A stretch of 64,000 nt of DNA from Takashimella koratensis. Taxonomy: Eukaryota; Basidiomycota; Tremellomycetes; Trichosporonales; Tetragoniomycetaceae. Shown in pieces: positions 1-64,000 of the stretch. Where the stretch lies: assembly GCA_003116875.1 (NCBI GenBank), contig BCKT01000011.1, positions 682,001 through 746,000 of the forward strand, written 5' to 3'. The notes under the pieces were generated by a model that worked only from the letters and a program-made list of their open reading frames with translations, was not told the DNA's origin and ran no database searches. The translations under genes and the position numbers were made by a program. The stretch's first letter is position 1, and every line of letters begins with the position of its first letter.

Positions 1-696
1 AACACTGGAGCCACGCAGTTGCTTACTCCGGGTTCCCGACCGGGCTCTGCGGACCCCTTCATCATTCCGCTTGCGCCTGAGGGTAAGCCGCCCATTGACG
101 GCGAGTCCACCCCGGCTTCCATCATCACCCTCACGGCTCCTCGTGGCCGCTCCCAGTCCCCTTCCACCCCTGCGTCTGCCATCTCCAACACCTCTACCAA
201 GACGACCCCGGTGCTTGCGACGACCGGCACGCCAACCGTCACCCCGTATGACGGCGGCAACGTCACCGTCCTTGGGGGCGGGACCAAGCTTGGCGGCTCG
301 TCGTCTTCCCGGCCGGCCTCGTCCTCTCGCGTCGCTTTCGACCGCTCTCGCTCCCCGTCTGTCTCCATCGCCTCGCGCGCCTTATCCAACGCCGTCGGAC
401 CCAACTCGAACGGCACGGGCTCCGTCCCAGGTAGCCCACGCAAACAGCGCACCCGTCGTCGCATCATGCCAACCTACCTTGGCCACTTGGGTCAGCCGGG
501 CGTCGGCGGACCGATCCCAGGCGCGTTTGGGCAGTTCGCACCTACCCCTAAACCCATCTCGGGCGCACTCTACGTCCAGCCTGGTTGGCCAGTTGGCGTC
601 GGCGTCGGCGTCGCGCCTCCCCCAGTGCATGGGATCCACATGGCTAGCCAGATGGGCATGCGACCCATGTCCCTCGGCATGCAGCGGCTCAACTAG
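1..696 (+). CDS. C-terminal end of an unknown Ser/Pro/Gly-rich protein (5' truncated)
   Basis: The frame is open from the first base and ends at TAG (694-696), giving 231 residues of a protein whose start lies outside the window. The segment is low-complexity: Ser/Pro/Thr-rich up to about residue 135, then a basic patch (PRKQRTRRR, near residue 150), then a Gly/Pro/Met-rich tail with a short Val-Gly run (GVGVGV). No catalytic motif, membrane segment or zinc motif is visible. I do not recognise the family. The composition resembles disordered tails of fungal regulatory or RNA-binding proteins, but that is only a compositional impression. No intron is needed in the visible part. Codon choice (C-rich third positions) matches the other genes here, so it is very likely a real coding end. 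Confidence 0.7.
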   Translation, partial: NTGATQLLTPGSRPGSADPFIIPLAPEGKPPIDGESTPASIITLTAPRGRSQSPSTPASAISNTSTKTTPVLATTGTPTVTPYDGGNVTVLGGGTKLGGSSSSRPASSSRVAFDRSRSPSVSIASRALSNAVGPNSNGTGSVPGSPRKQRTRRRIMPTYLGHLGQPGVGGPIPGAFGQFAPTPKPISGALYVQPGWPVGVGVGVAPPPVHGIHMASQMGMRPMSLGMQRLN

Positions 697-1555
697 GCGT
701 TGACATGGCGTCCAACGCTTGGCGTTCTAGCCGCGCAACGACAATCCAGCAAACGACCCTTTTGTTCTCAAGAATAAGATGATTCTCGCTTTTCCGGTCT
801 TTTCGCATATTCACGACTACAATCTCACAACAACCAACATATGACTAGCGCATCGATTCCAACAATTCGTTTCTAGTTTTCCACATTTTTTTCTTCTCGT
901 CTTCGTCTTCTTCCATCACCATTACCCGAGTGGTTCCTTCTTTCGAGACCCCTCCGTTCGATTGTTTGATTCGTTTTTCGAACATTGCACCTTTCTGTGT
1001 CTCCATCCTTCTTTCAAGTGACCCCTTCGATTTATCTCTACTTCTTTCACCTTCTAAAGTCCCTTTTCTCTCTACATTATACCTAAATTACACATCTTTT
1101 CGACTTTGTCTCTTATCGCGTAGTCTGTCGCCTGCATCTGATCTACGTCGTTTTCCATAAACTCCCCAACCCTATCCCCCTTTCTTTCCCGCTCTATTCC
1201 CAACCAAGAGCTCTTCTTTCTGGTGTCACGAGCTACGTTTCGTACCTGCGATAGAGTTGGATTGATTTCTCCTCCTCGTACTGTCTGGCAGAATCACGTG
1301 TCGTACGGCCTCAAAAGACGTGGTTCTCTCCATCGTCGCATGCAGTCATGAATCAAATAACAGCCGCACATCCTCACAGTCCCGTTCTTGACCGTCGTTC
1401 TAAACTCCGTCTGGGCTGTTCATGAAACATGAAACGGCTTGAACGAGCATGTCATTTCGAAAATCGAGAGAATTCTGCCAATGTCCGCGGCTTTTGATCT
1501 CAGAGGGCGAAATCCTTTTTTTTTAGTAAAATCAATTGACATTGACGACAGGATA
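697..1555. other. Intergenic / 3' flank, no gene seen
   Basis: Follows the stop codon of the first gene. It is pyrimidine-rich (many TTCTTTC and CTCTCC runs), lacks any long frame with the codon bias of this window, and carries one CACGTG at about 1297. I see no RNA gene. It probably holds the 3' untranslated region of the first gene and spacer. Confidence 0.5.
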
Positions 1556-1690
1556 CAACCCCGCTCCTTTCTGTTACATGGGCCATTCCTTGGCCCACGG
1601 ACGCAGACCCCTTTTTTACAACCCTTCGAGGGCATGCAACTCTCACTGCAGGGCTTGGAGACGAGCCGCCTCGTGCTTCTCAAGCGCCAC
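1556..1690 (-). pseudogene. Decayed duplicate of the 3' end of the coiled-coil gene at 2196-5294
   Basis: Read on the minus strand from 1684 this stretch gives HEAARLQALQ, a stop, ELHALEGL, a stop, then RGLRPWAKEWPM, a stop, QKGAGL. The intact gene just upstream on the same strand ends HKAARLESLQKEMYALEGL, then HGMRPWPQEWPVYWEGAGL. The two align without gaps over roughly 100 nt, about two-thirds identical by eye, but this copy has three in-frame stops. It is therefore a relic of a tandem duplication of the gene's 3' end, in the same orientation. No similarity to the gene's coiled-coil or Pro-rich parts was found beyond it. It cannot serve as an alternative last exon without truncating the protein. 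Confidence 0.75.
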
Positions 1691-2195
1691 CTCGGAATGT
1701 AGCCGGTGAGATGATACGCTTGGATCGACGCAAGTGGGGTGTGTGTGAGTGAGAGAGAGAGCAAGAAGAGTCTGAACTTGGAAACTCCAACTTCAGTTTC
1801 GATGGACGGGCGTTTGGCATCGTAGCGAGGACTGCACAGTAGAGTTCGGGTAAGGAAAAGTAACTACATTGCATAGACGAAGGAATTTCAGAAAGCCCTG
1901 GGAAGTCGTTTTGAACAAAAAGCAGGAAGAGACCGTATGTACAGAGAGCCTAGCGATCGTGAGTTTTGACATACCTCAAAGGACAGACCTGACGACGATC
2001 GTGATTGAATGATTCTCTCTACCTCTCTCGCCACCTGTTCCACGAGGTCTCCACGCTCTCAACTTTGATAGCTATAAACATGAAGTCTGAAATACTCGAT
2101 GTTGACCGACTCTGGCCTCTGACTCAATGATTCTCCATCCTTCTCTGACCATGCTCCACGCGAACCCGTCACTCTCTGATGTCTCATCCGATAGC
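1691..2195. other. Spacer between relic and coiled-coil gene
   Basis: About 500 bases with a GA-rich stretch (GTGTGAGTGAGAGAGAGAG near 1740) and no frame of coding character. It should contain the 3' untranslated region of the minus-strand gene ending at 2196. Confidence 0.45.
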
Positions 2196-5100
2196 TCAAC
2201 ACGACCCTTCACCGAGTCCCGCACCTTCCCAGTAAACCGGCCACTCCTGAGGCCACGGCCTCATCCCGTGCTCGTTGAGTCCCTCAAGGGCGTACATCTC
2301 CTTTTGCAGAGACTCGAGTCGCGCCGCCTTGTGCCCCTCGGTTTTCTCTGCGTCGGCCGCGGTGGTGGCAGTGGCAGTCGCGGTGGTAGCGGTGTTTCTT
2401 TTGGACGGACTCGGGGTCGGGGTAGGCGTCGCTATCGGTGTCGACGCGGTGGCCTGTGGAGTGGGACTAACGGCCACAGCAGGTGCCGGAGTAGTCTTTG
2501 CCCAGCTCGGTGGGTTGAAGGGAGTTGCCCAAGTGGCAGGAGGAGCCGACGGCATGGATACGATAGGCGGATGTCCGAAATTGAACATCGGCGTCGGTTT
2601 AGCATTCGTCGTTTCGTAGGAGGGGACCGTGAACGAGATCTGAGGTCCCGACCCGACTTTGAGTGAAATCGAGAGAGGGGTCGCGGGTGAATCCGACGGG
2701 ACGATAGGTCCACCGACGGGGCCGGGCACAGGCGCAGCTAGGGGGCGTGGCGCCGGTGGAGAGAGAACCGGGGGGAGGCGGTAGAAGGGCATTGTTGGCG
2801 GGGGCGGGACCGAGTAGGGATACGAGCTGGCGTACGGGGTAGGGAATGCGTGATCGAACGGGCTAGCACTTGAGTGAGCGAAGGCATTGGCCTGCGATGT
2901 TGTCGGCGCCGGGTAAGGATGGTAGGATAAAGAGGGAGGAGGAATTTGAGGATGACGAGGAGGAGGAGGAACATGAGTGAATGGCGAGGTGTAGAACTCA
3001 AAGGGAGGCGAGTTGGAAAAGTGAGAGGGGTCGGTGCACAAAGAGGTATGTGGGTAGCGATGATGACGAGAGGGGTCGTGTCCAGGCTGATAGAGCCGCA
3101 GCGGCGCGGAATGAAGGGGATCCGAAGCAGCGACGCTGAAGACTGGATGGAACAGAGGAGAGAGAGGACGGGGAAAAGGACGGGGAAGAGAGGTAGGTGA
3201 AGTGCCCGGAATCTTCTGAGCGTCCGAGGTCCATTGATAGAGCGGAGAGGTGGACGTGGGCATGTTGGACGGTGGAGACGGACAGTGCGTGTCGGTCTCG
3301 ATGGGAACGCGAGTCGGGTCGACCGGGTCGGCGATCGAAACGGAGGCAGCGCCATTGGGGGCACTAGTCTCAGAAGCCTTGGATCCGGCAGCGTTGGATG
3401 TGGAGGACGGATACTCCTCTTTGATCATATCGCGCGAATGTCGGTAGTAGGTGAGCCCCTTCTCCAGCAGTCTGGTCAACATCTGCATCTCCGAATCGTC
3501 TCCATTCTCGCTGAGTTTGTCGTAAGGCTCGATAGACACGGTTTTCGCGTTGATGAGCTGGGTCCTCGCTTCGTCTCGCTCGCGCCTGACCTCGTCGCAT
3601 TCTTTATTCGCCTCGTCACGCTCGAGTTCGGCAGCCGCGCGGGCGGTAATGGCTTCCATGAGCTGGGTTTCCGCTTTAACGAGGCTGCGCTTGACCTGGT
3701 CACACTCTTCCCTGGCCGTGTCACGTTGAACCCTCGCGTCCTTGCAATCTCGCTGCCACAAGGATCGCTCTCCCATCGCCTCGATGTGACTGTCCTTGGC
3801 TCGGTCACGTCCCCGCTTCGTCTGCGCCAGATCTCTCTGTAGTCGCGAGATCTGTTCCTGTAGCTCGACGCTGTGACATTGCGCCTCGTTGCGTGCTTTG
3901 GTCGCCTCGGATGCCGCTCGTTTCGCTTTCGAGATGGTTGCCTGCGCCTGCTTTGAGAGTCCGGAATCGTCGTTTTTCGATTTGACCCGCTCGTTTGGCG
4001 CGGCGTTGAGTTTGCTCCTCGCTTCGTCCCGTTCCTTCGTCGCCTGCTGGAAAAGGTCTTTCCATACATTGTACTCTTTCCTCGCTTCGTCTGCTCTCTG
4101 TCTCGCGTTCTCGCAATCCCGCTTTGCCTGGTCTCGCTGGTCTTGTGCCACGTTGCGCACGCCCTGTGCCAGGTCACCCTGGAGTTCGGCATCGACGCAA
4201 TCGATGTTGGCTTGCGTGAGATCGGCTTGAGCTCGGCCATGCTTGGCGAGTGCTTCGTCGCGCTCAGCCTCTGCATTAACGCGGGCTGCGGTGGCTTCAG
4301 CGAAGTCGGCTTCCATGCTGAGAAAGTCGCGCTTCGCCTCGTCTCGCTCGTTTCTTGCCTCGTCACGCTCGCGTTTCGTATCCGCAAGCTCTTGGTCAAG
4401 CTGGGACAAGCCCAAGTTCAGCGAAGGGAATTGCTGGATCTTTTCCTTGAACCTTCTCAGCGTTTCCGTCGCATTTTCTCGCATCTCGGGGTTATCCTTC
4501 TCGATCTCGGCAATGCGTCGCTGTATGTCTTCATCCTCGCGCCGCATTTGCTTCCTAATTTGATCGAACTGCTTGATCGAGCTCATCAATTTGTCAATCG
4601 TGTCCGTGAAGCTTTCGTGCGTGTCGTCGAGACACTCGAGCGCCTCGGGGGTAGCGATTTTCAACTCGAGCTCGCTGACTTGGAGTAAGTGTTCACGCAA
4701 CTCGCTCAGATCGCTCTTCGACGGTACCGAGTTTCGCATGAGGTTGTCCACCAAGTCGGTGTATCGCTCGATCGGGTCGTCTCTGAGCTTCACGCTCGGT
4801 TCGAGGTCGTCCATCCCCTTCGATTCGTTGGCCTTGAATTTGTTCCCGATAATGTTGCTGTCCGGATTTCCCGTCGCCGTAGTTATCATTTCGGTCTCGG
4901 TAGCCGCTTCGAACGGATCTAGCTCGCCAACCCAGATTCGGACCAAGAGCGAGTTGATCGATTTGTTGTAACGGGCGACGTCGGCGACGGTTACGGCGAC
5001 GAGTGGCAGCCTGTTATCGTGATGGTGAGGGGGACCTTTAGTTACAGTGAGAAGTGAGGGTTTCCCAGACTCGAGACGGTGTTTTAGGACGCGTCCGATA

Positions 5101-5294
5101 AGGCATCCGTTCTGCAAGCTGCCTGGAAGGATTTCGATGAAATTTGTGGCAGGATCGTATGAAAACTTGTACCATTCGAGATGAGAGGTGTCAAAGTCGT
5201 GCCAGCCTAGCATCCCCCGAGTCGAGTCGATGTCCCGAGCAACATTCACGTCATGCCGAGAAGCCCGTTTGAAAGACGCAAGGAGGTTGGACAT
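2196..5294 (-). CDS. Large coiled-coil protein with Pro-rich C-terminal half, function unknown
   Basis: One uninterrupted frame of 1,032 residues, unusual beside its intron-rich neighbours. ATG at 5294 is the first Met and the coding signal starts there. Three parts are visible: an N-terminal region of about 160 residues (contains GMLGWHDFD and LEWYKFSYDPATNF) that looks folded but that I cannot name; a highly charged coiled coil at about 170-620 built on degenerate repeats of the type RDEARNERDEAKRD; and a disordered Pro/Ser/Tyr-rich region followed by a short conserved-looking end (RLESLQKEMYALEGL, then RPWPQEWPVYWEGAGL). The coiled coil suggests a dimer or oligomer, and the rest could be a binding surface. 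A broken copy of the last 45 residues lies 500 bp downstream, which argues that this end was once a duplicated module. Function is not inferable from sequence alone. Confidence 0.75.
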   Translation of the reverse strand: MSNLLASFKRASRHDVNVARDIDSTRGMLGWHDFDTSHLEWYKFSYDPATNFIEILPGSLQNGCLIGRVLKHRLESGKPSLLTVTKGPPHHHDNRLPLVAVTVADVARYNKSINSLLVRIWVGELDPFEAATETEMITTATGNPDSNIIGNKFKANESKGMDDLEPSVKLRDDPIERYTDLVDNLMRNSVPSKSDLSELREHLLQVSELELKIATPEALECLDDTHESFTDTIDKLMSSIKQFDQIRKQMRREDEDIQRRIAEIEKDNPEMRENATETLRRFKEKIQQFPSLNLGLSQLDQELADTKRERDEARNERDEAKRDFLSMEADFAEATAARVNAEAERDEALAKHGRAQADLTQANIDCVDAELQGDLAQGVRNVAQDQRDQAKRDCENARQRADEARKEYNVWKDLFQQATKERDEARSKLNAAPNERVKSKNDDSGLSKQAQATISKAKRAASEATKARNEAQCHSVELQEQISRLQRDLAQTKRGRDRAKDSHIEAMGERSLWQRDCKDARVQRDTAREECDQVKRSLVKAETQLMEAITARAAAELERDEANKECDEVRRERDEARTQLINAKTVSIEPYDKLSENGDDSEMQMLTRLLEKGLTYYRHSRDMIKEEYPSSTSNAAGSKASETSAPNGAASVSIADPVDPTRVPIETDTHCPSPPSNMPTSTSPLYQWTSDAQKIPGTSPTSLPRPFPRPLSPLFHPVFSVAASDPLHSAPLRLYQPGHDPSRHHRYPHTSLCTDPSHFSNSPPFEFYTSPFTHVPPPPRHPQIPPPSLSYHPYPAPTTSQANAFAHSSASPFDHAFPTPYASSYPYSVPPPPTMPFYRLPPVLSPPAPRPLAAPVPGPVGGPIVPSDSPATPLSISLKVGSGPQISFTVPSYETTNAKPTPMFNFGHPPIVSMPSAPPATWATPFNPPSWAKTTPAPAVAVSPTPQATASTPIATPTPTPSPSKRNTATTATATATTAADAEKTEGHKAARLESLQKEMYALEGLNEHGMRPWPQEWPVYWEGAGLGEGSC

Positions 5295-5870
5295 GATGTT
5301 GGAGATGGAATAGGGGGAGAGTGAAAGAGGAGCTGAGAAAGAGGATGAGGGAGGAGAGAAAAGAAGTGGAGCGGGAGTAATTGTTTACAAAGGGTACAGT
5401 CGGATCAGCATCAATCAGGTGAGTGTGTGTGTGAGTGGGTAGGAGTGAGTGTGTGTTTGGGGAAGAGGAAATGATGCGAGTTCATCAACGATGGAGCAAT
5501 TATCGCGCAGCACAGGGGTTCAGGGTGGGATTGTTTGGTTCAAAGAAAGGGGGTTAAAGACTAGGGCGGAAGACGGCGAGGTCAGCAGATCCAGTCGGAG
5601 GTTCAAAGGATGGGTGTGACGAAGATTAAACAAATCAAAGGATGGAGCGAGGCGAGGAACAGTCCAAGCCATCAGCACACACGTCGTCGTCATCGGGGTA
5701 CGTCCTCTGCTCCTCCGCCTGAACATTCTCGGCACTTGGTCACCCTCCTTTGCATCTGAGACAGTGACAGTGTAACCTCGCTTCCTTCAACATGGACCTG
5801 TCGGTGCCTTGATCACGCCCACACCGCGTTTCACACACACTCTCCACACTCCTCCCCCCTACCCCTCCAC
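5295..5870. other. Spacer between coiled-coil gene and ELP1
   Basis: Both flanking genes are on the minus strand, so this holds the ELP1 3' untranslated region and the promoter of the coiled-coil gene. It includes a TGTGTGTGTGAG-like purine/GT stretch near 5420-5460. No gene or RNA seen. Confidence 0.45.
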
Positions 5871-8800
5871 CTAGACCAACAACGGGCCCAGCCCCTTCCA
5901 CGCCCCTACGCCCGGCCGCACCGCCTCTCGTGCCTTTGCTACCTCGCCTCCGAGCCCCATTCCTCCCGACTCCTCGGCGGCAGTCAACACCATCTCCCGA
6001 TCTGCCCATGCGGTCCCTATCGCCGCCTCGAGGCGGGTGCGGAAGCCGATCACTGTAGCCTGCAGCGCCCTCGCGAGGTCAATATGGTCAGGTGACGCGA
6101 GGAGCAAGTGGCGTAGCAGCGGCACGGCGTCGGCGCTCTTCTCGTCCACACGAACCACAAGGCGGCCAATACTCGCGACCAGGTAGTCGTATTCGTCAAC
6201 CGTGCCTTTACGCCCAGCTTGTCGTTTCTTCGACGGCCGGTGTTTGGACTTGGCCGTTTGTCTGCGCCCCATCGTTAGTCTCGCCCCTAGGATCTCAGAA
6301 CAGTGAGCGTGGACTCACCCGGTGACACGAGTAGACTGCGACATGACTGTTGTCGGGGCGACAGTGTACCTCGTAAACGCAGTCATGACCGTGGTCGCGT
6401 TGGTGGCGACATCGACATTCTCCAATTCTACCTCGTTGTCAACAATGTAGAATGTATCTGGATTGTATTAGCTCACAACACCTCAAAACTGAGTCTGACT
6501 TGGCACTTACCTGGGTCGGTTTTGCGGATCTCATGGAGCTCTGCAAGCCGGTTCATCTCCTTATCCAGCTGCCCGTCCATCTCCTCAAACACCTCTGTCA
6601 ATGCCTCGTGTGCATCTTCCAGGCTCGGGTAGATGACCGACTCCACCAGGTCGTCGCGCCCATGAAGAGCAGCCTGTAGCCATTGTCAGCCTATCTACCA
6701 CAATCAAGCTGTATATTACTCACCAAGCGGGAAGCCTCGGCAAACTCTGTGCCTCGACACAACACGTCCACGGCGGCGTCGACATCCTCGGCATAGTCTA
6801 TCAATATCCGTGATGCCTCTACGCTCTGTCCTCGAGACGTCAAGTGATCTATAACCTATCAGTACCAACGCTTCTCTCTTCTCCACCAGTGACCAACTTA
6901 CCTGTGACGCGCTCGCACATGCGCCTCGAATTGTCAGGAGATAATTCCTGCTTTCGAGCCAACGTGAAGAGCTCCCGCCACGCATACGCTTTCTCGTACG
7001 CTTTCAACGCTTTATCCGGGTTTTCGGCAAGAATGTAGGCTGGGAAGTCAGAGGTGACAAACCAAATGAGAGCTCACCAGTAGCTGCGTCCTTGAACTCT
7101 CGGCGATCGTATAGGTAATCTCCGTAAAGTCCATGCACCACCTGGCTTTGTCAGCGGATAGTTGCAATAATGTCGGGCGACATCCATGATGGCTCACCTT
7201 GAGGTGGTCTGCTTCCTCTTTGTACAGAGCAAACGCCTCGTCAAACAGCTCGTATCGGGAGAGATACGACGCGGCGTCCTCGAACCGAGATGGGCCTGAG
7301 GGATCAGCTGAGCTCGGCCGCGTGAAGAAAGACCAACTCACCAGCAGCGTGCAAATTCCTCAAGGCCTTCTCTCGTCGACCCAGGTGATCGTCAATCCTG
7401 AACTTTTGCTCGTGCGTATCAAGGTTTCGCAGCTCTCTCAAGAATGGAAGATACTCTTTCGGGTCCTGAAATTGATCAGGATTAGCCAAGCGAATCACCA
7501 CTACTGGTAAGGTGTAACTTGGGCTCAACTTACCTTTTGAGAATATTGCGCGACCATGAGGACGAGCTGGAAGTCGTACATTCCCAAAGCGACGTCGAAC
7601 AGTTTGTTGACGTCTGACAAGAAGATGATATATTTGATCGCGTCTTCGACGATATCCGCGTGCTCGGCTACACAAAAGCAATCAGCACGAGAAGAAAGTA
7701 CTTTAGAAAGGCAGGAGATCCAAACTTACCTTGGAGGCGCAGGAGAATGTTCAAGCCTGACTCGTAGTCTGGGGGAGACTTGCAAACGTGCGTAGTCAAG
7801 ATTGTCTCGACGTACTCGACCAGACCCTTCGCTTCAAGTCTGATTCGGAGCGCGTCACAAATGGCGTTAATCTTGTCCGACGGCACGCTATTATACGACT
7901 ATCAGTCAAAGATTCTTCGTGATACAACCAGAAATGTGACATACCTCTTTGTCGAGTCCCGAGCGAGGTCCTGGTACAAGACTTTCGACGAGTCTTCGCC
8001 GCTGTAAAAGGGGTACAGGTCAGCTCGTAGCGTCATTGTAGAGACAGGAGCAGACCTACCTCAAGGACGACAAGAAAAGGTTGAGATAGTCGACCTCGGG
8101 GATCTGTTCAATCACTTGGTCGAGGTTTGCCATGAACGCCTCGGGAGCGAGATCGTAAATGACGTTAATGTCCAATCGGTGTTTACGGCACGTAATGAAT
8201 GCTGCTCGATACTCGCCACTTGGTAATGCCAGTCAGCAACTCCCGTGATGCAGGCTAAGCATAGTCTTAGAGTATCCAAAGGTGGCTGTCTTTAAGCCAG
8301 GACTTACGCAAGGACGTCTCGCCTGACGACAGCAAGGACCAACGGTCTGGGGTAAATCGTCTCCAGATTACCTCTGGGCATCTGCAAGACGAGACTCATC
8401 GAGCTCGGGCAAGCGACAACTGCCAGAGCTCCTCTCTCTATCCTTCGTGTCTCCCACTGATCTGTTCCCGTAACGACCTCCTCTCCCTTCGCCATTTGAG
8501 CCACGACGACAAACGGGGCGTAATGCGAACTTTGTGCTGTGGTCGTCCAGATGAGGAAATCGGGGGTCAGAGCAAACGAAGTGACGCCAGCGCCCAAAGT
8601 GATGGACCCGTATCCAGTCTCGAGAGGGGTGATGTGCAGTTTACCAATCTCAGAAAGAGCGACAATGAGACCGGATTCGTGAGAAATGGCCGCAGACTGA
8701 GATCGAGGGCAGAGGTCGAGTGTGAACGCAGGCGATTGCGCTGAGGCTGTGTCAGAGTAGAATAAGTGTAGCAGGTAAGGACTTACGAGCTCCGACTGTC

Positions 8801-10961
8801 CCGTCTCTGTCAAGGACTAGCCATCCGGTCGTCGAAGCCCAGAGCAACACCTCCGCGGTCGCAGCCAGCTCGAAAGGCTCTGGTGCATCTCCCGATTGGG
8901 AGACCACGACCAGCCCACATTTCCCTCCGTCCCACGACAACACACCCACTTCCCCCGTTCCACCCAAGGCCACCTGTTTCGCAATACCCACGCTGACCTT
9001 TGTCTCCCATCGCAACTTTGGCTCCGCCACTTTCCCTCCACCGCGCAGACGCGATCCCGCCTTGAGTTGGGGTATCCGCGTTCCGAGGTCCCAGATCTGC
9101 ACGAGCCCTGACGGGAAGAGCACAGCGAGCGAATCTTCAGACTGACACAGCGCGACGTGGACAGGAGGAGAGGGCAGATCGATGTGGTATGATGACATTG
9201 GAGGTGGGGTGTTTTGGGTTCGGAAGGGGGTAAGAAGGAGGCGAGCTAGGCGGTCAGTACTGGGGTTTGTATCAGCGGCTTACTTCCATCGACGACGACG
9301 ACGGTCGCGGTGTCGTCGGGGATAGGCAGGCGGGCAGTGTACGTGTCCCATGCGAGGGCTCGTAGTTGGACATAGTCTGGGATTGTCAGAGGAGGCACCA
9401 GAGAAACGGAAATACGAAATCAGACCCACCATTGCCAAATATGTAAAGGTCCATGGGCTGTTCCGGATGCCACCTGAACCCCTTGAACCGACTCTCGTTT
9501 GGCCGATGGGAGGTGATCTCCTGCTTGAGGTAGTAATGGTAGTTCTTCATCGTCCACAATTGAACTAAACCCAGCAATTAGCACAACTCCTTCCGTACCC
9601 AGATTTGAAATCCAACTTACTCGCATCGTGGTCCTCCCGCTCTATCCAGATCGCCAACACTTCGGACGTAGCATTCCAACTCATCCCCTTCACTTTGCCA
9701 CTGGTCCACGTCTCCATACCCTCTCTCAATTCGAACCCGCCATGCCTCAGCCCATTCCTCTCAAGCATCGCGACGTCCCACCTCCCCACCTTGCCCTGCC
9801 CCCCACCTTCGTATCCGTACCGCACGAGCGTGGACAATACGTTCCCGCTGGGTCGCCACGAGATCGCACCTTCCAGGCCTGGGAGGGACTCGGAAGTCGC
9901 GGATAGTTTCGGCGCAAAGCCCGACGCTGCGTCTCGAGAGAATATACGGATCTGGCGCCGAGCAGGAACGGGTTGGGCGGAAGGGGCAGAAGGGTACGGG
10001 TCGAGAGAGGAAATGGCAAAGTAGGCCGCGTCCCCCCGGAAGCTGATATAGGGAAGCCCGGAGTCGGTGGAATGGGCGAGGGAGGAAGGACCAGCGTCTT
10101 CGGCGGTCGAGGCTCGGGCAGCTGCTTTGCCGAGGGAGCCGTGGAACTGAGTCGACTTGGATCCCCAGCCGACGTTGATGAAGTTGTCTGAGAAAACAAT
10201 CAGCCTTGTGACAAAAAGAACGATTGAGGACAGAACTCACCCTCGCCAAATTCGTCGCTACGAAGCGGGCTCTCGGAGATGACGTCGAACGTCCGAGTCA
10301 TACAAACGAGATTCCACTGGCCTGTGCTTGTCAGATAAACCGTATGACAAATGAGCTCACCATCTTCCTCGTCGATGTAGACCAGCTGCTCGTCGTCTGG
10401 GGACCACGCCGCCGCCTTGACTCCATTATCGACGCTACCGATCACCTCGATCTAACACCGTCAGTAAGAACAGCCCACGTCACATGAACTTTTGCTCCAG
10501 CACGTGCTTGGTACGCACAAAAGGTTGGCCCTGTCTCTGTTTCTCCAGCTGAGCGGTGATGATGTCTCCACCTGCCATGATGATAGCCAGTGACTGGTCG
10601 TCTGGGAAGTAGTGAAGGTTGACGACTTGCGGCACATCGGCGGGAAGGGTGAACGGAGCGAGTCTAGACTCGTGAGACCCGAGCACCTGACGCACCTCGT
10701 CAGTATATTATATCGTTCCCCACGAGGACCGTTATACAGCATCGTGGTCTCTGCAATTCAGCTCACCTCGTAGGTCGAGAACCCGTTCGCCAAATCGTCC
10801 ACTTGAACGATATCCACATGAACCGCACCATCCTTTACCAACTCGACAGTCGCATAAACCGCTCCGCTTTCTGGGTCAACAGCGACCCTCGATACCTCCG
10901 ACCCGCTAGGGAACGATGTCAAGTTGACGCCTTGGACCGCCTTGAGCGTGAGACTCCTCAT
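5871..10961 (-). CDS. ELP1: Elongator complex protein 1 (Elp1/Iki3), 21 exons
   Basis: Elp1 is the scaffold subunit of Elongator, which adds the carboxymethyl group to wobble uridine in tRNAs. My reconstruction has 21 exons: 10961-10767, 10695-10484, 10451-10361, 10321-10241, 10187-9621, 9564-9430, 9376-9284, 9245-8787, 8740-8308, 8218-8060, 8001-7945, 7887-7730, 7667-7534, 7465-7342, 7295-7200, 7141-7078, 7039-6902, 6848-6724, 6673-6511, 6457-6319, 6261-5871. They sum to 4,014 nt and 1,337 residues, close to the yeast length of about 1,350. Hallmarks are the N-terminal beta-propeller segments ([14 protein letters not shown]), the family signature [14 protein letters not shown] in exon 9, helical repeats after it, and the basic C-terminal tRNA-binding stretch [18 protein letters not shown]. 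Start: ATG at 10961 ([11 protein letters not shown]); the in-frame codon four positions upstream is TTG. It shares a 208-bp divergent promoter with EMC3. Confidence 0.96.
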
Positions 10962-11061
10962 CGCGGTGGTCAAGCTTGCTTAAAGCTGGGTAATGTAGTT
11001 GGGTAGGTAGGTAGCAAGTAGGTGGACTCGGATCGTCCAAAATTGTGGAAAAACAGAGGAC

Positions 11062-11071
11062 GGTCACGTGA
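11062..11071. promoter_or_regulatory. GGTCACGTGA E-box in ELP1/EMC3 divergent promoter
   Basis: GGTCACGTGA lies in the 208-bp gap between the ELP1 start (10961) and EMC3 start (11170). CACGTG is the core bound by Cbf1-type bHLH factors. The same ten bases recur in the divergent promoter at 47009. Confidence 0.5.
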
Positions 11072-11169
11072 TTTTTAACGACGCTTTCGTTGACGTGAAC
11101 CACCGGAACGAGGTCTCCACGACTCGAAGTTGGATTCACAACCACACAGCAACGAGCGACCTCGACATC

Positions 11170-12724
11170 ATGCCAGTGGTACAAGAGTGAGTGAAGGGTC
11201 TGGCGTGGGTACTTGGGCATCGATGCTCACGCAACTCAAGGCAAACGCTCTATCTTGACCCGTCCATTCGGGTGAGTTTTAGCCCTAGCAGTCTTCCTTT
11301 TCCAAACGCTGATATCTGACAGGACTGGGTGTTGATCCCTATCACCCTCATCATGGTGAGCCAGTGCTCTTCCTTGAATTCATGATGGAGACATCGCTGA
11401 CTTCGGCTGAAGGTGCTCGTCGGTCTGCTTCGACATTATGTTACGCTCTTGCTCAACTCGGCACCGAAGAAGCAACCTGCCAAAGCCGTCCGCGAGCAGT
11501 GAGTTCTCTTTAACATCTTCAATCCAACTCCCCCTCTCCAAAACTCGCCCAAGCACCCCGCTAACGCTCTACGCCTCCCGAACTAGGCGTGCACTTGGCC
11601 GATCGCTTTTGCTCCGCGCATCCGCACCCATGTCCCCTCTCCCGCCCGCCTTGTTCCGCTCCTTCTCGACGACCGCGTCAACCGCGCTCACGTCGGGCGA
11701 GTACCTCAAGGACTCGGGGAAGACGGAGAACGCGGACACTCCCGCAAGCCCGTTTGACCCGTCGCAGATGGACGGGATGATGGACGGGATGAAGAAACAG
11801 GGTGTCATGATGTGAGTCAAGTCCGAGCAGAGCTTTGTCGTCTGGCATTTGTGTCTGGGTCTGTGTGCGCACTAGCAAGCGAGCCAGCGTAGTCTGTGGC
11901 GGTGGCTTGAGCAAAGGCTCGGGCGGAGGCTTGATGAGCTGGATCAAACATCATTATTGAATCAGCTGACACCAACAGGGTCCCGAACATGCTCATCATG
12001 CAGTACATTAGCGTCTTCTTTTCCGGATTCGTCCTAAGTAAGCGATCCGAGCCATCTCGCTCTCTGTCGAAACTCCAGCTGATATGACTTGCGCAGTGAA
12101 ACTCCCGTTCCCTTTGACGCTGGGATTCAAGTCGCTCCTCGCAAAGGACATTGCCATGCCCGAGCTCAACGTGCGATGGGTCTCGTGAGTTCCCACTTTT
12201 TCCTTGGCGTCCTCGTTTCACACACCTGTTTTGCCTGCCTTCATGCTAGCGTGTCAAGCTGGCTCATGCACACTGTCTACGTTTGTGATCGTGGCCAACT
12301 TCATACGCCTCCCCCTTTACAGCGCGCTAAGTTGGTACTTTTTGAACCTGTTTGGTCTCAACGGAGTCTTCAAGCTCCTCCTCGGTGCCGACAACGGTGA
12401 GCAACTGCTTTCTTTCCCCTCAACTCGACACCGAACGCGGCCTGTCCTTTCTCTTAGACCCATCAGTACATGATGGCTTTCAGTAGATCGTAGCTAACCT
12501 CTCTCGCTATCCTTGTAGCTGCCGTCGACACGCGCGACCAAACCGCGACGGGTATGTTGGGCGGTGCGGGTCCAGGGATGCCTGCTGGTCCTGGTGCCCC
12601 CGACATGGAGAAGGTGTTCAAGAGCGAGGCAGAGAACCTCGCCCTGGCAGAGGGCTTGTACAAGTGGGTCGGAGAAGGGATCGAGGACCGCGTGGTCGAG
12701 AGGTGGAGCAAAGGAGGTCGTTGA
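11170..12724 (+). CDS. EMC3: ER membrane protein complex subunit 3 (Emc3), 9 exons
   Basis: Emc3 is the YidC/Oxa1-superfamily core of the ER membrane complex, which inserts tail-anchored and multipass proteins into the ER. Exons: 11170-11186, 11241-11271, 11323-11355, 11413-11498, 11587-11811, 11979-12037, 12097-12184, 12323-12396, 12519-12724, totalling 819 nt and 272 residues, typical of the family. Recognisable stretches are LDPSIRDWVLIPITLIM (first membrane segment), MMVPNMLIMQYISVFFSGFV (second), LPFPLTLGFKSLL with VRWVSSLSWY... around the third segment, and LLGADN. The first exon is only 17 nt. The loop between segments 1 and 2 carries a Ser/Thr/Ala insert (FRSFSTTASTALTSG) whose conservation I cannot judge. 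It is divergent from ELP1. Confidence 0.95.
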
Positions 12725-13709
12725 GATGTTACACCCCATCTAATCCCGAGCAAATACGCCAGTGGACGCAAAGGGGATCCTCTCGGACTGTGACAGGACA
12801 AGGCAACAAGGAGACCATGAGACCAGGAAGTAAAGGATGTGATAGATGGAGAATAAGCGTAAATTGGAAACCCCGGCTGATCGGCCTGCCGTCATTGACC
12901 GTGCCGCGGGACTACTCCCAAGGGTCAAGTCTGGAAGCATCAACGCACGGTACTTCCTTTGACGCGACCAAACGCCATCCATCATAAAGGCTTCAAGCTC
13001 GTCCCCTGCCCTTACTCTATCCCTTCTCGCCCTGGGGCGCAGGAACGCGTCGTCCGCTACGCTAACGAAGATGAGATTATAGGCAATGTGTTCGACATGT
13101 GTACACACCCGTAAAGCCAGGCTACTGATGAGTCCAACTGAAAATCCGATGAAGACGTTCAGCGCAGCCACCACCCCTCGTCGGGACAGGGAGGTAGGTA
13201 CCTTTCACACACATCCTGGTCCCTAGGGGGCTCCTCGTGCCTACTTACCAGTTGACGTACAGTGTGGCATCCCAACCCCCTCGACCTCGCTTCACACACT
13301 TTGGATCACCGCCGGTCCCCCTCCGTTGGGTGAGATGGCGTTGGGCTAGCGTTTGAAGCTAAGCTGTCTGCGATCGAGTGGAAGGGAATGAACGTTTGGG
13401 TCTGTGATGACGGTGAGGATGGTGGCAGTATGGGCAGCGTGGACACGAGTGTTGACATCCTTGAGAGCTGGACTAGATTGCCGGACAAGGGGACGTGTCT
13501 ATAATATGTAAGCCGTCCATGTGACTTCACTCTCTCTCCTTATTGCAACTCCCTTCCACCTCTCTCCTTCCAGCGACCTCTAAACGATCTCTCACTATCT
13601 TTACGCCTCACCTTAAGGCGACTCACGCTCATTTACCCATACCACAACCCACACCGACTTGGTCCCCTCACTCTCTCTTTCTTTTCTAACCCCCCACACT
13701 CATTTCACA
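12725..13709. other. Intergenic between EMC3 and the first repeat-precursor gene
   Basis: Nearly 1 kb. It holds the EMC3 3' untranslated region and the promoter of the secreted gene at 13710. The last 200 bases are pyrimidine-rich (TCTCTCTTTC runs), as in other fungal core promoters. No clear TATA box. An antisense frame of 144 codons (12740-13174) exists but I do not accept it as a gene. Confidence 0.45.
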
Positions 13710-15888
13710 ATGCACTTCACCGCTCTCGCCCTTGCCGCACTTGCTCTCTTCAACACCGGCTCTGCCGCGCCTATCCCTACCAAGCCTGCGCCGGCTGCTG
13801 CTAAACGTGACGTCGATTACCTCGGTGTCCTCGCCACTCTCCAAGCCGATGTCGTGAGTCCGCCCACTGACATCTACCGTTTGCCATCTGCCACTCTCGC
13901 CTTCCCTGCTTCAATGGTCCTTTAAACGAGCTGACCCATTTTTCTGGTAATGCTTAGTCCGCCGCTATTGGAGGGATCGTCGACGTGACTGTCGCGGGTG
14001 ATGTTTCGACCGCGCTGGGCACTATCAACGCCGCCATCGGCGTCGCCATTCTCGGTCTCGACATCGACGTTGATGTCGACGTTTCCGCGTAAGTATCGCA
14101 TCTTGCTTTTCCTTTTGCTTTCTTCGACATCGCTGACAGACTGCCACACAGCCGCCGTCGCGACTTGATCGACGCCGACGTCGGTGTCTTCGCTGGCGTT
14201 GATGTGTGAGACTTCTTCCTTATCTGAAACTGCTACTCGGCTCACATGCATCATCGCTAACACCTCCCTAGCCTCCGCCGCGGTCTCATCGATGTCGACG
14301 CAGACGTGCTCGCGGCTGTTGACGTGTAAGGCTACCCCCGGGACTGACTTTCAAGTTCTCAGTCAAAACAGTTCACTGACACCCATTCAGACTCCGTCGC
14401 AGCCTCCTAAACGTCGATGCTGACGTTCTCGCCGACGTCGAGGTGTAAGTTGAGCACTTTATCCAACGGGGCTTGTCTTGATCCTGGATCCGTGCGTGGA
14501 GCAAATCTGACACTTCGCAGTCTCCGCCGTGATCTCGTTGACGTCGGTGCCGATGTTCTCGCCGATGTTGAAATGTATGTACTCATCATCTATACGATGA
14601 CGACGAGACTAACGCCCACTCAGCCTCCGTCGTGACCTCCTTGACACCGACGTCGGTGTCCTCGCCGCTGTCGATGTGTACGTCCAACTCAACCTCATAC
14701 TTGTCCCTGTCGCGACTGACCAAGTACCCAGTCTCCGCCGTGACCTTGTGGACGCCGATGTCGACGTCCTTGCCGCCGTTGACGTGTGAGTCAGCTCCCG
14801 AAGCCACGTTATCTTGATAATCCCTCACTGACATCCCACAGCCTTCGCCGCGAGCTCGTCAGCGCCGACGCAGATGTCTTTGCTGGCATCGAGGTGTAAG
14901 TCAATACCGATGTCTGCAAAATGCAAGGGTAGCCACTGATTCGGTTCAGGCTCCGCCGTGACTTGATTGATGCCGACGTCGATGTCCTTGCTGGTGTTGA
15001 AGTGTAGGTCACCCTCGGTTCATTCATTTTTTAAAGGCAAACATTACGTCGCTAACCCGGTTATCAGTCTCCGCCGGGGCCTCTTGACTGCGGATGCCGA
15101 TGTTCTTGCCGCCGTCGACGTGTTAGTTGGTCTCCAATCTCAGGTGTACCTATTCCCAGCTGATGATTCAAACAGCCTTCGCCGTGCTCTCATCGACGTC
15201 GGCGCTGATGTCCTCGCCGATGTCGCCGTGTAAGTGTACTTCCGACTCATTCACTCTGCCCGACCTCCATTCCTCGCGACTTTACCAAAGCTGACATTAC
15301 CCAGCCTCCGCCGCGGTCTCCTCGACGTCGACGCGGATGTTCTCGCCGACGTCGCCATGTAAGTCCCTCCCCGACCCCCTTTCTCTCACCCTGAGCTGCT
15401 GCTGACTTGTACATAGCCTTCGCCGCGACAACCTCACCGACGAGGTCGGCCAAATCCTCGGTACTGTAGTCGGCGACGTTGTTCAGCTCGTTGATGGTCT
15501 CACCGACGCTGTCCTTGGCGACTCTCTCGTCGTAGGTATCTCTCTCAACTGCTTCCCCCTCCATCAAGCTCCTTACAATCCAGCTGCCACCTATATCATC
15601 ACGCACTTGCTAATTCTTTTCTCAGTCCTCGCTCTTGACCCAGGTTGACAGCGCACTCGCCGAGGTCTTGACCGGCGTCGACGACGTCCTCTCTGGTGTC
15701 CTTGGTCTTGTCGCTGGCATTCTCTCGGACCTCGGCATCAACGTCCCTGCCATCCTCAGCTCCGTCCTCGGTCTCGTCGGGGGTCTCCTCGGCGGGGTCA
15801 CCGGTCTCCTCGGAGGTGTCCTCGGAAGTGAGTCGAGCACAGTTTAACTAAGAGTTGGAGCTGACACGCGCGGTATTCAGGCCTCTGA
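13710..15888 (+). CDS. Secreted dibasic-repeat precursor A, candidate Kex2-processed peptide precursor (16 exons)
   Basis: Reconstructed protein of 397 residues. Exon 1 (13710-13853) encodes a signal peptide (MHFTALALAALALFNTGSAA) and a Lys-Arg site followed by DVDYLGVLATLQADV. Exon 2 (13958-14088) is Ala/Val/Ile-rich. Exons 3-13 are each exactly 54 nt, bounded by phase-2 introns, and encode eleven 18-residue repeats of the form VLRRDLIDADVDVLAGVE (RRRDL in the first). Exon 14 (15417-15531) opens with a twelfth LRRD, then a C-terminal domain follows (exon 15, 15626-15827, Gly/Leu-rich; exon 16, 15881-15888, only 8 nt). Arg-Arg in every unit suggests Kex2 cleavage into about 16-residue acidic peptides, as in fungal KEP proteins; this is inference. 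No cysteine, so not a hydrophobin. Start: ATG at 13710, since upstream in-frame codons lack signal-peptide character. Family not recognised. Confidence 0.85.
14152..15358 (+). repeat. Array of eleven 54-nt coding repeats, one per exon
   Basis: Exons at 14152-14205, 14272-14325, 14391-14444, 14521-14574, 14624-14677, 14732-14785, 14842-14895, 14950-15003, 15068-15121, 15176-15229 and 15305-15358. Each starts with (C/T/A/G)CTCCGCCG or a close variant and ends in a GT or AT dinucleotide that is the first two bases of a split codon. Intervening introns are 49-76 nt and not visibly alike. Consensus translation per unit: V-L-R-R-(D/G)-L-(I/L/V)-D-(V/A)-(D/G)-(A/V)-D-V-L-A-(A/D/G)-V-(D/E). Confidence 0.92.
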
Positions 15889-17674
15889 ACGGTGTTCCTC
15901 TGACCCGCCCCCGCAACCCCCGGTCTTAGTCACTCCTCTTTTCTGTCCTTCCTATCACTATCTCTCTTTGGATATGGACCATTCAGCCTTCAGCCTCGTA
16001 GTGCGAGCAGACTTTATAACCCTTTGAACCAATGTCTTCTGCAGTAATGTTGGAATGCAAGTCGTCCAAGATTCCCGTCACCCCACCTGGCTCGGATGTC
16101 GCCATGTCGGGCAAGGGATCGGTTCTTTATGCCTGCCGCTACTCATCCACTGCCCCTCGTCCTAGACGTTCTAAGCATTTTAGGATTTCGGAGGACCTAC
16201 TACTCAAGAGACCTAGGCCAGGTCTGCAGAAGTGAAGACGGCTGGCTACATTGTTCTAAAGTAAAGTCGCGGGCGAAGAGGCAAAGTGGCTTTCGTCTCA
16301 CATGCTCGGTTGGCAGTTTCCCACGTGCTGACTGCTGTTCCTAACCCCCATCTCATAGACAGTTCGACTCCTTCTCGGTGACTCCTCGCGAGCTGAGGGG
16401 CTGCGTATGCATCCTCGTTTCCCATGACATCTGCGTGACAGCTGGAACCATTTCGACCACTTTTCGGTCGCGTGGCGATTAAATTGAAATAGGAAAATTA
16501 AACGTTTTTGGTTTTTTTGTGCAAACATGAAGTCAAGGTATTCTGCCACCTGCCACCCCCTGCGATTGATTCACGTCAAGAACGATGGTTTCAACACTGT
16601 CCACTAGCGCTGGATGACGTCCTAATCATCTCCACCACGCTGACAACGACTTGCATCGCCTGAGCAAGGAGGCATGACTTAGGTACGATTATAAAGTCAT
16701 AAATAAAGGTAAACTCTTAGACCCCTCAATACATATCAACACCTCCTTGACCCTTCGACAAACGAGCAAAACAGAGCATGTGAATCATCGAGTGAATGCT
16801 TTCTCAACTCAATGTTCTGAGCTACTGACCTTCTCTTATTCAGGCTTAGTAGATAATTGCTCGAAGGACGAGGAGAGACTCCCCTAATGCCCCCGCTCCC
16901 CCCTCCTCCCCCCGCTCCCCCTCCCCCCTCTACCTTTTGTACGAATTGCTTCTCTAAGCTAACTCGAGGTAAGACCTTGAGGCAATGGAGGTCACAGGTG
17001 ACCGACCCGTCCTTCCGGCTTCCACGCTGAGGATGAGACCTTTGCTCAGAGGCAGCCAGGGTGCTAGGCGGCTAAGACACCTATTGTGAAGCCATTCATC
17101 TCAAGGATGAGACTCTTGGGGAAAGGGAGAGGGAGGGAGGCGGGGTAGGGGGAGGTGATGCTCTCGTTGCCCCCTTGGCTCTCATCGATCGTGCTCCCTT
17201 CACTAGCACCCCGTGCCAGGAGCCAAGAGGCCGCCATGTCCAGCTTTCACTCACACTCACCCAACCACCGGACCGTCGGGTCGGCGTGTACATTGAAAGT
17301 CGAGGAAGCTAGCATTCCGAGCTAACCTTGCTCTCAATCGTGTCCGGGGCGGAAAGCTCCCCACAACGACGACAACGTTCATCTAGTCGCTGCGTTGTTA
17401 TCAACCCATTGCTGTTGTGTTGTTGTTGACTTGCTACTCGTTTGTCGAGCTGAACACCAAGCAGACTTGTTGACATCGCCTGCCCGACCTAGTCGAGAGC
17501 AAGTAAGCGATATAAAGCCCCAACCTGCCCGCCACCCAACCCCGCGTACTGCGCACTGTCTCCACCCACCTATCCACGCTCGATACTCGACAGTCTCTAC
17601 GTCTGGACGTTTCCGACTGCTCCCTGCATCCGATATCCTATTCGACCCCCACCCTGGTACACTCGTTTCCCAAC
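15889..17674. other. Intergenic between the two precursor paralogs
   Basis: About 1.8 kb without an accepted gene. It contains scattered short frames with no codon bias, an AT-richer patch (16470-16720), and a C-rich run near 16885-16935 (CCCCCGCTCCCC type). A promoter for precursor B lies at its right end with a TATA box at 17511. No remnant of the 54-nt repeat was seen here, so the two genes are not joined by a broken third copy. Confidence 0.45.
17511..17516 (+). promoter_or_regulatory. TATA box of precursor B
   Basis: TATAAA about 164 bp upstream of the ATG at 17675, in GCGATATAAAGCCCC. Spacing fits a fungal core promoter with a 100-bp leader. Suggests a regulated or highly expressed gene. 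Confidence 0.5.
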
Positions 17675-19406
17675 ATGCGCTTCGCTTCGATTGCCATCGC
17701 CTCTGTGCCGCTCTTCCAGCTCGGTGCGGCTATCCCCCTCGGCCACGCCAGCCCCGACTCAGTCGCCAAGCGCGACCTCCCCTTCCTCTCGATAGTCACT
17801 ACCCTCCAATCCGAGGTTGTAAGTGCACTCGTTTTATGAATCTTGCTGCGTCTGACTCGAGACTTTGGGGCTTCACTGACTCCTTTCTTAGACCTCGGCC
17901 ATCTCAGGGATCAGCGACCTCTCTTCTGCTTCGGCAGTCTCGAGTGCTCTCTCCTCGATCCAGTCGTCGCTCTCCACTACCCTTCTCGACTTGAACATCA
18001 ACCTCCCTTCTACTGGGTGAGCATCATATCCCCTAGTCTCGACCACTGCTCCCATCGGGTCACCCTTTCGCTCTACCCCTCTACCAAAACTAACTCGCCT
18101 ACTCCCTTCAGCGGACTTCTCCGCCGCGAACCCGTGGAGGACCTCGACTTGTAAGTTTATTTTGATTCTTGGTATTATATTCCAGATGAGAAGCTGACTG
18201 TCAACAGGGAGAAGCGCCACAGAGACGATGTGGTCGCTGACGTTGACGTCAACGCCCATGTCGACGCCAAGATTGGCGGTGGACACATGTGAGATTGATC
18301 GAGTGCTGTCGAGATGACCGGAACTAACCTGAACCTAGCCACAAGCGTCACCGATCTGACGTCGATGTCGATGTTCATGCTCACGTTGACGCTGGCGTCC
18401 ACATGTGAGTGAATTGTTCCAGTCTCTCATCTGCGACTCCGAGGACGTGAATTGATCCCCGTCCCACAGCGGCCGCCGAGACCCATGCTATCACAAAGTG
18501 GAGTAAGTGTTACCTCTCATTAACGTATGGTCCTTGCAGCCACGCCCTTGACCATGCTCGATTCACTTGCTTACCAAACCGTAGAATGGGCTACGAGTTC
18601 GACGACGAGCCTTTGTCGATCCCTTCGATCGCTTACGTCGAGGGTTCCAAGTCCAGCCACTACCTTTCGTATGTCCATTCTTCAGCCCGATTGACGCCTT
18701 CTAACTGACCCTTGACTGGACCTGAAGGAGCAAGTATAACAAGAAGAACAAGGGCAACAAGCTCTCCAAATTCCTCGGCGGCGCTCCATTCCTCGCCGAC
18801 ACGGGTATTGGTAACGGTAACTTGATCATGTAAGCATGCACCCTCTCAACGGCTATAACTGTTGGATTGAGCTGATAGGAATCTCAGGCGCCGGGACGAC
18901 CCCACGAGCCAGGTCGGGGAGGCTTTGACCGGTGTCATCACGGAGCTCTCTACGCTTATTGACGGTCTTGACGGCGGTGTCCTCGCCAACACGGCTGTTG
19001 TAAGTTCACACCCTACTACTCCACCTGTCATTTCTCCGCCAGCCCTTCCTCTCTAGCCTACCTACCGCCCCGGTCACGACTAGACTGACTCGTAATCAGG
19101 GTACAGAACTGAGCCAGGTCGACACCTCGCTCACCGAGCTCCTCGCGGGACTTGATATTTCCCTGACCGGCGTTACTCAGCTCGTTGACTCGCTCCTCGG
19201 CGGTAACGGAGTCGCCATCCCCAGCCAGCTTGGGTCCATCACCAGCCTCCTGGGCGGTCTCACTAGCGGCGGCGGCTCGGGTCTCCTCAGCGGGCTTCTT
19301 AGTGGTGAGTTGAGTCCGAACCAGGCCTGAATGGAGTGTTGTCTTACCACGAGATCGAGTAAAGTGGACAAAAGAGCGTCGACTAATGGTGTCTTCAGCT
19401 CTCTAA
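17675..19406 (+). CDS. Secreted dibasic-repeat precursor B, paralog of A (11 exons)
   Basis: Reconstructed protein of 332 residues. Exons: 17675-17818, 17892-18016, 18112-18150, 18208-18288, 18339-18404, 18470-18502, 18585-18668, 18728-18829, 18888-18999, 19100-19304, 19399-19406. Exon 1 (144 nt) and the last exon (8 nt) have the same lengths as in precursor A, phases match throughout, and the ends align (KRDLPFLSIVTTLQSEV against KRDVDYLGVLATLQADV; ELSQVDTSLTELL against SLLTQVDSALAEVL). It has a signal peptide, then dibasic sites: KR after the pro-segment, LRREPVEDLD, EKRHRDDVVADVDV, HKRHRSDVDVDVHAHVD, GRRDPCYHKVE, MRRDDPT. Nearly every one falls in the first codons of an exon. Two units are Asp/His-rich and might bind metal. 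One Cys only. An adjacent Lys/Asn segment (YNKKNKGNK) is unique to B. Product inferred as a Kex2-type precursor; no family recognised. Confidence 0.82.
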
Positions 19407-20407
19407 GATGTGCCTTGCGCAACCAAGCAAACATACGAGCAATCTTTCTGCTTATTCAACCTCGACTTGCCACACCTCCCTCTCTGTCCCCTAGCTGTCG
19501 ATTTACCCTTTGAGCACTTCCCCTACCTGTGCCTATTCTTCTCACTTCTTGTCAACACGGACCATGTCAACCTCGTAGCCTCAAAGTCCTCTTGTAGTGG
19601 TTAAATCTTTCGACCATGTAATCTCCAACTACTGTCACTTCCAACGCCCGACGGCAAGGGTGTGCCGTTGAATTGCCACATCGGGTATGAGGCACCCAGG
19701 GAAGCCGGGCGAGGGTGGTTCCTTTGGTGCCTGATTTCCGAGCGACGATGCCTTTTTGTTCTCGCATCGCACAAATCGACGACCGAGGACACAAACAAAA
19801 AGCGGCGTCGAAGGCGGCGGTAGCGGCGCATCTCTATGAACAATAGAGCCCCCCAGGATGAAGAAGCATCGCACGAGAGGAGGGAAGTTGATGAGGACGA
19901 ACTAGGAGGTAGGCACTTGGGCTACGCTAAACCCTGTTTCTCTCATTTGCGCTCTTCCTCATAACCCTTCCCATCCCAGTCTGATCCCAACCCACCTCGA
20001 CCCCGCACAACCCCAGCCTCCATTTCCAGTCCTCAACCCCTTGCCGAGTTTCTGCCTGTCACAACAATAAAAACCTTTCTGCCTTGTCCTCGGCTCTAAC
20101 AGTCCACTATCGCCAAGACCTATCTTCCCCTGTCACCCTAGACTGCGCTCGCGGCCAGCTTGACGCTCGGACGAGGACGTGCGTTTCATCTCTTCCACTC
20201 GACCTCATTGTTCTTCCAGCCTCCTCCGCTGGTCTTTTGTCCTCTGCTGCCTCGGCGCATGGTCGGAGCCGGAGGAGGCTGGGGGCGGCGGGCTGAACAG
20301 AGGAAGAGACAATAAGGGAGCTGCGAAGGAAAGAGAAAGCGAAGAGAGAAGAAAGTGATCACTACCCACTCGTGATACCTGTACCACCCTTTACCCGTCC
20401 GTCTACC
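19407..20407. other. Intergenic between precursor B and the RING-PH-VWA gene
   Basis: One kilobase. It holds the B 3' flank and the promoter/leader of the gene starting at 20408. Overlapping short antisense frames at 19567-19874 have no coding bias. No RNA gene seen. Confidence 0.4.
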
Positions 20408-23400
20408 ATGGCGCTGTCGGATGTCGCCTTGCGTCTCGAGGGCCCGGACTTTCCACAGTCACCAACGCCATCACATGCATCCCTCGAGCCGGCACTCTTG
20501 GGATTGGAAAGACAAGGGCAGCATCGCGAGCAAGCTGAGGAAACGAGTGATGAGAGCGAACTGTCGTTCCATATTGATGGGTAAGTCCAGATCAGATCAA
20601 GGTCAAACCCCGTCCCAAAGTTCCCTCACCTCTTCCTCCCCCTCGTGGCCCATCTTCGACCTCTTTTGTCTCTCTCTTTTCCTGTTCCTGGACACCGAGA
20701 GCTGCAGGCACCTCGTTTCAGATGGCTCAGCGCTGACAATGATCTTGCACCTGGCGTTATTATCCTCCCCTCGACCTCCTCCGCCCCGGCCCCTCCCCTC
20801 CTCCCTCCCCCTCACCCTCTCTCGACACCTCCGATTGTTCGGTACCCTGCGGTGCCCGTGCGTGGGATTTTCCGCGATGGCTTGTGATCGTGGCTTGGTT
20901 GTTTGTTACCTTGATCTCGGCACCGGCCCTCATGTACCTCGGTTCTCTTCCATCTTCGCCGCCTCGATTCTCAACTCCATCTTTAACACGCACTGGCCTA
21001 TGCCACCTTGATACGACGTACGTAACGACCACAGCTACGCCTCTTCAGTCTCCTCTATCGACGACGACGGCTCCGCACGATCCTCTCACAATTGGTCTCG
21101 CGCTTCATCGCCTTGCCCATCATCTGACGACCTGTCACACTCTCGACTGCACTCTGTACCTTGTTCGCCGACTCCTTCACTTGTCGTGATCCACCCAGAA
21201 CCCCGCCATCATCGCCATCACCACCGCCATCACCCCAACCACGACGACCAAGACGACCGGCTGCATCATCATTACCAGCTCTCCATTTCGAGGTCACCGT
21301 CACCTAGTTCGTACTCTCCTCCCGACACCGCTAGGCCGCCTGCCCGAGCTCGCCTTGGCCGCGCCGCCTGGCCCTCCCACCGTATCCACCAGCTCGCACT
21401 GGATTTGGACTCGCTCGAGATTGACCCCAACGACCCAGTCTATCAGCGTCGGCAAGGAGATCGAAGCGTGATTGATCCAGCTGCTAGACCAGGACCACAA
21501 GAGATTTTATCAAGCTTTGTTTCGCTGTCGACGCCTCGAGCCCAGGCTCCGCACAGTCCGCGCGCACGACCCTCCGGCTCTGAGCTCGGCCCCACTACTA
21601 CCACTGCCGCTGTTTTCTCGGTCCACGCGCGCTCTGTGATCCGACAACGGTCGGCACCCTCATTATCTCGACTAGCGCAGAGTTCAAACGATAATCGCCA
21701 TTGCAACGTCGGAACCGAGCCAACAGGTGATCCTCGGGTCCTTGGCGCTAGCCAAGCCATCAACAGCAACAGCAAGATGAAGCCCCGAGCGTCCTTTGAA
21801 GGTCTGCGCGAGAGCGTGGACCAGATGTTTTCCCTCCCCCTCACTGTAGACTCGCCCCACAACACCCAGACCCATGCTCGGCAGCTTTCGCTGTCATCCA
21901 GTAGTGGATTGAGGGGTTTACGACGTGCGCTATCGCTCGGATCGTCGTCCTCGACTACCTCGGGTCGTCTGCTCTCACGTAAAGGCAGTCTGCTTGGGAG
22001 CCTCATGCAAAGGGAGGGGCAAGACCTAAGGACGGGGAGCAGGGTGAGGAGTAACAGCAGGCCAGGAGCTCCCTTGGGTCTGGGGCTGGGGATGGAGATT
22101 GATGACAGAGACGAGCACGAGAACGAGCACGGGCCGAGGGCGGGTGAAGCAAATTACCCAGACTCGGTTCATCACCATCAACAACATCATCATCCCCACC
22201 GTCCTTTGCTCCTCTCATTCTTAGGCGACGGCGACAAACAAGGCGAGGGCGCAAGAGGAACATTGACATCCACCACCTCGACGACGAACACCAACACTCC
22301 CCGTCCTGCCCAGGAACAAACATCCACTGACCACCCTCTTCCTCTTCCTCTTCCTCTTCCTCTTCCTCACCCTTCGTCGCCCTCGCCAGCACCCCAAATC
22401 ACCCATCATCACGACGGCGAGGATTCTAACCCTTATCCACACAGATACGCCCGTCGCCATCATCAATCGTCCCTCGTCGACCACGCCCACGCCCACGCCC
22501 ATCATCACGGGCACGATCCCCGCCATTACTCATCGGCCCGCCCCACACCCAGCGGACCCTCTTCACCCACGACTGAAAAGTCTGAAGACGACTACGACAA
22601 CAACGACGACCTTGACGCTGATATCGACGACCTATTCACTCATCACCGCCCTTTGACTCGTTCGTTCCCGCTCGTCCTCACCCACCCTTCACCACACTTC
22701 CACTCTCGTCACACCGTCCTTGCCGACGACACAATCCATCCCATCAGAACAGACCGTAGCTCTACCCCAGCCTCTCCTCGTTCCTTGCAACGTGACAACT
22801 CTCGATCCAATCGTCAGCGAGTTATTGTCGCATCTAGACGTCTATTCCCCTTGTCCTTTTCATCTTCACCACCACCCATCACTGCGCAGCCTCCAGAGTC
22901 TCCGACGTTGCCAGCGTTTTGCCATCCCGACGTCCCAGAGATTTTTTACCCTTCCTCTCCCGAACTATCATTCTCTCCGGCGGCATCGGTGCCCAACTCC
23001 CCCTCCCCGCCGCTCTTATCAACACCTTGCACTCCCGAGCTCGAAAAGGATCCTTCGAGCCAACACGCAGCGCATCAGCCAACGTCGTCTCTTTCCTCGA
23101 CGGCAGCTTCAATCCTGTCTGACAGTGCGGCTGCAGCGGCGACAGCGACAGCGACCCTTTCCGCATCGTCTACCCCGCCAAAGCTCACTTCGGCACCAGC
23201 CGTTGACGGAGACGTTTCAGTCCAAGGTATCCTGCTGCCGCCTATCATTTTCAGTGTCGACAGCAGAAAGCAAGAGGACGTGATTGCATCGTTCTCAGCT
23301 CATACGCCTCCCACGGCTAGTCCTTTGGTTACGAGCGGCTCTCATCCATCCACGCCTGGGACGACAGAGGGATTTGTGGTCGTGGCATCTCCTAGTCAAC

Positions 23401-26400
23401 CGCCGTTCAAGGACGGCCTTTCCGAGACCAAATCCCCCGAGGGCCCGAATCAACGGGCGACCGAGGGCAAGCAAGCTGCAGCGCTGGGCCCAGTGACAAG
23501 CTCGATGTCAGCCGACGTGGGTGGCAAAGTCCTGTGTAGTGACGGTGAGTGGGGCGTGCATCCGTCTGTGTCTGTATCATGTCTCGTCCCTCAGTTCTGT
23601 ATCACCTGTCACCTTATTGTTCCTTTGCTTTCCTCATCTGCCTCGCCATCATCTGCCTCGTCTCCATCATTCTTCGCCGTCCTGGCCTTTTTGTTCATCC
23701 CATCTCTCTGTCTCTCATCGTCACTGGTACACCCCTTGCTCCGACTCTCCATCTCTCCATCTCTCTCTTCATTACCCTTGTTCCTCTTCCACAATAACTA
23801 TCCGCCTCCAGCCCGTTCTTTCACCCCATTCCTCATCCATCGCCACCCGCAAATCGCATACATCGATAGATTGATAGGAAAAGACCGCTAAACATCCTCA
23901 TCTCACCCCAGATATCGATTCGATCGACCCCGAGCCTCCCCAGCCTCAAAGCATCATCCCTTCTTCCCACCCCTTCCACCATCATAAGCCCCGCCCATCT
24001 GTGCCGTTCTCGCCTCGATCTAGCACTCGTCCAGATTCCCTCGCCGTTTCCGACATTGTTCAGCTCAACACCAACCCTTCCGCTCACCGATACTCCAAGT
24101 TCAGCGCGTTCACTTCGTCCTCCCACTCGAGCGGTAACTCGTCCAACGAGTCAAACAACGCTTACGGATACCCTTCTCGACCCGTTGCGACTGTTCCCGA
24201 GGAAGAAAGCGAGAGTGCCAGTGCAGAGCTCGAGCCCAGCCCTGAGATTCACTTGGGTCTCTTCCCTGTCCGGCAGACAACGTCGATCTCAAAGGACAAC
24301 CACGGCTTCGCACCAGGCGATTATCGCCCTCCTTCCTCGGTCTACCCGCCGCCCACGGTGACCTCGGCCTCGTCAACTTTGGTCAACGGCTCCACGCGCT
24401 CTCGACGGGCAGGTACCATCTCCTCTGAGCACTCGATCCGTTCAAACAGGTCGAACAAGTCGACCCATCCTTTCGCCGCACCGACACTCCTCTCGTCGCC
24501 AACGGCTCCTGCCTCACTTTCCGCCAAGAACGGCTTCCTTTCCCCGCAGCACAAGCGAGAGGACACGGGCTCGACCGGATTTGCGTCTTTCAGATCTCAC
24601 CCCAACCTCGCAGAGTTGTACGCTATGACCACAGCAGCGGTCCCCGCGCACCAAGTGTCCCTCGTCTCGGCCGAGGATGAGGACGCCGACGGCGAGACTT
24701 GTCCCGTTTGCTGTGAAAGTTTGAGCTTTACCTTTCGGCTTCCCGGCGAGAAGCCTCACATCGTCCCCGAATGCGGACATGCTTTGCATGAGGTGAGCTT
24801 TGGATACCTCTGACTGGTGAGAGATGCGTAGGCTGACGAGTCGTAGGAATGTTTCGTCACCGTCTATGGTGAAGTGCCACCCGAGGGCTCGAGACGAAAT
24901 CTGGGCGTTTGTGGCATGTGTCGCCAACCCATGCGAATTGGTGGAGGAGGGGAACGACGAGGCGCGAGCAAGAACAGTGAGTCGTTGCCCTTTGTTCGAC
25001 CCTGGAGCGTTGCATGTAACTGACTCTCTTCAGAGCTGGCAGCGCTCATGGGCCAGGCCGGACAAGCACCTGCACCGTTACGGTCCCCCGTTACCGGAGT
25101 CAAGGGCGGCTTCAACCTGGGATCCCCGAATGGGAGCGAAGGTCCAGCCGACGACCCACTTCAAGGGTCATTGGGCACCTCTAACTCCAACTCGTCTCGC
25201 TCTCTCGCGTCCGACTCACAAGTCAAAGTTGTCATCCCGACAATCGCGATCCACTCCGAGTTCCCGTCGATCCGCAGGTCTCAGAACGGCAAGCAGGTGG
25301 TCACAGCGATGATCTCCGTCACTGTTCCGCAGGCGACCGACAGGTCCAAGTACCCTGCTCGAAGCCCGGGAGCCGCTGATCTCAACGTCTCCACATCGGG
25401 AGACGGATCTATCACCTCGCCTCAGTTCCCGCCTTCCCCTCGTTCCGCTTCATCGTACCCCGAGCCGTCTATCTTCCCATCGTCTGCTCGGTCCATCACA
25501 ACACCAGGCTCTGCGACTAGCCCGACTGGGACACCTTCTTCGTTCAGCCACATCGTGACTGACCTTCGCAACCGCGTCGTCGACTACAAATCGTGTGGCC
25601 TCGACACCCTCGGTCCGCTCCGCCTCTTCGACCTCTTGTCCGTGCGCAAGGGCCCGCTTGTCCGCGAATTCAACGTGTACCTCTTCCAAGAGGCCCTCAT
25701 TTGCTTGGCGGAGGAGAAAAAGTCTGGCGGCTTGCGAAGCATCTTCTCATCGGCTTCATCAACGCGCACGAGCGAATCGGGAGCAGCGAGTGGTCGTGGG
25801 GCCGTCCTCAAGCTCAAAGGTCGTATCTACGTCCGACACATGCGCAAGGTCTTTGACTCGTCGATCCCCGGCGAGCTCAGTCTCACCATCACAATGGAGG
25901 ACGAGAACATGGAATCGTTCATCCTGGTCTTCAGGGACCGAGCATCTCACGACATGTGGCGGAACAACCTCCAGCGTCTGGTCGACGACATGCGGGAGCC
26001 AGGAGTCATGGCTCATGCGACACAGAGCGCAAACAAGATCGCAAAGCTCACAGGGACTGCGCCGACGTCTGTCCCCATCGTTCGGCCTCCGCCTGTTGGG
26101 CGATCCGCTACTTCCCCTGCATCCAATGGTAAATGCAACGACCTGAGCATTCAAAGCTTGACCTCACCAACTTCAAGCAAGGGACAGGCAATGGTGACTT
26201 CCACGTCGTCATTGTTCTCCGCGACCCCGTCCGAGCGAGGGGCAGCGGTCGACCTTGTCTCTCAATCGCCACTGGCCCCGAGGCACACCCCACTGGACCT
26301 TGTTCTTGTTCTCTCCCTCCCGGCACCGACGTCTGCGTCGTCCCTCCCACTCAAGATCCGCCTCATCCGATCCTCAGTCCAGTTCGTTCTCGCCTGCATG

Positions 26401-28073
26401 GGCCCACGCGACCGTATCTCCCTCGTCGCCACGGAACTTGGGGCGAACGGGGTCATCCGCAAGACTCCACTGTTGAATGCGACCAACCCGGATAGCCGGG
26501 CAAAGCTGGAGGCGTTTGTGAATGAGTTGGGGACGGGGAAGAAGGAAGATGATGAGTTTGAGGTTGCGATTGGGAAAGACGAAAGGCAGGACGTGGTCAC
26601 TGCTGTTAACACTGGTAAGTCTGGACCTTGTAAGGAGGGTCATGGATCTAGCGCTGATATGACATGTCTAGCTCTCGATGTGGTGTTGCAACGCAAGGCC
26701 AAAAACCCGTTGACTGGGATGATCTTGATCAGCGACACGTCGGATGTCATCCGTCGCGCGCAGATGGACCTGGTGACAGCTCGTCTGGATGCCGCAAAGT
26801 TAGTCGATCAAAAATATGTTCAAGAACGTTGGCTGACTTTCTCCAGCATCCCGGTTCACTCCCTCGGCTACGGGAAATCACACGATCCGTCTCCCCTATG
26901 GATGATATCCAACCACACCCACGGGACTTACACCTTTGTGAAAGAGTGGTACCACCTTCGTGACACACTCGCGGGTGTTGTCGGCGGTCTCATGTCGATC
27001 GCGCTCACCAACATGAAGCTACATGTCTCGTGTCAGGACCACGAAGTGCGCGTCGTCAAAGTCTCTGGAACCTCGCAGGCGATCGTCGCTGCAACAGGCA
27101 AGGATGTGGATATTGAGCTCCGTGAATTGCGACACGGGGAGCGCCGCGAGATCCTGATTGATCTCGAGCTTGAAGGGGACGGTAATCGGCTGTCTGTGGA
27201 TGGGTCGACTGAATCGGGAATGACCCAAGACAGGTCGTCAATGCCCCCGCCGCGTTCATCAAGTCTCCAGAAATCGCCAAGCTTGCGCGACCAGCACGGA
27301 CTGAATGGCTCGATGCGCGGGATCGGGATGGCGATGGAGAGTCTCACCACTCAAGACCCCGATACCCTGCGCGACGTCGTGTATGGCGACTCACTGATCG
27401 ACGAGGTGCCCGTAGCCGACGTCGACTGCAGCTTCCACGACCCGTCTGCTGGTCGATCGGTTGCGCGTCTGGCCCACCCGGTCCTCCTCACCCTTCCAAT
27501 CCTCCCACCGACCGCGCCCCCGTCGTCCGCCTCAGCTGAGCCTGCCATCGTTCGGCGCAGGATGGAACTCCTCGCCAGCGACATGATCACCCGCGCGCTT
27601 CTCATTGCGTCTAGGAAGAACTTTGGGCAAGCTACCAAGATGTTGCGAGAGACGAAACGGATCATCGAGTCGGTCGCGGATAGTATGAGGTCAGGAATTA
27701 GTGTTGCGTCCTCGGGCTCGTCAATGTCGTCCGTTGCTGCGAGGTCGAGGAGGGAGGTGCAGACGTTGCTTGCGGTCGAAGGGCTGGCAGCGACGGTGCA
27801 GGATGTGGATATGTTGCTGGATGGGTTAGAGGTGAACAAAGATATGTTTGAGCGTGATCACCGAAACTATGCCGCCCAGCAGGTGAGTCGAGGTTTTTGA
27901 AGGAACTCGCTTTGAGCTGTAGAGGTGAATGCTAACATGTTCTTTTCTTATAGGCTATCATCCTGCGGTCGCAGAAAAGCTGGACGGTGCGGACTCCGAC
28001 GGAGATGGAGTACGCGACCAAGGACGTGCAATCCATGGTTCAGCTCAGTAGCGAGTACTCTGCCCGCACGTAG
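20408..28073 (+). CDS. RING-PH-VWA protein, Ste5/Far1-like scaffold candidate (8 exons)
   Basis: Reconstructed length 2,185 residues from exons 20408-20580, 21035-23544, 23912-24792, 24847-24976, 25034-26614, 26672-26798, 26847-27882, 27954-28073. Residues 1-1150 are disordered, Ser/Pro/His-rich. A RING finger follows at about 1158-1205 (CPVCCESL, then CGHALHEECF, then CGMCRQPM), split by an intron. A PH-like domain covers about 1420-1550 (LRLFDLLSVRKGPLVREFNV ... MWRNNLQRLVDDM), a VWA domain about 1647-1830 (VQFVLACMGPRDRISLVATE), and a VWA-associated helical end to 2185. RING, PH, VWA in this order is the layout of yeast Ste5 and Far1, which hold the pheromone MAP-kinase cascade. The metal-binding D-x-S-x-S of VWA is replaced by LSLPAPTSAS, again as expected of a scaffold. 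The alternative is an uncharacterised RING/VWA ubiquitin ligase. Start: ATG at 20408; intron 1 (454 nt) is the least certain junction but phase and sequence continuity fit. Confidence 0.85.
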
Positions 28074-29463
28074 GTGTAGTGTGTTGGGAAGTGAGAGAGG
28101 GGATATGCGCAGGAGCGTTGTGCAGAGATGTGCTAGGTGAAGAGTTGTTTTTCGTTGAGGAGTCATCATGTTCGGTTGAGCATCAAGCAGATAGTATCCT
28201 CTCCGGGTCTTTCCCTCTTATTGTTTGGGAGGTTGCCATATTTCACGTATCATCGGTTTGCAGTCAGGGGGGAAATCGGGAGAAGCGAGAATCGAGAAGC
28301 CAGCCAGTAGTACAGTAGTCTAGGTGTAGATATTCATTTGGTCATACAGTACATCCATACGTATAGCTAGTAGTATATCCGATACGTCGATAAGTTTTTA
28401 ACGAGATCACACGATGAACGACCTCGAGTCAACTACAAGTACCGAGGGACACGGAGATGTGCCGTACCCCCAGGTGGTGCATTCGCTTAATTGGATGCTT
28501 ATCGTCAAGTCGGAAGCCAAAAGGGTTAGCCCGAAATAGTACGGACCGCAGGCTCGGCATCCGGGTGGGTTGCGCTGATTCGACCGATGAAGGGGGGTGG
28601 GGGATAGGGTGAGTAGTGACCGATGGTCTCACGAGCACGCGGGACCCTGCTGCTTGCGTTACACGGAGCCGGTGAGTCAGGCAGCTGGACCGGTGAGCAG
28701 CTGGCATTTGGGCCTTTGGGCACCCGGGCCGCGGGTTGGCGTAGGTGGCGTCTAGCCAGAGAGAGAGAGTTGTCACTTTACGCCCAGGGTCTTACGACCA
28801 AATGACAAATGACAAATCGAGGGTTGTGGCAAAAGTCGCGAGACGGGTGGCAGCGTGGGTTCAAGGTCGGTCGGGAACCTTGGGTGAGATGCGGACTAGC
28901 GCAACTTGGTTTGGTATCTTCTTATCTCTACCCCTTCTCTCCTTCTCTTTCTCTCCTGGTCGCCGGTCATCTCGGGCTCGGATACGGTGTATCTATACGG
29001 CCACCACACGGCCGTTGGTTGACCTTGCCCTGTTCCCTGCAAAGACCCTCGAAACCCAGCGTGACAGCATGGGCCGCGTATGGTACATGCATACCCACTC
29101 GGATCGGCGATACGGTCTGGTTCAGTGAAAGGGGTGGGGTAGGGTGGGCTGGGGTGGGTGATGGCTAGAGAAAAGCGAGGCGATGTCCAATGAGCGACCA
29201 GGCCAAGAGAACACGGATGACACGGCGAGTCGGATCCGCGCTAACTCTTGCCCACACATCAGATATCAGTGAGAGGGATATAAAACCAGTCCCCACCTCA
29301 CCCTTCCTGACTCGCACCCACCTCGATCTCTTCTTCTCCTCCCTTCATCCTTCTTCATCCCGACCTACACCTTTCCTCTCCCGGTCGTGTACACCTACCT
29401 CTGAACCCATCCTTCCTCCTCCTCCACCTTCCCCCTCCCACTCTTCACAAAAAGCGAACCACG
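28074..29463. other. Intergenic upstream of the NUP-family gene
   Basis: About 1.4 kb with no accepted gene. It contains the 3' flank of the RING-PH-VWA gene and, at the right end, a pyrimidine-rich core promoter with a TATA box (29279). Confidence 0.45.
29279..29285 (+). promoter_or_regulatory. TATA box of the NUP-family gene
   Basis: TATAAAA in GAGAGGGATATAAAACC, about 180 bp upstream of the ATG at 29464. Confidence 0.5.
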
Positions 29464-31078
29464 ATGCGCACCACTTTCGCACTCGCTGCCGCTGCTCTCG
29501 CGGGCCTCGTCGCTGCTCGCCCGGCGTCCGTCGACGTAGTGGAGAAACGCTGGTTCCCCATCACCCCCAAGGTCTTCATCTTCTCGTAAGTACTTTCCAC
29601 CTCTGCCTTTCATTCCTGCGCTCCTGCTTCTCACCACCAAGGTCGACACTCCTCGTTCCCCTTCATCTGGATATCCCCTCACATCATCCATGCCTCTTGG
29701 CTCGCCCTCGCAAGACCTGACCACCTTGCAGCTTGTTCGACCCGGAAGACGTATGGACGACCAACCTCAAGCTTGACCAGAATATTACCATCCCGGGACT
29801 CTCCCCGCTCTTCCCAGATGTACACTGCAACGATGATGGTAGTATCTGTCATATCACCACGGGTGAGGCGGAGATCAACGCCGCCTGCAGTGTTTCGGCC
29901 CTCATGCTTTCGCCCGACTTTGACTTGACCTCGACTTACTTGTGAGTAGGGGAATCTACCTTGTTGTCCTCTCCTTGTTCGTAAGAGACTGAGGCTGACA
30001 TCAGACTCCTTCTCCTTCTCCTTCTCCTTCTCCTTCTCCTTCTCCTTCTCCTTCTCCTTCTCCTTCTCCTTCTCCTTCTCCTTCTCCTTCTCCCTACCCT
30101 ACCCTACACCTTCAGCCTCGTCGCGGGTATCGCGGGTATCAACCCCTTCACCGGGACTCTCGGCTCTGTCGGTCTCGCTCGCTACGCTGTCCAAGTCGCG
30201 CTCGCATACGAGATCGACGCTCGCCAGATCCCTTCCAACTGGACCACCGGCTACTTCCTCCAGGGCTCTACTGCCCCCGGTCAAACCACCACCGACATCT
30301 ACGGTACTGAAGTCTTCGAGCTCAACACCAACCTTCGTGACGCTATCATGCCTTACCTCTCTGGTGTCGTCCTCAACGATACCTCTGAAGCTGCCGCTTA
30401 CCGCGCCAACTACAACTACGCACCGGCCAACGAGTACCCTCAGATCTTCTACGGTGACGTCGCGACTTCCGACGTCTACTTTGCCGGGAGCCTGTTGGAC
30501 GAAGCGTTTGGGAACATTACTTTGCTCTGGACGAACGGTACCGGCAAGTACTCCCTCACTGCCCAAGAGGACAACGCCAGCTTCGAGGCAATGGTCAGGG
30601 CCCAGAAGGCCGGTTTGGTCGACTTTTCTCGTGTCATCCTGATGCGTACTGCTAGCGACTTTGACCGCGCCCCTCCCAACCAGGACACGTGAGTGACTTC
30701 AGCCATCCTCAACCTGGCCCTCTGTTCTTCCTCTCCTTCCCTTCCCATGCCCCTTACCTCCCTTCACCCCAACGTTGTATCCTCTCGTCTTCACTTCAAG
30801 CCCGTGCTGATCTCTCCAGCGTCTATTCGTTCGAGATCGACCAGGGCGGCTTCGACCCTTCCATCGCCAACATCTACATCGCCGGTCTCCCTATCATCGA
30901 GGGTATACTCGCTGACTGGGACTCTACTTTTGCTGCCGGTATCGCTCCCCAAGACGGATGGCTCTACAACGCCGACGACCTGCACACGCTCACGAGTCTC
31001 CGCAAGCGCGCGGCCGAGGTTCGTCGCGCTAGCGAGATGCGTAAACGCCAGATCGCCCGCCGTTCCCTCGTCGTCTAG
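29464..31078 (+). CDS. Purine nucleoside permease (NUP) family protein, secreted (4 exons)
   Basis: Exons 29464-29585, 29732-29941, 30116-30688, 30820-31078; 387 residues. The N-terminus is a signal peptide (MRTTFALAAAALAGLVAARP) followed by a Lys-Arg site, then the NUP-family body: KVFIFSLFDPEDVW, VPGLSPLFPDVH-like IPGLSPLFPDVHCNDDG, TTGEAEINAACSVSALMLS, FLVAGIAGINPFTGTLGSVG, ARYAVQVALAYEIDARQIPS, TTGYFLQGS. This family was named after a yeast nucleoside transporter but its fold resembles nucleoside phosphorylases, and this member has only a signal peptide and no multipass membrane region, so a periplasmic or extracellular nucleoside-handling role is more likely. The C-terminus is an unusual basic tail (LRKRAAEVRRASEMRKRQ) with several dibasic sites. 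Intron 2 contains a hexanucleotide microsatellite. Confidence 0.9.
30007..30093 (+). repeat. (CTCCTT)n hexanucleotide microsatellite in intron 2 of the NUP-family gene
   Basis: About 14 perfect copies of CTCCTT, pure pyrimidine on the plus strand, ending about 20 bases before the 3' splice site at 30115. It lengthens the intron to 174 nt against about 75 nt typical here. Confidence 0.95.
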
Positions 31079-31468
31079 CCGCGGGTATGAGGAAAACAGC
31101 GCTCGATGTGTCTAGATGTAGAAGCGAGAGGAGAGTCAGATTATGGTCTCGATGAGACCGAGACTCAGAAGTATGGGACACTGCTAGAAAGGAATGAAAG
31201 GGCCAGAAACCGTTGTTATAATTTCCCTACAAGAGAATCGCAGTCGTCTAGAGTCTGCTCTAGGTAGACCTGTTCTCCTTGACCCTATGCATAGTCGTGA
31301 CTTGTGTATGGTGCAGTAAAAGCCTTGTTCATTCCGCACCCCAGCTGGTCAGTATTTCCATTAAGATCGGCCGTCGACGTGCCCTCTTCACACTGGTCTT
31401 CATCACCAACACTACCCTCATCCCTATCATCACCATTAACGCCGATGTTCCGCATCCCACGGTCTCGC
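31079..31468. other. Convergent intergenic region, NUP gene and NTO1
   Basis: 390 bases between two converging stop codons. Expected to hold both 3' untranslated regions. Nothing else seen. Confidence 0.5.
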
Positions 31469-34400
31469 TCAGTCCTGTGCAGCCTTGGCGGCGAGCGCGG
31501 CTCGGTGTGCGGCCTGACACGATTTCTTCATCGAGCTTGACCTAAAGTTCTTTCCCTAACGAGTTGATCGATATCAGCATGCGGTGTTCGTCACGATCTC
31601 TCGTTCTCCTACTCTTCCGTCCTCTGCCTTTTTCTCGTCTTCCATATCTTCTTCCCTCTGAATCTTGTGTGAGAGCTTAACACTCACCGCAAGGTATTTG
31701 ACATCCTCCCCTCCACCAAGCGAAACCAACCTCTCCTTTCCGACCCAAGCAAAACTCCTCGTCTTGTCGAAAAATCGAACAAGGTGTTCTTCCCCTGCTC
31801 CATCACCTCCACCGCTAGTCTCGCCCTGCATCTCAAGTACCGAATCTGGAATGATCGGGTCTTCAGAGTCCGGGTCGACAATCTCGGCTGGGAAATAAGG
31901 GTACGAGGGGACTTTGGCCCAGACTAATTGAGGGAGGAAGGATTGTCAGTGCATCAGTCAATAACGATACGAACACAACACCAGATCACAACTCACCGAC
32001 AGATCCAAAGCCTAGCTCAGGTTTTGGTCCACTTTTCTTCCCAGCGCTCGATTTTGATACTTGCTTCTTGGCCGGCTGGACTCTCTCCTCCTCCTCCTCT
32101 TCATCCACATCTTGCCTCTCCTCCTCCTCTTGCTCTGTCACCGTCTTCCCACCCTTCCGACCCTTGGGCTCAGGTACAGGTGTCAACTCGTCTTCCTCAT
32201 TCTCGTCCTCTCCATTCCCTGCCCCAGCCGCCTCTCCGGCCTCATCTCCCCGTTCCTTCTCAACCCGCCGTCGTTTCGCAGCTGGGGCGGGGACGAACCT
32301 TCCACTACGCCTCTTACTACGTTCTTTCTCCTTCCCACTCTTGCTCTTCCCTTCCCCATCGTGGTCATCATCCACATCCATCCCGTTTTCCCCATCCTCA
32401 TCGCCGTCATCGTTGTCGTCATTTTCCTCGTCAGGCGGAGGAGACAATGAGCTACCGACTTCATACTTGCGTTTCCTAGATTGCGGAGGCACCACAACTG
32501 CCGCCTCGGCATCCTCCGTGTTTGTTTCCGCCTTTCCTGTCCTGGTCCTGGCAGCGACTGGTCCCGTCGACGCCCTCTTGCCCGACTTCGCCCCTACCTC
32601 CTGCTTGACCGATACCGACCTCTCCAGCGCCCGACTCGACCCTGGCCCCGTGCCTCCGCCTAGGCCGGGCGTACTCGTACTCGTCTCCGCCCGCCGCCGT
32701 TTCTGTCCCTCAGGCAAGATCCAACCGATATTGAAGCGCGAGTACTGTTCCCGAGAATCGATGGTCTCAGCGACGAGGTCGAGCCCGCGCTCGCGCTCGC
32801 GTCGTTCTCGATCAGAGAGGACATTGACGGATTGAATACCGGCCACGCCACGTTGGGGTCGGGATAGCGGTTTGATTGCTGGTGAACCCTCACCTTCGTC
32901 CTCAGATCCATCGTCGTCGTCGCTATCGTTATCGTCGACCGTTGCCTCGCCCTTGGCTGCGACTTGGCCGTCGGCTTCTCCGTTATCGCCGGCACCGTTC
33001 GGTTCTGCTTTGGACGTACTGGGCGTGGCTCGTTTATGTCGCGAGCTGCGATCACTTCGCCCACTGCGCCCACTTGCGGCCAGCGTTGCCACCCGGCTCC
33101 GACTTGCCCGAGGCGTGACCAAACCTGCCCGCTCAGTCTCCTCCTGCGCCGCTGCTTCTGCGTCTACCGATCCCGGCCCCTCCTCACTCCCAGTCGCGGC
33201 AGGTGTCAACGCGCCACCACTGGTCGCTTCTATCCCGGCTTCATGCGCAAAGGCATCCACGATTGCCCTTGTCGCTCTCGTTGACCTCGGCAAACCCGCG
33301 ACACTCATTTCTTTACGTTTAGCCTCGCGCTCCTCCCATCGCTGTTTGGAGGACAACGATGACCGGGCGCTCTTCTTCTTCGGCTCCCGAGGAGGTGTAG
33401 GCATCCGCGGTCGCTCAAGCTCGAACGTGAAAATAGACCCGAGTAGGTCTCGACTGGGTTCGTCGGTGTCGGGGAGTAAGAGCGATCGGAGCAGGAGGTC
33501 GGATGGTTCAAGATCGCCGACGTGAACGCTACTGCTTGGCCCTGGCTCATGGCGCACCTCGTCGTCGGAGTCGGAGTCGACGACGTCAGAGAAACGGAAG
33601 GCAGAGCTCTCGCTAAGCGAATCTAGCTCATCGAGGAGTGGTTGGGCGTTCTTCTTGATTCTCGCGGCCGTGCGGTGAAATGGAGTCTCCGATTTATTGT
33701 ACAGCATAGCGTTATCCACCACGAGACGGACATCGCGCTGTGTTGTTCACCGAGTCAGCAAAACGTTCAAGGTGATTGATTAACTACATTGACTACACCG
33801 TTTTACGCCGATGAGAACACCTATGACGAACTCACTTTGAAATCTGCGATCTCCACGTAAATATTTCGTTCAATCTTGTCCTCAATAACAGCCCAGCACA
33901 TGGGCTCTTTAATGACCTCGTAGTAATCCGGGACCTCGACTCTGCTCACGGGCTGGAGAAACATTTCGCTTCGATCCATCCTGTATCCACCGAGCGGTTA
34001 AGTATCAGCACACATCTTTTCCTATTCAAGTCACTACTCACGCGCGGATTTTTTGAAGGGTGAGAGACAGGATCGCGTAGTGTGGGAAGATGCAAGAATC
34101 AACCACGTCTTTGATAAGTTGAGCAGCGCGGAGTTTCTCCTTTTCACGTTTCCGAGCTTGTTCAGCGAGCATGCGGACCTTCTCCAGGTCGTTGCGTAGT
34201 TGAGTGAGAAACTAAACCCCTCGTCAGTAGGTGAACATGCTGGTCGAGAGGCGGTACCCGATGCTCACCTGTAGCTTCTTCGCCTTCTCTGCGTCCGTCT
34301 GCTGTTCGCCTGTATTTGACGCTGTCCAAGGCTGATTCCAGGCCGTCAGCATTTACCCCACCTGCACCCAAATCTTCAAAACCCCTATGGGCGCATCTAA

Positions 34401-36529
34401 CAACCCCTTACTCACCTCCAAATGGAGCCGCTTCAACAACGGCGCGCCTCGCCTCGCCTCTCGCTTCAAACTCCAATACCTGCACAACCTCTCCACAAAG
34501 TGTGCTTTCTTTCTAATCGTCACTTTCCCGATATAGTCCATGAGCTTTTGTACGATCGCATGAGGTACGATCGGTGGACCGGGTCGGTAGGATTTCGCGT
34601 GTGCGCGCGCTGTTTTAGTCGTCACGGTTCGAGGCTGGGGGGTGGATGCGGCGGCTGCAGGCGCAGCGGTGGAAGATGTGCCAACGTGGGGGGGAGGGGA
34701 GAGGGGCCGTTTTCGGGGTCGACCACGACCGCGAGGTTGCGCACCCTTTGGTGGAGCAACAGGAAGTTTGGCCGTTGGTGCGGCAGTACCGTACTCGTCG
34801 TCTTCGTCTTCTTCCTCGTCATCGTTGGTCTCTCGATAACTGTCGTCATCTTCGTCGTCCTCATCCGCATCTTGCTCCTTCTTCCGCTCAGCCTGTGTCC
34901 AATCAAGACCAGCAACTCGTCAGTTTCATACTCCTTCTAGATCACGTCATGGTATAACAATCGAGATGTCAGACTCACCGGCATGTGCTTGTCACAGAAC
35001 GCTCGGAGCTGGCCATCCGCATTGATCGATTTCATACTCATCAACAACCCAGCTTGCCGTGCGCACGTCACATGAAACGCGGTGAAGCAGTTCCGGTTAT
35101 CACATTGGATACACGCGCCAACTTTGTCCTTGCAGAGGGAGCATACCTGTGTCCATCGTATTAGCTCGCTCACCAGAATCGCGCACAGCTGCATGGGGCC
35201 AAATTTACCAGTTTCCAGCGGTTCTTTGGGACCTGCTCGACCCCATCGACAGGTTCCATGTAAATGGCGTTGCCTACTCCCAACTCGGGTATCCATATCG
35301 CGCAAAGTAAGTGTGCCCAGTGTCCCGTAGACGTCTGCTTGAATGCGCCTCCCTCGTTTGGGCAAAACAAGCAAGACTGGAAAACGTGAAATGCCTCATC
35401 AGCAGTTGCGCCTTTTTCGACCCTGTGAATGCTTTGGAAGGTAGGATGACCACACACCACTGGGTTCTCAGGCGACACGGTACACTTTCGACACAACCAT
35501 TGACCCTCGGGGATGTAAGGTACACCATAGCAATCTGCGTCCGAGTCAGCAACGTCCTGAGCTAGAGAATACAGGCAATGACTGAACTTACCTTGGTGGA
35601 CTGCAAGGTTGCATCCGTCGCAGAAGACAATGGCATTCGAGTTCTCGCCCTCACCGTCGTCACAGATAGAGCACTTGGAATCCTCTACGGGCATATGCGT
35701 GACAGGTTGTGGTATCCGTTTGATCTAGTGGCGGAAACAGTGTCAGTTGATCCCCGATTGCCATAGGAGCAGGCAACAGAGGCGGCGAGAGAGAAGGTTG
35801 CTTGAGTAGTCAGGAACGCACCAGATGGAACCACTCCTTCTCAAGCTTGTCCATGATGATCTCGAAGATCTCATATGACACTGGACCCGACTGGTCTTTC
35901 TTCCGCTCGGCGTTGACGCGATCAAGCCATTCCTGATCTGTAGCGGTCGACGTGTTAGCCAAAGTTTACACCTTCAAATGGGGAGGAAATCCGAATGATT
36001 CTGGGCTGAAGTGGAGTGTGACAGTTCAAGATACCTTGCTCATCCATGTCGTACTCGACCTGCACCGCGAGTTCCGACTCGATGGGCTCTGGGGGATTGA
36101 GAATATCGCTCGTTAGCAAGCACCTCTATTCCCTTGAAGAGGAGGTCAAGCTACATGCTCAGACTCACCAATATAGCGAATGTAGTGCTCTGGTCTCTCA
36201 AACAGCGAAAAGTCATTGTCTAGTCAAGAGTTAGAACACCCCAGTCTAGTTGTTACAGCTGCGAACCAGCGACAGCGAGGACAGCATCACTTACATCCAT
36301 ACGACCTGCTTTGTTCCTGAAAGTACACATATGTTAGCTGGATCCACACCATCCACACCAGCATCAACTGCACAATCCCGTCCCGTGGCTAGCTAATGCG
36401 CGCCCGTCCACTCACCGAATGCACGCCCGCGGGCGCGAGGAGCGACTTGTCATCGGTAATGACGCGGAATGACACCTTTGGGAGGTCGTGGTAGTACGCC
36501 TTGTCGGCGTTGGTCTCGAGCCGGGACAT
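31469..36529 (-). CDS. NTO1: BRPF/NTO1-type histone reader: EPL-like, PHD, extended PHD, bromodomain, PWWP (15 exons)
   Basis: Scaffold/reader subunit of a MYST (NuA3/MOZ-type) histone H3 acetyltransferase complex. Exons: 36529-36416, 36316-36295, 36219-36169, 36088-36035, 35937-35822, 35724-35592, 35534-35209, 35146-34979, 34892-34416, 34331-34269, 34211-34042, 33980-33836, 33737-31997, 31923-31688, 31555-31469; 3,903 nt, 1,300 residues. Order: N-terminal EPL1-like motif ([20 protein letters not shown]), PHD finger at about 135-180 ([20 protein letters not shown]), extended PHD to about 310 ([21 protein letters not shown]), bromodomain at about 530-650 ([27 protein letters not shown]), a 500-residue acidic/Ser-rich linker with KRRR clusters, and a PWWP domain at about 1193-1275 ([19 protein letters not shown]). 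The linker is one 1.7-kb exon. The final exon (ending [13 protein letters not shown]) is my least certain junction, chosen because phase and the BRPF-like end fit. Confidence 0.93.
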
Positions 36530-39098
36530 GGTCTGGGTGCGGCCGGGCCGTGAGCTGTTGGAGGAGGCGGGGAGGGTGAGGGGTGAGGGAGGCTGGGATG
36601 GATGTAATGTTGGTCAGTCAGGCGCGTGAGGAACATCAACAACCTCAAGGGGGACGACGTCCAGTAAAAGGTGTACTACCCGAGGACTGACCTTAGCCAT
36701 TAATTTCAGCCTGCTACCAATGTTGATGTCGAAGTGACCTTTATTACCGCTCATCCTTGACCAGCCCATAACCTCTTAACATCACAGCGGTCACAACGCC
36801 AGCCGGTTGCCGACAGCTGGGCTGCAATCGAGCCGAATCGAGGCAAGGCGGGACTGGATGCGGCGATGGCGTGTTTGATCGAGTGAGTGAAGAGTGACTT
36901 GCTCTGTGTCTTGTTTCAACATCATTTCACCTCCTGGCCCTCGCTTCCGCAATGATGTCTTTTTGTAAAAGGTGTGAACGAAGACTGCCCCTCGCTATCT
37001 CTTCTCTCCAATTTCTTCCTTTACCTCTTACCCCCTCTCCCTTCTCGCCTTTGCCGCCCCTGTTTCCTTCACAGCCTCCACCTCCACCGTCTCTCCGGCT
37101 GCCCGTTATCGTCGAACGCCAGAGCGTCCATTATTGTCACTGCCCACTGCGAGATTACCTGTGGGCAGGGTAAGGCGGGGCGTACATCACCACACCGCCT
37201 TCCGGTAAAAGCTGTCTTTCTTTTTCCCTTTGGGAAGGGCTGATGGCGAGACCCGCCTCTCGACAGTTTCACCAGAGCTGCGGGTAAAGGCCCGGATGGA
37301 AATCATCTGCCTTGTCTCTTCCGCTCAGGAGGCTCTCTTTTGGGCAGGAGGGACGAGTAGAGTCTCGGGTTTTGAGGCTGATCGTGTTCCCCGAAGATTA
37401 ATGAGGAGCACGAGGAACCCATGACGCAAATCACCACTTTGGAAGGGCGCCATATATGCGTAGGGCCGTCGAGATCATCTTGGCTCGTTGCGCGAGGATT
37501 GGCTTTTCTCCAGAAACCCACAACAACGTAGGCAGGGGATGATGTCCCCCCGTTCATCTGAGCGGGGCAGATGTCTCCAAGCCAGCGTGTCATCCGTCGT
37601 TCGTGATAAATGGTGGTGGGCTGGTTGGTGTTAGTGTCGGACAGGTTGCGTGGGGATTGGGACCAGAGCGGTGAGGGCTGAGGGAGAGGGCTGGGAGCGT
37701 AAGGCAGGACTCAAGGTTGGATGAGTAGTGGTAGCGAAGGAGCATGTCGAGTTGGGATCTCCAACGTTTTGAGAGACTTGTTTCGTTTGAAATAGTCCAC
37801 TGAGCGGTGCGAACGAGTCGGCTATTCTCTCTCTGCTTCTGATATGGTATTGAGGCCACGAACCCCTGTGCGAATCAGTGCTGACGATAGGGTCTATGCG
37901 CGATCAACGTAGCTCGGCGAGAGGACTAGACGGTAAGCGTCAGTGCCCAGGGAGGCTCGGACTGTCTGTGACCTGGAGAGCCACATTGTTCTCGAGCACC
38001 GATGGAGGCGTTCGCCGTGTATAGCTGGATCATGTTGTGTCATGAGCCATGTACTATGCCGGTTACCATCATGTTGATGCCGTGACTCATTGGATGTCTC
38101 GCACTCCGTCGTATGTGCCTGTCTTGCAGCGGCTAAAGCCGTGATAAATGGCCAGACCTACCTACTTCTACTATTAATGCTGCTGCTGCGATGAGCCTGG
38201 GGCTGGTTGGGGCTTCGTCCACAGTGCTTTGCCGCTACTCAGGTCCACAGGATCATGCTGTAATATACGGCACTCTAGCATGTAGTGCATGGTGAGGTAG
38301 CTGAAGGGATGGGGATTGTGTTGATTCAGATCGGATCGGCTGAGTGCGTTGTTCAATTCAAACATTTCCAAGCCGTGCACATCGCTCTGAGTTGCCCTCG
38401 GCTCTTCTGCCCGGCCTCTGTTCTCTTCTCTCTTATACGGTAATACATATACGTCCCCAACGCTGAAGGCACTACCTGATCCCCCAGTCTTGACACTTTG
38501 CTTTCGCTTGGAGTATCTCGTCATTCTTTCTACTCACCCTTCAACCGGTCGGCTCTGTCATCCTCTCACCCCTTTTCCCCCGCGTGTCGCTCAGCCTCGC
38601 GCTCAGCTCTGGATTCCCCCTACCCCCTACCCCCTGGTCCCCTGGCCCCGCGCTTGCCCGCTCGTGTGCCGCGATCGATTTCCGTCGCTTATCTTGCTGT
38701 TTTTTTCCAATTTTGGCTCACCTAATTCGTACGCCGCCGCCCGACCCTGACTCCCAAACTTGGGAAAAAAAAAAAAAAAAAAACTTGCCCGTTGGCCGCT
38801 TGTACAGTGGGGGGACAGTAATCGTGACTCGAGTCGAGATCTCGCTTCGAGTCTTGGTTGCAACTTGACTCGTCTCATCTCTCATCTCATCTTGCTCCTT
38901 AACCCCCGCATCTCCTTGTTCTTTCCTTCTTTGTTTCCATCTTGCTCTTACCCGTTGAATAATTGAGCCACTGTACATTGCCCTACGCTCGCCTCGCTCT
39001 TCCCGGCGAAGACCGACTTTGATACCAACAGCCATCGAACATTGCTTGAGCATTTCGACTCTTTTCTCTTCTTTCGACTCACACCTTACCTTTTCACC
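36530..39098. other. Long divergent intergenic region, NTO1 and purine-cytosine permease
   Basis: 2.6 kb, the longest gene-free stretch here, between two divergent starts. The several frames of about 100 codons on either strand (37303-37593, 38174-38524) lack codon bias and splice logic. A run of 19 A lies at 38765. CT-rich tracts from 38490 to 39098 look like the core promoter and leader of the permease. No tRNA or rRNA was recognised. Confidence 0.45.
38765..38783 (+). repeat. A19 homopolymer
   Basis: Nineteen consecutive A in the permease upstream region, about 315 bp before its ATG. Possible nucleosome-depleting tract or an assembly-sensitive homopolymer. Confidence 0.9.
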
Positions 39099-41015
39099 AT
39101 GTCGTACCAGCTCGCCGACCTCGAGGACGAGCGAGACAAGTCGGCCTTCCCACCTTCGTCTGTGCCCTACTTTGCCGATCCCGAGCTCGCTGAAGCCGAG
39201 GCGCAGATTTACCGCCCACAGCGCGGAGGCGTCCGCGGCGCCATGTCAAAGACGATGGAGATGCTCGTTCGTCACGGCGTCGAAGAGCGGGGAATCCAAC
39301 CGCGCCCCGAGAGTGTGAGTAAAGCTCGGTTCAGCGTTGGAAACAAGGCTTGGGTAGGAGGCTTGGGTAGGAACTGATAAGGTGTACAGGAGAGGGACAC
39401 TTTGACAATGTGGTCGTACTTTCCGCAATTTACACTTTGGGCGGCGATGAATACGAACATTCTCAGTGTAAGTCGCGCTTTTCTCAACATCCAACTTTTT
39501 GTGTCTGCAAGGGGTCGCAAAACTGACAGCGCGTGTCGCAGTTCTCGGAAGGCATGTTGGGTCCCGGTCTTTTCGCTCTCGACTTCAAATCCAGTGCCAT
39601 GGTCATTGTCCTCTTCACTGCTGTCTGCAGCGCTGCTCCTGCGTTCCTCGCTACCAATGGGCCACGGACAGGGATGCGTCAGATGGTCCAGGCTCGTTAT
39701 GCCCTCGGCTACTTCCCCAGCATGTTCATCGGTCTCGTCAACTGTATCTCGTTTGTCGGGTACCTCTCGCTCACCGCGATCCTCGGTGGTCAGTGCTTGA
39801 GTCTGACATGGAGCGCCAACTTGACTTGGGACGTGGGAATCGTTGTGGTGGCTATTATCGCTCTTTTCGTGAGTCCACTGACAGTGCGGAAGCCGAGGCT
39901 GCTATGTTCAGGTGATGGATGAGAATCGGGACCGTGGTAGATTGAAAGATCAACAAGGACTACACATGCTTACCATCTTGCTACACAGCTCTCCTTCGTC
40001 GGCCTGCGCGCTCTGCACATGCTCTCCCTTCTGTCTTTCCCCGTCGTCGCGATTCTCTTCGTCGTCATCGCTGGCATTTCGGGAGAGAACCTCAAACTCG
40101 CTACCAGCGAAGCCACGGCGGCCGTGACCAGCTTGACAACTAGCGGTGTCCTTGGCTATGCCGCGAGCCAGATCGGGTTCACTATCAGTTATACCTCGTT
40201 TGCTAGCGACTTTGTAAGTGACTCAGATCATGATCCCGTTCAGAATCTTCGTCGTAGCTTGAATCAAACTGACCCGAGTCTAGACCACCAGCCTTCCTCC
40301 GCAGACTTCGCGTGTGGCCCTGTTCGCCTGTGTCTTCCTCGGCCTGTTCATTCCCATCACCCTCGTGCAACTCTTTGGCGCCGCCGCACAGGCTGCCGCC
40401 CTTGCCATCCCGGACTGGGGAGATGCGGCAGCGATCGGGACGCCCAACCTCTTGTACGCGATGATGAACGAGACGGACGGTGCGAAATTCGCTATGATCC
40501 TTCTCTGCCTCGGCGTGATCGCCAACACCGCACCGACGATCTACAGCTGCGGTCTTAGCGGGCAGGTCGCGCTTCCTTGGCTCGTCAGGGTTCCCCGCTA
40601 CTTCCTCGCCATCATCGTTACCGCCATTTACCTGCCTGTAGCGATCGTCGGCTCCACACACTTTTACGAGGTCTTGTCCAACTTCCTCGCGGTGTTGGGA
40701 TACTACACGGCGATTTACGTCCCGCCTGTTATCCTTGAGCCGTTGCTGTTCCGCCGCCCGGTCTCGCTCGAGACATACCCGCTTGAGATCTGGGACAAGC
40801 CGTCCAAGCTGCCGATCGGGTTCGCGTGGCTCGCTGGTGCGATCGTGGGGATCCCCCTGATCGCAGCGGGCATGGCCCAGACTTGGTGGGTGGGATGGAT
40901 CGCTCAAGCGTTGCCCGGCGGTGAAGGCGATTTAGGGTTTTTGGTCCCCGCGGCAGCAGTGACCATCGTCTGGATCCCAGCGCGATACTTGGAGCGCCGC
41001 TTGACCGGGAGATGA
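39099..41015 (+). CDS. Purine-cytosine permease, NCS1 family (5 exons)
   Basis: Plasma-membrane symporter of the nucleobase-cation-symport-1 family (Fcy2/Tpn1 type). Exons 39099-39314, 39390-39467, 39542-39868, 39989-40213, 40284-41015; 525 residues, normal length. The N-terminal 70 residues are cytosolic and charged (QLADLEDERDK), then GVEERGIQPRPESERDTLTM, a family hallmark just before the first membrane segment, then about 12 hydrophobic segments (for example FTLWAAMNTNILSFSEGMLG, GQVALPWLVRVPRYFLAIIV). The match to the family is good along the whole length, but the exact substrate (cytosine, adenine, pyridoxine, uracil) cannot be told from the sequence. ATG is in CACCATGTCG, a good fungal start context. 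A NUP-family protein lies 8 kb upstream but the two are separated by NTO1 and not an obvious cluster. Confidence 0.93.
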
Positions 41016-42017
41016 GCGTTGGGTTAGTGAGGCGAGTTCCAAGGCGCTCTTGGAGTGTTGGGTTGTGGGTCATTCAACTGTAGTCGATCTGGAATCAGTC
41101 TGCCATCGTTCTGTGTCGTGTTTAGTTTAATCCAAGTTTGGGTCAGTCTCATTCTCGGGAAGAGGGCTGTGGACACTGCATGTTGTGCAGTCAGAGCGAG
41201 TAGGTGCAATAGATATGATATAATTCGAGCGTTTTTTTTTTTTTGTCATTTCTGGTCATTTCAATATCATCGCATGAGTAGGTGGGCAGTGAGAGGCGCC
41301 TTATGAGAATGGGTATATGCACGCGTACGTAAAGCATGATGAAGTGGGTGCGGTGCTCCGGGTGGGGTTTGCACCTGCAGGACCTGTTCACTGGGGGCCA
41401 AGACCTTTGAGGTAATGAGGTCGTCCGGCAGTCTCCGTGCCAGGAACCGAGGGCTGTAAGCTGGGGCAACGTGGGTCGGGAATACAGCGTAGGGTGGGTG
41501 GGGGTGGATCGGAAATCCTCAAACGTCATTCCCACCGACTCCCGACTCATTCCACCACCCCGACCACCTGTGCCCACCTGCACCCACCTATCTACCTACC
41601 TACCTACCAACCAGCAATCCCTCGTGATTCATCTCTCTTCAGACTCACGATCATACCCTACAATACCGCAGCATTCCGCCCCACCTCGTCGGCCTGCGTA
41701 ATCACCTCGACCGTGCCCATCGTCGGTAAATCGGGGATTAGATCTGGCTCTCTCTTTCACCGGGTTGCTTGGTTGCTTTCCCCACTGCACCTCTGCACGA
41801 CCCTCAACTCGTCCATCGACAGCAAGCTTGATCAGAGGTCTTGTACTCGACGGCGACTGCTACGGTGACCTGAACGAGAACGACTAGTCGAAAGCTTGTC
41901 TTACGCCCTGATTCGATCTTCCATCATCGGCGTTCTCATCATTCCGCACCCCCTCCACCTACTTACTCCCCTCCTCCATCTCTATCGCACACATCAACCA
42001 CCGCACCATCTTTCTCA
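41016..42017. other. Intergenic between permease and DGA1
   Basis: One kilobase with a T13 run at 41232-41244 and C/CCTAC-rich stretches near 41580 (TACCTACCTACCTACC). Holds the permease 3' flank and DGA1 promoter. No gene seen. Confidence 0.45.
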
Positions 42018-44804
42018 ATGTCATCAATCACCGACTCCCCTCGACCTCCTCGGGACCTCTCCACTCCCGACGGTGCCGCTTCTCAGGCTGAGCGACTGCG
42101 GCGACGCGAAGTGCGCGAGTCAGGGGTCGATCATAGCGTCCAGTCGCCAGACCCGGAAGTGCGCGCGCGGGACGAGGCGAGGGAACACGCTGTCGAATCT
42201 GGTGGACACCCAGGGGACGTGAACGGCGATGAAAAGGCAGAGGCCGAGGCGGTAGGGAAAGTCGGGAAGGTCAATGGGAATGGGAATGGGCATGAGCATG
42301 GGAGTGAGGGCGAGGATGGCGGAGAGGGAGAAGAGGGAGAGGAGGCTGAGAAGGATGTGATACCCAAAAGTGTGATGTCAGCAACAGCCGCGGGAACGGC
42401 AGTAGCCACGGGTATGCCAGAAACCCCTCAGAACCTCAGAGTCACCGACGACGAGAAGAGTGAGAAAGGAGAAAAGGGAGAGAAGAGCGAGAAAAGCGAG
42501 AAGGGGAGTAAGCGAGACAAAGACAAATCCAAGGCAAGAGTCAGAAGTCCACTGTTAGAAGCTTTGAAGCTCCCACCGATTGGAGACTTCAACCTCCCAA
42601 AACCGGTACAGATCAAGTAAGTAAAACGTGCAAGTTGTGTGCAACGGTCGCGCGGGGGGGTGTTGCTCCTTCCGCCTGAGACGTGAGAGTTTGGATGACT
42701 TACCATATGACAGATTCGCACCGTTGCATATCCCACCGCATAGGAGATGGCAAACAGCCGCTGTGGCGCTGTGGGCGTTGCTCCTTCCAATCAGCTTGAT
42801 CATCTTCCTCCTTGCTGCGTGAGTCCTCTCGAGCCATATATCGCTTTTTCTGCTCGCTACAAGTCCTGCCCTTCCCCTCCCCTCCCGCTTACTCCCTCCT
42901 CGTCCTATCCTTGGAGGTCTCGCTCTGATCGTAATCTGCGCTAACAACGACTGTTGCTTCATCGAACACAGATCGTTGCCCCCACTATGGGCAATCATCG
43001 TCCCATACCTCATCTGGGTCCAGTTTGACACGGCACCGGAGAAAGGAGGGAGGCCAAAAGAGTATGCAAGGCGGTTCTTTATCTGGAAGTACTTTGCAGG
43101 TGCGTGGAGACTTTGAAGCTTGATCGTCTTGGGAGAGAAAAGACTGAAGCTGATGTTGATTGCAGAGTATTACCCGTGTAGCATCGTCAAAGTGAGTCTC
43201 TGGTTATACGGCCACCCACCGAGAACTGCAACCCCCTCCACAGAAGGTCGCCTTCCATGGCCTTTATGTTGCTTTTTATGACTCCTCAGTGCACGCGCTA
43301 ACCACATTGATCAACGATACAGGAGTCGGACCTCCCTCCCGATCGCCCATATCTCTTCGGCTACCACCCGCACGGGATCATAGGAATGTGAGCAGCCTCT
43401 GCCTCTAGCGTCAAAATCTAGGTCGATCCCTTTAGTCATCTTCTCACCTCTAGCGTTGATCAAGAGCTGATCCACTATTCCCTCTACATACTAATAACTC
43501 AAAACCTGCAGGGGCGCGTTTGCGACGTTTGCGACAGAAGGGACGGGTTTCTCAGATTACTTTCCCGGCGTGAAACCTCATCTCCTTACTCTAGGTACGT
43601 CTCTTCTCCCGTCACTTCCATTACCTCGTCACACTCTTCACCTATCTTTTCCTCACCTGGCCCCACTTCAACTTCACCCTTTAACGCGTATCAGACACAA
43701 ACTTCAAGATTCCAATCTATCGCGACATCCTAATGATGCATGGGATCGCTTCCGTCTCGAAGAAATCATGCGCCAACATCCTCGCCAAGGGGCCCGGGAT
43801 CGCAATCGCCATTGTGATCGGAGGAGCAGCAGAGTCACTCGCTGCGCATCCGGGGACAAACGATTTGACACTCAGGAAGAGGTTTGGGTTTATTAAGATG
43901 GCTATAACGGCAGGAGCGGATCTAGTTCCCGTCTTCTCTTTTGGAGAGAACGATGTGAGTGAGGGAAGGAAGATGGATGTTAGCAGAGTGTATAAGTGGA
44001 GGTTGATGGTGCTGACTGAGGTGAAATCAGATTTACGACCAACTGTAAGTGCTCAATGGGGTTAGCCGAGGCAAGGATTAAGGATAGGACGGTGCACTGC
44101 ACAGAGAGGCGGAGGGAGCGAGGTCGAGAGAGTATCCTGACACGAATGACAGAGCAAATAACCCCGGGTCAACAGTATTCAAGTTGCAGAAAAGGTTTCA
44201 GAAGATGTTTGGGTTCACATTGCCTTTGTTCCATGGTCGAGGGTGAGTGAGCCAATGACGAGTAACCTTGTGCTTGGATTTGAATGGAGTCCCTTTTGTC
44301 ATGATCGTGTGCTGATTCGTGGCCCCTTCTCTTGTTCTTCAGCATTTTCAACTACAACTACGGACTGATGGTGAGCTCATCTGGCTGTTCCTTACCACCT
44401 CCCCTCAAAGTACTTTGTCTGACCGCTCTTTACAGCCCTTCCGCCACCCTATCGTTACTGTCGGTGAGTGGCGCAAGTCAGACGACTGCAATCCACGAGG
44501 ATATAGCGGATACCCTTGGCTCTTGACTGACTCTCTCCTTTTCTCTTTGCTCGCTCCAGTTGGAAGTCCCATTCGCGTAGAAAAAGACCCGAACCCTTCA
44601 CAGGAGACGATCCAGCGAATTCAAAAGCTGTACATTGACGAGCTGATGAGGTGAGTGATTGATTCAGTTGACTTCTTACCCCTCTCTTCTCAGGGGGCAA
44701 AAGACAGAAGGATGGGCAATGCTAATCTAGTGATCAGGATCTGGGACAAGTACAAGGACATTTACGCAAAGCACCGAACGAGAGAACTCACGCTGGTCGA
44801 GTAG
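42018..44804 (+). CDS. DGA1: Diacylglycerol O-acyltransferase 2 (Dga1), 13 exons
   Basis: Makes triacylglycerol from diacylglycerol and acyl-CoA at the ER and lipid droplets. Exons: 42018-42616, 42714-42818, 42972-43099, 43166-43191, 43323-43387, 43512-43594, 43695-43954, 44031-44044, 44153-44242, 44343-44370, 44436-44463, 44560-44650, 44738-44804; 1,584 nt, 527 residues. Family motifs: YLFGYHPHGIIGMGAFATFA (catalytic HPHG near residue 300), IPIYRDILMMHGIASVSKKS, GADLVPVFSFGENDIYDQL, FQKMFGFTLPLFHGRG, FNYNYGLM, PFRHPIVTVVGSPIRVEKDP. One or two membrane segments lie at about 208-255. The first 200 residues are an extra, very charged, disordered extension with KGEKGEKSEKSEKG repeats, absent from animal DGAT2. 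Exon 8 is a 14-nt microexon encoding IYDQ plus two bases. Confidence 0.96.
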
Positions 44805-45257
44805 GTGGAACATGTAAACACTGAGTAGTCGCGTGTATACGCAGATACACGCAAAGGCAGGGCAGAGGGCAAGAGGCAGGGGACAGCAAAGAGAATGGCG
44901 GAAGTAGGCTGTCAGAGAAGTTTATGGCCAATTTCATGTGGAGGGGCAGAAAGCGTGCACACACACGGTGGGCGGATTTGTATTTGCACTCGTAGAGACA
45001 AGAAAACGATGAAAATGAACACGTCGTCGTCCTTGTCTCGATCTCACTGAGAAGATTTACTCAACTTTTGGATGAACAGCTCTGTTGCCCCCTTGCTTGT
45101 TTCGACGAGTTCAAAACACGGAAAGTGAATCCATATACATTGTTGGTGTGAGCTATAGAAAAGCTGCTATCTAATATCTATGTACAGTACATACATCGGA
45201 GAAGACAGAGTTGGAAAAGAAACCAACTACTACTCTTCTTGGGTTAAAGTCTTGTCT
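44805..45257. other. Convergent intergenic region, DGA1 and lipid kinase
   Basis: About 450 bases between converging genes; should contain both 3' untranslated regions. Nothing further seen. Confidence 0.5.
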
Positions 45258-46917
45258 CTAGCCACAGACCCAGAACCCCTCTTTGGTACCTGACTCGGGC
45301 ACGAGCACCTGGACACTTGCGTAACCTCCCTCTGGGATGCGATGGAGCGACCCGTCTGCACAGACAATCTTGGCTTTGTCCGCGTCCCCACCTGCACCTT
45401 CTTTCCCTGCCTCCTCGCCTTGCTTGCCCCTCGCAGGGGTCCACTCGAACCCTCCGCACCGGAATACCTCCACAACGACATCTCCATCGCCCAACACGCT
45501 GGTCGCCGCGCTCGCGTCCGGGCCTGTCGGGTAAGTAAGGTACACATGTTCGCCTTCCTTGTATGCTGCACCAAAGACCTCTTGTACGCGTTTCGACCAA
45601 GCTTCGTTAGGCGGGGCCAGAGCGTTACCTTCCGAAGAAGCGGTGGTGGTCGAGCTGAGTGAAGCGACGTGAGCATCGCGAAGTGGCCGAGCGACGATGA
45701 TATCCATCGTAGGTGGTTGGGTGGAGGTGCTGCTTCCCGAGTCAGGAAGAGATTGGGAAGGAGGGACGAGGGATAGGGTCGGTGCGACGACGAATGTCTG
45801 TTCTAGGCGGGGACAGGTAGCGCTGCTCAGAAAGTACGTGAAGGGGCCGTCAAGGCTGAGTGAGCCGTCGGCTGAGGCGGACGAGGTGAATGGAGGTACG
45901 AATGTCTTTGTGTGTGGGTCAAATTGAACAACCGAGGTGATTCCAGGCTGTTCATTATGAGAAAGAGGGATGAGAACAGCAGTGGCGTCGAAAAAGACAC
46001 CAAGATTGGCAGCTGCGGCAACCTTGAACCGTTCTACGCCAGGGTACTCGTCCCGCAGCGCCTCTGAATCCGACAGGAGCGCCGCATGGAGCGACGTCGA
46101 CACGACAATATGTGAGACTGTGCTCTCGACGGCTGCGAGGGCGGTGGAGGTCGGGTCGGTGGAAGTGTCTTTGGAGCTAGGGTAGATCTGGGTAATGCTG
46201 ATAGGCAGTCGACGAGGCCGGGTGGCCGAGGAGGTAGGGGAAGAGGCGGAGGAGAGAGAGAGGAGGAGGGATGTGAGCGAGTGTCGAGCGGTCTCGTCGG
46301 CGAGAGGGATATGCGGACACAGATTCTCGATAGGGGTCGGGAAGAGGGAGTGGAATAGCGCGTTGGCCTGAAAGGGGAAGCGAGGTCAGAGCCGATAACC
46401 ACGCCAAATTGTCCTCAGAAGTCGTTGAGCTATTGGAAGGGAAGAGGGGACGTACAGTTCCCAAAGGGAGAATGGACAGCTCCCACTGTCCCCAGCCACG
46501 CTTCATTGATGTGCATCCACCAGTGTTCGTATCCACTAATGATTCTGCGACCCCCTCGATCATCTCGTGTGCTGTGCCGTCCCCACCACCGACAATGACA
46601 CGGATCACCTGGTCGCTGTGTCCTGTCGAGGAAGAGGACGAGGTGGAGGCGGTTAGGATGCGTTGGCCAATCCGCCCCGCGTCTCGGGGACTCGTCGTCG
46701 TATGGATTGTATAAGGTACATTGAGCGACTCGAGCAGCGGTACCACGTTGGCTTGGATGACTAGAGGTTGTTAGTGGTTGAGCCCAGGTGAAGCAAGGCG
46801 GACAGCTGGTTGGAAGAGTTGATACGCACATTCTGGAGCCTTGCCGTGTCCCGAGACGGGGTTGACGAGGATATGGTAGTGATAGCTGCTGAGAGCACTG
46901 CCTGCTTGTTCCCCCAT
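45258..46917 (-). CDS. Lipid kinase with DAGK catalytic domain, sphingosine/ceramide-kinase-like (3 exons)
   Basis: Exons 46917-46830, 46760-46456, 46367-45258; 500 residues. The DAGK/NAD-kinase fold nucleotide-binding loop is present: YHILVNPVSGHGKAPE near the N-terminus, VIRVIVGGGDGTAHEMIEGV (the GGDGT signature), and ILPLGTANALFHSLFP. The C-terminal lobe holds Ser/Thr-rich inserts and a beta-rich end (GDGDVVVEVFRCGGFEWTPA ... EGFWVC). Long-chain-base kinases and diacylglycerol kinases share these motifs, so the lipid substrate is not settled. The typical sphingosine-kinase N-terminal extension is missing, which could mean a soluble, short form, or that the start lies in an upstream exon. 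ATG at 46917 precedes the domain by only 15 residues. It shares a divergent promoter with the RING gene at 47391. Confidence 0.85.
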
Positions 46918-47390
46918 GCCTGCGAGTTGAGGTAGGATAGCTGTTGGGTGGATGGATGGGTCAACCAGAGGGGACCGAAGGAAGCCAAGACGACAGGTGA
47001 CGCAAGCAGGTCACGTGACCACCTGCTGTCATTTAGAGTTTGATGCCACGTGGGAGACGATGGTGAAAACAACAACGGCTCGCTGGACTTGGAATTTCAT
47101 CTTCTCATCTCTTCTCCTCTCTCCATCCCAAATCACCTACATCCCATTCACTACCAATCCATCTTCATACTTACCCCAAACCACCCACAATAGACGTATT
47201 CAAACCCAGCGAACACACCTATCACCTTTTCACGGCGCCTTTGGGCTCCCACCTCTCCCTCTTCTCTCCCACCCTTCCCACGCTCACGCGTCTTGCGTCT
47301 GGCATCCTCTCCTCATCCATCCGTCCTCCCAACCTACCAAACAACGACCTACGACGCGATATTCGATCACGAGCCTCGTTAAAAGCCACC
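46918..47390. promoter_or_regulatory. Divergent promoter of lipid kinase and TRAIP-like gene
   Basis: 473 bases between divergent starts. Contains a perfect 12-bp palindrome GGTCACGTGACC at 47009-47020 and a second CACGTG in GCCACGTGGG at 47047-47052. The right half is a C/T-rich leader of the plus-strand gene. Confidence 0.55.
47009..47020. promoter_or_regulatory. Palindromic E-box GGTCACGTGACC
   Basis: Perfect 12-bp inverted repeat centred on CACGTG, 92 bp from the lipid-kinase start. Its first ten bases equal the element in the ELP1/EMC3 promoter. Probably a bHLH (Cbf1-like) site. Confidence 0.55.
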
Positions 47391-50112
47391 ATGAGCGCGC
47401 GGTATCGGCTCGAGGACGCGTTCTGCACAATATGCCATGACCAGCTCTTCGAGAACTATGACGATGTGGAAGAAGAGATGCCCATCGCGGCCCCTGACTG
47501 TGGTGAGTGAGAAACCACCACCTATTGCTCTCTACGACTTCCTTGCCGTCTTCTTGCTGCAATCATCTCACTGACATACCATCTAGGCCATGTCTTCCAT
47601 CAGGAGTGTCTTCAAAAATGGTTCCGGAACCAGGAAGAGGAGTACATCGACAGAATGGCTCCTTTTCGAGCACACGGCGACCCACCATACACCGCCGAGG
47701 ACGCGCCCGTCGAGTGTCCTACATGCCGAACTGAATGCATGGCCGATATCGAATCGGGTGTAGCGGTTGTACACCGTCTATTTATCACCTTCAGAGAGCC
47801 AGAGGAATCACGCGCTCCGTCGCCGGAGCAAGACAAAGAACTCGAACAGAGCGTGTCGGAGAGAAGGGAGGCAAAGAACCGAGAGAGAGAGGAGAGTGAG
47901 AGGTTTGGCCTCGCGAGAGGTGCAAAGGGCATGACAGCCGAGGTTGATGGGATGAACGCGCATACAGCGGAGGAGGATGTGGATGGAATGGTCAATCGGG
48001 CAAAGACATTGAGAGATAACATGATTGAGTCGAAAGCGGCTCAAGCGTACAAGGTGAGTGAAATTCGAGTCCGGTCTGTCTGAATGAAATCGTTTTCTCA
48101 CTCTGACCCACTCCTCCCTTTCTGTAGAAATACGCCGAAACACTCTCTACCGCACTCGACAACTTCTCGGCGCGTCTCACGAGTCACCCACTCATCGCCA
48201 CTATGAAAGAGCAAGCTGTTGTAGCGGCGGCCGAGCGCGAGCGACTGAAGATGGCGTATGCGCGAGAACTCTCGGCGTACGAGGAGCTCAAGAAGAAGTC
48301 AGTTGTAGCGGACAGGCAGCTGCGACAAGCGCAAGATACCGCGCAGACTTTGCAGCGAGAATACAACAAGGAGAAAGTTGCGCGGAAGGAGTCGAAGAAA
48401 CAGTCGGATGAGAGAATCAATGAGCTCGTAAAGGCCAAGGATAACATCCTTCGGTAAGTGGAAACTTTTGAGGTGTAGTGAGTGGAACAGTAGCTAATGA
48501 TTCTCGGCTCGTCGTATTGATGAGTAGGCAACTCCAAGCGGAAGTAGGTAAGACGGAGGAGCTTGAGCAGCAACTGTCTGAGCGTACTCGACAGCTCAAG
48601 CGACAGAAGCAACTCGTGAGTCTCTGAAGCTTCGTCTTCTCATCATATGCTAATTCGACCTTCCCCATCTTCCAGTCTGAAGCTCGAAAGGGTCGTCCCA
48701 CCGAGTTGGAGGAGCTGCGAGCGGAGAATGAGCGTCTGCAACTTTTGTTGTCTCGTTCAAACCGTCTCTCTACCGTCAACGACATCCCCGTCGTTCGCCG
48801 TAAGCGCCAAATCGACTCAGACGACGAGAGCGATTCGCTCATCGAGGAGCAATTGATGGGGGCGGACAGCGATGGGATGGAGTCGGACATGCTCGCCGGT
48901 AGGGCGACCAAGGCTGGCGAGGAAGACGAGTCGCTCCAGATCGACATGCCGTCGTTCTCGGATCCTAGTGAGCGTCGACACGTCAAATCGGTGACGGCAA
49001 GCACATATGTCTTTGACCAAAGCGCCGGTTTCGTCGGCGCGTCCACATCGACCCGTGCTCCCAAGCGAAGCAGATTCTTCCATCATGTCGACTCCAACGA
49101 CCACGATAACAGCAGTGTTAATAACGCTTCAGCTGGGCCGTTGAGGTCGGCAAACACCAGCAGGACGAATCCGTTCCCGACCACGCGGGACGAGGCGGCT
49201 CGAAAGAGAGAGCTGCGACCGTCGCCGTTAATCGCTCCGCGTCCCGTGCGACCGCATTCTGCCGTCGCTAATTGGGAGCGCGTGTTAAACCGGCCCCAGC
49301 AATCTCGCGCCGAGAACCACTCTACCACTCCTCGGCGCTACAGCGAGCCGGAATCGCCCCGGTACTCCCCAGCCTCGCCCGTCCTCGAGCCGAAATCGCC
49401 TCGGTACTCTCCAGCCTCACCCGTCCTCGTACCAAACTCTCCCGAGCTCGAAACGTCCTCGGACCCACTCGCTCCGTCTTCTCCGGCTCCGCCTGCCCCG
49501 CGTCGCGTACCCTCGTATGCTGCGAGCCGCCTTACGAGACCAGCTGGAAGCACCTTGAGCGCCTCGGGTTTGCACGCTCCCACGCATCGTGTCGGTAGCG
49601 GTACTGGTTCGTCGAACCAACAGTCACGATACTACGATGCGGTCATCGACATGACGAATTCGAGCCCCGAGCCGAACAGGGTGCTGGTTCCTCCTTCCAG
49701 CCAATCACGCCCACAGCGACTGCCGCCTTTGTCGCACTTAGTGCGGGATCTGGAGAGTGTCCCTGAGCCTGTGTTTGGGGGTAGGATGAGGTCAGGAACG
49801 AGGACCGGCGAGCGAACCGATGTGATCCTCGCGCAAATGTTAAAGAAACGAGATGGTACCACCGCTGGACCGTCAGGTAAGTCAGGAGCTGCGCGTAGGC
49901 ACAGTGGGATATCGGTTAATTCCCGTAACCCACTGCAGCCCAGGCGTGATTCTGAACAAGTATTAGAGACTGCCAGGGTAAGTGTGATGGGTGTGGGAAC
50001 GAGTGCAAGAGAGAAAGGGAGATCGACGGCGCAGGTGTTAGGAATAGCGGATAGGAATGGACGGCCAGTGAAGGGGGCTGTATCGGGTGCGAAGATGAAG
50101 AGGAGAGCGTGA
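47391..50112 (+). CDS. TRAIP-like RING-H2 E3 ubiquitin ligase with coiled coil (5 exons)
   Basis: Exons 47391-47502, 47587-48053, 48128-48453, 48528-48615, 48676-50112; 809 residues. RING-H2 at residues 12-84: CTIC, CGHVFHQEC, CPTC, in the same spacing pattern as animal TRAIP, a ligase acting on stalled replisomes and DNA-protein crosslinks. A coiled coil follows at about 200-340 (ELSAYEELKKKS, ELEELRAENERLQLLL), then a disordered Ser/Pro/Arg-rich tail. Within it is a duplicated RYSPASPV segment (SPRYSPASPVLEPKSP then SPRYSPASPVLVP) like the RNA polymerase II CTD heptad. The tail ends KMKRRA. I found no PCNA-binding PIP box of the animal type, so TRAIP identity rests on RING plus coiled coil and size. 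ATG at 47391 sits in GCCACCATGAG, an excellent start. Confidence 0.85.
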
Positions 50113-50869
50113 GGTGACGTTGAGAGTGTGGGAGGAGCGGTCGGAAGTGGTGAGACGAGGGGTGACGAGTCGGTGAAGAGGTGGTGAAGAGTCGACGTGC
50201 TGGGGCTCGGGCTGGATTTGGGACTTTGCGGATGCTTCTTTTCCTTCTCTTAGGCTTTTGGACATTTGATTTCCTTGTACATGTTTTCGGTCCTCTTATA
50301 GGACTAGCAGTGTATCGCTAGAACATTATTCTGTTTCCACCAAAATCGTCACTTGTAGATACATAGTCGACATGGTCACCTGTAGATAATCGTTACCTGT
50401 TCATGTTCTCGGTGCTTGTAGTCAGCCGAACCTGGCGTTGTTGTTCCCTGTGCAGATACGTAGGTTATAGGGATTGGCGGCCTGTGTCATAGGCATGGAA
50501 GGAGAGAGGAGGCCCGATGTGGGTCGTTGGTAGCATGTAGCTATTGTGCTTGATACTCTCAAGTCGGTGGGTTCCTACAACGAGGATGCCATGTCAGTCC
50601 CCTCGTGCTGGGGAGGAAAGGGAGAAAAGGGGCAGCGGACTAGTACTCAGACTATGAGGATTGCTCTCATCGTCGTTTCACTCGGGCACCTGTTGGGTTT
50701 GGCCACACTTACACGAGCGATGCAGAATGCCTACAAGTCTACAAGTTATGATGTAGGTATATATATAGTACAAGTACAAGAACCCAGCCCCGCTGTTTTC
50801 TTCCTCCTCCCATCGCCTCCCATTGCCTCGATCCTCCGACCCCAGCCCGGACTCTTCTCGCCCAGCCGT
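50113..50869. other. Convergent intergenic region, TRAIP-like gene and SCM3
   Basis: About 750 bases between converging stops; TGTAGATA-rich 3' flank of the RING gene, an alternating TATATATATAG near 50760. No gene seen. Confidence 0.45.
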
Positions 50870-53800
50870 TTACCCAACGCGATCGACTACACTACTCTCG
50901 CGCCATAACCTCCCCACATCACCCGCATCGTCGTCCAACCCCCATTCCAGCTCCGATCCAATATCTTCATCCATCCCATTCGCTACATATTCGGTCCTGC
51001 TTTCGAGACGAGAGCGTTTCCTCGCGAATCCCGATATGGACCCCTCATCGAACTCGGCAAGGCCATCGACAGTCATGCTACCTGAGCTCGAGATCTTGGT
51101 CGTTGGTCGTGGCCCCGATCGTAGAGGAGATGAGAATGACAACGAGCTCCGACCCGCTCGATTCGTACGTTTCGACGCAGGGTCAGATTTGAATCCTATA
51201 GGACCGGGTGAAGATCGCGCCATGGGGATAGGAGACGAGTACCTGCCTCTCCTCGTGTCCATCGATACAGACTGAGACCTTGACCTTGACCTCGCAGCAC
51301 GCAATTTTGCCCGCGCTCTCAAGAAAGCGGGGGTGAATGTAGTGTAAACGATTTCTGGCCGGTCGTCATCGTCGTCTTCTTCTTCTTCTTCTTCTTCCTC
51401 CTCTTCCTCCTTCTCCTCCTCTTCGTGATCGTTGTACTTTCCAAGCACGTCGTCATCGCTATCCTCTTCGTCGTCGTCCATCTCGATCGCTTTACGTTTC
51501 AACGGTGACTCGCTCAACGTCCTTCCATATCGCACCCCTGACCCAGTTCCGCCTCGTCTAGGCGTCGGCGAAGTCGGTTCGTCCGAGTTCAGAGTGTACC
51601 TCGATAACATACGAGAGGGGCTACTGAGGCCCCTTCCCTCTGATGCGCGATTCGGGACTGGGGGAGGCAACATGAGCCCCATCCTAGGTGATGATGCGAT
51701 TGCGCCAAGACTAATGCCGCCGATACCGCCGGTACGCGCGACGGGAGGGACGAGCGGTGATGAAGTGATAGACAGGTTGGCGGATGGAGACCGAGAAGTT
51801 GCTGGCGAGCTGATAGGTAAATGTCTGTGAGGGGCGACCCTCTCAAATGGGTCTGAGGAAGGAAGGTGGATCGGTGATCGAGGGAGTAAGAACGATGCTG
51901 CCTGGAACCTCGGTGTCGGACTCAATTCTTCATCGGTTTCCTCATCGAGGCTCTGAGTCGTGGACAGAGCAGAACGCATAGCAGCGCTAGCACCGAACGG
52001 GACCTGAACCATTGATGGAGAAGGGGAGAGGGACGAGCCTGCCGCGTCAGGAGTCGCAGACGGTGGCGGCGTAGGTCGTTGATGTACCGCATTCACTGTA
52101 TCTGCTAGGATCTTGGAAGGCTGTTTGTCGATATCGCTAGTGGATTGGGGCGGAGACGATGGAGGAAGCGAGAGAGGAGAGACCATCGCTGAATTGTAGT
52201 CTGTATCGCCCTGGTCAACGCTATTCTTCTCTCCCAGGGGAGCACCGCGGTCGCGTAAATCCGTCGACCACCATCGTCGTGCCGAGGGTTGAGAGGCAGC
52301 GATCGTCACAGGTCGGGGTCGAATCGAGTCGACCTGTGACGAAGCCGGCCTGTCCGCATCCGTGCCTGCGTTCGCGGTTGAAGCGGTCGTGGTCGAAGTC
52401 GTAGTAGTGGACGTGGTTGAGGTGGTGATGTTGGTGGTGGTAGGTCCGCCGGCATCAGCAGAGTCCGAGGGAGCCGGTGGGGGAGTGAAGATTACTCTTG
52501 ATCTATTGGCCTGGGCAACAACGATTGCGTTCGCTTCACGTGCGGATTCACCTGCCGTTGCGTCCTGAACCATCTCGCTCGACTGCCTTCGGCCTGCCAT
52601 TGATGGTCGCCCGCCTCGGCCCCGCTTTCCTTTGAACCCCCGTTTAGAGCCTTCCGCCAACGTTCGTAATTCGATCCCAGACCTCGTCTCTCTGATTCTC
52701 AGAGCACTCTCTCCTCCTTCATCTCCTACCCCACCCTCCGCCGTCGATGTTACTTCCTCACGCTCTCCTTCTCGCGGTACACTTTGTCCAACCCGTTTCT
52801 CCAATCGACACTTGGACCACTTGTTCCTCCCCTTGCACCACTTCGCATACCTCGCTCTCTCCCCACCTGCCGCGACGCACAAGCGACAGGTGAAGTAGTG
52901 CACTTGGTCGGGGTGGTTGCTGTGTGCGGTTCGGCGGAGGTGAGGGAGGTACGGCGAGTCCTGGTCACGCGCGCCCTCGGGTGGTCCTTCGTGCTGTTCG
53001 GACGCGAGGTGAAGGTCGGTATCGTCCAGCCCTTCGGCAGAGGACGGAGGGGTGGGGACCGTGACGGGGCCGGGAGTGGGAACGGTCGAGGTGGCTACAG
53101 CTGCGGCGTTGAGCGCAGAAGCGACATTGGCGATCGCAGTAGCCATCAACCTGTTTGGCTCGCCATCCACATCGCCCGAGTCGAGATATTTGCATTTAAC
53201 CCCGCTTCTGCGCCCCGGACAAAACGAAGCGCTGTCTCGCCTCTCGCCACCGGCCTCCAAGCACTGAAGACAAAGCTTTCTCGGTCGCCCTTTGCGAGAC
53301 TTTCCAACACCCTCGGTCGGCGTTGTCGGTGTCATCGGCGTCGCTGCCTGAGCCCAAGCCCGCACCGGCACCTGCGCTGGCGTCGACGTGAGCGTTGGCG
53401 GTGGAAGGAGAGCCTGGAGTCGAGGGTGGGTAAACGAACTCGTTTCAACGGGATTCACACTGGCCGTTCTTGCCGTCCTCATCCTTATGAGTCTTCCCGG
53501 CGCAGACTCCACTTGGATCGGGTCAACCGTTTGCGCTCGACGCACTCCGTCCACTGACATTGGAGTCGTCGGCGATCCCAACCCCACAGTCGCTGCCCGT
53601 GACTTTGACCTGGACCTCGACCTGACCGGCGAGGGATTGAACGAACATAGCGCAGGCTTGACTCTCCCTGCGCAGTACTCTGCCAACTCGGCCCTCTTCC
53701 CACCCGCCACGAAACACAAGTGGCACCGGCGATACCCCCTTTTCGTGCTCCGCATCAGTCTGTCGGCGAGGTACCGCAACGAAGGCTTCTCGTCTCCCGC

Positions 53801-56656
53801 CGCGTCCGGCTCAAAGGTCGCGGCGGCGGCGAACTCGGTTCCTTCTCGAGCACGTCGGGCGGAATCGTCGTCAGCAGACGGCGCGTGCCCGCCTTGGTCG
53901 ACAGGGAGGTCGGAAGGGCATAGGGAAGGTCGGATACGACCAGGACAAAATTCGGCCATCTCGGCCCGCTCACCCCCCGCGTGACGGCACGCACGGCAGC
54001 GGCGGGACGTCTTGCCCCGGGCTAGGATAAGGCGGGCCGCGTGGATCGGAGACGCGTTGGTGTTTTCGTCAGTGGGCACGGACTGCTGACGCCTACCCGT
54101 GAGCGTGGACGCGACGGTCGGGGTGGACGGTGAAACGGAGATAGAGTTTGCTGTGGTCCTAGGTAGCGCAGGTAATGGCGTAGCGAGGGTCGGCGCCGGC
54201 TGGTCCCGCACAACGACTGGACTCGCATCGGCAGCGTTGAACCAAATACAGTGATTTCTCCTGAACCGTCCGGGACAAGCGATTGCACCCTCAGCTCGCT
54301 CGCCTCCCGCCGCTCGACACGCTTGGCACCCCCGGGCAACTCGAACTCGCCCCGAAGATGTCTGTTCCATCGCGTCCTGCCTAACCGTTGGCGTGATCAT
54401 CACCGTCGGGGAGATAGAGGCAGAAGATTCCCGTCGCTCCGTACGGATCTGGTGTCGCTCTGCTCGTGGGGTTCGGTCAATCAATCCTTCCACGAGATCC
54501 TCGTCCTCCCAATCGTCCTCATCCTCGTCATCCTCCTCCGCCTCCTCGTTCTGGCTCTTCGCCGCATCTGACGAATCCATATCGTCGTCACCCGATCCAC
54601 TCTCAAGATCGAGTTCCTCCTCTTCCTCCGAGCTCGAAGTCGCAGCCGACGACTCGTCCCCTCCTTTTGACCTAGACCTCTCCACGCTATTCGTCTTCTG
54701 TACGGGCGGCCTTGACGAGGGGGAATTAACCAGAGCAAATTCGTAGGAACAACGTGAGGCACTGAACCGGCCTTTACACCATACGTCGAGCTCAGCGCGG
54801 TCTCCACCGGCTTTTCGACACGCGACGCAGTGACGGAGAAGACCGTTACGGTTGTAGTGCAGTTTGGAAAAGTATCTATCTGTGTCGTTCGGGTCGGGTA
54901 TGAAGACGGGAGATTGGTGAACGATGGTGGACGACGGCAGTGAAGTAGACTGGGCAAGAGGGGTGAATTTGGCACGCGGGGTGGACTTGATAGATCGCTT
55001 GGAGGGTGCGATGGTATTGGAAAGTTCTCTCCAGTTGTCCTCATCATCGCTTTCATCGTCGATCTCGATCGGTTCTTGGTCCACAACACGTCGACCTGGT
55101 GTCGCAGCCCGGCGCACAAGGGTTGTTCCGCCTGTGTTGATTCGAGGAGTTTCATCTCTGGTTTCACGCTGTTTCCCCTTGACACGGCCAGATCTGGGCG
55201 GCGACGTCAATGGGAACACCTCTGTGTGTTCTGCGAACCGAACGCGCATGGACCCCGTCGACATTCTCGAAGCCCTCGAAATCCGCGCCACCCGTGACAC
55301 CCCCTGAACAGGCGAAACTGACGGGCCCGCGTCGTCGGGTCCCTCGTCCCGCGGGACCATGGAGAAAATGTCGTCCATTGAAATATTTGTTTGAGAGAAT
55401 CGGAGAGACGATGCTGATGAGACGAGTGCGGTGTGAGCTCGCAAGGATCGGCTGTTTTTGGTGATGAAGCGAGACAAGATGGGAGAGGAGAAACGAACGG
55501 GAACGTTCATGTTCACGTCCATCGAGTCGATCATGTTGTCGTCGTACCTCTGTTCCATGTAGCAAGTAGAGTCAGCGTGTGATGCTTTGACGGCCACTGA
55601 AGCAAGGGCGCAAGAAGGCATGATGTGGGATAACACCGACGGACTCACGGAGATGTCGGTTTCAACTGGGGCCGGTGTGATACGGCGCACTTCCTCGGCA
55701 TCCGAATCTTCCGCCGCCAACTCGTCGTCTGTCTGCTCGTGCTCGCTCAAAGGCTCTTCCGACGCCGTTATCGATATTCTCGTCCGCCTCATATGCGGCT
55801 CCAGTGCGTAGTACTCGTCTGCACTGTTATACGGGGACCCCGACAATGACCTCGTGAGTGACCGCTCCCTCCCGTCTTCGTCCGCCGCCAGTCGCTGTTC
55901 CGCATCGGCACGGAGGAACGCCTGAAGGTCCTCATCGTCCTCGCGCGTCCACGGTCGGGTCGGCGGCTCGGGTGACTCTGGAGCGCCTTGTTCATCAAGC
56001 CCCGACCTGTCCCCCCACTCGCCTAGCTCGTCCTCGTCCTCGTCAAACTGATGCGATTCCGGTCCCGTGCCGCCCACCCCACCGTCTAGCCCAAACAACA
56101 GCCCACCGCTCTCGTCATCTGAGACGTCCCCAAACTCGCGCCCTTGGAGCTGCCGCAGCCGACCGCGGTCATGGACTACCCGGCCAGTGGCGAGATCGAT
56201 CTCGTCGTCGTCCTCTGGTCGGATAGACCCGTACTTGTCCATGATCTGCTGCCATGTATCCACGCACTTTCGCGTCGACTGATACCGCGCCCGCAAGAGG
56301 TAGTCGTCATCGACCAAGAGCCGCTGCTGTGGTGTGGCCGAGCGGGAACGGGAGCGGGCGGAGACTGAATGGAGGAGTGGGGCGGTCGAGGCGCGGCCAT
56401 GGTGTGCGGTGAAAGAGGCGTTGGAGGGGGCAGGGGAGGAATGGAGGTGTGAAGGGAGCCGTGACCGAGTATGGGCAGCGGAGGAAGAGGAAGTGGGTCG
56501 GAGAGGAAGGGGTGCAGGTGAAGGATCAGGTAATGGCTGATAGTCGGTGAGCTTGAAGGGAGGGGGGAAGAACGGTCGGCGCGATGGACCGGCCTCGTCA
56601 GAGACCGAGAGCGAGGGAGAGTCCCTGCTCATCTCTGAGCTGAACCGAGGTAACAT
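50870..56656 (-). CDS. SCM3: Scm3/HJURP-type CENP-A chaperone candidate with six Cys4 modules
   Basis: Long reading frame; a phase-neutral 99-nt intron (55550-55648) starts GTGAGT and ends GCTGAC...ACAG, leaving 1,895 residues. At 120-175 lies the Scm3 core: TWQQIMDKYGSIRPEDDDEI, DLATGRVVHDRGRLRQL. Scm3/HJURP deposits the centromeric H3 variant CENP-A. Between about residues 575 and 1235 are six modules with identical spacing C-X2-C-X13-C-X8-C and a shared core AGG(E/D/K)RAE...C(P/K/A)GR, for example CRACRHAGGERAEMAEFCPG. Each has four Cys, so each could hold one zinc ion. Elsewhere it is disordered and Ser/Pro-rich, with an acidic run (nearly pure Glu/Asp) near the C-terminus then RARAKLRAARSRSRSQS. 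Fungal Scm3 proteins are known to carry extra, variable DNA-binding modules; this array is probably one. Start ATG at 56656 is the only good Met before the Scm3 core. Confidence 0.82.
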   Translation of the reverse strand: MLPRFSSEMSRDSPSLSVSDEAGPSRRPFFPPPFKLTDYQPLPDPSPAPLPLRPTSSSSAAHTRSRLPSHLHSSPAPSNASFTAHHGRASTAPLLHSVSARSRSRSATPQQRLLVDDDYLLRARYQSTRKCVDTWQQIMDKYGSIRPEDDDEIDLATGRVVHDRGRLRQLQGREFGDVSDDESGGLLFGLDGGVGGTGPESHQFDEDEDELGEWGDRSGLDEQGAPESPEPPTRPWTREDDEDLQAFLRADAEQRLAADEDGRERSLTRSLSGSPYNSADEYYALEPHMRRTRISITASEEPLSEHEQTDDELAAEDSDAEEVRRITPAPVETDISVSPSVLSHIMPSCALASVAVKASHADSTCYMEQRYDDNMIDSMDVNMNVPVRFSSPILSRFITKNSRSLRAHTALVSSASSLRFSQTNISMDDIFSMVPRDEGPDDAGPSVSPVQGVSRVARISRASRMSTGSMRVRFAEHTEVFPLTSPPRSGRVKGKQRETRDETPRINTGGTTLVRRAATPGRRVVDQEPIEIDDESDDEDNWRELSNTIAPSKRSIKSTPRAKFTPLAQSTSLPSSTIVHQSPVFIPDPNDTDRYFSKLHYNRNGLLRHCVACRKAGGDRAELDVWCKGRFSASRCSYEFALVNSPSSRPPVQKTNSVERSRSKGGDESSAATSSSEEEEELDLESGSGDDDMDSSDAAKSQNEEAEEDDEDEDDWEDEDLVEGLIDRTPRAERHQIRTERRESSASISPTVMITPTVRQDAMEQTSSGRVRVARGCQACRAAGGERAEGAIACPGRFRRNHCIWFNAADASPVVVRDQPAPTLATPLPALPRTTANSISVSPSTPTVASTLTGRRQQSVPTDENTNASPIHAARLILARGKTSRRCRACRHAGGERAEMAEFCPGRIRPSLCPSDLPVDQGGHAPSADDDSARRAREGTEFAAAATFEPDAAGDEKPSLRYLADRLMRSTKRGYRRCHLCFVAGGKRAELAEYCAGRVKPALCSFNPSPVRSRSRSKSRAATVGLGSPTTPMSVDGVRRAQTVDPIQVESAPGRLIRMRTARTASVNPVETSSFTHPRLQALLPPPTLTSTPAQVPVRAWAQAATPMTPTTPTEGVGKSRKGRPRKLCLQCLEAGGERRDSASFCPGRRSGVKCKYLDSGDVDGEPNRLMATAIANVASALNAAAVATSTVPTPGPVTVPTPPSSAEGLDDTDLHLASEQHEGPPEGARDQDSPYLPHLRRTAHSNHPDQVHYFTCRLCVAAGGERARYAKWCKGRNKWSKCRLEKRVGQSVPREGEREEVTSTAEGGVGDEGGESALRIRETRSGIELRTLAEGSKRGFKGKRGRGGRPSMAGRRQSSEMVQDATAGESAREANAIVVAQANRSRVIFTPPPAPSDSADAGGPTTTNITTSTTSTTTTSTTTASTANAGTDADRPASSQVDSIRPRPVTIAASQPSARRWWSTDLRDRGAPLGEKNSVDQGDTDYNSAMVSPLSLPPSSPPQSTSDIDKQPSKILADTVNAVHQRPTPPPSATPDAAGSSLSPSPSMVQVPFGASAAMRSALSTTQSLDEETDEELSPTPRFQAASFLLPRSPIHLPSSDPFERVAPHRHLPISSPATSRSPSANLSITSSPLVPPVARTGGIGGISLGAIASSPRMGLMLPPPVPNRASEGRGLSSPSRMLSRYTLNSDEPTSPTPRRGGTGSGVRYGRTLSESPLKRKAIEMDDDEEDSDDDVLGKYNDHEEEEKEEEEEEEEEEEDDDDDRPEIVYTTFTPAFLRARAKLRAARSRSRSQSVSMDTRRGRYSSPIPMARSSPGPIGFKSDPASKRTNRAGRSSLSFSSPLRSGPRPTTKISSSGSMTVDGLAEFDEGSISGFARKRSRLESRTEYVANGMDEDIGSELEWGLDDDAGDVGRLWRESSVVDRVG
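52800..54835 (-). repeat. Six-fold C-X2-C-X13-C-X8-C coding repeat in SCM3
   Basis: Modules lie roughly at 54835-54748, 54330-54250, 54003-53925, 53735-53670, 53275-53195 and 52880-52800 (minus strand). First Cys pairs read CVAC, CQAC, CRAC, CHLC, CLQC, CRLC. The residues between modules are long, Ser/Pro-rich and not repeated, so only the motif itself was multiplied or conserved. Confidence 0.88.
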
Positions 56657-57130
56657 GGTGAGGACCTCGCCGGTGTGAGCTGCAGACCGACCGCGCTACG
56701 AGGTGTTGGTGGGTCCTGTGAGTTCAATGGCTGCTCATGTCCCCGTTGTCGACTTTGGTGTCGCCGGTATCTGCGTCGGAGTCGTCGGTGTCTTTGTGAT
56801 TGTTGTTGTTGATTCTTATGATTTTCTGCTCACTTTCACTTTCCTGGACGCGTCCCGGCCATACAAGCTATCATCAGTCCCTCGTTTTCCCCCCATTTAC
56901 TCCACGACGTCCCCTGTCTACGGGTATTCGTTTGACCCTCGACGCTCGTCTCTCACTCTCTCTCCATCCCTCCCTAACCATCTCAGTCCCCTGCCTACCC
57001 CACCCGATACCGACCTGGGCCGCCTCTCGAGGGCTTGAAGACGGCGTCTGAATCTACGGTAGACGACAGACCATCGCTGTTCCGTGACGCGTAGTCCACA
57101 TTGGTTATCACGCGCTCGGGTCGCGGGATC
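56657..57130. other. Divergent promoter of SCM3 and the DUF1746 gene
   Basis: 474 bases between divergent starts. It contains TGTTGTTGTT and TCTCTCTC tracts. No TATA box or E-box palindrome seen. Confidence 0.45.
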
Positions 57131-58566
57131 ATGGCTTACGGCCCTCAGCGGCGGCATGCCGTCTCCTCGGTGAGTCCATCCTTCCATCAGAGAAGGCATC
57201 TTGTATTCTACGTTGCCTCATTTCAAGCCCTCTTTCATCTCTATACGTTCACTATACGAGGTGTATCCCCACTCACTTGATCACGCGGAATCCTCTCTCT
57301 TTAAATGTGAAATTGAGATAACGCTGACGACGACACAGCTTACAGCCACGATCCAGGCGCTAGCGCTCATGCAGCACCTCTACTCGCCGAGCATGTTCAT
57401 CTTCATCGCGCGTATCGTGGCTCAAGTCCGTGAGTTCTGCTAGCCCTCTTTCTCCCAACCCATGGACTAGAAATTTCCATCCTGGATCCGCGTTCAAGCT
57501 GACTTTGAGCCCCCTTCTCTCGGCAGAAATCACCGCGCCGTCCTTTATACACCCGAATAGATCGCTGCTCGCCCTCTCACTCATGCTGGGATCGATGAAC
57601 GCCATGGCTGTGCTCCTTCACCTGCTTGACTTTGCGAGCGGGATGAACAATGGCAAGAGCCTTATCCTGGACTTTGTCGGTCAAGGCAAGTCATTCTCAT
57701 CGCACGCATATTGCTTCTGCTGACCCGCCTCCAGCCAACCCGGCGAGCCTCACGCGAGTGCTTCTCCTCGACGTCGGCATCTTCATCCTCCAACTCACCT
57801 CCCTCGTCGTTTCATATATCAACACCCACGGCAAAAGTCTCCCCAAATCCATGTCATTCCACACCGACGACTTGTTGTTACCCCCCTCCGACTCTATATC
57901 CGGGATCGACATGGCCTCGTTCAAAGACCACGATGAGGATGAGCAGGATGACGGCGATATTGATCTGGAGAGCGGGATCCGGTCTCGGTCTCGCCGGAGA
58001 AGAAAGAATGTTGTCTACGAAGAGTTGTCGGGAGATATGCCAGATATCTGGGTCGACGATGAAGACGACCGTAAGTCTTTTCACCCCCTCACGCCATGTT
58101 CATTGCTGATCTTCATGTCATAGAATCCCAACTCCTACCCTCTATACCCAGCCGACGACCAGGATCACCTCTGGTCTTCTCTCTCCCTTTCACCCACCTG
58201 ATCCGCTTGATCGTTCTCCTCCCGGCCCCTGGGTACGCACCCCGCATGCTGGGCGGCGCGACGCCTGCTGGGACACCCCCGACGACCCCCGGTCCTGTTG
58301 AGGAAGAACAACAACGTCCTCCAGCACATACATCGCTCGTGGCGGCACTGGCGCTCGCGCGTATTCGAGGTTCAATGGCAGGCGAGGGTGGCGAGGCCTC
58401 CAATGCGGATGTGGAGCGAAACGCACGAGATGGGGTGGGTGAAGAACAGGATGATGATGGAGCGAACGATGAGGAAGGGAGAATAGGGACTGTCCGTGGG
58501 CTGGGACGACGTGGGAGTGGCCGGATACCTGGCGATTACTGGACATTAGGGCGGAGTGGAGGATGA
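57131..58566 (+). CDS. DUF1746 membrane protein, Dsc4-like (5 exons)
   Basis: Exons 57131-57169, 57339-57429, 57527-57685, 57735-58070, 58124-58566; 355 residues. The first half matches DUF1746: RRHAVSS, LTATIQALALMQHLYSPSMF, LLALSLMLGSMNAMAVLLHL, SLILDFVGQANPASLTRVLL, LDVGIFILQLTSLVVSYI, giving three to four membrane segments. In fission yeast Dsc4 has DUF1746 and sits in the Golgi Dsc ubiquitin-ligase complex that activates SREBP; I infer a similar role with moderate confidence. The second half is cytosolic, with an acidic stretch (DHDEDEQDDGDIDLESG) and a basic patch (RSRSRRRRK). Intron 3 starts with GC instead of GT (CAAG/GCAAGT). The last exon ends in Gly/Arg-rich sequence. Confidence 0.78.
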
Positions 58567-59204
58567 CGAGATACATTGTGCCAGTAGTAGGTATCCGAGG
58601 TGTTCTGTATTTTTTCTATCTTTCTATCCACCTGCAATGTATAGTAGCATGTGCATGTGCGAGGTGGTGTCAAGCATCTGCGACGAGATAGACACGGGCA
58701 TTTGCATGTGAGACTGGAAGACCGATCAAGCTGAGCACTTGGGTTTGTTACTTGTCTGTCGGTCTGTCGGCCGAAAGCGATGCTGGCTGCTAGTGCAACG
58801 TTGTTGATTAACCTTTGCCCCTGATTCGCACCTTGTCTGATTACTTTTTTTCTCCCTCTCTTCTCCTTTCTTCTCCCTCCCATCCCTCATCTGCGTCACC
58901 GCCTCACTCAGAGGATCCCCGCTCCCCCCTCGTCAGCAGGAATCCAGCACGCCCGAGGAGCTCGATCAACCCTTTCCGAGCATTGTCTTGGGTGTCGAAA
59001 GGCTAAGGTGGAGCTGTTCTGTGACGGATTAGCAAGCAAGTCGCGATCCTTTCACATTTACGAGTTGTCCCGCTGTCTACAGTAAATTTCCGTCGGCCGT
59101 CATCGATTCCGCTCTTCCCAGAAGCTAGCTCAACCTTTACGCATACTTGACGACCGATTCGTGCATCTCTCAACAAGTCCCAAGAGCACCACTTGTAGCC
59201 CACC
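58567..59204. other. Intergenic between DUF1746 gene and CCC2
   Basis: About 640 bases: 3' flank of the membrane-protein gene followed by the CCC2 promoter and leader (C/T-rich 58850-58930). Nothing else seen. Confidence 0.45.
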
Positions 59205-62200
59205 ATGTCGTCTACACGCCCGCGGTCTGGGTCATCGACATCGGCAAGCGGCGGCGGACACCGGTCTCGCACCTCCTCGGTCTCCGAGATGGTGACGTCG
59301 CTCATCCAGACTTGGACGTCGCCGAAAGCAAAGTTTGAAAGTCTACCTGGAGACGAAGGGAAGAGTGGGCCGAGTGCGAATGGCGGAGCGGGTGCTGGTG
59401 GACTCGGATTGGATATGAGTACCAAGCGCGTCGAGCTGAGAATAGGCGGTATGACGGTGAGTCGGATAGTTCAAGCTGTTCAAGTTCCCGACAAAGACAT
59501 ATTATATCAAGGATGACAAATGCTGACGCGACTTGTGTGCTCGGTCTTGATAGTGCGGAGCGTGCGTCGCGTCGATTGAGACGCAGCTGGGTCAACAGCC
59601 AGGTATCATTAGCGTCCAGGTATCGCTGCTCGCTGAGCGCGGTGTTGTTGAGTACGACGAGGCCTATGTCGATGACAAGGGCGCGGGATGGACGGACGCC
59701 AAGGTCACCGAGGAGATTGAAGATGTCGGGTTTGACGCCGAAGTCGTGGAGAAGAGCGAGGTCGTTGAGGTTGAGCTTCGCGTCTATGGGTAAGTCATAG
59801 TAGACCAGCCCAAGTCCGTTAGCTGACTAATCTCCCTCCGTTGACTTCGCTGCACCTTGACCTTTCGCCGTCTTGTGTAGTCTGGAGAACGCCGACCTCG
59901 TCCCGTCAATCGTTGAGACGACAACATCACTTGCCGGCGTACACACATGTATTCTTCCCTTCCCACACACGCACCTTGTCCTTACCCACTCTCCCGTTCT
60001 CGTCCCCTTACGCGCGATCGTGGACGCCCTCTCCGCCGCGTTCCCTCAACTCTCTTTCCTCCCCACCTCCTCCGCAGACCAATCTCAACTCGCCTCGCTA
60101 CAGAAACACCGGGAGACGGCGCTCTGGCGACGCAGTTTCGTCACCTCGGCCTGCTTTGCGGTCCCCGTCTTCGTCATTGGGATGTTGGGGATGTACCTTC
60201 CGCATTGGATGATGGCGTGGACCATGTGGAAGATCTGTACAGGGATCTATCTGGGAGACTTGGTCTGCCTCGCCTTGACGATCCCGGTTCAAGGGTGGTT
60301 GGCGAGGCGGTTCTACGTGAACGCGTGGAAGTCGCTCAAACATCGCTCGGCAACAATGTGAGCAAATTACACCTCTGTTTTTATACCTTGTCGTATGCTG
60401 ACACTGCCACAGGGACGTCCTCGTGGTCCTCGGAACGTCCGCGGCATTCTCCTACTCTGTCCTCGCGATGCTCTGCGCCATGTTCTCTTCGGACGCAGAC
60501 TATCGCCCGCAGACCTTCTTCGATACCTCGACAATGCTCATCATGTTTGTCTCGCTTGGGCGATACATTGAGAACCTCGCCAAGGGCAAGACCTCTGCGG
60601 CTCTGACCGATCTGATGTCGCTCACGCCCTCGTCAGCCACGATCTACGTCAACCCGCCTGCCGAGGGGGAAGAGTCAACCGCCACGCTCGACGGGTCCGC
60701 GCCGACACGCAAGATCCCGACCGAGCTCGTCCAGGTGGGAGACGTTGTCCTCCTTGTTCCAGGTGAGAAGATACCCGCGGACGGGACGGTCTTGACTGGT
60801 GCGACATCGGTCGACGAGTCCATGGTCACTGGTGAAGCTCTGCCAGTCACCAAGGCACCGGGCGCGCAGGTGATTGGAGGCACCGTCAACGGACTGGGGA
60901 CCATCACGTTCCGCGTTACCCGCGCTGGAGCCGATACGGCGCTGTCCCAAATTGTCAAGCTAGTGGAAGACGCCCAGACCTCGAAAGCGCCTATCCAGCA
61001 GTTCGCCGATCGCGTCGCTGGGGTCTTCGTCCCCGGTGTCATCGCGCTCAGCGTCTGCACATTCATTGTCTGGATGGCGATCTCACACGTGTGGCCTACG
61101 GGTCAGTTGCCCGACGTTTTCGATACCCCCGGGGTTAGCAAGTTTGGGGTTTGCCTGAAACTGTGCATCTCGGTCGTCGTCGTCGCCTGCCCCTGTGCGC
61201 TGGGTCTCAGCACCCCGACCGCTATCATGGTCGGGACGGGCGTGGGTGCGCGGAATGGGATCCTCATCAAGGGCGGTAAGGCGCTCGAGGCATGTAAAGA
61301 TGTCCGGCGCGTCGTCTTTGATAAGACGGGAACAGTCACCGTCGGCAAGATGGCGGTCGCCGAAGTCGCATGGGCACCAGTACCTCCAACCGCGCCACTA
61401 TTGCCTGATACTTCAATCTCTCCTACCAAGTCGGTCAAAATTGCGAATCCGTCCCTCGACTCTATTGGGCAACCCGCTGGACTCGGTCTACACGGCGCTG
61501 CGTCGCTCTCACTGACCACCGCTGCTGCGCCACTTCAGCGTCACACGGTCCTATCCCTTCTCGCTCTGTCCGAGGCGCGGTCTGAGCACCCGCTCGCCGT
61601 CGCTGTGGCGCTTTACGGCCGAGAAGTTCTCTCTTCCGCCAGCCTCTCTGCTCCCCAGGGCGAGGTGGTCGACTTTACCTCTGTCCCCGGCCAAGGAATT
61701 GACGCTGTCGTCCGCCTCCCCAATGGCCGCGCGGAGGAACACCTCCGAATCGGTCGAGCCGACTTCATCCTCTCCGACCCGTCCACGCCTTCCCAGTCCA
61801 ACGAGAAACACCCTATCGACCCCTTCAGCCCGCTCCCCACCCCGGCCCCGCGCTCCCCTTTCGTCGACACCCCAAAGGCAGTGGAATCTCTCCCGCCTGT
61901 TCTCCGCGACTTTCAGCTTGCACAGTCCCGCCTCTCCCGCACAGTCATCTTCATCGCCATCGTACGATCCGGTAGACCCGTGCCTGTCCTCGCGCTCTCT
62001 CTATCCGATGCACCTAAACCGTCGTCGGCGCAAGCAATCGCCGCGCTTCAGACTATGGGAATCAAAGTGACCATGCTCACTGGTGACGCGGAGGCGACGG
62101 CGCTCGCCCTCGCGCGCCAGGTAGGCATCGACGACGAAGACGTCTACGCGGGGGTCAGTCCGAAGGGGAAAGCCAAGATTGTGCGGGATATCATGGACCG

Positions 62201-63005
62201 CGAAGGCGGAGGTGTCGCCATGGTCGGAGACGGAATCAACGACTCTCCAGCCCTCGTAGCTGCCAACCTTGGTATCGCGCTCTCCTCAGGCACTTCTGTA
62301 GCCATCGAGGCTGCAGACCTGGTCCTCATGCGTTCAGACTTGCTAGACGTGGTCGCTGCTCTCGATCTAGGGAAATCGATATTCAACAAAATCAAAGCGA
62401 ATTTGGTTTGGGCAACTTGTTATAATATCCTCATGATCCCACTGGCCATGGGTGTATTGTTACCCTGGGGGATTCACCTGCATCCGATGATGGCAGCGCT
62501 CGCGATGGCGTTTTCAAGCGTCAGCGTCGTTTGCTCTTCTTTGACTTTGAAAGTGAGTTTGAGCCTTTTTCCTTTAACTGTTCCTCTGTTCTCCTTGTTG
62601 CCCTGTTCTACCACCCCTTTCCCTCTTCTCATCTCTACTCTGTGTTGGATCGGTCCGCTGACGTTTACGTTTCAGTGGTGGCGCCGACCACGTAGCTCGA
62701 TTCTGCCTGGGGAGATCTATCAATCCGGTGGTCTCATCCGTGGTCTATCTGAACTCTCGACCGAGTCTATACTCCTCGTAACTAGTGCCGCACGGGGTCT
62801 GGTACGTTTCGGCCAAGCTATCGAACGTAGGGGAAGTACACTCCCGCTCCTTCGTCGGCTCAGCCTGCGCCGCGCGTCGGCGGGTGGCGTTGGTGGGGTC
62901 GGTGGTGTTGGGTCAGGAACAGGGAGGCCAGGGAGAGCAGAGTACGAGGCGATTCCATTAAGCGCTGGAGCGGATGATGTAGAGTACGACGCGAGGATTG
63001 TTTAG
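59205..63005 (+). CDS. CCC2: Copper-transporting P1B-type ATPase Ccc2 (5 exons)
   Basis: Pumps Cu(I) into the Golgi lumen to load multicopper enzymes such as the ferroxidase of high-affinity iron uptake. Exons 59205-59456, 59554-59789, 59881-60357, 60413-62552, 62676-63005; 1,144 residues. N-terminal metal-binding domain with GMTCGAC at 82-88, cut by intron 1 right before the first Cys. Catalytic landmarks: [13 protein letters not shown] (actuator), ACPCALGL (copper site in membrane, about 577-584), [10 protein letters not shown] (phosphorylated Asp near 623), [40 protein letters not shown], then [11 protein letters not shown] in the last membrane segments. A second HMA-like segment ([20 protein letters not shown]) has lost its CxxC, so only one copper-binding repeat is functional. 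A proline/serine insert of about 60 residues sits in the nucleotide-binding domain. ATG in CACCATGTC. Confidence 0.96.
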
Positions 63006-63497
63006 GCTGGAGATTGGAAGCGGAAAGAAGAGGGTTTAAGAAGTAGTAGGTTGTAATCATTATTCATTCTGCGTGGACATTGTGCGAAGATCAGAGAAGA
63101 CGATGAGGTTGAAGAAGGGGTCCGTCGTTCTGTCGTTCTGTCGTATCTCTTCAGTAGCACTGAGCGAGACTTGATTTGGACTTTATGTATCGCTTTGACA
63201 TCCTAAAATCCGACGGAAGACAAAAGTTGCATCAATGGCTGATTCTAGATTCATCTGAGCTAGCTTGTGAGAGAAATCGATGCAGGAAGGACGACGTGAC
63301 AAGTAGCGCAAAGAGTGATAATTGTAGAAGTGTGGGTATAGGGAGCGTATAGAGCCCGGAAGGAAACTAAACATGGAAGAGAGTTGAGAATTCGGAGAAG
63401 GGTCTAGATAGTGTGGATAGCTTGGAAGAAGTTTTGGTCGTGTTGGTACATACAGTCGTAACGAGGACGGGGTAGTCTCCGTTCAAACATCAAACAC
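63006..63497. other. Convergent intergenic region, CCC2 and peptidase gene
   Basis: Nearly 500 bases between converging stops, AT-richer and purine-rich (GAAGAAGGGG, GAGAAATCGATGC). Only 3' flanks expected. Confidence 0.45.
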
Positions 63498-64000
63498 CTA
63501 ATGATGTACTGTCCCTCCATGACCCCACTTCTCTTCGAGGAAATCTGTGAGCCAGATATACAATTCCCCCCAAGCGTTTCTCTTATCCATTGAATGATTT
63601 GAATCGGTAAACATTCTAAACCTCCACCCTCTAACTCCCTTTGCAGTCAACATATCAACCAACCTAGCTGTATTTGCGAAATGAACATTATCGTCTCCGG
63701 ATCCATGAGCGATCGCGAGATCAACGGCGGCAAAATTGGTGACGTTCATTACTGCGCTAGAGACGTAGCCGTCCGGATTGGCTTCGAGGGTGTTCATATA
63801 TCGCTCAGTGTAGATGGAATCGTACAATCGCCAATTCGTGACGGGGGCCACTGCCATACCGAGGGTGAATAGCCCCTGATTGGCTTCGAGGGTTTTCAGA
63901 GTCATGTAACCCCCGTAACTCCAACCCCAGATCCCGATGCGTTCTCGGTCGACGTACTTGCGCTTGACCATCTCCCGGGCTGCAGCCATCTGGTCCTCGA
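63498..64000 (-). CDS. Dipeptidyl aminopeptidase / prolyl oligopeptidase S9B family, C-terminal part (5' truncated)
   Basis: The frame is open to the window edge, so only the last 167 residues are seen. They carry the full alpha/beta-hydrolase catalytic end of S9B peptidases (DPP IV, yeast Ste13/Dap2): nucleophile Ser in GIWGWSYGGYMTLKTLE, then the Asp in AHGSGDDNVHFANTARLVDM, and the His in FTDSNHSMDKRNA. The short C-terminus after His (about 25 residues) is normal. Whether the protein has the N-terminal membrane anchor and beta-propeller cannot be seen. Ste13-type members trim X-Ala/X-Pro pairs from peptide precursors in the late secretory path; others are extracellular, so the role here is open. 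Confidence 0.93.
   Translation of the reverse strand, partial: EDQMAAAREMVKRKYVDRERIGIWGWSYGGYMTLKTLEANQGLFTLGMAVAPVTNWRLYDSIYTERYMNTLEANPDGYVSSAVMNVTNFAAVDLAIAHGSGDDNVHFANTARLVDMLTAKGVRGWRFRMFTDSNHSMDKRNAWGELYIWLTDFLEEKWGHGGTVHH

Follow-up and report, generated by a model that had tools for sequence, protein, structure and literature searches.

Two adjacent genes of Takashimella koratensis, A and B, appear to encode secreted precursors that would be processed at dibasic sites into several peptides, a reading to which we give a probability of about 0.6, and in gene A each predicted peptide corresponds to a single exon. Both genes lie in the stretch of 64,000 nucleotides that was analyzed (the window, G000:C11:682001-746000), which belongs to a 25.1 Mb genome in 24 contigs and whose introns and genes look fungal, probably basidiomycete. 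In the proposed pathway, removal of the signal peptide would be followed by cutting of the propeptide at a Lys-Arg site, Kex2 would cut on the C-terminal side of the Arg cluster at the head of each cassette, and the Arg residues would be trimmed by a carboxypeptidase. For gene A the predicted products are eleven acidic peptides of 16 residues (for example DLVDADVDVLAAVDVL), together with an N-terminal piece of 59 residues and a hydrophobic C-terminal piece of 104 residues. Each peptide would be supplied by one symmetrical phase-2 exon, and as the exon edge all but coincides with the putative cutting site, duplication, loss or skipping of an exon would add or remove one peptide. We infer splicing, cleavage, trimming and function of gene A from its sequence.

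Gene A has 16 predicted exons, and its joined frame encodes 397 residues followed by a stop codon (Table 1). Exons 3–13 are each exactly 54 nt (11/11), are of phase 2-2 and are bounded by AG and GT, and the introns between them are 49–76 nt. GT..AG ends and a CTRAY motif, the latter located 15–28 bases upstream of the intron end, were found in all 15 introns of the gene; 14 of these begin with GTRNGN and one with GTTAGT, and all end in YAG. The encoded cassettes open with (V/I)-L-R-R, except for the first, which opens with A-R-R-R. The coordinates, the number, length and phase of the exons, the 397-residue product, the 18-residue consensus and the Lys-Arg site had all been claimed in the original prediction and were reproduced, the Lys-Arg site lying at residues 32–33. 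Introns 7 (14678-14731) and 11 (15122-15175) are also 54 nt and open in frame, such that retention would insert 18 residues; this is probably due to chance.

Table 1. Positions in the window of genes A and B and of their predicted exons.
Feature	Position	Strand	Description
Gene A	13710..15888	+	
Gene A exon 1	13710..13853	+	144 nt, ends in phase 0; signal peptide (judged by eye), short propeptide, Lys-Arg (residues 32-33); length equals that of gene B exon 1
Gene A exon 2	13958..14088	+	131 nt, ends in phase 2; terminates ...LDIDVDVDVSA
Gene A exon 3	14152..14205	+	54 nt, cassette 1: ARRRDLIDADVGVFAGVD
Gene A exon 4	14272..14325	+	54 nt, cassette 2
Gene A exon 5	14391..14444	+	54 nt, cassette 3
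Gene A exon 6	14521..14574	+	54 nt, cassette 4
Gene A exon 7	14624..14677	+	54 nt, cassette 5
Gene A exon 8	14732..14785	+	54 nt, cassette 6
Gene A exon 9	14842..14895	+	54 nt, cassette 7
Gene A exon 10	14950..15003	+	54 nt, cassette 8
Gene A exon 11	15068..15121	+	54 nt, cassette 9
Gene A exon 12	15176..15229	+	54 nt, cassette 10
Gene A exon 13	15305..15358	+	54 nt, cassette 11
Gene A exon 14	15417..15531	+	115 nt; ILRR, then C-terminal region
Gene A exon 15	15626..15827	+	202 nt; C-terminal domain, hydrophobic, two helices in the model; 45% identity with gene B exon 10
Gene A exon 16	15881..15888	+	8 nt including stop
Gene B	17675..19406	+	Tandem paralogue of gene A; 11 exons, 332 aa
Gene B exons 1-6	17675-17818, 17892-18016, 18112-18150, 18208-18288, 18339-18404, 18470-18502	+	
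Gene B exons 7-11	18585-18668, 18728-18829, 18888-18999, 19100-19304, 19399-19406	+	
Gene B exons 4 and 5	18208..18404	+	His/Asp-rich cassettes that resemble each other (KRHR..DVDV.AHVDA) and are related to the units of gene A

Between residues 34 and 397, all 25 Lys and Arg residues of gene A belong to 12 Arg clusters (one RRR, the other eleven RR) at the starts of exons 3–14; the cluster begins at the first whole codon in exon 3 and at the second whole codon in exons 4–14. The cores between clusters are 16 residues long and have net charges from -3 to -5, with polar residues alternating with apolar ones. Their mean beta-type hydrophobic moment was 0.331, compared with 0.192 (sd 0.076) in column-permuted controls, a borderline difference (p 0.054), and the alpha-type moment was not raised (p 0.38). 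Acidic peptides of about 16 residues had been predicted, and these 16-mers agree with that, but the number given, a dozen, becomes eleven on complete excision. Similarly, peptides had been expected to start with DL or GL, which holds for five and three cores, respectively, while SL, EL and AL open one core each.

The eleven cores all differ, and no single sequence is repeated. The precursor layout, and the S10 and DPPIV-type peptidase domains encoded in the genome, would also suit a signalling or pheromone precursor of the alpha-factor type, with peptides recognised by a receptor. This reading is very unlikely, as no X-Ala or X-Pro dipeptide (the STE13 signature expected after a dibasic site) follows the Arg clusters of gene A, the cores are eleven different sequences rather than one, and the type of residue varies at positions 5, 8 and 16 of the unit. 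Gene A was also compared with two other classes. Tyr, expected in the core peptide of a dikaritin or ustiloxin-type RiPP, is absent from the eleven cores; a genome search for UstYa (DUF3328) returned 0 matches with its control equally silent, and no UstYa was seen among the 20 of 29 long window ORFs that were scanned. As for hydrophobins (eight-Cys PF01185), gene A contains no Cys and neither gene has a hydrophobin match; the hydrophobin search of the genome was empty, its control being equally silent.

The repeat units of gene A were compared with one another at the protein and codon levels. Residues R3, R4, L6, V13 and A15 are invariant (each 11/11 units). Units 2–11 gave an alignment score of 22.9, compared with -2.5 (sd 0.6) after shuffling, while the 11 intron cores, with splice ends removed, gave -4.74, compared with -5.20 (sd 0.40), and have no clear common sequence; exons of identical length separated by diverged introns, as originally described, were thus confirmed. 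For pN/pS comparison unit 1 (ARRRD...) was excluded, and among units 2–11 the pooled values were pS 0.611 and pN 0.175 (dN/dS ~0.16), with pN below pS in 45/45 pairs. Divergence at synonymous sites among units is large (dS ~1.27), and per-site differences at codon positions 1, 2 and 3 were 0.137, 0.204 and 0.543, respectively. Mean unit identity was 0.65–0.74 at array distances 1–10 and did not fall steadily with distance; the closest pair are the neighbours 10 and 11 (identity 0.83). Judged by these codon patterns, the units are old copies maintained by selection.

The same divergence bears on an alternative in which the protein stays uncleaved outside the cell as part of the wall or matrix, each 18-residue unit being a structural repeat built as a strand-turn or a helix. 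The Arg pair would then supply a constant charge or a turn, and tandem exon duplication alone would account for the exon pattern. All eleven units are exactly 18 residues, without an indel, despite a dS of ~1.27, and this spacing suits a structural repeat equally well. On the other side, the confinement of Lys and Arg to the clusters over residues 34–397 speaks against an uncleaved repeat, as does the lack of any Pfam family above its cut-off in gene A. We consider this alternative unlikely, and processing into peptides is preferred.

A search of the genome with protein A gave similar ends at 17675-17833 (36% identity) and 19106-19303 (46% identity), which belong to gene B, a paralogue absent from the original prediction. 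The end exons have the same phases in both genes, and their lengths (A/B) are 144/144 nt for the first, 131/125 for the second, 115/112 for the third from last, 202/205 for the penultimate and 8/8 for the last, the last exon of gene B having been selected from nine possible acceptors by its match to gene A. When exon 15 of gene A and exon 10 of gene B were modelled together, from a weak alignment of two sequences only, two helices resulted (pLDDT 80.2, pTM 0.49). Between these ends, the cassettes of gene B (exons 3–8) are 39, 81, 66, 33, 84 and 102 nt, all of phase 2-2, and encode 13, 27, 22, 11, 28 and 34 residues, with no common length. A dibasic pair lies at most 4 residues after 6 of the 7 phase-2 junctions of gene B (into exons 3–9), compared with a random mean of 1.40 (p 0.00018, for a limit of 4 residues that was set after the sequence had been seen); the pair of exon 8 is reached only at the outer limit (SSKYNKK), and no dibasic site lies close to the start of exon 7. 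That dibasic pairs follow most phase-2 junctions even though cassette lengths are unequal argues against an uncleaved repeat and is consistent with dibasic processing. A plan in which a cassette exon opens with a dibasic site is apparent throughout gene A and in most of gene B.

Two of the gene B cassettes were compared with each other and with ten gene A units. Exon 4 scored 70 against exon 5 (shuffled 12.7; 0/2000 shuffles as good), exon 5 scored 24.2 against the gene A units (shuffled 3.0; 0/2000), and exon 4 scored 20.2 against the same units (shuffled 3.6; 2/2000). When the basic head was held fixed in the shuffles, the corresponding counts were 0/2000, 0/2000 and 7/2000. The other four cassettes showed no similarity by eye. 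As a guess, the His/Asp-rich cassettes (KRHRSDVDVDVHAHVDAGVHI and its relative) could bind metal ions. Only A and B were present among the best candidates of the protein search of the genome, and no third family member was found in it. An 18-base motif pattern, allowing one mismatch, matched the genome 38 times (10 at gene A cassettes, 28 elsewhere), compared with 18 matches for the reversed control.

Both proteins were searched against ~5.8 billion proteins, with the 7996 candidates sharing most words being scored. Gene A had one match at E up to 10, CDD83_4490 of Cordyceps sp. RAO-2017 (P0001; E 7.2e-4), and gene B had no homologue at E up to 10. One weak homologue for one gene and none for the other among the candidates scored would fit a reading of the exon model as a product of chance or decay, describing a pseudogene or an unspliced region. 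We regard this reading as extremely improbable: the 25 introns across the two genes have canonical ends, the branch motif is present in 15/15 introns of gene A and in 7 of the 9 tested in gene B (it is absent from introns 5 and 6, and intron 10 was outside the test), and the frames are intact, with codon-level selection, preferred codons and a paralogue of matching structure.

P0001 contains approximately four units, such as VEILRRDLVDADVDADVDVEIL, in the 18-residue register of gene A. The block of 11 gene A units scored 39.4 bits against P0001, and none of 300 free and none of 300 class-preserving column permutations was as good, the best class-preserving control reaching 38.9 bits. With residues 15–120 of P0001 as the query (best 7996–7997 candidates scored) a relative was retrieved, P0002, which is 71% identical to P0001 and scored 18.5 bits against the block, a value that stands without a control. 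In both proteins, over approximately residues 20–115, Asp/Val units are joined to a large Cys-containing region; in P0001 this region is unmatched by gene A (second segment, -6.4 bits). At the unit boundaries of P0001, R40 and R58 are the only Arg residues aligned with an Arg in P0002; no Arg pair occupies the same position in both proteins, and the two RR pairs that P0002 does contain are slightly displaced. P0001 thus shares the register of gene A but differs from it in having only about four units, an unconserved Arg pair and the Cys-containing region. As the Arg pair is not conserved between P0001 and P0002, the motif does not require a fixed dibasic site; this weighs against processing and, with the shared register, favours an uncleaved repeat. 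The likeness of P0001 and P0002 to gene A may reflect either common descent or convergence.

Neither P0001 nor P0002 has a Pfam family above cut-off, and the structure model of P0001 was unusable (mean pLDDT 30.5). The statement that no described family carries the motif holds within the database searches made, except for the likeness to these two proteins, themselves without a Pfam family. Sub-threshold Pfam matches (DUF6118 and Baculo_PEP_C for gene A, Baculo_PEP_C for gene B, DUF3194 for P0001) were taken as composition effects, P0002 gave no Pfam match, PHROGs gave no match for gene B, and a PDB sequence search with gene A returned two thrombopoietin chains (E 0.26 and 0.29), which were not considered meaningful.

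Gene A was compared with known repeat precursors. KEPs are delimited, in the available text of one survey, by at least three tandem repeats of at least 8 aa between KR, KK, RK or RR, with none over 100 aa (PMC7329392). Gene A, with eleven 16-residue cores between Arg clusters, lies within these bounds and also fits the criteria of the second survey (PMC6339444), as compared with the printed criteria rather than by the repeat programs of the surveys. The N-termini of genes A and B fit an ER signal peptide by eye, and a signal peptide and repeats between dibasic sites are what gene A has in common with KEPs as these are presented in the sections available (PMC6339444, PMC7329392, PMC9769878). 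Gene A is probably a KEP with one exon per peptide, the exon arrangement being the new part. Gene B alone has two similar cassettes (exons 4 and 5), fewer than the three repeats of the criterion, and is best described as encoding a related precursor of several peptides that falls outside KEPs in the strict sense. The strings "exon", "intron" and "splic" do not occur in the available main text of the KEP surveys PMC6339444 and PMC7329392, the first of which worked from protein catalogues; in the text available for PMC9769878 "exon" has 0 occurrences and "intron" one, in a cloning method. No KEP or other repeat precursor with one exon per peptide was met in searches of open-licence papers, and no known KEP matched gene A at E up to 10 (7996 candidates scored). 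The KEP peptide of Trichosporon oleaginosus given in PMC6339444 had no match either. For Tremellomycetes, 1.00 KEP per strain is given (PMC7329392).

Among individual precursors, Rep1 of Ustilago maydis is described, in the portions available, as yielding, on Kex2 cleavage, ten amphipathic peptides of small size together with one large piece (PMC4617103, PMC6339444, PMC7329392). The Rep1 peptides are 35–53 residues and its large piece 228, whereas the peptides predicted for gene A are 16 residues and acidic, and the database search with gene A gave no match to Rep1 at E up to 10 (7996 candidates scored). Rsp1 of the same species has, like gene A, eleven tandem repeats between putative Kex2 motifs, which in Rsp1 are imperfect and 18 or 21 residues long; unlike gene A it is described there as hydrophilic, and the likeness is one of description, not of sequence (PMC4617103). 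An SP7-type effector reading was dropped, since in the text available the SP7 repeats are hydrophilic, nuclear localisation domains are present in several members and the string "kex2" is absent (PMC11333574).

The genome was searched for domains of the enzymes that the proposed pathway would use. A Kex2-type P-domain (PF01483) was found at G000:C9:420646-420941 as two adjacent matches over cut-off, in a search limited to the P-domain of the enzyme, and by eye a membrane segment and then an acidic tail lie after it. S10 carboxypeptidase domains were present at four loci. Kex1 is an S10 enzyme and Ste13 is a DPPIV-type enzyme. A DPPIV-type peptidase gene lies at G000:C11:746577-748072 (-), just past the window and ~50 kb from genes A and B. 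Overall, a Kex2/KEP-type precursor, as put forward in the original prediction, remains the best available reading: the printed KEP criteria, the Arg clusters, the Kex2-type P-domain, the S10 domains and the dibasic pairs of the paralogue speak for it, but the Arg pair is not conserved in P0001 and P0002, and cleavage needs no exact unit length.

Pfam scanning of 20 of the 29 long window ORFs identified ELP1, a PH_10 protein, a purine nucleoside permease-like protein, Scm3, a PHD protein, a diacylglycerol kinase-type domain and a P-type ATPase, and gave no hint of a peptide-modifying cluster among the ORFs scanned. The open frame with the purine nucleoside permease domain has at its upstream end a pure (CTCCTT) array of 14.7 copies (30006-30093). 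The Scm3 centromere-protein domain, whose profile is 53 positions long, lies in an open frame of 1941 codons (50873-56695, -). Codons ending in A make up 3.8% of gene A and 6.1% of gene B, compared with 12.7–19.0% in six other window ORFs and 4.8% in the NUP ORF, the ORFs in this comparison being stop-to-stop frames; the bias of genes A and B may be a sign of strong expression. We tentatively suggest that the peptides have an extracellular role, as material of the surface or wall, comparable to that of Rep1 of Ustilago; this role is favoured by the Rep1 analogy, the alternating cores, the hydrophobic tail and the codon bias; this is the weakest step of the proposal.

The exon structure also has consequences for splicing variants. 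Any cassette of gene A can be skipped in frame. When the intron after a cassette is retained, the first whole codon after the split codon is a stop in 8 of 11 cases (the exceptions are introns 6, 7 and 11); these stops follow from phase 2 and the GTAAG/GTGAG-like donors and so are no separate evidence of design. Because skipping preserves the frame and retention brings in stops, many splicing variants would still leave whole units. On this basis, and given that each cassette exon is symmetrical with its edge at the putative protease site, gene A could be a combinatorial peptide gene, in which alternative splicing would set the number and mix of peptides and evolution would swap cassettes between the sister genes, as the comparison of A with B hints, a speculative extension that we think distinctly unlikely.

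Arrays of 54-bp exons that arose by exon duplication are found in fibrillar collagen genes, and in proglucagon separate exons encode separate processed peptides. Both are animal genes with other sequences, and their likeness to gene A is one of architecture only. If dibasic processing of genes A and B is true, fungi build multi-peptide precursors in an exon-per-peptide manner, which occurs in some animal hormone genes. Micro-exon genes may easily be split, mis-modelled or lost by gene predictors, so that surveys based on protein catalogues might undercount such precursors. As the units, the introns and a sister gene with other cassettes are all adjacent, the locus would be a clean case for exon duplication building and retuning a peptide repertoire.
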